The translations under genes and the position numbers were made by a program. Of a stretch of DNA of 45,937 bases, positions 1 through 45,937 are shown in pieces. Location of the stretch: positions 1 to 45,937 of the forward strand of contig JADGDM010000017.1 in the NCBI GenBank assembly GCA_016744905.1, in the 5' to 3' direction. Numbering within the stretch: the stretch's first letter is position 1; every line of letters begins with the position of its first letter. The notes below the pieces were generated by a model. The model had not been told where the DNA came from and searched no databases. It saw only the letters and a list, made by a program, of their open reading frames with translations. This stretch comes from Sulfurimonadaceae bacterium. GTDB taxonomy: Bacteria > Campylobacterota > Campylobacteria > Campylobacterales > Sulfurimonadaceae.

Positions 1-1120
1 CTGTACCACCAAGACCACCAGCTGCACCGATGATACCTGTCATGATACCGATATCTTTTCCAAAACGTTGAGGAACCAGTTGAAAAACCGCACCATTTGC
101 CATACCTAATGAAGCCATAGTAATAAAAAGAACCACGATAGCGATAGGAAAGGGTAGACTACCCAGTGCTGTTAAAAGTGCCATCGCTACGACTGTACCA
201 TAAAATATATAAAGTGATTTAATACCACCCATATTATCAGCTATTGCTCCACCAACAGGACGAAGAATAGCACCTGCAAAGATAGTTAGAGCACCGAAGT
301 ATCCTGCCATAACTTTTACATTTTCTTCTGCCAACCATGCCATACCAATTTCACCCATTTCTACTGAGTAAGTATTCATAAGATAGACTTTCATATATCC
401 AGCAAATCCTACAAATCCACCAAAACTGATTGCATAGAAAAGGTTAAACCACCATGTATCTTTGTCTTTAAGAAGTTTGCCATAATCTTTTAACTTTTTA
501 GGGTTGGCTTTGTATACAGACTCTGGTGCATCTTTTGCCATAAAAAGGTAAGTAAAAAAGATGATGGTTGATAAAACACCACCGACTAAAAATACTGCTG
601 ACCAACCAAAGTGCTCTGCAATTTTTGGTGCAAAAAGAAAGTCGATAACGACACCGATATTACCCGCACCAGCGATACCTAGAACGACACCTTGTAGTTT
701 AGGTGGATACCATTGACCTGCTTGGGGAAGTGCTACTGCAAAAGATGCACCTGCAAAACCAAGACCCAATGCTACGATTAACAATTGGTTATAAGTAATG
801 GTCTCTGCTTGTAAGTAAGTAAAGAAAAGTGCCGAGATAACAATCGCTTGTGAAATCAATGCTGTTTTCTTAGCTCCAAACTTATCCACACCAAATCCAA
901 GTAACACGCGAAGTAGTGCGCCAGAAAGAATTGGTAGTGAAAGTAGTGTCGCTTTTTGTGACGCACTCATAATAAACCCTGTAACTGCTAATGCCTCCGC
1001 AATCTCAGTTGAAAGGGGCCCCAACATAGTCCATACCATAAATGAAAAGTCAAAGTATAAAAACGCTGCTAATAGCGTTGGCCAGTGACCTTCTCCTTTT
1101 AATGCTTTAAATCCTGCCAT
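1..1120 (-). CDS. narK: NarK-type nitrate/nitrite MFS transporter (C-terminus cut by window edge)
   Basis: This is an open minus-strand frame from ATG at 1120 to the window edge, 373 codons without a stop. The protein is a multi-helix major facilitator: residues near the start (FLYFDFSFMVWTMLGPLS) and the last visible part (MANGAVFQLVPQRFGKDIG, then a Gly-rich helix) match the nitrate-signature regions of the NarK/NasA nitrate-nitrite porter family. Its role would be nitrate uptake or nitrate/nitrite exchange across the inner membrane. A good AGGAG site lies 7 nt before the ATG. It sits beside the nitrate reductase genes at 4939-8807, which supports the substrate. Whether it imports nitrate or exports nitrite cannot be told from sequence. 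The missing end is beyond position 1. Confidence 0.85.
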   Translation of the reverse strand, partial: MAGFKALKGEGHWPTLLAAFLYFDFSFMVWTMLGPLSTEIAEALAVTGFIMSASQKATLLSLPILSGALLRVLLGFGVDKFGAKKTALISQAIVISALFFTYLQAETITYNQLLIVALGLGFAGASFAVALPQAGQWYPPKLQGVVLGIAGAGNIGVVIDFLFAPKIAEHFGWSAVFLVGGVLSTIIFFTYLFMAKDAPESVYKANPKKLKDYGKLLKDKDTWWFNLFYAISFGGFVGFAGYMKVYLMNTYSVEMGEIGMAWLAEENVKVMAGYFGALTIFAGAILRPVGGAIADNMGGIKSLYIFYGTVVAMALLTALGSLPFPIAIVVLFITMASLGMANGAVFQLVPQRFGKDIGIMTGIIGAAGGLGGT

Positions 1121-1155
1121 TGTGTTCTCCTGTGTAATTGTTAATTTGTGAGAGT

Positions 1156-1161
1156 ATTATA
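1156..1161 (-). promoter_or_regulatory. -10 box of the narK-like gene
   Basis: TATAAT on the minus strand, about 36 nt before the ATG at 1120. No convincing -35 is seen, as is usual for sigma-70 promoters in Campylobacterota. Confidence 0.5.
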
Positions 1162-1229
1162 ATGCAAAAAGAGAGAGGAAAGAGGGTATGACTGTATAAA
1201 AAATAATCAATATCAATAAAGTGTTAAAG

Positions 1230-1260
1230 AACAAACTGATTAAATATTAATCAGTTTGTT
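1230..1260 (-). terminator. Hairpin terminator overlapping the stop of the PAS-GGDEF-EAL gene
   Basis: There is a perfect 14-bp inverted repeat (1230-1243 with 1247-1260) with a 3-nt loop. It starts inside the last codons of the minus-strand gene and is followed on that strand by a T-rich stretch. The stem is AT-rich, so termination may be partial. Confidence 0.5.
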
Positions 1261-4200
1261 TAAGTCCATCGATTAATAGAGTCTTGAATGCATCTTCTGT
1301 TACAGGCTTGCTGTAGTAGTATCCTTGAATATTAGGACAGCCATTATTGAGTAAAAATTTTTTTTGTTCTTTTGTTTCAACGCCTTCAGCAATAATACGA
1401 AGATTTAAACTTTGAGCCAATGCAATGATGGCTTTGGCAATAGCCACATCTTCTTCATCATCTGGCAGGTCTTGAATAAAGGATTGATCAATTTTTAGTT
1501 TATTGATAGGCAACTTTTTGAGATAAGATAGCGATGAATAGCCTGTTCCAAAATCATCAATGGCCAACTCTATTCCCAGCGCGCTGACTTGATTTAGAAT
1601 TTCAATCGCTTCTTCAGGGTGAAGCATGATTTGACCCTCAGTGACTTCAAGTGCTATCCATTCGGCTTGACAGTGTGTCTCTTCTAATAGGGTTATTAAA
1701 ACGTCTAAAAAGTCTTTTTCTTGTAATTGTTTTATAGCAAGATTCATAGCCAGTTTACCAGGATTTAGTCCCTCTTTATACCATTGAACGAGCTGCGTCA
1801 TGGCGGTTTTCATGACAAATCTATCAAGTTCAATAATAAGTCCCGTACTCTCAGCGAGTGGGATGAACTTTGCAGGAGAGATGATACCCATACTTGGATG
1901 TTCCCATCTTACAAGAGCTTCCATTCCACAAATGAGCTCACTTTGCGCATCGACTTGTGCTTGATAAAATACAGTAAATTCACTATTTTCTAAGGCCTGT
2001 CTTAAACTGGCTTCCATAACAACACGCTCAAAAGCCAATTCTGTCATCTCAGAACTGTAAAATTGATAATTATTACGTCCTTCTTCTTTTGCCTTATACA
2101 TAGCCGCATCAGCGTATTTTAAAAGGTCTGTACTGACATGACCATCATTAGGATACAAAGAAATACCAATGCTTGAAGAGACATAGAGTAAATTATGATC
2201 AAGATTAATGCTTTGCGCTAAGGTGTCAAGAATCTGTGTTGCTATATTTGTTACTTCTTTTTGTGTTTTGGACTCAAGAATGACTGTGAATTCATCTCCA
2301 CCTAAACGTGAAAGAGTGGCATTTCTTGGAAGTACTTGTCTTAATCTGCTGGTTACAATTTTAAGAACCTCATCTCCTATCTCATGACCCAATGAGTCAT
2401 TAATCTCCTTGAAGTGATCAAGGTCTATAAAAAGCAGCGCCAGTTCTGTAGAGGATTCAATACTTTGAGTCAGCTTTTTACTAAATGAGATACGATTAGG
2501 CAATCCCGTGAGTGAATCATGATGGGCTTGATAATCAAGAATATTTTTCTGCTCACGTAAGGCATTTTGTGTTTTAAGATGAGAAGTGATATCTCTTGCA
2601 GATTCTATAATACCAATACAGTTTCTCTCTTTATCAAAAAGAGGCGTGGCGGAGAGCTCCACATAATGTTTCTCACCATCTATATTTTTGTGATTATGTA
2701 AGACAATGGTATGCTCTTTCGATGCTAAAACATCACGAAGAGGACAAGGATGCTCTATTCCATCACAAGGCGTAGATCTATGATGTGATATCTCATAACA
2801 CTTGGGATGAAGGGGGTCAGCGACTTGCGTGAATTCCATATTTTTATGCAAGGTATCATTCATTAATTCAATAGAGTAATCTTCTTTGATAACCATAATA
2901 GGGTCTTCTACCCCATCAATAATAGATTGAAGATAGGTATGTTGTTCTTTGAGGGCATCTTCAGCGCGTTTACGTTTAGTGATATCTTGAACGTAGCCAA
3001 CCATCCCTATAACTTCTTGATTGTTATCTTTAAGTGAAGAGAGTGAAAGATTGGCATCAATAATTTCTTTTGATTTTTTAATTAACCTAACAACGGTATG
3101 CACTTCACCCGTCTCATTTAAGGTCTCGATGTTGGTAGCTAAACTTTTTAAATCTTCAGGCAGATATATCTTACTGATGTGACTACCCAACATCTCTACC
3201 TCACTGTAGCCTAGAATCTGAGTAGAACCACTGTTCCAGCTGATAATAATACCTTCTAGGTCTGTTGAAATAACACTATCATGAATCTGTTCAATAATCT
3301 GCGTTTGTTGATTGGTTTTTAAAGTTTGAATACGCTCTTGTGTGATGTTGGTGTGGGTACCAACCATGCGTATTGGATTATTATCTTCATCATAAATAAT
3401 TTGTGCTTTTCCTAAAATCCAAATCCAATGACCCTCTTTATGTAGTAAACGATGGGTATGTTCAAAGTTCTTTGATTTTTCTTGCTTCGCTTTTTGCAGG
3501 GCACTGAATATTGAAGCTTTATCATCAGGATGAATACGTTCTTTCCATGTTCGGATTTGATTAGGAAGCTCTTCATCTAAATAGCCCAACATCTCCTTCC
3601 AAGAAGAAGAAAAATAAATATTGTTGTCTGCATAATCCCAATCAACAACTGAGGTATTACTACCATATAAAGCCAGTTGCGTTCTTGAGTTGAGTTTTTG
3701 AAGACGTTCTCTGCCAACTAATAGTTTTATAATAAGATACAGAAGTAAAAGAGAAAAGATAAATCCTATTATTCGGATATTACGCATATTTTTGAAGGTT
3801 GAAAGTATAAAGGGACTTTTTTCATAAGAGACCAGCCATGCGGCATTTTGTGTATAAAGGTTTTGAATAGGTAAAAAAGAGATGACCAGAGCTTCTGTAT
3901 CGCTGAGAATATAATGACTAAATGCTTGATTAGAATGTATATTATCATTCAAACTTTTTTGCAGAGGATCGAAAGAGAAGTTTTTATGCATAACACAGGT
4001 ATTTTTATTCATCGTGACCATATACTCAGTATGTTCTTCACTTTTCGCATACTTGAGTATTAAGTCATCTCTTTTCCATGCTTTTGCTGTAAATACATCT
4101 TTATTGACCAGAAAATGAGAATGAATATGGCTGATATTATTTAAATACCATTGAAAACTATCACTGGAAAAAGAGACTTCCATGGCGCCAATATGTTTGC

Positions 4201-4729
4201 CTGAACTGCTAAAAATAGGAAAAGTATTTCTAAATCCATGGGCGACTCTTCCTTGAACAAAACCACGAATGGGTTTGAGTGTTTCATTGACTATTTTAAA
4301 ATCATCACGTATATCTGTTAAGTCATCACCATAGCGGCTTGGTTTATGCATACGTAGAAAAGATTTGTTATCGGGAAAAACAAATTGAAACTGTAAAACA
4401 CCTTTTTGTTTGGCGCGGTCATATTTTAGTGTGAGTAACTCTATAAGCTCTTGTCGTAGTATCTTCTTCTCTTCAATACTTGAGTGATTGGCCTGTTCTA
4501 TGATGTCAATTAAGCGCTTAGAACTGATGGTTGATTGATAGGTAGTATTGGCCGTGATTTTTTGAGATTCAAGTAAAAGATTATAGTGTGTTTGAAGATT
4601 GTGCATATTTTGTTTAAGTGCTATATGGACTCTCTGTTCAGCATTTTTATTAGTGATGTAATAGATAGCACCATTGATTAAAAAAAATAGTGCGAGTATA
4701 TAGATGACGTATTTATTAATATTTTGCAT
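1247..4729 (-). CDS. Membrane sensor with PAS, GGDEF and EAL domains (c-di-GMP turnover)
   Basis: This 1160-residue protein probably makes or degrades cyclic di-GMP in response to a periplasmic and internal signal. An N-terminal membrane helix (about 7-26) and a second one (about 318-338) bracket a large periplasmic sensor region, likely Cache-like. Three PAS segments follow (roughly 350-475, 480-590 and 595-720; the first two end in PAC-like motifs). The GGDEF domain has an intact GGDEF at 810-814. The inhibitory RxxD site upstream is not intact (RNAT). The EAL domain has E937-A-L and the DDFGTGYSS metal motif at 1058, so the phosphodiesterase looks competent. No clear ribosome site precedes the ATG. 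Its position between the nitrate transporter and nitrate reductase genes suggests, but does not prove, a link to nitrate or redox state. Confidence 0.9.
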   Translation of the reverse strand: MQNINKYVIYILALFFLINGAIYYITNKNAEQRVHIALKQNMHNLQTHYNLLLESQKITANTTYQSTISSKRLIDIIEQANHSSIEEKKILRQELIELLTLKYDRAKQKGVLQFQFVFPDNKSFLRMHKPSRYGDDLTDIRDDFKIVNETLKPIRGFVQGRVAHGFRNTFPIFSSSGKHIGAMEVSFSSDSFQWYLNNISHIHSHFLVNKDVFTAKAWKRDDLILKYAKSEEHTEYMVTMNKNTCVMHKNFSFDPLQKSLNDNIHSNQAFSHYILSDTEALVISFLPIQNLYTQNAAWLVSYEKSPFILSTFKNMRNIRIIGFIFSLLLLYLIIKLLVGRERLQKLNSRTQLALYGSNTSVVDWDYADNNIYFSSSWKEMLGYLDEELPNQIRTWKERIHPDDKASIFSALQKAKQEKSKNFEHTHRLLHKEGHWIWILGKAQIIYDEDNNPIRMVGTHTNITQERIQTLKTNQQTQIIEQIHDSVISTDLEGIIISWNSGSTQILGYSEVEMLGSHISKIYLPEDLKSLATNIETLNETGEVHTVVRLIKKSKEIIDANLSLSSLKDNNQEVIGMVGYVQDITKRKRAEDALKEQHTYLQSIIDGVEDPIMVIKEDYSIELMNDTLHKNMEFTQVADPLHPKCYEISHHRSTPCDGIEHPCPLRDVLASKEHTIVLHNHKNIDGEKHYVELSATPLFDKERNCIGIIESARDITSHLKTQNALREQKNILDYQAHHDSLTGLPNRISFSKKLTQSIESSTELALLFIDLDHFKEINDSLGHEIGDEVLKIVTSRLRQVLPRNATLSRLGGDEFTVILESKTQKEVTNIATQILDTLAQSINLDHNLLYVSSSIGISLYPNDGHVSTDLLKYADAAMYKAKEEGRNNYQFYSSEMTELAFERVVMEASLRQALENSEFTVFYQAQVDAQSELICGMEALVRWEHPSMGIISPAKFIPLAESTGLIIELDRFVMKTAMTQLVQWYKEGLNPGKLAMNLAIKQLQEKDFLDVLITLLEETHCQAEWIALEVTEGQIMLHPEEAIEILNQVSALGIELAIDDFGTGYSSLSYLKKLPINKLKIDQSFIQDLPDDEEDVAIAKAIIALAQSLNLRIIAEGVETKEQKKFLLNNGCPNIQGYYYSKPVTEDAFKTLLIDGLKQTD

Positions 4730-4791
4730 GTTTGATTATATCAAAAGATATTTCAATTATGATATATAAACTATAGTTATTAATCAAACAT
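4728..4791. repeat. 11-bp inverted repeat in the divergent intergenic region
   Basis: ATGTTTGATTA at 4728-4738 is repeated inverted at 4781-4791, with 42 nt between. The left copy contains the start codon of the minus-strand sensor gene; the right copy lies about 110 nt before the -10 of the nitrate reductase operon. A shorter TTTGAT-TAT-ATCAAA dyad (4731-4745) overlaps the left copy. This could be a regulator-binding pair; no known operator is recognised. Confidence 0.4.
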
Positions 4792-4899
4792 AGATATTTT
4801 AAAAGAACTCACTTCATAGGGTGATATTTAGGTGATAAGTTTAGTGATTAAATTAAATTCATGTTTAAATTTTATACAGAAATAAACCACAAAGAAGGT

Positions 4900-4905
4900 T
4901 ATAAT
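4900..4905 (+). promoter_or_regulatory. -10 box of the nitrate reductase operon
   Basis: TATAAT, 33 nt before the GTG start at 4939, in an AT-rich region. No FNR-type TTGAT-N4-ATCAA site is visible upstream. Confidence 0.45.
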
Positions 4906-4938
4906 CTTATCAAGAATTTAGAATAAAAAAGAAGAGAC

Positions 4939-6513
4939 GTGCAAACACCATTAGAAAGTTTTATCGATCATAAGGCCGAAACAGGCATGCAATGTGGTAA
5001 CTATTCCATAGACCTTCCTGAGTTACAAGATAAAGAGCAGTATCGTTTCCACTTTGATGCGACTGCTTGTGTGGGATGTCGTTGTTGTGAAGTAGCGTGT
5101 AATGAGCAAAACAATAATCCAGCTGATATTAAATGGCGCCGTGTAGGTGAGATGGAAGCGGGAGTATTTCCTAATGTGCTACAGATGTTTAATTCTATGT
5201 CTTGTAACCACTGTGTAGACCCTGCTTGTTTGATTGGCTGTCCGACGGAGTCATACATAAAGATAGATGAAACAGGTATTGTCGTGCATGATGATGATAC
5301 CTGTATCGGATGTCAGTACTGTACATGGAACTGTCCTTATGGGGTACCAACCTATCATGAAGAGCGTAATATTGTCACCAAGTGTCATATGTGTCATGAG
5401 CGTCTTGATGTGGGTGAAAGTCCAGCCTGTGTACAAGCATGTCCAGCAGGTGCTATTATGATAGAAGCGGTGAATGTAGATGCGTGGTTAGCCGGTGACA
5501 TTGATGAACAAGGAAATATGCCGCACTTGGTTGATGCACGTGTAACGAATTCCACAACGCGCTACACCATGAGCGATGCTCAACGCGTCGAGATGGAAAA
5601 TATGCAAAAGGCAGATGAGCATATCTTAAAACCTTTTCACGCCGAGATACCATTGGTATTTATGACAACTTTAACGCAGATCTCTTTAGGTGCTTTTATT
5701 GCACTGTTTTTAGGGGACCTATTTTCACTATTTGGTTTGAGTGAACCGAGCGTAATGATGGCCTTTTTAGTGATGATCCCTGCTGCGCTTGGTCTTCCTT
5801 TGAGCGCGCTACACTTAGGTCGTCCGATCTTAGCATTAACAGCTATGAAAAACTGGAAAAATTCGTGGCTCTCTCGTGAAGCGATTGCCTTGGGTGCTTT
5901 TACAGGAATGATGAGTATAAATGTACTGCTTTATTACCTAGAAGTAAGTCAGTTTTTGAGAATTATTTTTGAAGTTCTAACCCTGGGTATGGGTCTCTTT
6001 GGTATCTATGCCCAAGCGATGATTTACCGGATTAAGGCGCGTCCATCATGGAACCGTAGAACGACAAATATGAAGTTTTTCGGCGTGGCGTATGTGGGTC
6101 TTTTAATGATGGCCTTAGCCTCTGCTTCTGCGGGTATTAATGAAGCGGTTTCTCCACTACTTTCAGTGGCATTACTGAGTGCAATGGCGCAAGCATTTTT
6201 CTCATATGAAGACTTTAGAACCTTGGAAAATGCCAAAGAAGATGATTATGAACTGGGTAAAACAAAACGTCTTTATGCACGCTTTAGTAAGGTGCATTAT
6301 CTACGTAAAGGCAGCTTTGTGATCGGTGCGATTGTATTGCCACTGCTGGTTTCTGTCCTCTTTAGTGCAGGACTCATTAGCAGCGCGCTGTTATTTTTAA
6401 GTGCGGCTGTTTTACTCTCTTTTATCTCTGAACTTTCAGATAGATATCTATTTTATGTAACCTCTGTGCCTCTTTCCATGGCCGGTGGATTTTTTGTAGG
6501 AAACCAACGATGA
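4939..6513 (+). CDS. Fused DmsB/DmsC-like iron-sulfur and membrane-anchor subunit of a molybdenum oxidoreductase
   Basis: This 524-residue protein joins two parts that are usually separate. Residues 1-170 are a ferredoxin-like subunit with four cysteine groups (C44/47/50/54, C89/92/97/101, C122/125/128/132, C149/152/164/168), enough for four [4Fe-4S] clusters as in DmsB/NrfC. From about residue 235 to the end is a polytopic membrane region of the DmsC type, with about eight hydrophobic helices. It would pass electrons between the quinone pool and the catalytic subunit encoded next, whose ATG overlaps this stop by 4 nt (ATGA). There is no signal peptide, so the iron-sulfur part is probably cytoplasmic. 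The start is GTG, with an AAGAAGAG-like ribosome site. Pairing with nitrate reduction is inferred from the neighbour. Confidence 0.85.
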   Translation: MQTPLESFIDHKAETGMQCGNYSIDLPELQDKEQYRFHFDATACVGCRCCEVACNEQNNNPADIKWRRVGEMEAGVFPNVLQMFNSMSCNHCVDPACLIGCPTESYIKIDETGIVVHDDDTCIGCQYCTWNCPYGVPTYHEERNIVTKCHMCHERLDVGESPACVQACPAGAIMIEAVNVDAWLAGDIDEQGNMPHLVDARVTNSTTRYTMSDAQRVEMENMQKADEHILKPFHAEIPLVFMTTLTQISLGAFIALFLGDLFSLFGLSEPSVMMAFLVMIPAALGLPLSALHLGRPILALTAMKNWKNSWLSREAIALGAFTGMMSINVLLYYLEVSQFLRIIFEVLTLGMGLFGIYAQAMIYRIKARPSWNRRTTNMKFFGVAYVGLLMMALASASAGINEAVSPLLSVALLSAMAQAFFSYEDFRTLENAKEDDYELGKTKRLYARFSKVHYLRKGSFVIGAIVLPLLVSVLFSAGLISSALLFLSAAVLLSFISELSDRYLFYVTSVPLSMAGGFFVGNQR

Positions 6514-8807
6514 TTAATGCAGTAAAAAACTTTTTAGGCTTTGATATTAAAGCGGACAAATATAAACTCAGTAGTGATGCACAATTTGGAATGATTAGTG
6601 ATGCCAAAAAGCCTGATAAATGGGTCTTCTCTACCTGTGGTTATTGTGGGGTTGGATGTGGACTTTACATCGGTGTTAAAGATGGTAAGGCAGTCTATAC
6701 CAAAGGAAATCCTAAACATGATGTGAACATGGGAACATTGTGTCCAAAAGGATTGAGTGAACATCAACTCATTAACTCTAAAGATCGCATCTTGCATCCT
6801 ATGATCAAACGTGGGAGTGAACATGTAGCTGTTTCATGGGACAGCGCCTATAGAAAGGTGAGTGATACCTTCAAACGCATTGCGGATGAACATGGACCAA
6901 AAGCGGTAGGAGTACTCTCCTCAGGACAGCTTCTAACGGAGGAATTTTACACCCTTGGAAAGTTTGTGCAGTTGGGACTTAAAACCAATAATTATGATGG
7001 AAATACAACGCTATGTATGGCTTCAGCCGTGGTAGGTTACAAACAGTCTTTAGGGAGTGATGGTCCAACAAATTCGTATGAAGATTTTGAACATGCCAAC
7101 ACCATCATCTTAGTCGGTGCCAATATCGCTGATAATCATCCTATTTTAAAATTACATATTGCAAAAAATAAAAAAGTGGATAGAAAAATTATTGTTATTG
7201 ACCCACGTGCTTCTAAAACTTCAGCGATGGCAGACACGTATATCCCCATCAAACCACGTACGGATTTAGCACTTTATAATGGTTTGGCATATATTATTTT
7301 TGAGCAGGGTTGGGAAGATGAAACGTATCTGACTCAAAACGTGAATGGACTCAAAGAATTTAGAAAACATGTTCAAGACTATTCTCCTCAAGAAGTCAGT
7401 AATATTACAGGGATTGATGTAAAGGTTCTATATGAATTGGCGCGTAGGTATGTGACTACAGAAAATGCACTAACAGCGTGGACTATGGGTGTAAATCAAT
7501 CTTTTATGGGAACGGATACCGTCAGTGCCATCATTAACCTTCATCTGATTACGGGGAAAATTGGACGTCAAGGAAGTGGACCTTTTTCGATTACGGGACA
7601 ATGTAATGCCATGGGAACACGCGAGACAGGTTTTACCTCTTCTTTGCCATCATATAGAAATTTTGGAGATAAAAAAGCAGCGCAGGAGTACGCAGACATT
7701 ATCAATGTTCCCGTGGATATTATCCCAACTGAACGTGGATATAAATACGCAGAAATTATTGATGCGATAGATCGTGGTGAGATAAAAGCACTCTGGATTG
7801 TTGCGACAAATCCTCTGGTGAGTTTTGTGGATCAAGCTAAGCTGCGTAAAACACTGGCCAAGTTAGATCTTCTTGTTGTTCAAGATGCTTTTTATAGTGA
7901 TACAGCGCAAATTGCCGATGTCATCTTCGCAGCGGCTACTTGGGGTGAAAAAGAGGGTACGTACACCAATTCAGAACGCCGGGTAAATAGAGCAAATAAA
8001 GCAGTAGAACCGATAGAAGATACCAAAAGTGATTTTGATATTGTTACTGATTTCTCTCGTCATTTTCAAGGCGTTCATCATCAGCTATTTAGTGGATGGA
8101 CGAGTCCAAGTGATGCGTATGAAGAGATTAAACGTAGTTCTAAAGGACAACTTTGTGATCAATCTGGGATGAATTATGAGATGATGGAAGACAATGGCGG
8201 CGTACAGTGGCCATGTAATGATCAGTTCCCCCAAGGGAGCAAACGTCTTTACACACCAGATATCCCATTTAGAACACCTGATCAGCGCGCTAAGTTAATC
8301 ATCGCTGACTGGGTACCAATGGCGGAAGATCTTAGCGCGGAATTTCCAGTGATGCTTAATACTGGAAGAACGGTGGAACAGTGGCATACCCGTACTAAAA
8401 CACGTTCTATTGATATCTTAAATGATTTAGCCCCTGAAGCGTGGGTGGAGATAAATCCTGTAGACGCAGAATTTTTACAAGTGCACAGTGGTGATAGGTT
8501 AACATTGTCTTCTCCTAGAGGAGAGGTACCTGATGTTGTTGTTAGAGTAACGCAAAAAATGGCGCCGGGTCAAGTCTTTGTCCCTTTTCACTTTAATACA
8601 CAACTGGTGAACCAGCTCACGCAAGCCTCTTTTTGTCCAAAATCAGGAGAGCCAAATTATAAACAAACGGCCATTCAACTACACTCTGAAAAAGTGCCCT
8701 CAGGCATCATTATGAAAGAGGATGTGATTAGTGGGGCGATTGTACATAATAAAAGTACCTATGAAGGTGTGAAGATAAAAGAGACCAAAATGAGTACAAA
8801 AGTATAA
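6510..8807 (+). CDS. narB: Nitrate reductase catalytic subunit, NasA/NarB type (molybdopterin)
   Basis: This 765-residue protein of the molybdopterin oxidoreductase family probably reduces nitrate to nitrite. Near the N-terminus, C43, C46, C50 and C78 form the [4Fe-4S] motif. LCMASA around C169 gives the cysteine expected as molybdenum ligand in NasA/NapA enzymes. The motif GPFSITGQCNAMGTRE and the C-terminal PFHFNTQ..NQLT region are typical of assimilatory NasA/NarB. No twin-arginine leader is present, so the enzyme is cytoplasmic, unlike NapA. It is translationally coupled to the DmsBC-like subunit, which replaces the usual NADH- or ferredoxin-linked partner. Substrate assignment rests on family motifs and the nearby narK-like gene; another cytoplasmic Mo enzyme of this branch (for example formate dehydrogenase-like) is less likely because the key residue is cysteine, not selenocysteine, and the context is nitrate. 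Confidence 0.82.
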   Translation: MINAVKNFLGFDIKADKYKLSSDAQFGMISDAKKPDKWVFSTCGYCGVGCGLYIGVKDGKAVYTKGNPKHDVNMGTLCPKGLSEHQLINSKDRILHPMIKRGSEHVAVSWDSAYRKVSDTFKRIADEHGPKAVGVLSSGQLLTEEFYTLGKFVQLGLKTNNYDGNTTLCMASAVVGYKQSLGSDGPTNSYEDFEHANTIILVGANIADNHPILKLHIAKNKKVDRKIIVIDPRASKTSAMADTYIPIKPRTDLALYNGLAYIIFEQGWEDETYLTQNVNGLKEFRKHVQDYSPQEVSNITGIDVKVLYELARRYVTTENALTAWTMGVNQSFMGTDTVSAIINLHLITGKIGRQGSGPFSITGQCNAMGTRETGFTSSLPSYRNFGDKKAAQEYADIINVPVDIIPTERGYKYAEIIDAIDRGEIKALWIVATNPLVSFVDQAKLRKTLAKLDLLVVQDAFYSDTAQIADVIFAAATWGEKEGTYTNSERRVNRANKAVEPIEDTKSDFDIVTDFSRHFQGVHHQLFSGWTSPSDAYEEIKRSSKGQLCDQSGMNYEMMEDNGGVQWPCNDQFPQGSKRLYTPDIPFRTPDQRAKLIIADWVPMAEDLSAEFPVMLNTGRTVEQWHTRTKTRSIDILNDLAPEAWVEINPVDAEFLQVHSGDRLTLSSPRGEVPDVVVRVTQKMAPGQVFVPFHFNTQLVNQLTQASFCPKSGEPNYKQTAIQLHSEKVPSGIIMKEDVISGAIVHNKSTYEGVKIKETKMSTKV

Positions 8808-8839
8808 AAGATACTTATATTGTAGTGATTTGATAATAA

Positions 8840-8845
8840 TATAAT
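8840..8845 (+). promoter_or_regulatory. -10 box before the double-receiver diguanylate cyclase
   Basis: TATAAT, 23 nt before the ATG at 8868. It suggests that this gene has its own promoter in addition to any read-through from narB. Confidence 0.4.
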
Positions 8846-8867
8846 ACCTTTATGTTATTATTGGTGT

Positions 8868-10109
8868 ATGAAAAAAGTATTGGTTATTGAAGACAATAGA
8901 ACAATTTTAAAACTTGAACAGACTAAAATTGAGTCTGAACTTCATCTGGAAGTGACCCCTTGTGAAACTTTGGCCGCTGCACTCGCAGCAATAGAAAAAG
9001 AGACATTCTTCTGTGCCTTAGTTGATCTTACTCTGCCTGATGCCAAAGACTTAGAAGTGGTTCAAGCACTGGACAAATATGATATTCCTATGATTGTATT
9101 TACGGGTTCTATCGATAAAAAACTTCGAGAAGATGTATTAAAATTTAATGTGATGGATTATATTCTAAAAGACAATCCCAGTAGCTTAGATTATGCACTG
9201 CGTATTATCAGGTTTTTAGACAACAGTGAAGGATGTTCTTTGCTGGTCGTAGATGATTCTGCTACTTCAAGAATGGGTTTAGTGATGTCGCTAGAACGTC
9301 TACATATGAATGTCTATCAAGCTTCTAATGGTGACGAAGCACTGGACATAATTAAAAATCATGATGATATTATGATGATGATTACGGATAATTTTATGCC
9401 AGGTATGGATGGGGATGAGTTGGTTCGTAAGGTACGCGCTAAAAAAAGTATTAATGATTTTGGAATTATTGGTGTCTCTGGCAGTTCCGATCATGAAATC
9501 ACCCTAGGATTTTTAAAATCTGGTGCCAATGACTTTATCCAAAAACCAATCTATCCTGAAGAGTTGTTTACCCGTGTGGTCTCAAATATTGAGATGATAC
9601 ATAATATAAAAATAGCCAAAGAGAGTGCAACAAGAGATTATTTAACGCAGTTGCATAACCGCATGTATCTTTTTGAATTGGGTGATAAGTATTATGAAAA
9701 TGCAAAACGTAGACATCTAAATCTTGTAGTAGCGATGCTCGATATTGATCATTTTAAAAAGATCAATGATCGTTATGGTCATCACGCGGGTGATGTGGCA
9801 CTTAAAGAAGTAGCGCAAGTACTTTTAGATAATGTTCGTGGTACAGATGTTGTAGCGCGCTATGGTGGAGAAGAGTTCTGTATAGTTTTGAGCAATACCT
9901 CCTTAGCAGATGGACTAAAAGTTCTCGATAAAATTAGAGTAAAAATCTCTGAAATCAAGATCAAACTTAAAACAATTGAGTTCTCTTTTACGATGTCTAT
10001 AGGGGCAACAGATAAATTGGTAGGTTCTTTGGATAAGATGATAGACCACGCAGATAAAGGTCTATATCAGGCAAAAGATGAGGGACGAGATAGAGTTGTT
10101 GCTATCTAA
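8868..10109 (+). CDS. Response regulator with two receiver domains and a GGDEF output
   Basis: This 413-residue soluble protein probably synthesises cyclic di-GMP when phosphorylated. The first receiver (about 1-118) keeps the acidic pair E7-D8 and the phosphorylatable D53. The second (about 122-240) keeps the aspartate pair (VVDD) and D174 in TDNFMPGMDG, with the K of QKP near its end. The GGDEF domain (about 250-413) has an intact GGEEF at 333-337. An RxxD product-inhibition site (R324-G-T-D327) lies exactly five residues upstream, so feedback inhibition is expected. This layout is like PleD and similar regulators. No sensor kinase is encoded nearby. The ribosome site is weak (GGTG close to the ATG). 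Confidence 0.92.
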   Translation: MKKVLVIEDNRTILKLEQTKIESELHLEVTPCETLAAALAAIEKETFFCALVDLTLPDAKDLEVVQALDKYDIPMIVFTGSIDKKLREDVLKFNVMDYILKDNPSSLDYALRIIRFLDNSEGCSLLVVDDSATSRMGLVMSLERLHMNVYQASNGDEALDIIKNHDDIMMMITDNFMPGMDGDELVRKVRAKKSINDFGIIGVSGSSDHEITLGFLKSGANDFIQKPIYPEELFTRVVSNIEMIHNIKIAKESATRDYLTQLHNRMYLFELGDKYYENAKRRHLNLVVAMLDIDHFKKINDRYGHHAGDVALKEVAQVLLDNVRGTDVVARYGGEEFCIVLSNTSLADGLKVLDKIRVKISEIKIKLKTIEFSFTMSIGATDKLVGSLDKMIDHADKGLYQAKDEGRDRVVAI

Positions 10110-10133
10110 AAGAGTTTACTTAAGTAACTCTTT
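10109..10133. terminator. Shared terminator between convergent genes
   Basis: An 8-bp stem (AAAGAGTT at 10109-10116 with AACTCTTT at 10126-10133) overlaps both stop codons of the convergent response-regulator and bioD genes. It is flanked by short A and T runs on both strands, so it could work in both directions. The stem is AT-rich. Confidence 0.5.
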
Positions 10134-10757
10134 GGCAATTTTCTCAATATCTCGACTGAGCAAAAAATAGTCTTCATAATTTTCATCAAAATAGTGCGCA
10201 GAAGTAGTTCTAAAATTCTTTAAATTATTGTGAATATTAATAGCAAAGGTATGGGGTATTTTTTCATGTTCAAGTGCCTGAAGACTAAGTAGTGTATCGT
10301 TGATACAGCCTAAGTTTGCATGGGTCACCAGTAGTGTTTTGGCATCAAGGTATTGAATCAAGTCAATGATAAAGTGCTTTTCATCAAGGGGAACGTAAAG
10401 ACCACCTGCACCCTCAATAATCATCACATCACATAGAACTTCTAACTCTTGAATCTTCTTCTCAATAACTCTAAAGTCAATTTTTATCTTCTCTTTATTG
10501 GCAATGAGTGGTGCGGCAGGAAGTTCAAATTGATACGGAACGATATCCTTCACACTTAATGCTTTAAAACTGTCATTATGTTTTTGTACTTCTTGCAGTA
10601 ATTCCGTTCCATCTAAGGGGGCATCTATGACACCTGTCTCAACTGGTTTAATGACACCAACACGATAACCCAGTGCGCTGTAGGCTTGGATTAGAAGTTT
10701 GGTGGCATAAGTTTTACCAATATCTGTATTGGTGGCAGTGATAAAAATTCGACTCAT
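10116..10757 (-). CDS. bioD: Dethiobiotin synthetase
   Basis: This 213-residue enzyme closes the ureido ring of dethiobiotin from 7,8-diaminopelargonate, CO2 and ATP, the penultimate step of biotin synthesis. The N-terminal ATP loop (FITATNTDIGKTYATK) and VIKPVETG, which contacts substrate, are characteristic. EGAGGLYVP around residue 115 is the second conserved nucleotide/metal region. Length is normal for the family. It stands alone here, with no bioA, bioB or bioF beside it, and is divergent from metY with interleaved promoters. Confidence 0.95.
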   Translation of the reverse strand: MSRIFITATNTDIGKTYATKLLIQAYSALGYRVGVIKPVETGVIDAPLDGTELLQEVQKHNDSFKALSVKDIVPYQFELPAAPLIANKEKIKIDFRVIEKKIQELEVLCDVMIIEGAGGLYVPLDEKHFIIDLIQYLDAKTLLVTHANLGCINDTLLSLQALEHEKIPHTFAINIHNNLKNFRTTSAHYFDENYEDYFLLSRDIEKIAKELLK

Positions 10758-10776
10758 TATTAAATACTTTCTTGGA

Positions 10777-10795
10777 TATAATTGCGCATATTATA
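10777..10795. promoter_or_regulatory. Back-to-back -10 boxes for metY and bioD
   Basis: TATAAT on the plus strand at 10777-10782 would serve metY, and TATAAT on the minus strand at 10790-10795 would serve bioD (33 nt before its ATG). The two elements are only 7 nt apart, so two polymerases could not occupy both at once. The plus-strand box also places the metY transcript start after the upstream TTG at 10782, which supports the ATG at 10812 as the metY start. Confidence 0.55.
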
Positions 10796-10811
10796 CATTA
10801 TAGGGTTAAGA

Positions 10812-12056
10812 ATGCAACATTTTGAAGAGTATTCAACATTTTTTGTTCAAGAAGCAGCGTCAAAAGAGGGAGCAATCTCTCCTTCAATCATCAACTCGGC
10901 TTCATTTGGTTATGGGGACTCTGAGACAGCAGAGGGCATCTTTGATGGCTCTGTTAAAAAGCCACTTTACTCACGTGTGGGGAATCCAACCACTGCAAAG
11001 CTAGAAAATGTTCTGGCAAAAATGGATGGCGGCGTTGCGGCGATTGCAACCAGTTCAGGGATGGCAGCAACTACTTTAGCAACGATGTCACTTTTAAGTG
11101 CGGGTGATGAGATTATCAGTATTGGTGGCCTTTTCGGTGGGACGTACTCATTTTTTCATGAAACACTGTCACGTTTTGGCATCAGTACCAGTTTTCATGA
11201 TGTGGACGAATTAGAAAACATTGAAAATGCCATCACTGACAATACAAAAATAATCTTTTGTGAGAGTGTTGGTAATCCTAACATGAGACTGCCCGATATT
11301 AAAGCGATTGCAGATATTGCATCAAAGTATGGTGTCGTTTTAATGTTGGACAATACCATTACCCCTTTAAGTATCAAACCCTTAGACCTCGGTGTGGATA
11401 TCGTTGTTTATTCAACGACAAAAATAATTACGGGTAATGCCTCCGCACTTGGTGGCGCAGTAATTTTTCGCGCTATCAATGAAGGTGAAGATAAATTTAA
11501 AGGTGAGCGTTATAGTGACGTGCATAAATTTATCAAAAAAATGGGAAAAATGGCCTTGTTTGCCAATGGTAAAAAACGTGCCCTTCGTGATTTTGGAATG
11601 AGTGCCAATGCCTACGCATCACATTTGACGCTTCTTGGTTTAGAGACACTTCCTTTAAGAATGGACAGAGTTGTAAACTCTTGTGAAATTATTGCGGACG
11701 CGCTGGATGAACAAGCCTTTAATATCAATCATCCTTCTTTACGTGCACATCCGCATCATGCGCGTTATAAAGCAGAATTTTCGCAAGGTTGTGGAACATT
11801 AATGACTGTAGATATGGGAACAAAAGAGAATGCATTTAAGTTTATCAATGCATTGAAATTGGCAACAATCACGGCAAATATTGGAGATTCTCGTACCTTA
11901 GTTTTACATATGGCATCAACAATTTATGCTGACTTTGATGATGAGACTAAAAAGTTCCTAGGTATAACTCCTGGTTTGATTCGTGTCTCTATTGGCCTAG
12001 AAAATCCTCAAGATATTATTAATGACTTTATGCAAGCACGTGAGATAGTGCGCTAG
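10812..12056 (+). CDS. metY: O-acetylhomoserine sulfhydrylase (PLP enzyme)
   Basis: This protein of 414 residues, counted from ATG 10812, probably makes homocysteine from O-acetylhomoserine and sulfide, in methionine synthesis. It belongs to the Cys/Met-metabolism PLP family. YSRVGNPTTAKLE near residue 60, the SSGMAA loop, and YSTTKIITGN, whose K204 should bind PLP, are diagnostic. The length and C-terminal RVSIGLENPQDI favour MetY-type enzymes over cystathionine synthases (about 385 residues), although substrate choice between acetyl- and succinyl-homoserine is not certain. An upstream in-frame TTG (10782) is unlikely to be the start because it lies in the promoter. Confidence 0.9.
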   Translation: MQHFEEYSTFFVQEAASKEGAISPSIINSASFGYGDSETAEGIFDGSVKKPLYSRVGNPTTAKLENVLAKMDGGVAAIATSSGMAATTLATMSLLSAGDEIISIGGLFGGTYSFFHETLSRFGISTSFHDVDELENIENAITDNTKIIFCESVGNPNMRLPDIKAIADIASKYGVVLMLDNTITPLSIKPLDLGVDIVVYSTTKIITGNASALGGAVIFRAINEGEDKFKGERYSDVHKFIKKMGKMALFANGKKRALRDFGMSANAYASHLTLLGLETLPLRMDRVVNSCEIIADALDEQAFNINHPSLRAHPHHARYKAEFSQGCGTLMTVDMGTKENAFKFINALKLATITANIGDSRTLVLHMASTIYADFDDETKKFLGITPGLIRVSIGLENPQDIINDFMQAREIVR

Positions 12057-12085
12057 TCAAAAAAATGTTACCAAATAGTTAAGTT

Positions 12086-12104
12086 TGATTGAATCATTCA
12101 ATCA
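12086..12104. repeat. Short palindrome upstream of an outer-membrane protein gene
   Basis: TGATTGAA-TCA-TTCAATCA is an 8-bp dyad with a 3-nt centre between metY and the next gene. No T-run follows it, so it may be an operator rather than a terminator. No known regulator site is recognised. Confidence 0.35.
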
Positions 12105-12169
12105 CTCTATGATGTTCCTTCAAGTATAAGAAAATCTTTTATATGATGGAGTAAAGAAGTGGAGTGAAT

Positions 12170-13702
12170 ATGAAAAACAATATCTTATTATCTACAGTAT
12201 TATTAACTACCTTAGCTACCCCATCCCTCAATGCAACAATGTTTGATGACTTTAATGAAGTAAAGAAAATTGTTAATGATCTTCAGCTTGAAGTGACAGA
12301 ACTGCGTGAAGAGAATGTTGAATTGTCCAAAGAACTAGAAAGTATCTCTGGAAACAACTCTCTAGAAACAGAGCTTGAAGAGGATGAGGAAGAAGAGAGT
12401 GATCTTCGTGAAGATATGGAGGAAATGCAAGAGGAAATCTCTGAGCTGAATCAGCAGACCTCAGGAGACAACCTTAAACTTTCCGTAGACTTTAGAACTT
12501 CATTAGATAACCTTCAGTACAAAATGACAGATGGAAGTAGCGTAAAAAATAGTGCGCTCATGATTAATCGTCTTTGGTTGAATATGAGCTATAAAGCCAA
12601 TGAAAATGTCAGCTTCACAGGACAGTTGGCCTATAACAAAGCTTTTGGAGCAAGATCTACAGGTGCCAATCCTGTTGGTTTCGAAACCTTTGATTGGATT
12701 ACCAATGAAAATGCTTATGATGATATTGTGCGTGTACGATCGGCTTACTTTTACTACGTTAATGATACATTTTTAAGTCTTGATATTCCATGGACTTTTA
12801 GTATTGGACGTCGCCCTTCAACCGGCGGACATCTGATAAATTTTCGTGAAGATGATGCTGCCGCATCGCCAAGTGGCCACAGTATAAATGTAGAGTTTGA
12901 TGGCTTAAGTTCAAAGTTTACACTCAATGAAGAGTGGGGAACTTATCTGAAATTTTGTGCAGGGCGTGGATACTCAAATGCACAACCACGCTTTTCAGCT
13001 ACGCCTTACGCCACAGCAGACGACACTTCAAATATTGACTTGGGTGGTCTGATTTTTGTCCCTTACAGTGATGGGCAGTATCAACTTTTTACACAGTTTT
13101 ATTATGCCAACAACTTAATAGATGCGGGTCCTGAAAATCCAAGTGACGCTAGCACAATGGATCCTTCAGGATTTCATACAGTGGGTGGACTCTCTTCTGC
13201 TACGATGGCTTTAATTGTTGCGGGTATTGGAAATGAGTGGTCTGATTACTTAGATGAGACGACGCTCTTTCTAAGTGCGGCTGCATCGTATACAAACCCC
13301 AATAGTGGATCAACGATGTTGGGTTCAGCTGATGAGGAACTGGGTATATCTGTTTGGGTAGGTTTAAATATGCCATCTTTAGTCAGTGATGAAGGTTTTT
13401 GGGGTTTAGAATATAATGCAGGTTCAAAATATTGGAGATCTATTACCTACGCAGAAGATACCAACATCGGTTCTAAAATTGCGGCGCGTGGAGATGCCTA
13501 TGAGATCTATTTTACGGAGCCTTTGGTTGAAGATTCATTAAGTATGCAACTGCGCGCTACGTATATTGATTATAGATACACTGGAAGCAATGGCTTTTTT
13601 GGATCAAATACAGGAACACCTGTAGAGATAGCGACTTTAAATAGTCCTGCAGTTGTACAGAGTGCAAGTGATGTACGTTTTTATATTCGTTATAAATACT
13701 AA
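12170..13702 (+). CDS. Outer-membrane protein, DUF3373-like
   Basis: This secreted protein of 510 residues (from ATG 12170) has a signal peptide (MKNNILLST... cut after about residue 22), then an acidic coiled-coil segment (about 30-100, rich in Glu and Leu). The rest is a large beta-rich region with alternating residues that ends in an aromatic-type strand (FYIRYKY), as in outer-membrane barrels. The coiled coil plus barrel and the region around INRLWLNMSYKANENVSFTGQ fit the DUF3373 family seen in Campylobacterota; function is unknown, perhaps a porin. The GGAG site favours ATG 12170 over the GTG two codons upstream. Confidence 0.75.
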   Translation: MKNNILLSTVLLTTLATPSLNATMFDDFNEVKKIVNDLQLEVTELREENVELSKELESISGNNSLETELEEDEEEESDLREDMEEMQEEISELNQQTSGDNLKLSVDFRTSLDNLQYKMTDGSSVKNSALMINRLWLNMSYKANENVSFTGQLAYNKAFGARSTGANPVGFETFDWITNENAYDDIVRVRSAYFYYVNDTFLSLDIPWTFSIGRRPSTGGHLINFREDDAAASPSGHSINVEFDGLSSKFTLNEEWGTYLKFCAGRGYSNAQPRFSATPYATADDTSNIDLGGLIFVPYSDGQYQLFTQFYYANNLIDAGPENPSDASTMDPSGFHTVGGLSSATMALIVAGIGNEWSDYLDETTLFLSAAASYTNPNSGSTMLGSADEELGISVWVGLNMPSLVSDEGFWGLEYNAGSKYWRSITYAEDTNIGSKIAARGDAYEIYFTEPLVEDSLSMQLRATYIDYRYTGSNGFFGSNTGTPVEIATLNSPAVVQSASDVRFYIRYKY

Positions 13703-13724
13703 AAAAGAAATATTTTTATAGAAC

Positions 13725-15137
13725 TTAATTTGATAATAGTTTTTTCCCAGTTAAAAAAGCTCTGGCATCGTATACAGCTTGTGTTTTGCTGGAGATAAAT
13801 GTTTGAATACCTACTGCTTTTATTTTCTTAAAAATTGTCAATATTTTCTCTTTTTTGGATGTGATCGATTCTTCTTGAATAGATTGACTTAAAAACAGTG
13901 CTTCCTCTTCTTGCTCTTTTATAAAATCGTTTAAAAGTGCTTGTATTTGAAGGAGAGACTCTTTTTCTGCACCCTCTTTAAACAAGGCTTCTAGCATCGT
14001 TAAGCTACTGAGGTCATAATGAAAAGTTTGCTTATCAAAACTGTTAAAATCAACACGTTCAAAATACGCTTCTTTCATATTACATCTTTCTAAAGTCAAT
14101 AGAGCATTGTGCATATCAACATCTTTGAGTTCACAAGTCAGAAGATCTGTCCCTTTTATTGAAATAATGGAGTCAATTGTGCTGTTTTCTAATTTAAAAA
14201 GAGAAATTTTATCATTGTTGACCATGCTTAGATTATTTAGTGTGAGTTTTTTAAACTTCAGTGTACCGAGAAGAGAAAATTTGTTTTGGTATAAAATCAA
14301 GTTTTTAAGTGTGACATTGGTTATTTTTAGTTCAGATTTTATTTTTGATTTGTTAAGGTTGTACTCTTGTATGGAAGAGTTTTGTAAACTAACATGATCA
14401 GCGTTAGAATTTTCAAATCTAAATGTATGGGTTTTAGAACGGTTCATTAAAACAGTTCTACAAGAACTTGCAAAGATATGAACACGATGGACAAACCCGC
14501 CTTCAAATTGCATGTTTTCTACCTTCGTTTTATACATTTTAAGACGTTCGATTTTATTCTCTTCAAATATAAAAAGAGCACTTTTACTGAGGTTAAAGTC
14601 ACAGATTTCAAGTGTTGATTTTGAGAGATGGAGCTCTTCAAGGCTTGAGTCTTCTAGCGTTAATTTATTGATTTTATTTTGATAAATAGTGAGTGACTGG
14701 CCTCTGTATTTGTTAAAGTTGGCTTCTTGAATGTGACAATGATTGAGTTTGATATTCTTTGCGTTGACGTTATTCATTTTAAGGTTTTTAAAGGAGACAG
14801 CATTAAAAGTGAGAGACTCTTCAAAGCGAGAAAAACTAAAGTCAACATCTTGATTAAAGCTTATTGATGTACCTGTCTTCCAAAATGAGTGATCTATAGT
14901 GGCGTGACCTTCTCTTGTCTTAGCGCGCTGCATAGGAGGGAAAATCATAAAGGTAAAGTTATGCTTTTGCGCTTTATTCATAATTTCATTACGAATTACA
15001 GACCAAAATTTAGCAACGTATTTTGTATTCCATTTTCCATTACGCTTCCACTCAGTTTTTGAGCAGTGTAAAATACACAAACCATCATCCAATACATATT
15101 CATCTTCTCTATGACATACTTTACACATTTTTTTCAT
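13725..15137 (-). CDS. Unrecognised protein with cysteine motif and pentapeptide-like beta-helix
   Basis: I do not recognise a named family for this 470-residue protein. It begins with a cysteine/histidine cluster (C5, C8, then CILHC near residue 25) that could bind zinc. Residues about 95-360 are a long run of short strands of the type xL/I/F-x-x-S/N (for example LTLEDSSLEELHLSKST and NLKMNNVNAKNIKLNHCHI). This periodicity suggests a right-handed beta-helix related to pentapeptide repeats, though not the strict A(D/N)LxX form. The C-terminal 100 residues are helical and charged. There is no signal peptide. A -10 at 15170-15175 suggests it is transcribed separately from the flavoprotein gene upstream. 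Confidence 0.75.
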   Translation of the reverse strand: MKKMCKVCHREDEYVLDDGLCILHCSKTEWKRNGKWNTKYVAKFWSVIRNEIMNKAQKHNFTFMIFPPMQRAKTREGHATIDHSFWKTGTSISFNQDVDFSFSRFEESLTFNAVSFKNLKMNNVNAKNIKLNHCHIQEANFNKYRGQSLTIYQNKINKLTLEDSSLEELHLSKSTLEICDFNLSKSALFIFEENKIERLKMYKTKVENMQFEGGFVHRVHIFASSCRTVLMNRSKTHTFRFENSNADHVSLQNSSIQEYNLNKSKIKSELKITNVTLKNLILYQNKFSLLGTLKFKKLTLNNLSMVNNDKISLFKLENSTIDSIISIKGTDLLTCELKDVDMHNALLTLERCNMKEAYFERVDFNSFDKQTFHYDLSSLTMLEALFKEGAEKESLLQIQALLNDFIKEQEEEALFLSQSIQEESITSKKEKILTIFKKIKAVGIQTFISSKTQAVYDARAFLTGKKLLSN

Positions 15138-15169
15138 TTTCTGAACCTTATACTCAAATTGATGATTGA

Positions 15170-15175
15170 AGTATA
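15170..15175 (-). promoter_or_regulatory. -10 box of the beta-helix protein gene
   Basis: TATACT on the minus strand, 33 nt before the ATG at 15137. Confidence 0.35.
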
Positions 15176-15209
15176 AATTATTTAAGTGAAGGCTTGATGA
15201 AGATTATTT

Positions 15210-16442
15210 TTATTGCAAAAGTTGTCCGGCAAGATATCCACTGGCAAAGGACCATTGTAGATTATATCCTCCACAAGGCCCATCAAGATTCATCACCTCT
15301 CCACAAAAGTATAAACCTTTTATCTTTTTACTCTGCATTGTTAATGGCTCAATCTCTTTAAGAGAGACCCCTCCTCGCGTAATCATGGCAAGTTTAAAAC
15401 CGTCATGACCATTTATCGTCAGTGGTGTGGCATTGATTATTTTAATAAGTTCAGCACGCATGGAGCCTGTGAGTTGTTTAAATTTTAAGGAGGTGTCTAC
15501 TGAGCAAAGGTTTGCCAACTCCTGAGCCAGCGCGCTAGGAAGTAGGGTGCTAAGCAATTTTAAGGTGTTGAATTCAGGGTTTTTAATTTGTGCGCGTTTC
15601 AGATGCTCTCGGATCTCCTCTTCATTTTTACCCTTAACAAAATTGGCCAAAAGAGGAACCTCATCAAATTTGGACAGAAGTGGAGTGATTTCACGAGAGA
15701 AGTCTAATACAACGGGACCACGAATCCCATTTTTAGTAAATATTAAATCTCCCGTTGCCTTGAGCTTTTTATACTTTTTGATATCAACATGAAGCTCTGC
15801 TTTGGCAATGGTATCGGCCCGACAGTTCCCAACCCAAGTCTCTTTTGTTTTCAAAGGCATCATTGCAGGATGAAGATCGGTTATTTTATGACCCAGCGCG
15901 CTGACCATCTCATGACCATCACCCTCTGCCCCGAGAACTGGATATCCCAAACCACCTGTTGCTATTATGATATGTTTGGCTTGATAGCTTGCGTCTTGTG
16001 TTGTGATTGAAACCACATGTTCATTTTCAATCTCTAAACTCTGAGCGCGCTGAGAGGTTTTAATCTCAACATTTAAATTTTGAAGTTCATCAATCAAACC
16101 ATTTAAAATAGTCTCGGCATTATGTGTTGTTGGAAAAACTCGAAAACCATCAGGGCTGTGGGTTTCAACACCTAAGTCTTTAAAAAACTGCATTAAGGCT
16201 CTGTGGTCAAACTGCTCTAGCGCGCTGGACATAAATCGTCCTTCACGACCAAATTTACTCATGAATTCAGTATTTTCTAAAGTGTTGGTGAGATTACAAC
16301 GCCCACCACCCGTTGCTTTGAGTTTGGCACCGAGCTTTTGAAGTTTTTCTAATAGTAAAACAGACTTATCTTGACGTGCGGCAGTAATAGCCGCAATCAT
16401 TCCCGCCGCACCGGAGCCGATAACTATAAGATCATACTTCAT
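15210..16442 (-). CDS. HI0933/YhiN-family flavoprotein (paralogue 1)
   Basis: This 410-residue FAD-dependent oxidoreductase belongs to the HI0933 (YhiN/BaiN-like) family. GSGAAGMIAAITAA near the start is the dinucleotide-binding loop, and TGGGRCNLTN around residue 45 is the family hallmark. The C-terminal CGEVMNLDGPCGGYNLQWSF closes the FAD site. The physiological substrate of the family is largely unknown. A second member is encoded at 41837-43054. Four AGCGCGCT palindromes fall within this gene, the highest density in the window. Confidence 0.9.
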   Translation of the reverse strand: MKYDLIVIGSGAAGMIAAITAARQDKSVLLLEKLQKLGAKLKATGGGRCNLTNTLENTEFMSKFGREGRFMSSALEQFDHRALMQFFKDLGVETHSPDGFRVFPTTHNAETILNGLIDELQNLNVEIKTSQRAQSLEIENEHVVSITTQDASYQAKHIIIATGGLGYPVLGAEGDGHEMVSALGHKITDLHPAMMPLKTKETWVGNCRADTIAKAELHVDIKKYKKLKATGDLIFTKNGIRGPVVLDFSREITPLLSKFDEVPLLANFVKGKNEEEIREHLKRAQIKNPEFNTLKLLSTLLPSALAQELANLCSVDTSLKFKQLTGSMRAELIKIINATPLTINGHDGFKLAMITRGGVSLKEIEPLTMQSKKIKGLYFCGEVMNLDGPCGGYNLQWSFASGYLAGQLLQ

Positions 16443-16463
16443 GATAGACGCCTTTTTAGCCGA

Positions 16464-16471
16464 ATTATACT
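16464..16471. promoter_or_regulatory. Overlapping divergent -10 boxes
   Basis: TATAAT on the minus strand (16464-16469) lies 21 nt before the flavoprotein ATG, and TATACT on the plus strand (16466-16471) lies 22 nt before the small-protein ATG at 16494. They share four bases, so divergent transcription is probably mutually exclusive. Confidence 0.4.
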
Positions 16472-16493
16472 AGAATCTATTCAAAGGAATATT

Positions 16494-16646
16494 ATGATTA
16501 AATGGATAGTGATTGCAATAATTGTCGCAGGGGCTTTAGGTATCTGGACATTTCAAGATGATAAAGTAGTTATTGATACACAAAAAGCACATGATGCCTT
16601 AGACAGCAGTCGTGATTTTGTTAATGAACATGTAGAAGTAAAGTAG
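16494..16646 (+). CDS. Small single-span membrane protein (50 residues)
   Basis: The ATG at 16494 follows an AAAGGAA ribosome site and opens a 50-residue protein. One hydrophobic helix (about residues 2-19) is followed by a short charged tail ending in EHVEVK. The stop is immediately followed by the yaeQ ATG, so the two are translationally coupled. The longer frame reaching back to 16371 lies inside the divergent flavoprotein gene and has no ribosome site, so it is not used. Function is unknown. Confidence 0.7.
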   Translation: MIKWIVIAIIVAGALGIWTFQDDKVVIDTQKAHDALDSSRDFVNEHVEVK

Positions 16647-17186
16647 ATGGCAACGAAGGCAACAGTACATCGGGTCAATTTAAATATCGCCAATATGGAC
16701 ACCCACTATTATGTTGAGCATAATTTAACAGTAGCCAAACATCCCAGTGAAAATGATAGACGTTTAATGGTACGTTTGGTGGCATTTACACTAAATTCCT
16801 CAGAAGCACTTACCTTTACAAAGGGTATTTCTCAAGATGATGAGCCTGATCTGTGGGAGAAAGAGCTTGATGGCGCGATTAAACTCTGGATAGATTTGGG
16901 ACAGCCTGATGAGAAGCGTATTCGTAAGGCATGTGGGCGTGCAGAAAAAGTGATTATCTATACCTACCAAGAAGGCAGTGCATTGGCCTGGTTTGAAAGC
17001 TCAAAAAAATGGCTCAAACGCTTTAATAATCTCAGCATTATTTATCTAAATATTGAGGGAGATATAGAAAATCTCTCAAATAAAACAATGAATATCCAAG
17101 CCAATATTTCAGACAGTGAATTAAATATGATTGATGATGAAAACAGTATTGATATTTTAGAAACGATTTGGAAAGAAGCACAGTGA
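16647..17186 (+). CDS. yaeQ: YaeQ family protein
   Basis: This 179-residue cytoplasmic protein matches YaeQ along its whole length: the start MATKATVHRVNLNIANMD, the ARHPSE-like AKHPSEND, FTKGISQDDEP, ELW-type IDLGQPDEKRIRKAC, and the NLSIIYL strand. YaeQ has a PD-(D/E)XK nuclease-like fold, and its role is poorly defined (linked in the literature to RfaH suppression). Here it sits between the small membrane protein and a DsrE-like gene, with direct abutment upstream and a 4-nt overlap downstream, so the three form an operon. Confidence 0.92.
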   Translation: MATKATVHRVNLNIANMDTHYYVEHNLTVAKHPSENDRRLMVRLVAFTLNSSEALTFTKGISQDDEPDLWEKELDGAIKLWIDLGQPDEKRIRKACGRAEKVIIYTYQEGSALAWFESSKKWLKRFNNLSIIYLNIEGDIENLSNKTMNIQANISDSELNMIDDENSIDILETIWKEAQ

Positions 17187-17530
17187 GTAAAATAAATAAA
17201 CTTTTAATTGTCTGGTCCAGTGGGGAAAGTGAAGTGGCCAAGAAGCTGGTACTGCTTTATGGTTCGGTGATGTTAGAGCGTAAGTATTGGGATGAGGCAA
17301 CTATTATGATTTGGGGACCTTCAGCCAAACTACTCACACAAGACAGCGCACTACAAGAACAGATGAAAGTAGTTCAAAACAGTGGTGTGAAGTTTAACTG
17401 CTGTGTGGTGTGTAGTGATGATTATGGTGTCTCAGAACAACTCAGCGCACTGGGTGTGGAGCTCATTCACACTGGAGAGATGTTAACTGAAGCCTTACAA
17501 GGCGATGACACTAAGGTGATTACGTTTTAG
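17183..17530 (+). CDS. DsrE/DsrF-like family protein
   Basis: This protein of 115 residues, counted from GTG 17183, overlaps the yaeQ stop as GTGA. The alternating beta-alpha pattern with IMIWGPSAKLL and CCVVCSDDYGVSEQL fits small DsrE-like proteins, and the CVVC cysteines may be functional in sulfur or thiol chemistry. Related proteins such as DsrE and TusD carry sulfur, but many family members have no known role. An in-frame TTG at 17168 lies inside yaeQ and lacks a ribosome site. The stop interlocks by 4 nt with that of the convergent gene. Confidence 0.75.
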   Translation: MSKINKLLIVWSSGESEVAKKLVLLYGSVMLERKYWDEATIMIWGPSAKLLTQDSALQEQMKVVQNSGVKFNCCVVCSDDYGVSEQLSALGVELIHTGEMLTEALQGDDTKVITF

Positions 17531-18402
17531 TAATAGACTACGTCATCGTCAGGTGCTTGTCTTTTATTTTGAGTATTATCAATTTGAGTATTATCAACAC
17601 TGTGTCCATTGGCACTAATATCATAACCTCCAAATTTTCCATTATTATAAAGCCATCCTATTTGTATCATAATGGAAGTTGACTCAGATGTTGCGCCAGT
17701 AAGGGCTTGAGAAACTCCACTGAGTGACCATCCTGAACGTGTTGTAATATCTAGTCCAATAGAAGAAGAAGTGGTGTCAAAACTTGCATCTGACTCTGTA
17801 AAACCAGCATTGGTACCTACTGTTGTTGTTTCTGTTATTGAGCTACTTTGTATATTTTGTCTCATCCAAAAAGCACTAAAGACTAAAGAATTTAACATAT
17901 AAGAGGCATGAACACCTGCTTGTAGGTTGAGGGAGTTTGTCCATGAATCACTCTCTACATCCATATAAAAATTTGTTTCAGATATTGTAAATGTGGTATT
18001 CATAGACATCCTTTGTGCTTGAGCACCACCAAATGCGAGTAGAGAAAACTTATTGGTAGAAAATAGTCGATAACCTCCATGTACACCAGCAAAAGCATTC
18101 AATCCCATAATATCCACATCGAGATCACTGGTTGATGCTCCATCAACATTAAATACACCAAAACTATAGGTACCAAAAAAGTTACCTTTTGTTGGCATCT
18201 GCTTGGCATAGGTATATCCTAACATCGTTGTAGTAAAGGTGTCATCAGCTTGTTCAAAGAATGTGGCTGTATGTTTTGATGTCCCTTTCCCTCCAGTATT
18301 ATAAAAACTGTTATTAATTGGGGAGGGTGATATACTGACAGATGTTTCTTCAGCAAAGAGCAAGGTGCTAAGTAAAATAAAATAAAGTGGACTTTTTTTC
18401 AC
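17527..18402 (-). CDS. Predicted outer-membrane beta-barrel protein
   Basis: This secreted protein of 291 residues starts at GTG 18402 behind an AGGAG site. A signal peptide ends near LLFAEE (about residue 18). The remainder alternates polar and hydrophobic residues in short strands (FSLLAFGGAQAQRM, LVFSAFWMRQNIQ, SIMIQIGWLYNN), like an autotransporter-type or small barrel. The C-terminus is a polar tail with a short duplicated DNTQ motif, not a terminal aromatic strand of a classic barrel. I do not recognise a named family. Confidence 0.65.
   Translation of the reverse strand: MKKSPLYFILLSTLLFAEETSVSISPSPINNSFYNTGGKGTSKHTATFFEQADDTFTTTMLGYTYAKQMPTKGNFFGTYSFGVFNVDGASTSDLDVDIMGLNAFAGVHGGYRLFSTNKFSLLAFGGAQAQRMSMNTTFTISETNFYMDVESDSWTNSLNLQAGVHASYMLNSLVFSAFWMRQNIQSSSITETTTVGTNAGFTESDASFDTTSSSIGLDITTRSGWSLSGVSQALTGATSESTSIMIQIGWLYNNGKFGGYDISANGHSVDNTQIDNTQNKRQAPDDDVVYY
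17568..17597 (-). repeat. Two-copy 15-bp tandem repeat inside the barrel gene
   Basis: A perfect duplication of 15 bp (17568-17582 and 17583-17597) encodes a repeated I/V-DNTQ segment near the C-terminus. Being a multiple of three, copy-number change would keep the frame. Confidence 0.8.
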
Positions 18403-18632
18403 AATAAATCTCCTATGATTAAGTGTCTATATAAATAATAACATAGTATAGAATTGATATAGATAAAATTTAGAGCCTTCTATTTCAGTAGGTTTAGAAT
18501 TTTTTTATAGGGATGAGGTCAAACTCATCACTTTGCAGAGATAAATTTTAAATCTTCTTTTTAAGCGTACCCCTTAAGCAAAAGCAAAAGCTACAATGGT
18601 TACATTGTCTTTATTAAATATTAGGAACTATT
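18403..18632. other. Intergenic region upstream of clpS (230 bp)
   Basis: This is the longest gene-free stretch. It contains the promoter region of the divergent barrel gene (TATACT-like box near 18450), a GATGAG-N6-CTCATC dyad at 18512-18529 without a T-tract, a directly repeated TTAAGC (18561-18579 region), and the clpS -10. No HAIR-like heat-shock operator and no recognised RNA is seen. Confidence 0.5.
18592..18597 (+). promoter_or_regulatory. -10 box of the clpS-clpA-aat operon
   Basis: TACAAT, 35 nt before the TTG start of clpS at 18633; no clear -35. Confidence 0.4.
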
Positions 18633-18932
18633 TTGAGTACAAAAAAAGATTTAGAACTTGAGGGCGAGCTCTCAGTTATGACACCTAAAGAGTACAATGT
18701 TTTTTTATTAAATGACGACTACACGTCTATGGATTTTGTTATAGATGTATTGATGAATATTTTTCATAAAAATTATCAAGAGGCCGAGGCAGTTATGTTG
18801 CAGGTTCATAAAGAAGATAGAGGTCTGTGTGGAACATTCTCATATGAGATTGCAGAGACAAAAGTAATGCAAGTTAGTAAATTATCAAGAGAAAAAGGTT
18901 TTCCGTTGAAAGCCATGATGGAGGAAGCATAA
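18633..18932 (+). CDS. clpS: ClpS, N-degron adaptor of ClpAP
   Basis: This 99-residue adaptor recognises proteins with N-terminal Leu, Phe, Tyr or Trp and delivers them to ClpA. The core YNVFLLNDDYTSMDFVIDVL holds the substrate pocket (the NDD loop), and MLQVHKEDRGLCGTF continues the fold, with the conserved His of the pocket. The start is TTG (18633) behind an AGGA. The stop overlaps the clpA ATG by one base, so they are coupled. Confidence 0.95.
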   Translation: MSTKKDLELEGELSVMTPKEYNVFLLNDDYTSMDFVIDVLMNIFHKNYQEAEAVMLQVHKEDRGLCGTFSYEIAETKVMQVSKLSREKGFPLKAMMEEA

Positions 18933-21118
18933 TGATTAGTGCAGAGTTAAACGCAGTCTTTCAAAAAGCACTGCTGTACGCTAAAGATCAGCGTCATGAA
19001 TATTTGAGTATTGAACATGTGTTTTTTGCACTATTAAGTTCTAAAGAGGGAACCTACATTATTAAAGAGTGTGGTGGTGATGTTGAGTTGATGCGCGAGA
19101 GTGTAAGCACCTATCTTAACAGCTCTATGACTGCACTCCCTGAAGATGTGACACAAGAACCATTTGAGACGGTAGCGCTTTCAAGATTGATAGATCAGAT
19201 GATTCGTCACATTCAAGGTGCGCAAAAAGAAGAAGCGGATGTGGGTGATTTACTCGCCGCTATTTTTGAAGAAGAACATGCTTATTCAGTGACTGTTTTA
19301 GAAGAGTTTGGTATTGAGCGTGTAGATGTTCTTGAAGTCATCTCTCATGAAGATGTGAAGACCAGTACTGGTACAGGTAAAGATGAAGAGGGTTACTTAG
19401 AAAAGTACTCTATCAATCTTGTTGAAGTGGCTAAAGAAAATAAGATTGATCCGGTTATTGGACGAACTGATGAAATTGAGCGCGCTATTCAAACACTGTG
19501 TAGAAGAAAGAAAAACAATCCTCTACTTGTGGGTGAACCGGGTGTGGGTAAAACAGCTATTGCAGAAGGATTAGCGATACGTATTGCGGATGATGAAGTT
19601 CCAGAAATTTTAAAAAATGCACCACTTTTTGCACTTGACTTGGGCTCAATGCTCGCAGGTACTAAATACAGAGGTGATTTTGAAAAACGCCTTAAGGGTG
19701 TAATTGATGAGTTGAAACTACACACCAATGCGATTCTTTTTATTGACGAAATTCACACTATTGTGGGTGCAGGCGCTGTTGGTGGTGGAACTATGGACGC
19801 GTCCAATCAACTCAAACCAGCACTGGCTTCGGGTGAACTCAAGTGTATGGGGGCAACAACTTACGCAGAGTATAGAAATGTTTTAGAAAAAGACAGAGCC
19901 TTGAGCCGTCGTTTTGCAAAGATAGATATTGATGAACCTTCAATGAGCGATAGCTTTTTGATTTTGAAAGGCTTGCGTGCTAAGTATGAAGATCATCATG
20001 GTCTAAAATATACAGACAAGGCACTTCACTCTGCTGTTGAATTGTCTAAAAAGTATATTACGGATAGATTTTTACCAGATATTGCTATTGATTTGATGGA
20101 TGAAGCGGGTGCCTCTTTTCACTTGAAAAAGAAGAAAAGAACAACTGTTAATCCTACAGATATAGAAGCGATTATCTCTAAAATCACCGGTGTTCCACCA
20201 AGTAAAATCGGTGAAAATGATATGGAGAAATTACAAGGTTTAGAAGGTGAGCTTAAAAAACGTGTTATCGGACAAGATGCTGCGGTTGAAAAAGTGGCCC
20301 TTTCTATTAAACGTTCACGCGCTGGTGTATCAGATGAAAGTCGCCCTATCGCTTCATTTTTATTCTCTGGTCCAACGGGTGTTGGGAAAACTGAATTGGC
20401 CAAGTCTCTCGCCGATGTTATGGGTGTTCACTTTGAGCGTTTAGACATGAGTGAATACATGGAGAAACACGCAGTCTCTAGACTTGTGGGTGCACCTCCA
20501 GGTTATGTGGGATATGAACAAGGGGGTCTTTTAACAGAAGCGGCGAAGAAACATCCTTATATGGTACTGTTACTTGATGAAATAGAGAAAGCACATCCTG
20601 ACTTGATTAATGTATTGCTTCAAGTCATGGACGCAGGAACGCTAACAGACAACAATGGTTTTAAGGCAAACTTTAAAAATGTAATCATTATTATGACGTC
20701 TAATGTCGGTGCAAGTGAACGTAATGTTATGGGCTTTAACGCAGACAGTTCACTCTCTCGTAATGAAGCACTTAAGTCATTTTTTACGCCTGAATTTAGA
20801 AATAGACTTGATGCAGTAGTAGAGTTTGGCGCACTAGAGTTAGAGATGGTTGAGGGTATTGTTGAGAAATTTATCAATGAGTTTAACACACAACTGAGTA
20901 AAAAGAAAATTACAGTTAGTTTAAATAAAAAAGCACGTGGGTATATTGCTTCTATGGGCTATGATAAAGAGATGGGTGCCCGTCCACTGGCGCGCTACAT
21001 TCAAGAACATATTAAAGACATCTTGACGGATGAAATTTTATTTGGAAAATTAAAAGCGGGTGGAGATGTAAAAGTATCGTATAAAAAATCACTAGAGTTT
21101 GATTACAGTGATTCCTGA
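18932..21118 (+). CDS. clpA: ClpA, AAA+ unfoldase of the ClpAP protease
   Basis: This 728-residue ATPase unfolds substrates for the ClpP peptidase. An N-terminal repeat domain (about 1-140) docks ClpS. The first AAA+ module has Walker A GEPGVGKT at 201-208 and LFIDEIHT as Walker B. The second has GPTGVGKT from 480 and LLLDEIEKAH. The short linker between modules, lacking the long coiled-coil M domain, distinguishes it from ClpB. clpP is not in the window. It lies between clpS and aat, a compact N-degron operon. Confidence 0.96.
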   Translation: MISAELNAVFQKALLYAKDQRHEYLSIEHVFFALLSSKEGTYIIKECGGDVELMRESVSTYLNSSMTALPEDVTQEPFETVALSRLIDQMIRHIQGAQKEEADVGDLLAAIFEEEHAYSVTVLEEFGIERVDVLEVISHEDVKTSTGTGKDEEGYLEKYSINLVEVAKENKIDPVIGRTDEIERAIQTLCRRKKNNPLLVGEPGVGKTAIAEGLAIRIADDEVPEILKNAPLFALDLGSMLAGTKYRGDFEKRLKGVIDELKLHTNAILFIDEIHTIVGAGAVGGGTMDASNQLKPALASGELKCMGATTYAEYRNVLEKDRALSRRFAKIDIDEPSMSDSFLILKGLRAKYEDHHGLKYTDKALHSAVELSKKYITDRFLPDIAIDLMDEAGASFHLKKKKRTTVNPTDIEAIISKITGVPPSKIGENDMEKLQGLEGELKKRVIGQDAAVEKVALSIKRSRAGVSDESRPIASFLFSGPTGVGKTELAKSLADVMGVHFERLDMSEYMEKHAVSRLVGAPPGYVGYEQGGLLTEAAKKHPYMVLLLDEIEKAHPDLINVLLQVMDAGTLTDNNGFKANFKNVIIIMTSNVGASERNVMGFNADSSLSRNEALKSFFTPEFRNRLDAVVEFGALELEMVEGIVEKFINEFNTQLSKKKITVSLNKKARGYIASMGYDKEMGARPLARYIQEHIKDILTDEILFGKLKAGGDVKVSYKKSLEFDYSDS

Positions 21119-21770
21119 ACTAAACCGATATGAGCAAAAATTTCCCAATCCCCGAAAACATACTTCACCTGAGGGAATATTAGCTTTCGGGGGAGACTTG
21201 GTTCCTTCACGACTAATGATGGCGTACAGAAATGGAATTTTTCCATGGTATTCTGCGGGCGATCCTATCCTTTGGTGGTCACCAGATCCACGTCTTGTTT
21301 TAAATCTAGAAGACTTCAAGTTACGTAAATCATTGAAAAAAAAGCTGGATAAATTTGAGATAAAAATTGATAAAAATTTTGAAGCCGTTTTACGTCGCTG
21401 TGGTTCAGTTTTTAGAGCAGGTCAAAAAGGTTCATGGTTACTGCCTGAGATGATTGATGCGTATATGGATCTTCACGCGCTTGGTTATGCACATAGTATC
21501 GAAGCTTATCAAGATGATAAACTTGTTGGTGGACTATATGGGGTAGTTGTTGGTGGTGCATTTTGTGGAGAGTCAATGTTTGCTGATGTAACAGATGCTT
21601 CTAAGGTTGCCTTTGCATTTTTAATAGAGCATCTTACAGAACGTGGCTTCTCATTTATAGATGCGCAGGTTCCGACTGAACATCTTAAAAGTTTAGGGGC
21701 AGTGGAGATCAGTCGTGATGATTTTTTAGATAAACTGGAAAAAGTTATTTATGATGATGTCTTTTTTTAA
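21108..21770 (+). CDS. aat: Leucyl/phenylalanyl-tRNA-protein transferase
   Basis: This enzyme of about 220 residues adds Leu or Phe to proteins starting with Lys or Arg, creating substrates for ClpS-ClpAP. PEGILAFGGDL, AYRNGIFPWYSAGDPILWWSPDPR and GGLYGVVVGGAFCGESMF are strongly diagnostic. The gene overlaps the end of clpA by 11 nt when started at GTG 21108, which gives the expected short N-terminus (MIPELNRYEQ). An in-frame TTG at 21099 is the alternative. There is no clear ribosome site, so translation may be coupled to clpA. Confidence 0.95.
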   Translation: MIPELNRYEQKFPNPRKHTSPEGILAFGGDLVPSRLMMAYRNGIFPWYSAGDPILWWSPDPRLVLNLEDFKLRKSLKKKLDKFEIKIDKNFEAVLRRCGSVFRAGQKGSWLLPEMIDAYMDLHALGYAHSIEAYQDDKLVGGLYGVVVGGAFCGESMFADVTDASKVAFAFLIEHLTERGFSFIDAQVPTEHLKSLGAVEISRDDFLDKLEKVIYDDVFF

Positions 21771-21779
21771 TCCTTTAGT

Positions 21780-21785
21780 TATAAT
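21780..21785 (+). promoter_or_regulatory. -10 box before the small barrel gene at 21813
   Basis: TATAAT, 27 nt before the ATG, with an AGGAAG ribosome site between. Confidence 0.45.
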
Positions 21786-21812
21786 TTTTGAAATGAAATC
21801 ATAGGAAGACAG

Positions 21813-22256
21813 ATGAAAAAAATAGTTACAGCAGTACTTGTAAGTGGGGCACTATCAACTAGCGTATTGGCGGGTGATTTAGGTGTAGGTTTGGGAACGG
21901 ATATGGGTTTTGGACTTAGCGCACAGTACAAAGGGATGATTAATGCTCAGTTAGGGCATGCTGGTTTGGCTGTGGATTATCTTGTATTAAGAGACAATAA
22001 AATTGCAATTAACAAAGACCTTCCCGGAGAACTATCCTGGTATATAGGCGCTGGAGCTGGTTTTTTCTTTGGTGAATGGACGGGGCATAGTGGAGATATA
22101 GATCTTCGTGTACCTCTTGGTTTGGATTGGGATTTTCATAAAGATTGGGATGCTTATATTCATATTGTTCCTTCGATTCGAATAGGTGATAATTCAGACT
22201 GGTTTGGTTATAACGGCGGACTAGGCGTACGTTACTATTTTCCTACTGCAAAATAG
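21813..22256 (+). CDS. Small predicted outer-membrane protein
   Basis: This protein of 147 residues has a clear signal peptide (MKKIVTAVLVSGALSTSVLA, cut near residue 20) and about eight short amphipathic strands rich in Gly and aromatic residues, ending LGVRYYF. The pattern fits a small eight-stranded barrel. A precise family is not recognised. It has its own promoter and a palindromic hairpin over the stop codon, so it is probably monocistronic. Confidence 0.7.
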   Translation: MKKIVTAVLVSGALSTSVLAGDLGVGLGTDMGFGLSAQYKGMINAQLGHAGLAVDYLVLRDNKIAINKDLPGELSWYIGAGAGFFFGEWTGHSGDIDLRVPLGLDWDFHKDWDAYIHIVPSIRIGDNSDWFGYNGGLGVRYYFPTAK

Positions 22257-22274
22257 ACTTTTAAAAGTCTATTT
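22251..22274 (+). terminator. Palindromic hairpin at the end of the small barrel gene
   Basis: A perfect 24-bp palindrome (AAATAGACTTTT and its complement) covers the stop codon. It could fold as a 9-10 bp stem followed by ATTTCCC; the T-tract is short, so termination is uncertain. Confidence 0.4.
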
Positions 22275-22373
22275 CCCTACACTCTTTGATAAAATCCTCA
22301 TAAACATTAAGTAATAATTTTTCTTTAAGAAAACAACTTCTATACTTGTCATAATTTAAAACAAGGAATTAAA

Positions 22374-22814
22374 ATGAAAAAAATCGTTCTCGGCGCAGTA
22401 GCGGCATTAGTACTTAGCACATCAGCAGTAGCTGGAGTAAACTCTCAAACAGGTTGTGGTCTTGGAGCTATGATTATTAAAGATGATTCTTCAGCAGTAA
22501 TGTTGGCACTTCAAACAACATTTAATTTAACATCTTTAAATCAAACTTTTGGTGTAACTTTTGGTACATCTGGATGTAAAAAAGTGAAACTTGTTATGAA
22601 TGAGCGCGCTGAGCAATTTGTTGCAGCAAATATGGATCAACTCTCTAAAGAGATTGCAATGGGTAAGGGTGAGTCTGTAGATACTTTAGCTGAACTTTTA
22701 GACGTTCAAGATAAAGATGCATTTGCAACTTCTCTTCAATCAAACTACAACAGCATCTACACTACTGAAAAAGTAGAGATGGCTGATGTTTTAGACAATA
22801 TTACTGCAATATAG
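22374..22814 (+). CDS. DUF3015 family periplasmic protein
   Basis: This 146-residue protein has a signal peptide (cut near AVAG, residue 21). The mature part carries the DUF3015 pattern: a first cysteine in TGCGLGAM, then NQTFGVTFGTSGCKK, and a helical C-terminal half with repeated acidic segments. The two cysteines may form a disulfide. Function is unknown. It precedes the DUF4105 gene by 57 bp, with a terminator-like hairpin between them. The two families are, as I recall, often adjacent in other proteobacteria, suggesting a shared envelope role. Confidence 0.82.
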   Translation: MKKIVLGAVAALVLSTSAVAGVNSQTGCGLGAMIIKDDSSAVMLALQTTFNLTSLNQTFGVTFGTSGCKKVKLVMNERAEQFVAANMDQLSKEIAMGKGESVDTLAELLDVQDKDAFATSLQSNYNSIYTTEKVEMADVLDNITAI

Positions 22815-22820
22815 TCGAAT

Positions 22821-22841
22821 TTTTGGGCATTGCGCCCAAAA
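22821..22841 (+). terminator. Intrinsic terminator or attenuator between the DUF3015 and DUF4105 genes
   Basis: An 8-bp stem, TTTTGGGC with GCCCAAAA, with a 5-nt loop, followed by an AT-rich stretch (TTATTTAAATTT). It lies 6 nt after the DUF3015 stop. Because the next gene is close and has no obvious promoter, it may reduce rather than stop downstream expression. Confidence 0.6.
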
Positions 22842-22871
22842 TTATTTAAATTTCTCCTCGGATAACACTTT

Positions 22872-24674
22872 TTGAAAATAATTTTATTAACACTCTCTTT
22901 TTTTATATCACTTTACGCTTCATCTGCACAAGATTATACAGACAAAGCCAATGCGCTGAAGTTATATGAAAAAAGATATTGGTCACTACTTCTACATATG
23001 AATGCTGGGGTCTCTGAGATAGACTCGCCAAATTTTTTTCTAGCTAAAAATGGAAAAACAGATGCACAGGCTGAACTAGAAGCAACGATAGAAGGTCTTT
23101 ATAATGCCTCTGTCTTAGATGATAATGCTACGCAGTGCCTTTTCCCCGCACGAACTTTTTGGTTAAAGGAAGAGTTGGGATTAAAAGATTTACCCCAGGT
23201 GCAATGTCAGGCATATAAAGTTTTAATCAAAAAGATGGATCCTCAGCGCGCTAGCCTTATTTTTCCATCAGCACATATTAACTCTCCAGCGTCTTCTTTT
23301 GGACATACTTTTATTCGTATTGACTCTTCGATGGATTCTAAATTACTCTCTTACGCTGTTAATTATGCGGCCAATGGAAATACGGAAGATTTTTTCTACG
23401 CGCTGTATGGTTTGGTAGGAAAATATCCTGGATATTACTCGATGATGCCTTATTATGAGAAGTTAAAAGAGTATTCCGATACGGACAGTCGTGATGTCTG
23501 GGAGTATGATCTGAACTTAGAATATGATGAAGTGATGATGATGGTACGCCATATTTGGGAACTTCAACATATCTACTCTGATTATTATTTTATAGATGAA
23601 AATTGTTCTTATAATATGCTTTGGCTCATAGAAGTAGCGCGTCCAAGTGTACATCTACATGAAGGATTTCTTTTTTCTGTTGCGCCTCCTGAGACCCTCT
23701 TTAAAGTAAAAGAAGAGGGCTTGGTTCAAACAATAAAATACCGCCCATCAAAACGCTCAAAGCTTTTAGCGTATGAGAAAAAGCTCAGTGTCTCTCAGGT
23801 AAGTTTGGCAAAAAAAGTGGCTTGGGGAAAAATAGATGCGCGCAGTGTAGTTGCTGATATTGATAAAGAGTCAGCGCGCTACGTGCTTGAATCCGCTTCT
23901 GAATTTTTAGAATATCTCTATATTCAAGGAGATGTAAAAAAAGAGGACTATCTTAAACGATTTCATAGAATTTTGACAGAGCGCTCCAAATTAGGTTCAT
24001 CGGAAGTGATTAAGGTTAAAAAACCATCTTCTCCTACACAGGCACATCGGATTAATAGACTTAATTTTCAAGCAGGTGTGAGAGATGGAGAGATGATTGG
24101 ATTTTTAGGTTTTCGTCATGCTTTTACCGATCTCAAAGACAGTGATACTGGACTACTTCGAGGCCTTCAAATTGAATTCTTTGATACACTGCTCTCTTAT
24201 GGTGAACAAAATGAAATTGCCTTAGAGCGTTTAACTCTTTTAAGTATCACTTCCATCGCCCCAATAAGCAAGTTTTTCAATCCAATATCATGGAGAATGA
24301 AAGCAGGCTGGGATAGCCTGTATCTTGATAATAATCGAAGTGAATTTTCTTTAAGTGTGGGAGCAGGTTCAGCTTTTGCTGGAGAGAGTTATTATAGCTA
24401 TATGATGTTTGATGCGATAGGTTATGTAGATAAATATAGTGATATAGGTTTGAGTGCGAGTTTGGGGTTGGTAGTTGATGAGGGTAGATATTTTAAAACA
24501 AATATTGAAGTGAGTGAACGTTACTTTTTACGTCATAAAGAGCAGTTTATTTTTAAAGCAGATCAACTGATTAACCTTTCTCAAAACAATGCTTTGCACC
24601 TTAATTATGAGTACCTACAAAAGTTAGGTAACGATAGAGAAACATTCAAACTCATTTATAACTTTTTCTTTTAG
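22872..24674 (+). CDS. DUF4105 envelope protein (Lnb-like periplasmic domain)
   Basis: This 600-residue protein has a signal peptide (about 1-18) and a DUF4105 domain around residues 120-270. The domain contains SSFGHTFIRID, with a conserved His, and DENCSYNMLWLIEVARP, with a conserved Cys. Together these resemble the His/Cys pair of NlpC/P60-like papain folds. DUF4105 is, as I recall, the domain of the Lnb-type lipoprotein N-acylation enzymes. That activity here is only a hypothesis. The C-terminal 220 residues are strand-rich and end NFFF, suggesting a membrane-associated barrel-like part. The start is TTG (22872) with a poor ribosome site. Two AGCGCGCT sites fall in the gene. Confidence 0.8.
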   Translation: MKIILLTLSFFISLYASSAQDYTDKANALKLYEKRYWSLLLHMNAGVSEIDSPNFFLAKNGKTDAQAELEATIEGLYNASVLDDNATQCLFPARTFWLKEELGLKDLPQVQCQAYKVLIKKMDPQRASLIFPSAHINSPASSFGHTFIRIDSSMDSKLLSYAVNYAANGNTEDFFYALYGLVGKYPGYYSMMPYYEKLKEYSDTDSRDVWEYDLNLEYDEVMMMVRHIWELQHIYSDYYFIDENCSYNMLWLIEVARPSVHLHEGFLFSVAPPETLFKVKEEGLVQTIKYRPSKRSKLLAYEKKLSVSQVSLAKKVAWGKIDARSVVADIDKESARYVLESASEFLEYLYIQGDVKKEDYLKRFHRILTERSKLGSSEVIKVKKPSSPTQAHRINRLNFQAGVRDGEMIGFLGFRHAFTDLKDSDTGLLRGLQIEFFDTLLSYGEQNEIALERLTLLSITSIAPISKFFNPISWRMKAGWDSLYLDNNRSEFSLSVGAGSAFAGESYYSYMMFDAIGYVDKYSDIGLSASLGLVVDEGRYFKTNIEVSERYFLRHKEQFIFKADQLINLSQNNALHLNYEYLQKLGNDRETFKLIYNFFF

Positions 24675-24684
24675 GTTTTAAAGT

Positions 24685-24690
24685 TATAAT
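24685..24690 (+). promoter_or_regulatory. -10 box of tal
   Basis: TATAAT, 29 nt before the tal ATG, with a TTAAGG ribosome site between. Confidence 0.5.
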
Positions 24691-24719
24691 ATCTGTAATT
24701 AAATTTAAGGCAATTATCT

Positions 24720-25703
24720 ATGTATATTAAAGAGCTTAAATTCTCACTATGGGCGGACTTTATTGAACGTGAATTTATCACTAATGGTCTCAAAAAATTA
24801 ATTGATGAGGGTGTGGTCAATGGTGCAACATCTAATCCTGCTATTTTCAAAAATGCGATATTAACTTCAAGTGCCTATAAAGAACAACTTTCGCACTTGG
24901 GACATTTAAGTGCTAAAGAAAAATATGAAGCGGTAGCTATTTATGACATACAAGCAGCTGCAGATGTTTTACGTCCTTTATATGATGCAAATGATGATGG
25001 TTTTGTCAGTATTGAAGTGGATCCTTTTCTTTGCGATGATGCGCAGGCGACTATTGCTGAGGGAAAACGTCTTTTTGAAGAGATTTCTCGTCCAAATGTC
25101 ATGATCAAAGTACCTGCAACACAAGCTGGTTATATTGCTATGAAAGAACTCAGTAGCAGTTCTATTCCTGTAAATGCTACGCTTATTTTTTCTAAAGAGC
25201 AGGGATTAGCCTGTGCAAAAGCATTTGAAGAGGGCGCTAAGATAGCTACTTCAAAAGTTAAAACAGTTATATCCGTTTTTGTTAGTCGTATAGATCGTGA
25301 ACTTGATGTGCAATTGGCTGAGAAAGGTATTGATATCGCTCTTGCTGGGATTTATAATGCAGCAGATATTTATACTGCAGTTGAAAATGCTTCTGTACCG
25401 GAGTGTCGAACGCTGTTTGCCAGTACAGGAGTCAAAGGTGATGCACAAGTCGCATCTTACTATATTGACCAACTATTGGCATATAACAGTGTCAATACTG
25501 CGCCACTAGATACCATTGATGCTTACGTTAAAGGTGGTGATATAGATTCTAAATTACCTTTAAGTGCAGAAATTATTGCAAAACATTTTAGTGAAATACA
25601 GCGCGCTGGTATCAATTTTGATGAAGTGATAGAGAGACAAATTAATGATGGATTGGAAGCTTTTAAAATGGCATTTCAAGAAATCTTAGATGCATTGGAG
25701 TAG
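24720..25703 (+). CDS. tal: Transaldolase
   Basis: This 327-residue enzyme moves dihydroxyacetone units between sugar phosphates in the pentose phosphate pathway. LWADFIEREFITNGLKKLI at the start, GATSNPAIF, and NVMIKVPAT, with K130 as the Schiff-base lysine, are diagnostic. FASTGVKGD and PLDTIDAY lie in the second half. It heads a run tal-pilT-rplY-pth-lptF/G. In Helicobacter the same genes except pilT are neighbours, so pilT may be an insertion. Confidence 0.94.
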   Translation: MYIKELKFSLWADFIEREFITNGLKKLIDEGVVNGATSNPAIFKNAILTSSAYKEQLSHLGHLSAKEKYEAVAIYDIQAAADVLRPLYDANDDGFVSIEVDPFLCDDAQATIAEGKRLFEEISRPNVMIKVPATQAGYIAMKELSSSSIPVNATLIFSKEQGLACAKAFEEGAKIATSKVKTVISVFVSRIDRELDVQLAEKGIDIALAGIYNAADIYTAVENASVPECRTLFASTGVKGDAQVASYYIDQLLAYNSVNTAPLDTIDAYVKGGDIDSKLPLSAEIIAKHFSEIQRAGINFDEVIERQINDGLEAFKMAFQEILDALE

Positions 25704-25706
25704 AGT

Positions 25707-26900
25707 ATGGCACCTGAAGAAGTAGATGTAGGTAACTTAACTTTTGAGACACTGAAAAAGATTCGTGCGTATTTAAAACGTATGATTCAAGTTGGAGGCT
25801 CAGACCTTCATATTAAAGCCAACTCTGTTGTACGTGCGCGTATCAATGGAGATATCGTTCCTCTTGGTGGTGAGATTTTAGGCAAAGAAGAAGCATTGAC
25901 CTTTGCTAAAGAGTTACTTCGTGGACGTTTTGCAGAGTTTGTAGAGGCCAAAGAGCTTGACCTTGTTTATCCTTTTGATGAACGTACCCGTTTTCGTGTT
26001 AATATCTTTTTTCAGATGGATGGGGTATCCGCAGTATTTCGTGTGATTCCTGTAAAAATTCTCTCTATTGAAGACCTTAACCTTCCCTCAATTATCAATA
26101 AATTTACTGAGATGGAACGTGGTATGGTTTTAGTAACAGGTGTCACAGGTTCTGGTAAGTCAACCACGTTGGCTGCTATAGTTAATGAGATTAACTGGAA
26201 GAAAAGAAAACATATAATTACGGTTGAAGATCCAATCGAGTTTGTACATAAAGATAGAAAGTGTATTGTAAATCAGCGTAGTATTGGACAAGATACACAC
26301 AGCTTTCACAATGCTCTGCGCGCTGCACTTCGTGAAGATCCAGATATTATTTTAGTTGGGGAAATGCGTGATATGGAGACGATTGAAATTGCTCTACACG
26401 CTGCTGATACCGGTCACTTGGTTTTTTCAACCTTGCATACACTTGATGCTAAAGAGACCGTTAATAGAATTATCTCAACCTTCCCGACCGAAGAGCAAAA
26501 TAGAATTCGAATGACCCTTTCAAATGTTATTCAAGGCGTTATTTCACAAAGACTGGTTCCAACAGTTGAAGGTAAAAGAGCTGCGGCTCTTGAGGTCATG
26601 GTAAGTACACCGCGTATCAAGACACTCATTATGGAAAATCGTGATTCAGAAATTCGTGATACCATTGAAGAGGGTAAGCAGATTTATGGTTCACAAAGTT
26701 TTGATCAAGCTATTTTAGATCTTTATAGTAAAGGAACTATTTCAAAAGAAGCCGCTTTTGAAAATGCGACTTCTGCTTCAGATCTTAAGCTTAAAATGGA
26801 AGGTGTCAATATGTCCAAGCGCGCTGGAACTAAAGAGGGTGAGGAAGATGCAAGTAAACCAGAATTCGAAGAAGATGATATCTTTGATCTTAAAACATAA
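25707..26900 (+). CDS. pilT: PilT/PilU-type ATPase (twitching motility)
   Basis: This 397-residue secretion-superfamily ATPase probably powers retraction of type IV pili. The N-terminal region has the GGSDLHIKAN motif. Walker A GVTGSGKST starts at residue 145. EDPIEFVHKD, ALREDPDIILVGEMRD (Walker B) and TGHLVFSTLHTLDA are typical. The C-terminal tail of about 35 residues is acidic and extends past the usual PilT end. No other pilus gene is in the window, so function in twitching, DNA uptake or another pilus system is inferred. It starts 3 nt after tal. Confidence 0.9.
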   Translation: MAPEEVDVGNLTFETLKKIRAYLKRMIQVGGSDLHIKANSVVRARINGDIVPLGGEILGKEEALTFAKELLRGRFAEFVEAKELDLVYPFDERTRFRVNIFFQMDGVSAVFRVIPVKILSIEDLNLPSIINKFTEMERGMVLVTGVTGSGKSTTLAAIVNEINWKKRKHIITVEDPIEFVHKDRKCIVNQRSIGQDTHSFHNALRAALREDPDIILVGEMRDMETIEIALHAADTGHLVFSTLHTLDAKETVNRIISTFPTEEQNRIRMTLSNVIQGVISQRLVPTVEGKRAAALEVMVSTPRIKTLIMENRDSEIRDTIEEGKQIYGSQSFDQAILDLYSKGTISKEAAFENATSASDLKLKMEGVNMSKRAGTKEGEEDASKPEFEEDDIFDLKT

Positions 26901-26928
26901 GTTAAATTCTTTTTTAAAATAATCTGGG

Positions 26929-26934
26929 TATAAT
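26929..26934 (+). promoter_or_regulatory. -10 box of rplY
   Basis: TATAAT preceded by GGG, 31 nt before the ATG; GAAGGA ribosome site in between. Confidence 0.5.
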
Positions 26935-26965
26935 TCGCCTCATTTTAAAAAAGAAGGACATAACT

Positions 26966-27502
26966 ATGTTACAAGGTATTATTAGAGAGAGTAGCGGCAA
27001 GAAATCAACAAAGGCTTTCCGTCGCGATGGTTATCTAGTGGCTAACATCTACGGAAAAGGTTTAGAAAACATCAATGCTGCATTCAAAATGAATGAGTAT
27101 ATCCGTACTGTTAAAAACAAAGATACATTAGCATTCCCAGTTAACCTAGATGGTAAAGAATTACAAGTTGTAGTTCAATCTTATGAGTCACACGCAGTAA
27201 CAGGTAATCTTTTACACGTTGATTTAATGGTTGCACAAGAGAATGTTGAAACACATTATCATGTTCCAGTATCAGCATTAGGTACTCCAATTGGTCTTAA
27301 AAATAAAGGTCTTTTAAATATCGCTAAATCACGTGTACGTGTTAAAGCTGAAATTAAAAATGTTCCTAATGTTCTTAATATCAATGTTGACTCTCTAGAT
27401 GTTGGCGATTCAGTTCTTATTCGTGATTTAGAAAAAATTGCAAACGTTACTTTTACTGATTCAGATCGTGAATCTGTTTTAAGTATCATTAAAGCGAAAT
27501 AA
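26966..27502 (+). CDS. rplY: 50S ribosomal protein L25/general stress protein Ctc
   Basis: This 178-residue protein binds 5S rRNA in the central protuberance. The N-terminal L25 domain starts LQGIIRESSGKKSTKAFRR, and a TL5/Ctc-like C-terminal beta domain follows (HYHVPVSALGTPIGLKNKG). The long form, as in Ctc, matches Helicobacter. It is followed 2 nt later by pth. Confidence 0.95.
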   Translation: MLQGIIRESSGKKSTKAFRRDGYLVANIYGKGLENINAAFKMNEYIRTVKNKDTLAFPVNLDGKELQVVVQSYESHAVTGNLLHVDLMVAQENVETHYHVPVSALGTPIGLKNKGLLNIAKSRVRVKAEIKNVPNVLNINVDSLDVGDSVLIRDLEKIANVTFTDSDRESVLSIIKAK

Positions 27503-27504
27503 TT

Positions 27505-28068
27505 TTGCTTCTCGTCGGTCTGGGAAATCCCGGGACGACGTATGAGAACACGCGTCATAATATTGGCTTTTTAGTCATTGATGAACTTTTAAAGCGATCT
27601 TCACACTCAGAAATTAAAAAAGCTTCTTTTGAAGGCGATCTTTTTAAAAGTCGATCAACCTACCTCCTTAAACCTACTACTTTTATGAATTTATCTGGAA
27701 ACGCTATTGCCAAAGTTAAAAACTTCTATAAGTTAGAAGAGACTATCGTTATTCATGATGATATAGATCTTCCCTTTGGTGCACTGCGTTTTAAAGTCGG
27801 CGGTGGCCATGGTGGGCATAATGGTCTACGTTCAGCGGATAAGATGATAGGTAAAGAGTATATTCGTGTGCGTATGGGCGTTGGGAAACCAGAACATAAA
27901 TCTCAAGTGGCTGATTATGTTTTACATGATTTTAATGCAGGGGAACAGCTTGTTTTAGGCGCTTGGATCAGACATACTGCGAACAGTGTTGAAGCCTTAC
28001 TTGAAAAATCTTTGAGTGATGTTGCCTCTCGTTTTTCATTGAAAGATATCTCAAAACTGGGCAGTTAG
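27505..28068 (+). CDS. pth: Peptidyl-tRNA hydrolase
   Basis: This 187-residue enzyme frees tRNA from peptidyl-tRNA released by stalled ribosomes. LLVGLGNPGTTYENTRHNIGF carries the catalytic His, and KPTTFMNLSGNA, HDDIDLPFG and GGHGGHNGLRS are conserved. The start is TTG 27505, placed by the conserved GLGNPG so near the N-terminus. It abuts rplY and the lptF/G fragments. Confidence 0.95.
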   Translation: MLLVGLGNPGTTYENTRHNIGFLVIDELLKRSSHSEIKKASFEGDLFKSRSTYLLKPTTFMNLSGNAIAKVKNFYKLEETIVIHDDIDLPFGALRFKVGGGHGGHNGLRSADKMIGKEYIRVRMGVGKPEHKSQVADYVLHDFNAGEQLVLGAWIRHTANSVEALLEKSLSDVASRFSLKDISKLGS

Positions 28069-28269
28069 ATGTTGCTTTTTAGATATGTAGCATTTCATTA
28101 TCTGAAATATTTTTCTGTAATATTATCCGCACTGGTTCTTTTTTATGTCGGTTTTGATTACATGGGTGTGGCTTCATCACTACCCGAATCAGCCAATCTT
28201 GTAATCCTCTATCTTATTTATAAAGCCCAATCAGCAATCGATATTATGTTGCCTTTAGCACTGCTGTGA
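28069..28269 (+). CDS. LptF/LptG-family permease, N-terminal fragment (frameshifted or split)
   Basis: This 66-residue frame begins directly after the pth stop. It encodes the first membrane helix (RYVAFHYLKYFSVILSALVLFYV) and most of the second (AIDIMLPLALL) of a YjgP/YjgQ permease, which moves lipopolysaccharide from the inner membrane with LptB and LptC. It then meets a TGA at 28267-28269. The rest of the protein continues in another frame from 28266. A missing 1, 4 or 7 nt would join them. In a non-broken homologue a single protein of about 340-350 residues is expected. Confidence 0.75.
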   Translation: MLLFRYVAFHYLKYFSVILSALVLFYVGFDYMGVASSLPESANLVILYLIYKAQSAIDIMLPLALL

Positions 28270-29120
28270 TAAGCACCAAACTGTTTTTAATTCGCTCCAA
28301 TGCTTTAGTCGCTTTTTACTCTTTGGGTTATTCAAAAAATGATCTTTTAAAACCTTTTATTATTGTATCAATTTCTATCACTGTATTTTTTATCGCCTTG
28401 CATGCAACAAGTTTTGCTAAAGCAACGGAGATCTCTCAAAAAGTTAAAAACGATGCACAATATGTAGATATTAGTAATGATCTTTTTTTTACGTATAAAA
28501 ACAAATATATCTATTTTGAGCGTCTTCAAGTCTTGCAAAGAACGGCCTACAATGTCCGTATTTTTAAATTGAAAAGTGGGGTTTTAAGTGAACTTATTAT
28601 TGCTTCATCCGCTGTTTATAGAGGTAATTATTGGGAAATAGATCAAGCACATATTATTAAAAAACCTGCCAATATTGCTCTTATTGCAGAGGGTATTGAA
28701 GTGACTAAAGTAGGTAGTCTAAAAATACTAAGAGACTTTAGACCTAAGATATTGGACCAAATTTATGAGGGAAAAGTGAATTTCACGATTCTTGATGCTA
28801 TAGAAGCATTAAGTATTTTAAATGATGAAAATATTAATGTTGACCTGATTAAAAGTGCTCTTTATAAGGCATTTATATACCCATTTTTTGTTCCTTTAAT
28901 GGTCATAATAATTTTTTATATGGTACCGATTAGTCCACGTTTTTTAAATGTAACACTCTTCTCATTTGGTGCGATTTTAGCTTCTTTATTGGTTTGGGGA
29001 GTACTTTTTATGTTAATAGAACTTTCCAATACCAAAACTATTCCCAGTGAAGTAGGCATTATTGTCCCAATAATACTATTGGCACTAGGCGCTACTTTTC
29101 AATGGAAGCGACACAGTTAA
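28266..29120 (+). CDS. LptF/LptG-family permease, C-terminal fragment (frameshifted or split)
   Basis: This 284-residue frame contains the remainder of the permease: the coupling segment FLIRSNALVAFYSLGYSKND, a helix (about 32-50), the periplasmic beta-jellyroll region (about 55-190) and three C-terminal helices (about 200-280). It overlaps the first fragment as GTGA, so it could be translated by stop-start coupling or by a -1 ribosomal shift. Alternatively the gene is a pseudogene or there is a sequencing error. The sequence of both halves is well kept, with no other lesion. Confidence 0.75.
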   Translation: MISTKLFLIRSNALVAFYSLGYSKNDLLKPFIIVSISITVFFIALHATSFAKATEISQKVKNDAQYVDISNDLFFTYKNKYIYFERLQVLQRTAYNVRIFKLKSGVLSELIIASSAVYRGNYWEIDQAHIIKKPANIALIAEGIEVTKVGSLKILRDFRPKILDQIYEGKVNFTILDAIEALSILNDENINVDLIKSALYKAFIYPFFVPLMVIIIFYMVPISPRFLNVTLFSFGAILASLLVWGVLFMLIELSNTKTIPSEVGIIVPIILLALGATFQWKRHS

Positions 29121-29185
29121 GGCACTTCTTTAGAGTATTTTTAAGCACTTTTTGGATAAAATGACTTCATTAATGAAGGATAAAA

Positions 29186-30391
29186 GTGATAAATTTTCAA
29201 GAACTCGCCGACCAATACCAAACTCCCTTATACGTTTATGATTTTGATTATATGACAGAACAATATGAAGCACTTAAAAGTGCTTTTAAAGCTAGAAAAT
29301 CGATTATGGCCTACGCTGTTAAATCAAATTCTAACCTCAGTACTATCGCCCATTTTGCAAAGATGGGTGCAGGTGCTGATTGTGTCTCTATTGGAGAAGT
29401 TCGTCGTGCGCTACTTGCAGGGGTTAAACCTTATAAAATTATTTTCTCTGGTGTTGGTAAAAGTGACGCTGAAATTAAAGAAGCGATCGAGTCTGATATT
29501 CTTTACATCAATGTAGAAAGTGCAGCTGAACTAGATCGTGTTGAGATGATTGCGCAAGATCTTGGAAAAGTTTCTCGTATCAGTGTTCGCGTTAATCCAA
29601 ATATTGATCCTAAAACACATCCTTATATTTCGACAGGTCTTCATGGCAATAAATTTGGTGTAGATCTTAATACCGCCAAACGACTTTATCTAAAAGCCAA
29701 CAACTCGGAGCATCTTGACCCTGTAGGTATTCATTTTCATATCGGTTCTCAATTGACTGAACTTGATCCAATTCGCGAAGCTTCAGAGATCGTAGCGGAC
29801 CTTGTGCGTTCACTTCAAGTATTTAATCTTGAACTAAAGTTCTTTGATGTTGGTGGTGGTTTAGGTATCCGTTATGATGATGAAAAGACGATTGAACCAC
29901 ATGATTATGCGCAAGCTATTTTAGGAACACTTAGCGGTCTTGATTTGACTATCATCTGCGAACCAGGGCGTTTTTTAACGGCAAATGCAGGCTACTTTGT
30001 TTCTAAAGTACTTTATGAAAAGAAAAATGATGAAAAACGTTTTGTGATTATTGATGGAGCAATGAATGATTTGCTACGTCCAAGTCTATACAGTGCTTAT
30101 CATGAAATTATGACACTAAAAGAGGGTGCGACAACAAAGGCTGATATTGTTGGGCCCGTATGTGAAAGTGGCGACTTTTTTGCCAAAGATTATGAACTTC
30201 CAGAACTTAATCATAATGACTTAGTGATTGTTAAAAGTGCTGGTGCGTATGGCTTTGGTATGGGAAGTAACTACAACACTCGTGGACGTTCTTGTGAAAT
30301 TGCGGTGCAAGCAGGTGAATCAAGAATCATTCGTGCACGCGAGACTTTTGAAGATTTAGTGGCTTTAGAAAAAGAGTATTTAAGAGCTTAA
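29186..30391 (+). CDS. lysA: Diaminopimelate decarboxylase
   Basis: This 401-residue PLP enzyme makes lysine from meso-diaminopimelate. The N-terminal YAVKSNSN holds K46, the PLP lysine. GVDLNTAKRL, HFHIGSQLT, EPGRFLTANAG and GAYGFGMGSNYN are conserved. The start is GTG behind AAGGA. It opens the ten-gene run; its stop shares one base with the following gene's ATG. Confidence 0.96.
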   Translation: MINFQELADQYQTPLYVYDFDYMTEQYEALKSAFKARKSIMAYAVKSNSNLSTIAHFAKMGAGADCVSIGEVRRALLAGVKPYKIIFSGVGKSDAEIKEAIESDILYINVESAAELDRVEMIAQDLGKVSRISVRVNPNIDPKTHPYISTGLHGNKFGVDLNTAKRLYLKANNSEHLDPVGIHFHIGSQLTELDPIREASEIVADLVRSLQVFNLELKFFDVGGGLGIRYDDEKTIEPHDYAQAILGTLSGLDLTIICEPGRFLTANAGYFVSKVLYEKKNDEKRFVIIDGAMNDLLRPSLYSAYHEIMTLKEGATTKADIVGPVCESGDFFAKDYELPELNHNDLVIVKSAGAYGFGMGSNYNTRGRSCEIAVQAGESRIIRARETFEDLVALEKEYLRA

Positions 30392-31170
30392 TGATGTATT
30401 TTATTGATGTACAGGGAACCCTGATTGATGATGTTAATAAACAACCTATTGCCGGTTCAATAGAGTTTCTTGAGCATTTAAATAAAACACAAACGCCGTA
30501 CATGGTTATTACTAATAATACAAAAAAACAAAGTAATGTTTTTTTGGATTATTTAAACTCTATTGGCCTACCTATTTCAAAAACGCACTATCTTGATCCT
30601 TTGATGCTTTTAGAATCACGCGTTTCCAAAGAAGCTGTGGCAGCTTATGGAGCACAAGAATTTTTAGACGTTCTCATCAAAATGGGATATGAGTTAAATT
30701 ATACCAATCCTAAAACTGTTCTGATTGCTATTAAAGAGGACTTCAACTCTGAGGAATATGCACAGATGATTGATTTTCTACTCTCAGGTGCACAGTTAAT
30801 TGGTATGCATGAAACAACTATTTATGCAAAAAATAAAAAACGATATCCGGGGGTGGGTGCTATTTTAAAAATGCTTGAATTTGCTACTTCTGCTTCGTAT
30901 GAGGTGGTGGGAAAACCAAGTTGTAATTTTTATGATGAATCACTTGCTGGACTTAAAAAACAAAATAACGGGGCACAGTTTGAAGATGTCACAATTATAT
31001 CAGATGATGTAAAAGGTGATTTGAGTGGTGCGAAGATGATGGGGATGAAAACTGTTTTTGTCACCAGTGGAAAATATAAAACAGCCGATGAGATTTTACC
31101 TCTTTTAAAAGCGGTAGAACAACCTGATTTGGTTTTTGATGATATGCAGAAATTTATGGAGAGTTTATGA
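30391..31170 (+). CDS. HAD-superfamily (NagD/IIA-like) hydrolase
   Basis: This 259-residue phosphatase-like protein has the HAD motifs: FIDVQGTLID (nucleophile Asp), ITNNTKK (motif II), VVGKPS (motif III Lys) and SDDVKGD (motif IV). The cap position and order fit subclass IIA (NagD-like). The substrate is unknown. It sits between lysA and pheA with overlaps on both sides, so it is cotranscribed with amino-acid synthesis genes. Confidence 0.85.
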   Translation: MMYFIDVQGTLIDDVNKQPIAGSIEFLEHLNKTQTPYMVITNNTKKQSNVFLDYLNSIGLPISKTHYLDPLMLLESRVSKEAVAAYGAQEFLDVLIKMGYELNYTNPKTVLIAIKEDFNSEEYAQMIDFLLSGAQLIGMHETTIYAKNKKRYPGVGAILKMLEFATSASYEVVGKPSCNFYDESLAGLKKQNNGAQFEDVTIISDDVKGDLSGAKMMGMKTVFVTSGKYKTADEILPLLKAVEQPDLVFDDMQKFMESL

Positions 31171-32249
31171 AAACATTAGCAGATTGTAGAGTTGCGATTG
31201 ACACACTAGATGAAGAGATATTAACACTTTTAGAAAAACGTATGAAAGTGGTTGAACGTGTTGGCGAAATTAAACATGACAGCGGTGGGGCTATTTACCG
31301 TCCTGAACGTGAAAAAGCGATTATTGACAGACTAACAAAAATCAATAAAGATAGAAAAGGATTACTTAATCGTAATGCTATCGAGGCACTTTTCTTAGAG
31401 ATTTTTGCAGTTTCAAGAAACCTTGAATTGCCTGAGCGTATCGCCTACCTAGGGCCTGAGGGAAGTTTTACCCATCAAGCAGCTGAATCACGTTTTGGTG
31501 CGATGAGTGATTATCTATCTTTAGGGACTATCAGCTCTGTATTTAAGGCATTAGAATCTAAGCGCGCTAAGTTTGGTGTGGTACCTATTGAAAATTCTCG
31601 TGATGGGATTGTGGGGGAGACATTGGACCTTTTAGCAAAGAGTTCAGTGAAAATTGTGGCAGAGCTTTATATGCCCATTCATATGTCTTTTGCAACCAAG
31701 GCGCGCCGTATAGATCATATTAAAAAAGTCTATTCCAAAGACAAAGGTTTTGGTCAGTGTCGTGATTTTCTAGCTGAACATGGTTTGGAAGATATAGAAC
31801 AAATTCCTGTAGAATCAACGGCTAAAGCAGCTATTCTTGCGGCTGAAGATGAAAATTCGGCAGCTATCTGTAGTCATATCGCAGCCAAACTTTACGGGGT
31901 ACCAACACTTTTTGAAAATATTGAAGATGTCATTGATAATACGACGCGCTTCTTTATTTTAAGTGATTTTGAAAATGCGCCAAGTGGAGAAGATAAAACC
32001 TCTTTGTTTGTGCAACTTGAAGATGCAAAAGAGTCAGGTGCTTTGGTGCATTTTTTACAAGACTTTGATAATGCAAAAATTAATCTTAGTAAAATTGAAA
32101 GTCGTCCTTCTAAAACTAAGGGTGATTTTGGTTACTGGTTTTTCATAGACTTTTTTGGACATATCAGCGATGAAAATGTTCAAGCAGTGTTGGCAAAACA
32201 TAAAGAAGAAGTGACCTCTTTAGGTTCATATGTAAAAGGTGAAAAATGA
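31167..32249 (+). CDS. pheA: Chorismate mutase/prephenate dehydratase
   Basis: This 360-residue bifunctional enzyme makes phenylpyruvate from chorismate. Residues 1-90 are an AroQ chorismate mutase helix bundle ([19 protein letters not shown]). Residues about 95-275 are the dehydratase ([28 protein letters not shown], and the T-R-F motif in DNTTRFFIL). The last 80 residues are an ACT domain ([18 protein letters not shown]) for feedback by phenylalanine. Ends overlap both neighbours by 4 nt. Confidence 0.95.
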
Positions 32250-33346
32250 ATTTTAATAAAGCTTTAGAAAATATCAAAGTTTATGAAGCTGGAAAGCCTA
32301 TTGAGTTGGTGGTTCGTGAATTTGGTATTAATGATAAAGATATTGTGAAATTGGCCTCGAATGAAAACCCAAAAGGATGTTCTCCATTGGTTCAGCGCGC
32401 TGTATCTGATATCGTAGCGAAGATGGCACTTTATCCAGATGACTCGATGATGAAATTAAAAGAGGGTCTCTCTTCTCATTTTAACATTGCTCAAAATGAA
32501 GTAATTATTGGGGCAGGTAGTGACCAAATTATTGAGTTTGCTATTCACGCTAAAGCATCAAGTACGCAAACAATTTTAATGAATTCGGTCACTTTCGCTA
32601 TGTATGAAGTGTATGCGGCGCACGTCGGTGCAAATATTGTTCGTACAAAAAGTAGAGAACATAATTTAGAAGAATTTTACGCACTCTATCTTGAACATAA
32701 ACCTTCGATCATCTTTATCTGTACGCCAAATAATCCAACTGGTGATGCCACTAAAAGAGAAGAACTTTTGCTTTTTCTTGATAAAATCGACAGTGATACC
32801 CTTGTGGTCGTTGATGGTGCTTATATGGAATATGGCATGTATAAAGATGAGGCGTATGCAATTACACCCAGCGCGCTGATTAAAAAGTATGATAATGTTC
32901 TGTATCTTGGGACTTTTTCGAAAGCATATGGATTAGGTGGAATGCGTACGGGTTATGGTATCGCACAAGAGGGGATTATTAATGCTCTTTATAAACTTAG
33001 ACCACCGTTTAATATTACGACTTTAAGTCTAGAAGCTGCATCTGTAGCACTTGAAGATCAAGCGTTTGTTAAAGATTCGATGGAATTAAATGCCAGTGAA
33101 ATGAAGCGTTATGAGTCTTTCGCTGATGAAAACAGTATGGAATATATAGAAAGTTATACCAATTTTATTACTCTACTCCTTGGGACAGCAAAAAACTCAA
33201 CAGATATTGCATCTGCACTACTTAGACGAGGGATGATTGTTCGTGACCTAAGTGGATATGGATTGAATGCTATTCGTGTGACTGTCGGTACGCAAAAACA
33301 GAACAGTCGTTTTTTCGAATTATGTACTGAAATTTTAAAAGGTTAA
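32246..33346 (+). CDS. hisC: Histidinol-phosphate aminotransferase
   Basis: This 366-residue class I/II aminotransferase has the LASNENPKG motif near residue 40, [20 protein letters not shown] and [17 protein letters not shown], with PLP lysine K226. In Campylobacterota HisC-type enzymes next to pheA may also transaminate phenylpyruvate or its relatives. It precedes fliF by 9 nt. Confidence 0.94.
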
Positions 33347-33355
33347 GTGACATAA

Positions 33356-35077
33356 ATGGAATTTAAAACTCTTTTTGCACAACTGGTTGTATTTTTTACA
33401 AAATTGACACAGACACAACGTATTATTATTGGGGCATCCACAGCAGGAATTATTGCTTTTTTAATTTTCCTTGTTGTCTATACTTCTGGTGGTGTTAGTG
33501 GTAAAGATAACTATAAAGTTCTTTTTGACTCACTCTCCTCTTCAGATGCCGCACAGGTAATTGAACAGTTAGAAAAAGATCAAATTCCTTATCGTATTCC
33601 AGAAGATAATGTCATTACAGTACCTGCTGAGCTTGTTTATAAAGAGAGAATAGCCATCGCATCTTTAGGTATTCCAAAAGAGAGCGATGTTGGGTTTGAA
33701 TTGTTTGATAACCAAGAATTTGGGGCAACAAGTTTTGATCAAAATGTAAAATTTTTACGTGCATTAGAAGGTGAACTTTCTCGAACTATTAATGCTCTCT
33801 CTCCCGTAGCGAGTTCAAGTGTGAACTTGGCCATGCCTAAAGATACACTTTTTGTTTCAGAAGCGATTCGTCCTACGGCTTCTGTTATGGTGATTTTAGT
33901 TGAAAATCGAGTACTCTCAAACAAGCAAATACGTGGTATCAAAAACCTCGTCTCCTCTGCAGTCAGTCGTATGCATATGGAAGATGTGACTTTGATAAAT
34001 GAAGAGGGTGAAACTTTAGGGGATGAGGATGATACCAGCGCTTTTAATGAACTCTCATCAATGCAACAAAAGTTTAAATCAAGTCAAGAAAAAAAACGTG
34101 AGCGGAAAATTACAGAAGTGCTTTCTCCTTTTATCGGTGGAACCAAACGTGTTGTTGCAAAAGTTACTATCGAATATGATTTTGCACAACAAAATACAAC
34201 TTCAGAGATGTATGATCCAGAAAATGTAGTGCGCAGTGAGCAATCCAGTGAAGAAAAGCGTGAGGGCTCTAAACCAAGTGAAGTTGGTGGAGTACCTGGA
34301 ACGGTTAGTAATATTGGTCCTGTTGAAGGATTAAGTTCATCAAAAACCAGTGAAAGTTATGAAAAGACCAATTCAACAACCAATTATGAAATATCTAAAA
34401 CTGTTTCTACAACCAAGGGAGAATTCGCACGTATCAAAAGAATCTCAGCAGCAGTTGTGGTTGATGGCAAGTATGAGACAGTTAAAGATGAAGATGGAGA
34501 AGATACAGAAGAGAAACGTTACGTTGCTCTGGATGAGTCACAAATCGATGCCATTAGTTCTTTAGTTCAGCAATCCATCGGAATTAACAGTGCTCGTGGT
34601 GACTTGGTGAGTGTAAGAAATTTTCAGTTTGAAAGTTCTCGTGCTGAATTGGTTCCTGAGAATAGTGCAAGTAAGGCAAACCGTTTTGTCAGTACATATT
34701 TGACACCTTTTATCCCTGTATTTAAATATTTATTGGCATTTTTATTGCTGTTTATTTTATATAAAAAAATCATCTCTCCATTTGCAGAACGTATGTTAGA
34801 GTTTACTAAAGATGATGAAGAGATGGAAAAACCAATACTCGATATGGATGATGATGAAGATGAATCCTTGGTTGAAAAAGTTCAGCAAATGCGTAAAAAA
34901 GTTGAAGATCAATTGGGTGTTGGCGAAGGCTTTAACGAAGATGAACTTAAATATGATGTTTTATTAGAAAAACTTAAAACGGCTGCTGATGATAAACCAG
35001 AAGAGATTGCTTCTTTATTACAAGCGCTGATTGAAGAATCAACCGCACCAGATATGGATTCGGGGAAGGGTAAATAA
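33356..35077 (+). CDS. fliF: Flagellar MS-ring protein FliF
   Basis: This 573-residue protein forms the MS ring at the flagellar base. A membrane helix near residues 22-42 is followed by YscJ/FliF ring-building domains (for example KVLFDSLSSSDAAQVIEQLE). A disordered Ser/Glu/Gly-rich linker (about 300-350) and a second helix near 455-475 come before the acidic cytoplasmic tail that binds FliG. It begins the fliF-fliG-fliH cluster and is fused to the biosynthetic run with no gap. Confidence 0.95.
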   Translation: MEFKTLFAQLVVFFTKLTQTQRIIIGASTAGIIAFLIFLVVYTSGGVSGKDNYKVLFDSLSSSDAAQVIEQLEKDQIPYRIPEDNVITVPAELVYKERIAIASLGIPKESDVGFELFDNQEFGATSFDQNVKFLRALEGELSRTINALSPVASSSVNLAMPKDTLFVSEAIRPTASVMVILVENRVLSNKQIRGIKNLVSSAVSRMHMEDVTLINEEGETLGDEDDTSAFNELSSMQQKFKSSQEKKRERKITEVLSPFIGGTKRVVAKVTIEYDFAQQNTTSEMYDPENVVRSEQSSEEKREGSKPSEVGGVPGTVSNIGPVEGLSSSKTSESYEKTNSTTNYEISKTVSTTKGEFARIKRISAAVVVDGKYETVKDEDGEDTEEKRYVALDESQIDAISSLVQQSIGINSARGDLVSVRNFQFESSRAELVPENSASKANRFVSTYLTPFIPVFKYLLAFLLLFILYKKIISPFAERMLEFTKDDEEMEKPILDMDDDEDESLVEKVQQMRKKVEDQLGVGEGFNEDELKYDVLLEKLKTAADDKPEEIASLLQALIEESTAPDMDSGKGK

Positions 35078-36102
35078 TGAACTTAACACCAACGGGGCAA
35101 GCACAATTTGATGAGATGAGTATGGCAGAAAAAACAGCCATCTTTTTATTACAACTTGGTGAAGATGTAACTGCTACGATATTTGCGAATATGAGTGTTG
35201 ATGCAATTACCGAAATTTCAAAGTATATAGCCCTTAATAAATCTATTGACAAGGGTATCGGAGCAGCTGTTTTAGAAGAATTTCATGCCATTATTCAATC
35301 AAATCAGTATTTGAATACAGGTGGTTTAGAGTATGCAAAAGAGATTTTATACCGTTCTTTAGGTGAAGATGAAGCAAAAAAAGTATTGGATCGTTTATCC
35401 AAAACTATGCAGAGTTCACAAAATTTTGCCTATCTTTCAAAAATCAAGCCTCAGCAACTTGCGGACTTTATTCAAAATGAGCATCCACAAACGGTTGCAC
35501 TTATTTTAGCGCATATGGACGCAACAGAAGCGGCTGAGACCTTAGGAATATTCCCTGATGATCTACGCGCTGAAGTCGCCATGAGAATGGCAAAGCTGGG
35601 GGATATCTCTCCTTCAGTCATTAAGCGTGTCTCTGCGGTACTTGAATCCAAACTCGAATCTCTTGCTTCATACAAAGTCGAAGTTGGTGGACCACGTTCT
35701 GTTGCAGATATCTTTAATAGATTGGGTGCTAAATCTTCAAAAAGTACACTTTCTCATATTGAACAGATTGATGAGCAGTTGGCATCATCCATTAAAGAGA
35801 TGATGTTTACCTTTGAAGATATTACAGGGCTTGATAACAATGCTATTCGTGAAGTGCTTAAAACGGCAGATAAAAAAGACCTTATGTTGGCACTTAAATC
35901 TTCTCCTGAAGAATTGAAAGAGAAATTCTTTGCTAATATGTCACAACGTGCGGCAGATGCATTCTCTGAAGAGATGCAGTTTATGGGCGCTGTGAAGATG
36001 AAAGAAGTTGAAGCTGCCCAGCGCGCTATCGTTGATGCGGTGCAACAGCTTTCTGAACAAGGTATCATTCAAATGGGTGATAGTGATGAGATGGTAGAGT
36101 AA
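35077..36102 (+). CDS. fliG: Flagellar switch protein FliG
   Basis: This 341-residue protein couples the stator to the rotor. MSMAEKTAIFLLQLGED begins the N-terminal domain. The EHPQTVA motif of the middle domain is present as NEHPQTVALILAHM, and the C-terminal charged motor region includes MFTFEDITGLDNNAIREVLK. The ATG overlaps the fliF stop by one base. One AGCGCGCT occurs at 36020. Confidence 0.96.
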   Translation: MNLTPTGQAQFDEMSMAEKTAIFLLQLGEDVTATIFANMSVDAITEISKYIALNKSIDKGIGAAVLEEFHAIIQSNQYLNTGGLEYAKEILYRSLGEDEAKKVLDRLSKTMQSSQNFAYLSKIKPQQLADFIQNEHPQTVALILAHMDATEAAETLGIFPDDLRAEVAMRMAKLGDISPSVIKRVSAVLESKLESLASYKVEVGGPRSVADIFNRLGAKSSKSTLSHIEQIDEQLASSIKEMMFTFEDITGLDNNAIREVLKTADKKDLMLALKSSPEELKEKFFANMSQRAADAFSEEMQFMGAVKMKEVEAAQRAIVDAVQQLSEQGIIQMGDSDEMVE

Positions 36103-36105
36103 ACG

Positions 36106-36942
36106 ATGGAAATTGTAATCACCCAAGATCGCGCTGAAAAACATAAAATAAATAAATACACATTTAAAGTGTTGGCGATGGGTGCTGCAAATGAAAAAGT
36201 GAATGTACATGGGGATGATTTTCAACCTCTGTATGCGTCACAGACCAATGAAAGTGCGCAAGAAGATCAAAATCTTGACAATGGTGAAGACTTTTCTGAA
36301 GTTCAAGAGCGTACACATGCAAATGAAGCAAGTAGTGCGTCAAAAGATGCTTTGGTTGAGTCACTGTTAAAGAAAACAGATGAAATGAGTTCTAACTTTA
36401 TTAAGATGCAGATGAAGCTTGAAGATAAAGATGAAGAGATGAAAGTGGCAGTCGAAGAGGCTAAAAAGTTGGCTTATGAAGAGGGTGTTCAAGCAGGTAT
36501 TTCTCAAGAGCAAAGTAATGGAGAAAATAGTTATAGTGAGTCACTTGAGCGTTTTGGTGACTCTGTAAAAACATTAGAACAGAGTTCGGAAACATTTTCT
36601 ACGGCATTAGAAAGCATCAAGTCAGAGCTATTAAATGCTGCCTTGGAAATTTCTAAAGAGGTCGTTGATGCAGAAGTGAGTGAACACTCCTCTGTGGTAG
36701 CGCTCTCACTGAGCAACACTTTAATAGATGAGTTAAAAGAGGCATCCGCCATTACACTAAAGGTCAATCCACAAGATCATGGACCTATCTCGGAACAGTT
36801 AGGCTCATTAAAACATGTTGAGATTGTCTCAGACAGTGCCATTGGTGCGGGCGGTGTAGTCGCTTTAAGTGATGTTGGTAATATAGACTCTGAATTAATC
36901 AAAAGATTTGAAAGAATCAAGCGCGCTGCGCTTAGCGAATAG
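36106..36942 (+). CDS. fliH: Flagellar export regulator FliH
   Basis: This 278-residue protein is probably FliH, which regulates the export ATPase FliI. The N-terminal half is acidic and disordered with coiled-coil segments (about 85-160). The C-terminal half resembles the FliH/HrpE family (LLNAALEISKEVVDAEVSE; IVSDSAIGAGGVVALSD). Its place just after fliG is standard. The last part overlaps no other real gene; the dxs start lies 26 nt downstream. Confidence 0.88.
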   Translation: MEIVITQDRAEKHKINKYTFKVLAMGAANEKVNVHGDDFQPLYASQTNESAQEDQNLDNGEDFSEVQERTHANEASSASKDALVESLLKKTDEMSSNFIKMQMKLEDKDEEMKVAVEEAKKLAYEEGVQAGISQEQSNGENSYSESLERFGDSVKTLEQSSETFSTALESIKSELLNAALEISKEVVDAEVSEHSSVVALSLSNTLIDELKEASAITLKVNPQDHGPISEQLGSLKHVEIVSDSAIGAGGVVALSDVGNIDSELIKRFERIKRAALSE

Positions 36943-36967
36943 AAATTATAAAATAAAGACGAAACAT

Positions 36968-38794
36968 ATGAATATTAAAAATAATAACATTGCTGAATTA
37001 GAAAAAGTTTGTCAAGATATCAGAGAGAGAATATTAGAAGTTGTCAGTAAAAATGGAGGACATCTAAGTTCAACTTTAGGTGCAACTGAAATTATCGTGG
37101 CAATGCATAAGGTCTTTGATTCTGAAGAAAATCCTTTTATATTTGATGTTTCTCATCAAGCGTATGCGCATAAACTACTGACAGGAAGATGGTTAGAATT
37201 TGAGTCACTACGACAGTTTGGTGGTTTAAGTGGATATACAAAGCCAAGTGAGTCAAAGCATGATTTTTTTGTTGCAGGACACAGCTCAACTTCAATTTCT
37301 TTAGGCGTAGGTGCGGCAAAATCTATTGCTCTAAAAGGTCAAAGTAACACGCGTGTCCCTATTGCTTTGATCGGTGATGGCTCATTAACAGCGGGCATGG
37401 TTTATGAGGCAATGAATGAACTCGGTGATTTGAAATTGCCACTAATTATTATTTTAAATGACAATGAGATGAGTATTGCAAAGCCAATTGGCGCAATTTC
37501 ACGCGTACTCAGTTCAGCGATGGCAGGACCTTTTTACCAAAAATTTAGAAATCATACTAAACATTTTCTTGAGAACTTTGGAGAAGGGGCACACTATATT
37601 GGTAAGCGTTTAGAAGAGTCTCTTAAACTGATTACTCCAGGCTTGATGTTTGAAGAGATGGGGATAGAGTATATTGGTCCCATTGATGGACATAACCTTA
37701 CCTCATTAATTGAAACCTTAGAGAAAGCAAAAGCTCTTAACAAACCTGTCATTATTCATGCTCAAACACTTAAAGGTAAGGGTTATGAGATTGCAGAGGG
37801 GCAACATGAAAAATGGCATGGAGTAGGTCCTTTTGATAGAAAAAGTGGTGACGCCAATAAAAAAGTAAGTAGTAAAAGTGCCACACAAATTTATACAGAA
37901 GCACTACTTCATTTAGCCAATCATAATGAGAAAATTGTTGGTGTTACTGCGGCGATGCCAAGTGGAACAGGAATGAGTAAACTTCTTGAAACATATCCTG
38001 AGCGATTTTGGGATGTGGCTATTGCAGAGCAACATGCTGTAACATCTATGGCTGCAATGGCTGCGGAGGGTTTTAAACCTTTTTGTACTATTTATTCTAC
38101 GTTTATGCAGCGCGCCTATGATCAAGTTATTCATGATATCTGTCTGATGGATCTTCCTGTTGTATTAACAATGGACAGAGCAGGGATTGTTGGAGAAGAT
38201 GGAGAGACCCATCAAGGGGTTTTTGATGTAAGTTTTTTACGTGCCATTCCCAATATGACACTCTTAGCTCCTCGTGATGAAAAATCATTTCATCAAGCGA
38301 TGGGTTTTGCTGCTTCATATGATCATCCATGTGGATTAAGATATCCACGCGGTAGTTTTTATGAAAATGACCTTGTTGAATCAACGCCATTTGTTTTAGG
38401 TAAATCTCAGCTCTTGCGTGCAACTCAGAGTAATGTTCTGTTTATTGGTTATGGTAATGGAGTTGGGCGCGCTGAAGCAGCGGCACAATTGATGGATAGT
38501 GAAATGTCACTACTTGACCTTCGTTTTGTTAAACCTTTAGATGAAGAGATGTTAAGTAACCTTAGTAAAACACATAAACAGTGGTTTGTATTTTCTGATA
38601 CTTCTAAAGCTGGTGGGGTTGCGAGTGCTCTTTTAGAATTTTTAAATGATCAAAATATTTTAGATGTATCCGTACACTCTTTTGAATATAGTGATAAGTT
38701 TATCACTCATGGCAATACGACTAAGGTTGAAGAGTCATTAGGCCTTCTTCCTTCTCAGTTGGCTCAGAGCGTAAAAGAGATTATTAAAGCCTAA
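36968..38794 (+). CDS. dxs: 1-deoxy-D-xylulose-5-phosphate synthase
   Basis: This 608-residue thiamine-diphosphate enzyme starts the non-mevalonate isoprenoid pathway from pyruvate and glyceraldehyde 3-phosphate. VSKNGGHLSSTLGATEI, FDVSHQAYAHKLLTGR, the TPP motif beginning GDGSLTAG, PIDGHN and DRAGIVGEDGETHQG are typical. ATG 36968 gives the usual start; the longer frame back to 36908 lies within fliH. fliH-dxs adjacency is known in Helicobacter. Confidence 0.96.
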   Translation: MNIKNNNIAELEKVCQDIRERILEVVSKNGGHLSSTLGATEIIVAMHKVFDSEENPFIFDVSHQAYAHKLLTGRWLEFESLRQFGGLSGYTKPSESKHDFFVAGHSSTSISLGVGAAKSIALKGQSNTRVPIALIGDGSLTAGMVYEAMNELGDLKLPLIIILNDNEMSIAKPIGAISRVLSSAMAGPFYQKFRNHTKHFLENFGEGAHYIGKRLEESLKLITPGLMFEEMGIEYIGPIDGHNLTSLIETLEKAKALNKPVIIHAQTLKGKGYEIAEGQHEKWHGVGPFDRKSGDANKKVSSKSATQIYTEALLHLANHNEKIVGVTAAMPSGTGMSKLLETYPERFWDVAIAEQHAVTSMAAMAAEGFKPFCTIYSTFMQRAYDQVIHDICLMDLPVVLTMDRAGIVGEDGETHQGVFDVSFLRAIPNMTLLAPRDEKSFHQAMGFAASYDHPCGLRYPRGSFYENDLVESTPFVLGKSQLLRATQSNVLFIGYGNGVGRAEAAAQLMDSEMSLLDLRFVKPLDEEMLSNLSKTHKQWFVFSDTSKAGGVASALLEFLNDQNILDVSVHSFEYSDKFITHGNTTKVEESLGLLPSQLAQSVKEIIKA

Positions 38795-38798
38795 TTCT

Positions 38799-39365
38799 TT
38801 GTTTAGTGTCTCTGATCATAGTTCGCATACTTATGAAATTAAAAAATCTAAATTTATCGCGCATCTCTTTCCTTATAGTGATTTTGAGTCTATTTTAGAA
38901 GCACTCAAAATCGAACATCCTAAAGCACGTCACTTTGTTAATGCATTTAGAACAATGAATGAGCATAGGCAAATTGTTGAAGGTAGTAGTGATGATGGTG
39001 AACCAAAAGGTACATCAGGAAAGCCTTCTTTGGCAGTTTTAAGCGGCAATGAATTAATGAATGTTGGTGTCATTGTAGTACGATATTTTGGTGGAACTAA
39101 ATTGGGTACGGGTGGTTTAGTACGTGCTTATGGAGAGAGTGTCAATTTAATTATTCAAAAAAGTGAATTAAATAGTTTTTTTGTAGAAGAATTTTTTGAA
39201 TGCTCATGTTTGTACAGTAATATAGGAAAAGTAGAGTATTTATTGGTACAAAACAGTATTAAAGTAATAAAAAAAGAATTTGGGGTTGAAGGTGCAGAGT
39301 TTACACTGAGTGCAGCCTTGAGTAATAAAGAGAAATTTGAAGAGGATGCAAAAGTATATATATGA
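38799..39365 (+). CDS. yigZ: YigZ/IMPACT family protein
   Basis: This 188-residue protein of the YigZ/IMPACT family has the conserved block KARHFVNAFRT, SSDDGEPKGTSGKP and VIVVRYFGGTKLGTGGLVRAYG, followed by a ferredoxin-like C-terminal domain. Proposed roles involve translation or protease regulation, none firm in bacteria. The start is TTG 38799, 4 nt after the dxs stop, without a strong ribosome site, so translation is probably coupled. Confidence 0.92.
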   Translation: MFSVSDHSSHTYEIKKSKFIAHLFPYSDFESILEALKIEHPKARHFVNAFRTMNEHRQIVEGSSDDGEPKGTSGKPSLAVLSGNELMNVGVIVVRYFGGTKLGTGGLVRAYGESVNLIIQKSELNSFFVEEFFECSCLYSNIGKVEYLLVQNSIKVIKKEFGVEGAEFTLSAALSNKEKFEEDAKVYI

Positions 39366-40465
39366 TTAAATTATTTTTGATTTTACAACTGATTCTTTTC
39401 TCCCTTCATGCACATGAAGAAACTGCTCAAAATGAAAAAACTTGGGAAGATCTCTCTCCTCTAGCCAATGGTTATGACTGGATTCAACTGACTTCAGGAG
39501 AGTGGTTAAAGGGTGAACTTTTAGCTATGTATAAAGAAAAAGTTGAATTTGACTCTAAAGAGTTAAAACTTTTAAGCCTAGATTTTGAAGATATTAGACA
39601 GATTAAAACGTATTATATGCAGACAATAAATGTAGAAGACCTAGCCATATTAAAAGGCCGTCTGTTTATTTATGAAGATAATGTTATTTTTACTATGGGC
39701 GAAGATCAAGTAGACTTTAATCGTTCTCAGATTATCTCTATTGCACATGGGGGTGATTATGAAAGTGATTATTGGTCGGGTAAGGTATCAGTTGGTCTTG
39801 ATATTAGCGATGGTAATACCAGAAAGCTAGATTTTAACTCAAAGGTTACTATTAAGAGACGTACTCCAAAGGTTCGTGCCATTTTTGATTATACAGGTAT
39901 TGTAGGTTATCAAAGTGCCAGTAGTGAGGAAGATGTAGTATTGGTAAGTGAAAATCATCGTGCCAACCTGGATATAGATTATTTTAAAACAAAATACTTT
40001 TTTTTACGACCACTGATCTCGGAGTATTATATTGATCCTTTTCAAAATATTGAAGGACGAACAACTTTAGGGATAGGACTGGGATATACAATATTTGACA
40101 CCAGTAAACTTGAAGTAGACCTTTCAGCAGGACCCGTATATAAATATACAGTTTTTGTAAGTGTTTTAGAAGGCAGTGATCGTAAAGTTGGTTCTCCCTC
40201 TTTTACTTTCGATATCAATAGTGAATATGAGGTTTCAGATACGGTTGATTATAAGTTTGAATATAGTCTGAGTGTTCTCAACAAAGAATCAGGAAGCTTA
40301 ACGCACCATATGGTGAATACATTTGAGACTGAATTTATTAATGATTTTGACATTGATATTGCATTTATGTGGGATTATGTAAAAGATCCCATCTTACGAG
40401 AAGATGGGACAAAACCTGTACAAAATGATGTTCGTTTAATGCTCAATATTGGATATGAATTTTAA
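39362..40465 (+). CDS. DUF481 outer-membrane protein
   Basis: This protein of 367 residues has a signal peptide (about 1-16, ending LHAH). Residues 35-130 are a beta domain (SGEWLKGELLAMYKEKVEF). The DUF481 barrel-like region follows, with SVGLDISDGNTRKLDFNSKV and a C-terminal aromatic strand ending IGYEF. DUF481 proteins are putative salt-induced outer-membrane proteins of unknown role. It overlaps yigZ by 4 nt and ends the run. Its stop interlocks with the convergent EI24 gene. Confidence 0.85.
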   Translation: MIKLFLILQLILFSLHAHEETAQNEKTWEDLSPLANGYDWIQLTSGEWLKGELLAMYKEKVEFDSKELKLLSLDFEDIRQIKTYYMQTINVEDLAILKGRLFIYEDNVIFTMGEDQVDFNRSQIISIAHGGDYESDYWSGKVSVGLDISDGNTRKLDFNSKVTIKRRTPKVRAIFDYTGIVGYQSASSEEDVVLVSENHRANLDIDYFKTKYFFLRPLISEYYIDPFQNIEGRTTLGIGLGYTIFDTSKLEVDLSAGPVYKYTVFVSVLEGSDRKVGSPSFTFDINSEYEVSDTVDYKFEYSLSVLNKESGSLTHHMVNTFETEFINDFDIDIAFMWDYVKDPILREDGTKPVQNDVRLMLNIGYEF

Positions 40466-41238
40466 AGTTCTCTCTCTTTTTGAAGTAGAAAAAAGTAATT
40501 ATGCGTCATATAAATGACATAAAATGATGTCGTTACCAAGATAACACCTGGGATTAATGAAAAGAGATAAAGTATTAGTGTTTTAAATCGAATAAGATTA
40601 GATGCGTCAATTTTAACAATTTTGTACTCTTTTTTACTCATCATAGAGGAAGTAATATCATAATTTAGCATCTTATGAAAGAAGTAGTAAAAAGGAATAT
40701 TTAAAATTACAATACCAATGGCAGGTATAAAATACAGTGGTATAAATAATAAAAACATAAATATAGTAATAAAAATTGTTTTAAAGAGAAAAAAGAGTGA
40801 AGAGATGAGATTTCCATATCCATCAAGTTTGATTTCTGAATAGTGTCTTTTATGTATAACGCGTACGATAGCGGGTGTGAGAAATCCTATAATAATTATG
40901 GCCAAGATAACAGAGAAAATGAGAACAAAAAATAGACCTATGGTGTAGATAAAAAACTTCATAATAGAAGATGTCCATTCGTTGTTTAAAAGATACTCTA
41001 TAATGCCAGAACCCGTGTAGGTCTCATCATAGCTTTCACTAACTTGCACTCCATCTTCTATATAAGAGTTACTGCTTTGAATATGAAAACTTTGATCTGA
41101 TAACTTATCCAAGCCAATATCTGCACTGAGAAAAAATAGAAAAGATAAAATACTGATGGTTAGGATAAAAGGGAAGAGAGTAAGTTTAAGCATTGAAGGA
41201 GTGAAAAAATCCTTAATGCTTTTTACAAGTAGTGTCAT
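40462..41238 (-). CDS. EI24-family membrane protein
   Basis: This 258-residue integral membrane protein has about five hydrophobic segments and the EI24/CysZ-like pattern: FTPSMLKLTLFPFIL at the start, FLTPAIVRVIHKRHY in the middle, and LNIPFYYFFHKMLNYD. CysZ members carry sulfate; with no cysteine genes nearby and clear divergence, the substrate here is unknown. It follows the YtfJ-like gene with a one-base overlap. Confidence 0.8.
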   Translation of the reverse strand: MTLLVKSIKDFFTPSMLKLTLFPFILTISILSFLFFLSADIGLDKLSDQSFHIQSSNSYIEDGVQVSESYDETYTGSGIIEYLLNNEWTSSIMKFFIYTIGLFFVLIFSVILAIIIIGFLTPAIVRVIHKRHYSEIKLDGYGNLISSLFFLFKTIFITIFMFLLFIPLYFIPAIGIVILNIPFYYFFHKMLNYDITSSMMSKKEYKIVKIDASNLIRFKTLILYLFSLIPGVILVTTSFYVIYMTHNYFFLLQKEREL

Positions 41239-41756
41239 TAAATATGTGTTTTGATTATATTGATAAGTTTATCAACGTCTTTTTGTTCAAGTTTTCCTTG
41301 ATATTCAAACAGGAGTGAACCATCTTTATCAAAACATAAAATATTTGAACTGTCATCTTTAAGTTTCCATGCGTCAACGAGTGTTTTATCTAAATCTTTA
41401 AGATAAAGTGTGTGGGGATATTTTTCTTGTTTTTTCTTTAAAGATTTTGCAATTGCAAAGTTTGGTAGCCAGGTTGCTTTCATATTAATGATTGCAATAG
41501 AACCATAGGTCGTTCTATCAAACTCTTGTTCTTTGATTTGAGTACTCACATGCTCGTTCATGTTTTTTTCGTCTGGATCAACATAAAACATAAGGAGTAC
41601 CTTATCTTTTATCTCACTACTGTTCCAAGAACTTCCATCAAGACGACCGCCTTTATCATCACTTAATTCAACACTTGGTGGTACTTTCCCTATTTCTAAG
41701 GCTGAGAGGTCAAGACTGATTAGTAGAACCAGTAGGCTAAAAATTATTTTCTTCAT
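41238..41756 (-). CDS. ytfJ: YtfJ-like periplasmic thioredoxin-fold protein
   Basis: This 172-residue protein has a signal peptide (about 1-19) and a thioredoxin-like fold without the CxxC motif: the active-site position reads YVDPDEKNMNEH. The pattern MKATWLPNFAIAKSLKKKQEKYP and LVDAWKLKDDSSNILCFDKDG matches the YtfJ family. Its role is unknown. The start is ATG behind GGAG, with TACAAT (minus strand, 41784-41789) as a likely -10. Confidence 0.78.
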   Translation of the reverse strand: MKKIIFSLLVLLISLDLSALEIGKVPPSVELSDDKGGRLDGSSWNSSEIKDKVLLMFYVDPDEKNMNEHVSTQIKEQEFDRTTYGSIAIINMKATWLPNFAIAKSLKKKQEKYPHTLYLKDLDKTLVDAWKLKDDSSNILCFDKDGSLLFEYQGKLEQKDVDKLINIIKTHI

Positions 41757-41836
41757 GTAGTCTCCAATATTAAAATTTAGTAGATTGTATCAAGAAGGGA
41801 TGAATAAGACAAATATTTTTTAAATATTTAATAGCT

Positions 41837-43054
41837 TTATATATTAGTGCCCGCTAAGTAAGCACTACTAAATGCAAATCTAAAGTTATAGCCACCGCGA
41901 TCACCAACAACATCAAGAACTTCTCCTGCAAAATAGAGACCAGATTGTAGTTTTGACTCCATTGTTTTATCATCAACCTCCAAGGTATCTACACCTCCAC
42001 CACTAACTTCTGCATGTTTAAGACCGTGAGTTTGTGAAACTTCAAATCTCCAGTCCTTTAGTAAGTGAGCGATTTTTTTACTCTCTTTTGTATTTAGATC
42101 TTGGCCACTACTACTTTCATCAATACGTGCACTACGTAAAACTTGAAGTGCCAGCTTTATCGGAATAAGCCCACTTAGCAGGTTTACCATGTTTGCCTGT
42201 GGAATATTTTTACACATCTGTATAATCTTATTGGAAAGTGATTGCTTATCATAACGAGGAAGTAGATCAAGTGAAATTTCAGTACGTGCATAATTTAAAA
42301 GTGCATGTGCAGCGCGCTGGGATATATCCAATATAGCAAATCCAGATATTCCATACTTTGTAAACAGTATGTCTCCTTCACTGATTTTATCAAGATCTCC
42401 ATTTATTCGTAGTGACACTTTTGCTTGCTGTTTAACACCACTTAATTTACTATATATATTGCCCTCAAGTTCAAGTTGTACTAAAGATGCATAGGTTGGA
42501 TGAACCGTGTGCTTAAACACTTTTGCAAAGTTTAAACCATCCTCGCATGAGCCTAGTTGTGGGGCTGCTGCAAGTCCTGTAGTAATGAGTAATTTATCAA
42601 ATGTTAACTTTTGATCATTTTCATCAAGGAGAATAAAAGAGTTGGTATCTTTTGAGACCGACTTAATAGTGGTGTCACAAAGAATTTTAACCCCTAAATT
42701 AGAGGCATAGTTTTCAAAACTAATGACAACGGACTTGGCTTCGTTTGAGAGAGGATAAACCCGACCGTCATCTTTAATATCTAAAAAAAGACCCATATTT
42801 TGGCAAAATTTTTCAAAATCGTCAAAACCAAATGTCTTAAGGGCGTAAGAGACAAAGTTTGGATTTTCACTGGCGTAATTTTCAGACGTGGCATCTGTAT
42901 TGGTGATATTACATCGTCCATTACCTGAGGCAAGAATTTTCTTTCCGACCTTAGAGTTTTTTTCTATTAAGGTTACATCTAAGCCTCGTTTACGTGCAGT
43001 AATCGCAGCAAACAGTCCCGCTGCACCTGCTCCAATAATGGCTATTTTACTCAA
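41837..43054 (-). CDS. HI0933/YhiN-family flavoprotein (paralogue 2)
   Basis: This 405-residue FAD protein belongs to the same family as the one at 15210-16442 but is clearly divergent from it. GAGAAGLFAAITARKRG, ASGNGRCNITNT and the C-terminal AGEVLDVVGDRGGYNFRFAF give the FAD-binding regions. The start is TTG, and the gene overlaps the upstream EAL gene by 8 nt. Substrate is unknown. Two paralogues may act on different substrates. Confidence 0.9.
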   Translation of the reverse strand: MSKIAIIGAGAAGLFAAITARKRGLDVTLIEKNSKVGKKILASGNGRCNITNTDATSENYASENPNFVSYALKTFGFDDFEKFCQNMGLFLDIKDDGRVYPLSNEAKSVVISFENYASNLGVKILCDTTIKSVSKDTNSFILLDENDQKLTFDKLLITTGLAAAPQLGSCEDGLNFAKVFKHTVHPTYASLVQLELEGNIYSKLSGVKQQAKVSLRINGDLDKISEGDILFTKYGISGFAILDISQRAAHALLNYARTEISLDLLPRYDKQSLSNKIIQMCKNIPQANMVNLLSGLIPIKLALQVLRSARIDESSSGQDLNTKESKKIAHLLKDWRFEVSQTHGLKHAEVSGGGVDTLEVDDKTMESKLQSGLYFAGEVLDVVGDRGGYNFRFAFSSAYLAGTNI

Positions 43055-44648
43055 ATGATTTAGGGTCTTCTATAAATTTTGGTTGAGGTTCATCAATATA
43101 AAAGCCTTGTGAATAGTCTATTCCAATAGATTTTACCTTGGCTAAAACAGTACTTGAGTGCACATATTCTGCGATGGTTTGTATCCCTAAACGTTTTGCA
43201 AATGAGACGATAGTCTCAACAACGATTTCAGCATTCATATCCGTGTCTATATCTTGGATTAGTGATCCATCGATTTTTAGAAAATCGACACGTATTTTAC
43301 TTAAATATGAAAAATTTGAAAAACCACTACCAAAATCATCAATGGCGATTTTAGCACCATAGCGACGGACTTCTGTGATAAATTGACTGACTTTTTGATA
43401 ATCTTCTATATGCTCAGACTCTAAAAGCTCAAATATAACACGAGATGAGGCATTTGAGTTTTGTAATTTATTAATGATATAGTGATAAATTTCTTCATTC
43501 ATAATATCATCAATAGAGAGGTTGATAGAAAATTGACTTAAGTGATTTTCAAAAACTTCAAAAGATTTTTCAATGATAGTTTTAGTAACTTGGTTATACA
43601 CTTTAATGGTTTTTGTAATAGGGAGAAATTGATTGGGTGCGATGATATTTTGATCTGCATCAATCAGACGAGAGAGACACTCATACTTAGTTATCTTACC
43701 CGTTTTATTAGAGATGATGGGTTGAAAATAGGGGACAATCCCTGAGTTTTCTATGGCATTACGAATTTTTGTAGAGATCTTGAGATTGTTTTCATACGCT
43801 TGGCGAAACTGCATTTGATCTTCATAAATCCAAAAGGCAAGACGCATAGACTTTGCGTATTGCAAGGCATAACTGACCTTAGAAAAAATATCGTTTTGGG
43901 TACTACTTGATGAAGAGGCAAGGGTGACATCGAGATAGATATCATTGTCAAGATAGTTGTATTTAAGATTTTTAAAGTTAGATGAGAAGTCATGTAAAAA
44001 ACTCTCTAAGATATAAAAATCAAGCTTCTCTTCAAGTAAAATTGCGAAGTCGGCACCGGAGGTTTTATAGAGTGTCGTTCCTTCTTTAAGTAGTGCTTTT
44101 ATAGTGACAGTCAGTTTTTCCAGAAGATAGTCACCTACAATAAAACCGTAAAAATCATTAATGATTTTAAAGTTATCTATATGGATAATAATAAAGCTTC
44201 TATCTTCATTTTCTTGTAGGGCATTTCTCAGCTGGTAGTGATTTGGAAGTTGTGTAAGCGAATCTGTAAAAAAACGACGAATAAGTTCACGCTTTGACTC
44301 ACTGAGGTGTATATCTAACTCTTTTACATGTTTGAGTTGATCATGAAGCAAGGCACTAGATATATGTAGCGCATCATTAGGAAAATGATGAATAAAATCA
44401 TCATTGTACGTGAACATACTTACTTCAGTTGGTGCATTTTTAGTATTTGGAATTTTAAATATATCTATTTCTACAAAGGATTTTTGGAGTTCATTTTCAA
44501 GGTTGTGCACTAAAACAGTGTTATGTAAATAGGAAGCGATGTGGATTAAAATGTGTTTTTTTGCAACAGCTTTAATTCTGTCGAGCACACTATAGACTTC
44601 ATTAGAAGAAGTAAGCTCGAATTGATAGCTGTCGTAGTTGTATTCCAT
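43047..44648 (-). CDS. Degenerate-GGDEF/EAL protein (c-di-GMP phosphodiesterase candidate)
   Basis: This 533-residue soluble protein has an N-terminal sensor-like region (about 1-130), a GGDEF-type domain with the degenerate motif SGADF at 197-201, and an EAL domain beginning with E323-C-L. The metal-binding IDDFGSGFSNF and KIDGSLI are kept. Loss of GGDEF residues argues against cyclase activity; the EAL glutamate and DD pair suggest it could still hydrolyse c-di-GMP. A -10 within a 15-bp palindrome at 44686-44700 precedes it. Confidence 0.88.
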   Translation of the reverse strand: MEYNYDSYQFELTSSNEVYSVLDRIKAVAKKHILIHIASYLHNTVLVHNLENELQKSFVEIDIFKIPNTKNAPTEVSMFTYNDDFIHHFPNDALHISSALLHDQLKHVKELDIHLSESKRELIRRFFTDSLTQLPNHYQLRNALQENEDRSFIIIHIDNFKIINDFYGFIVGDYLLEKLTVTIKALLKEGTTLYKTSGADFAILLEEKLDFYILESFLHDFSSNFKNLKYNYLDNDIYLDVTLASSSSSTQNDIFSKVSYALQYAKSMRLAFWIYEDQMQFRQAYENNLKISTKIRNAIENSGIVPYFQPIISNKTGKITKYECLSRLIDADQNIIAPNQFLPITKTIKVYNQVTKTIIEKSFEVFENHLSQFSINLSIDDIMNEEIYHYIINKLQNSNASSRVIFELLESEHIEDYQKVSQFITEVRRYGAKIAIDDFGSGFSNFSYLSKIRVDFLKIDGSLIQDIDTDMNAEIVVETIVSFAKRLGIQTIAEYVHSSTVLAKVKSIGIDYSQGFYIDEPQPKFIEDPKSFE

Positions 44649-44685
44649 AGTCTGCTCTACCTTAATTTATTTCTAATGTTATTAT

Positions 44686-44700
44686 AACATCTTAGTTAGT
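44686..44700 (-). promoter_or_regulatory. Palindromic -10 region of the EAL gene
   Basis: ATGTTAT-T-ATAACAT is a perfect dyad containing a minus-strand TATAAT (44691-44696), 43 nt before the ATG. A repressor binding here would block the promoter; which one is unknown. Confidence 0.4.
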
Positions 44701-44760
44701 CAACATCGTACTTAGATCAATAAACTTTAATTTTATCACATTTTTGATACGGATTGTATA

Positions 44761-44781
44761 CTTGATTGCTTTTGACTCAAC
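44761..44781 (+). promoter_or_regulatory. HAIR-like operator for HspR
   Basis: CTTGATT-N7-ACTCAAC matches the HAIR consensus CTTGAGT-N7-ACTCAAG at 12 of 14 positions with the right spacing. It lies 8 nt before the -10 (44790-44795) of cbpA-hspR, the expected site for autorepression by HspR. Confidence 0.75.
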
Positions 44782-44789
44782 CTTTTTGC

Positions 44790-44795
44790 TATAAT
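44790..44795 (+). promoter_or_regulatory. -10 box of the cbpA-hspR operon
   Basis: TATAAT directly downstream of the HAIR-like operator and 36 nt before the TTG start at 44832. Confidence 0.5.
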
Positions 44796-44831
44796 TCACT
44801 TAATTATAATTTAAGATATATAGGAAAACAT

Positions 44832-45719
44832 TTGAGTAACAGTTTATATGAGACATTAGATATTGATAAAGGTGCTTCTGAAGCAGAAGTGAAAAAAGCA
44901 TACAGAAGATTGGCGAGAAAGTTTCATCCAGATATAAATAAAGAAGCTGATGCAGAAGAGAAATTTAAAGAAGTAAATGCAGCATATGAAGTACTAAGTG
45001 ATAAGCAAAAACGTGCACAATATGATATGCATGGTGACTCAATGTTTGGTGGTCAAAACTTTCATGATTTTGCGCAGGGTCAAGGACAAGGTGTCGATTT
45101 AGATGATATTTTACGTAATATCTTTGGTCAAGGTGGCGGTGGATTTGGCGGCGGTGCTGGTGGTGGATTCGGCGGTGGTGGATTTGGTGGAGGTGGCTTT
45201 GGTCAACAAGCTCCAGATTTAGATATCGATGCGAATGTAACCGTTCCTTTTTCAGTAGCTATACTTGGTGGAAAACACTCAGTATCTCTACAAGGCGATA
45301 GCTTTGATATTAAGATTCCTGCAGGAATTAAAGATGCTGAAAAGATGCGTGTAAAGGGAAAAGGTCGTTCTCATGGTTCTCAAAAAGGTAATCTGATTTT
45401 ACATATAAAAGTAGCTCCTAGTCCAGAGTATGAGCGTAATGGAGATGACTTGGTGAAAACTATTGATATATCTCTACGTGCAGCACTCTTTGGTGGTAAA
45501 ATAGCAGTAGACACATTAGATAAAGAGATCACACTGAAAGTACCTCAAAATACAAAAAATGAACAACGTTTCCGTGTAAAAGAGATGGGTGCGATGAACC
45601 GTAAAACCTCAGTTAGAGGAAATCTATACTTAAAAGCCAATATCGTTTTACCATTGGTTGATGAGTTGGATGAAGAACTGATAAATGTGATGCAAGAGAA
45701 ATTGCCGCAAGGAGAATAA
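44832..45719 (+). CDS. cbpA: DnaJ-family co-chaperone CbpA
   Basis: This protein of 295 residues (from TTG 44832, with AGGA 6 nt upstream) is a Hsp40 co-chaperone. The J-domain at 1-70 has [14 protein letters not shown] with the HPD motif. A Gly/Phe-rich region follows (about 75-135, repeated GGGGFGG units). The substrate-binding C-terminal domains complete it. There is no CxxCxGxG zinc centre, so it is CbpA-like rather than DnaJ. The open frame reaches back to 44766, but those codons lie on the operator and promoter. hspR follows 2 nt after the stop. Confidence 0.94.
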
Positions 45720-45721
45720 AT

Positions 45722-45937
45722 ATGCATACTTATGATGAACCTGTTTATCTGATTAGTGTTGTTGCTAAAATATTGGATATTCATCCTCAAACACTGCGTC
45801 AATATGAACGTGAGAACTTGATATGTCCATCACGTTCTGGGGGTAGAATTCGTCTCTATTCTCAAAGAGATATTGACAAAATTAAGATGATTTTACGATT
45901 GACTCGTGAGTTGGGTGTTAACTTAGCAGGTGTAGAT
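45722..45937 (+). CDS. hspR: HspR, MerR-family heat-shock repressor (C-terminus cut)
   Basis: The first 72 residues of a MerR-type regulator run to the window edge. The winged-helix DNA-binding segment contains [14 protein letters not shown] and [15 protein letters not shown], characteristic of HspR. It should repress its own operon and other chaperone operons through HAIR sites such as 44761-44781. It is joined to cbpA with 2 nt between, as in Campylobacter. Confidence 0.92.

Follow-up and report, generated by a model that had tools for sequence, protein, structure and literature searches.

A fused DmsB-DmsC protein paired with a Nas-clade catalytic subunit in Campylobacterota: a predicted menaquinol-fed assimilatory nitrate reductase

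Gene pair, conserved sites and export signals

The window, i.e., the whole stretch of 45,937 nucleotides that was analyzed, carries two genes on the plus strand, here called BC and A, the reading frames of which overlap by 4 nt (6510-6513). These genes, their domains and sites, and a transporter gene at the contig edge are located as follows.

2..1120, minus strand: NarK-family nitrate/nitrite transporter gene, cut by the contig edge, present in the conserved nas cluster of relatives
4939..6513, plus strand: BC, fused DmsB-DmsC protein, electron-transfer and quinone-anchor subunit (524 aa, GTG start)
5068..5442, plus strand: DmsB-like domain with four [4Fe-4S] motifs (BC residues 44-168; 16 invariant Cys; Fer4_11)
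5641..6468, plus strand: DmsC-like membrane domain of eight helices (BC residues 235-510; PsrC/ActC/CydA fold)
5812..5814, plus strand: BC His292, corresponding to E. coli DmsC His65 (menaquinol site), invariant
5878..5880, plus strand: BC Glu314, corresponding to E. coli DmsC Glu87 (menaquinol binding), invariant
6510..8807, plus strand: A, predicted catalytic Mo-bisMGD nitrate reductase subunit of the Nas/Nap clade (765 aa, ATG start)
6636..6743, plus strand: N-terminal [4Fe-4S] site of A (Cys43, 46, 50, 78)
7014..7016, plus strand: A Cys169, predicted Mo ligand in TTLCMASAV, of the Nas/Nap type

Pfam domains were recognized in BC (Fer4_11 at 83-175; DmsC at 235-506, 80.4 bits) as well as in A (Molybdop_Fe4S4, Molybdopterin, and Molydop_binding), and a Pfam search for a NarI-like domain in either protein found none. 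BC combines features of the DmsABC type, a four-[4Fe-4S] module and a quinone anchor of the DmsC/NrfD fold. All cluster cysteines of BC (44, 47, 50, 54; 89, 92, 97, 101; 122, 125, 128, 132; 149, 152, 164, 168) are invariant among 54 homologues, and the same holds for Cys43, 46, 50, 78 and the Mo-ligand Cys169 of A among 18 homologues. The reading frames, Pfam domains and invariant cysteines confirm the gene pair, the fusion, the four [4Fe-4S] clusters and the 4-nt overlap, all of which had been proposed in an earlier sequence-only reading of this DNA.

That reading had also reported no twin-arginine signal on either subunit, and this extends to the homologues: the motif was found in none of 21 BC or 18 A proteins, in contrast to NapA of the same genome, which starts MSLDRRDFLKSS. 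Moreover, the GTG of BC follows the upstream in-frame stop after just four codons (K R R D), which include no start, and therefore no signal peptide is hidden 5' of BC. A periplasmic enzyme exported via a hidden Tat signal was rejected on these grounds.

Phylogeny, gene neighbourhood and co-occurrence

In an IQ-TREE phylogeny with Nas, Nap and formate dehydrogenase references, A falls within a clade with Nas and Nap (support 98/94, starred), and the A clade itself is supported at 100/100 (starred). The sequences nearest to the A clade are the NasA proteins of Halomonas, Deinococcus and Streptomyces (90/97), a sister grouping that was not starred; the Nas sequences are split and do not form a single clade, while NapA constitutes a separate 100/100 clade that does not include A. 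The active-site motif TTLCMASAV is invariant in A (n=18) and contains CMASA, which is common to NapA and NasA. Two residues before the Mo-ligand Cys, Thr is found throughout the A clade, as opposed to Arg in Nas, Nap, and most formate dehydrogenase references. A scores 507 bits against the NCBIfam NasC model, under the cut-off of 1100, and is therefore divergent from canonical NasC. The NasA/NarB-type assignment made from the sequence is upheld by the tree.

In relatives, genes encoding NarK, NirA, and a PP2C/Ser-Thr-kinase adjoin BC/A, on the basis of which the locus is taken to be a nitrate-assimilation cluster. NirA, the nitrite reductase of the cluster, is of the ferredoxin type and was found in 32/33 genomes of the BC/A set, and an ammonium transporter lies near the cluster in several relatives. 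A Comamonadaceae bacterium likewise has an annotated nas operon in which an MFS transporter, a bifunctional kinase/phosphatase, nirBD, and a nitrate reductase make up this set. Looking for nirA or nirB nearby, as had been suggested, showed that NirA adjoins BC/A in relatives, but that nirA is absent from the window. This genome carries an unlinked nirA on contig C76, with 60% to the NirA of the cluster and with the kinase gene located away from it.

Among 298 Campylobacterota genomes, full-length fused BC (56-72% identity) was found in 32, A in 32, and both in 31; the remaining cases are a genome with A and a BC fragment containing a stop (G292) and a genome with BC in which A is lost at a contig edge (G208). 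BC and A are adjacent and on the same strand in 22/32 genomes having both, 1.4-49 kb apart in five, and on separate contigs in five others. The fused BC gene is present in at least 80 named loci, which a genome scan gave out of 336 relatives; every locus titled with a taxon belongs to Campylobacterota, and two carry only the title 'bacterium'. With 32/298 genomes and at least 80 named loci, the arrangement is far beyond chance. Apart from the contig-edge genome G208, BC never occurs without A, which speaks against pairing of the anchor with another enzyme, and the co-occurrence in 298 genomes led us to reject BC as a functionally unrelated neighbour of A. The earlier guess that a related arrangement may already be annotated in relatives of Sulfurimonas is substantiated by these loci and by the cytoplasmic Nas tabulated for two species (PMC4584964). 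No record in the plasmid collection covers at least 80% of the fused BC, and spread by mobile elements is thus unsupported in that collection.

Predicted quinol site and orientation of the membrane anchor

The residues of BC that correspond to H65 and E87 of E. coli DmsC (H292 and E314) are invariant in 54 homologues. Structures were predicted for single chains only, and the BC model used here was built from 55 sequences (pLDDT 79.8, pTM 0.83), in place of a 21-sequence model in which the Fe-S domain was poorly resolved (mean pLDDT 64.8). With Z scores of 21.1 (245 residues) and 23.5 (274 residues), the anchor fold matches those of menaquinone-bound PsrC and ActC, respectively. Together, the conserved DmsC quinol-site residues and the modelled fold suggest that BC is linked to quinol, which supports the quinol-driven operation that the sequence-only reading had put forward.

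Lys and Arg residues are unequally distributed over the two sides of the BC anchor, with 10-18 on the Fe-S side and 0-5 on the far side in 54/54 homologues (14.5 vs 1.5). Tat-exported DmsC controls are reversed in charge (E. coli 3 vs 7, Vibrio 2 vs 9, Citrobacter 4 vs 9), whereas the Azospirillum SoeC control (14 vs 0) has the same pattern as BC. This charge distribution predicts that the Fe-S domain and the active site are on the cytoplasmic side, which adds to the missing signal peptide in favour of the cytoplasmic active site claimed earlier. BC/A is accordingly predicted to face the cytoplasm, with an anchor that is inverted relative to E. coli DmsC and resembles the SoeC type. Among NrfD-like subunits, SoeC has been singled out as the one that is inverted (PMC8076601), and BC would be the second candidate for an inverted NrfD/DmsC anchor.

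Proposed reaction, alternatives and known systems

We consider BC/A likely to be a two-gene, three-module, menaquinol-fed assimilatory nitrate reductase with a cytoplasmic active site; complex formation between BC and A, menaquinol as the donor and nitrate as the substrate are inferred from sequence. Several observations count against this reading: the NCBIfam scores of A, highest for Fdh-alpha and low for NasC; the split Nas sequences and the unstarred sister grouping in the tree; the Thr two residues before the Mo-ligand Cys; the genomes in which BC and A are separated; and, in the genome of the window, the unlinked nirA without the kinase gene close by. Menaquinol would be oxidized in the DmsC-like domain, near the membrane face that bears the Fe-S domain, and electrons would pass via the four DmsB-like [4Fe-4S] clusters and the [4Fe-4S] cluster of A to Mo-bisMGD, where nitrate would be reduced to nitrite in the cytoplasm. 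The protons released from quinol and those consumed with nitrate would both be on the N side, and nitrate reduction by BC/A should therefore be electroneutral and non-energy-conserving, which would fit assimilation. The linked NarK-type transporter would import nitrate, and the ferredoxin-dependent NirA would take over the nitrite.

Three other readings were weighed. A might be an ordinary ferredoxin-dependent NarB next to an unrelated or accessory quinone-linked BC, as could be argued from the placement of A with Nas and Nap, from the ferredoxin type of the cluster's nitrite reductase, and from the adjacency of BC and A not being universal. However, the two genes are co-inherited with no true exception in 298 genomes, even when kilobases apart, and the cluster and anchor make-up of BC is that of a molybdoenzyme partner, which renders this reading improbable. 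It is similarly unlikely that BC/A is a cytoplasm-facing respiratory or redox-balancing menaquinol:nitrate reductase, which would dispose of electrons or provide respiration with nitrite and have no role in assimilating nitrogen. Its plan of a catalytic, a four-cluster and a quinone-anchor module is that of respiratory complexes, but the predicted orientation gives an electroneutral reaction, the genomic context is that of NarK and assimilatory NirA with an ammonium transporter near in several relatives, and Nap already serves respiration in these bacteria (PMC4584964), the genome of the window having its own NapA.

Very improbable, finally, is a formate dehydrogenase or other oxidoreductase from which BC would feed quinone, i.e., a cytoplasmic formate:quinone oxidoreductase, although Fdh-alpha is the NCBIfam model on which A scores highest (585 bits, cut-off 666) and the best sequence match of A in the PDB is a formate dehydrogenase. 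Formate dehydrogenases lie outside the Nas, Nap and A clade, which disposes of the objection that A might belong to their branch; the Mo-ligand Cys of A is followed by Met, vs Cys-His in most formate dehydrogenases; and the neighbours are nitrate-assimilation genes. On the tree and the active site, formate dehydrogenase was rejected as the identity of A.

The proposed menaquinol-fed enzyme shares traits with several known systems. Like A, NasA/NasC/NarB are Nas/Nap-clade catalytic subunits with a Cys ligand and no Tat signal and, as predicted for A, are cytoplasmic; their clusters likewise contain NarK, nitrite reductase and PP2C/kinase genes, but the linked partner of A, as judged by gene linkage, is a four-cluster quinone-anchor protein. 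DmsABC has the four-cluster DmsB module and the DmsC anchor, with the H65/E87 positions kept in BC, but a Tat signal and a P-side catalytic module, whereas BC/A has B and C fused, a Nas-clade instead of a DmsA-clade catalytic subunit, no Tat signal, and a predicted inverted orientation. SoeABC resembles BC/A in its predicted inverted anchor, which places the catalytic and Fe-S modules at the N side, and in the charge pattern seen in Azospirillum SoeC; it is encoded by three separate genes, and SoeA oxidizes sulfite and delivers electrons to quinone, whereas A groups with Nas and Nap among the references of the tree. Nap and Nar reduce nitrate at the expense of the quinol pool, as proposed for BC/A. 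Nap is a periplasmic enzyme that carries a Tat signal and is supplied through a different electron chain, unlike BC/A, which lacks an RR motif. NarGHI belongs to a different catalytic clade and has a b-type cytochrome anchor. In cave Thiovulum, narB is reported to form a possible operon of three genes together with those for a TtrB four-cluster-type protein and an NrfD anchor, which was read as polysulfide reductase (PMC9938260); compared by description, that trio consists of separate genes with an NrfD annotation, whereas BC is fused.

Known Nas donors are ferredoxin, a flavoprotein (Flp), or NADH via NasB/NasG (PMC4724949). The Nas/Nap clade has no member with four-cluster and anchor subunits according to PMC7331816, and a 2020 family survey said that pairing of Nas with a quinol anchor does not occur. 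If the proposed reading is true, no earlier member of the Nas/Nap/Aio/cytoplasmic-Fdh clade has been described with the canonical four-cluster and membrane-anchor subunits, and BC/A would be the first, a lineage forming a conserved exception and indicating that modules can be re-paired. While a 'Nas' gene in Sulfurimonas is already on record, the quinone-anchor donor architecture is apparently undescribed, as a search of the open-licence literature found no description of it. Within the Nas clade, a distinct branch that is widespread in Campylobacterota has probably recruited an upside-down fused DmsBC, giving a wholly cytoplasmic-side menaquinol:nitrate oxidoreductase in which the quinone pool, in place of ferredoxin and NADH, provides the first two assimilation electrons. 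Sulfur-oxidizing Campylobacterota, such as Sulfurimonas, thus appear to use nitrate for growth via a membrane-quinol-fed enzyme rather than one fed by ferredoxin or NADH. Since menaquinol easily drives the reduction of nitrate to nitrite, scarce low-potential reductant would be saved for NirA and CO2 fixation, which may explain how chemolithoautotrophs of vents and seeps meet the cost of assimilating nitrate. Annotation pipelines blur the identity of A, with Fdh-alpha scoring best, and in one comparative study 'nasAB' is listed as a nitrate transporter (PMC7952632).

Gene pair and phylogenetic position of the catalytic subunit

The sequence-only reading described a fused DmsB-DmsC protein with four [4Fe-4S] clusters (BC), encoded in a 4-nt overlap with a NasA/NarB-type molybdoenzyme catalytic subunit (A), both devoid of a twin-arginine signal. 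The ORF positions confirmed both genes and their overlap, the first ending at 6513 and the next starting at 6510:

4939-6513, plus strand: BC, 524 aa, GTG start
6510-8807, plus strand: A, 765 aa, ATG start

No start codon was found upstream of the BC GTG. Domain searches assigned Fer4_11 (4Fe-4S dicluster region, residues 83-175) to the N-terminal half of BC and three standard molybdopterin oxidoreductase domains to A. The DmsC domain (residues 235-506, 80.4 bits) resides in the same protein as Fer4_11, bearing out the fusion, and the 16 cluster cysteines of BC were invariant among 54 homologues, in agreement with four clusters. In A, Cys169 and the ligands of the N-terminal cluster were likewise invariant across 18 proteins, and no twin-arginine motif was detected in 21 BC and 18 A proteins.

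In a tree of 40 proteins (LG+C20+F+G4; SoeA not among them, reference names as annotated), A belonged to a clade (100/100) inside Nas+Nap (98/94), which upholds its NasA/NarB-type assignment; the formate dehydrogenases, the alternative placement, fell outside Nas+Nap. We presume that the S. meliloti pSymB reference is the same protein as the NarB investigated in PMC6616083. The Mo-ligand motif of A, LCMASAV, is like that of NapA and NasA, and formate dehydrogenases carry Cys/Sec-His (most) or Cys-Gln at this site. The highest HMM score of A was obtained with Fdh-alpha, yet below the cut-off of that model, and its NasC score was far below the NasC cut-off, so automatic naming of A will be unstable. 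The nearest relatives of the A clade were the NasA proteins from Halomonas, Deinococcus, and Streptomyces (unstarred grouping, 90/97). In this NasA group (L088, L089, and L173) the active site reads CTATAA/CTSTAA rather than CMASAV, and the next genes encode HPP family or hypothetical proteins of approximately 165-180 aa, not BC. Within residues 167-169 of A (7008-7016), Thr precedes the Mo-ligand Cys by two residues in 18/18 A proteins, at a position where Arg is found in the references for Nas and Nap and in the majority of those for Fdh; Thr instead of Arg is possibly a lineage-specific tuning of the active site.

Membrane anchor, orientation and proposed electron transfer

In a profile comparison, the membrane half of BC aligned with E. 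coli DmsC from the DmsC N-terminus onward, indicating a clean fusion point. DmsC His65, which we take to be a menaquinol-site residue, corresponds to BC His292, and DmsC Glu87 to BC Glu314, both invariant in 54 sequences. In the predicted BC structure, built from 55 sequences (pLDDT 79.8, pTM 0.83), the membrane half matched ActC (Z 23.5, 274 residues, 2.9 A) and menaquinone-bound PsrC (Z 21.1, 245 residues, 3.0 A), and the N-terminal half resembled ArrB, PcrB, and further four-cluster subunits. The importance of DmsC Glu87 for menaquinol binding was described by Geijer and Weiner (2004), as cited in PMC6303296.

Of the loops connecting the eight helices, 2-3, 4-5, and 6-7 share a side with the Fe-S domain, as does the C-terminus. 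This side contained 10-18 Lys+Arg residues (mean 14.5) versus 0-5 (mean 1.5) on the opposite side in 54/54 sequences (means in the first 21 sequences, 15.6 versus 1.7), whereas Tat-linked DmsC controls displayed the reverse (E. coli 3 versus 7, Vibrio 2 versus 9, Citrobacter 4 versus 9). Azospirillum SoeC, taken as such from its DmsC/YnfH annotation and the neighbouring xsc, had the same direction as BC (14 versus 0), and the SoeC family is held to be cytoplasm-facing (PMC8076601). On basis of the positive-inside rule, the Fe-S domain of BC is therefore predicted to be cytoplasmic and the anchor inverted relative to DmsABC, which, together with the missing twin-arginine motif, agrees with the cytoplasmic active site proposed earlier.

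Known Nas enzymes receive electrons from ferredoxin, flavoprotein, or NADH-linked donors (PMC4724949), and the clade of Nas, Nap, AioA, and cytoplasmic formate dehydrogenase has been described as lacking members with canonical four-cluster or membrane-anchor subunits (PMC7331816), a statement to which the BC-A lineage is an exception. Judged by gene linkage, BC-A does not share the donor and subunit features of canonical Nas and is thereby set apart from it; its sequence suggests a Nas-clade catalytic subunit that would work like a quinol-linked complex. We infer complex formation, electron donor, and substrate as follows: most likely, menaquinol would be oxidised near the cytoplasmic face of the membrane, electrons would pass through the four BC clusters to A, and A would reduce nitrate to nitrite in the cytoplasm for subsequent use by NirA. 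The overall reaction should be electroneutral.

Distribution and gene neighbourhood

Among 298 sampled Campylobacterota genomes, full-length BC and A were each found in 32 and both in 31 (Fisher p = 3e-42, of descriptive value only, as kinship is ignored), and in no genome was either gene clearly present alone. In genome G292 (G292:C29:156989-159959), A is intact but BC is reduced to residues 302-524, a C-terminal fragment interrupted by an in-frame stop, which represents either a natural damaged case or an assembly error; in genome G208, BC lies at a contig edge, where A would be expected. The two genes were same-strand neighbours in 22/32 genomes having both, separated by 1.4-49 kb in 5/32, and on separate contigs in 5/32. 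A scan of genome contigs listed at least 80 named loci (2 titled merely 'bacterium') in Sulfurimonas, Sulfuricurvum, Sulfurovum, and allied families; the Sulfurimonas fused-gene loci among them substantiate the expectation of a related arrangement in Sulfurimonas relatives. Nas or nitrate-assimilation genes of Sulfurimonas are on record without mention of the BC-A architecture (PMC4584964, PMC7952632, PMC5401914), nasAB being termed a nitrate transporter in PMC7952632, and a narB-ttrB-nrfD trio has been reported for Thiovulum (PMC9938260).

Neighbour clustering around 30 homologous loci revealed a recurrent NarK-family transporter, PP2C phosphatase-Ser/Thr kinase fusion, and NirA-like ferredoxin-nitrite reductase. 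Some loci additionally encode an ammonium transporter and a protein of 112 aa, GlnB-like by size and place. Among 80 listed loci, many of them short, A was within reach in 63, NarK in 51, NirA in 44, and the kinase in 37. In the window, NarK is located at the edge:

2-1120, minus strand: NarK gene

The sequence-only reading had proposed a search for nirA or nirB nearby; a NirA-like gene occurs in the clusters of relatives, but NirA of the window genome is located elsewhere, on contig C76. NirA was found in 50/298 genomes, including 32/33 having A or BC. A matching gene set is seen in a classical nas operon carried by a plasmid of Comamonadaceae: it encodes a transporter, a bifunctional kinase/phosphatase, a nitrite reductase, and a nitrate reductase. 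Considering this likeness, the recurrent gene context, and the co-occurrence with NirA, a role of BC and A in nitrogen assimilation is likely.

NirA orthologues without A or BC were encountered in 18 sampled Campylobacterota genomes (e.g., G116, G126, and G186), which suggests assimilation of nitrite supplied by periplasmic Nap or from outside. The phosphatase-kinase fusion (L038:4303-5949 and cluster members) is kept beside NarK, also in the Comamonadaceae operon. Genes for c-di-GMP proteins (PAS-GGDEF-EAL and double-receiver-GGDEF) flank BC-A at 1247-4729 (minus strand) and 8868-10109 (plus strand), and a GGDEF-EAL-type gene is located directly upstream of BC in the related loci L038 and L067. 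Finally, a DUF3373 protein (12164-13702, plus strand; 372 bits) is probably an outer-membrane protein.
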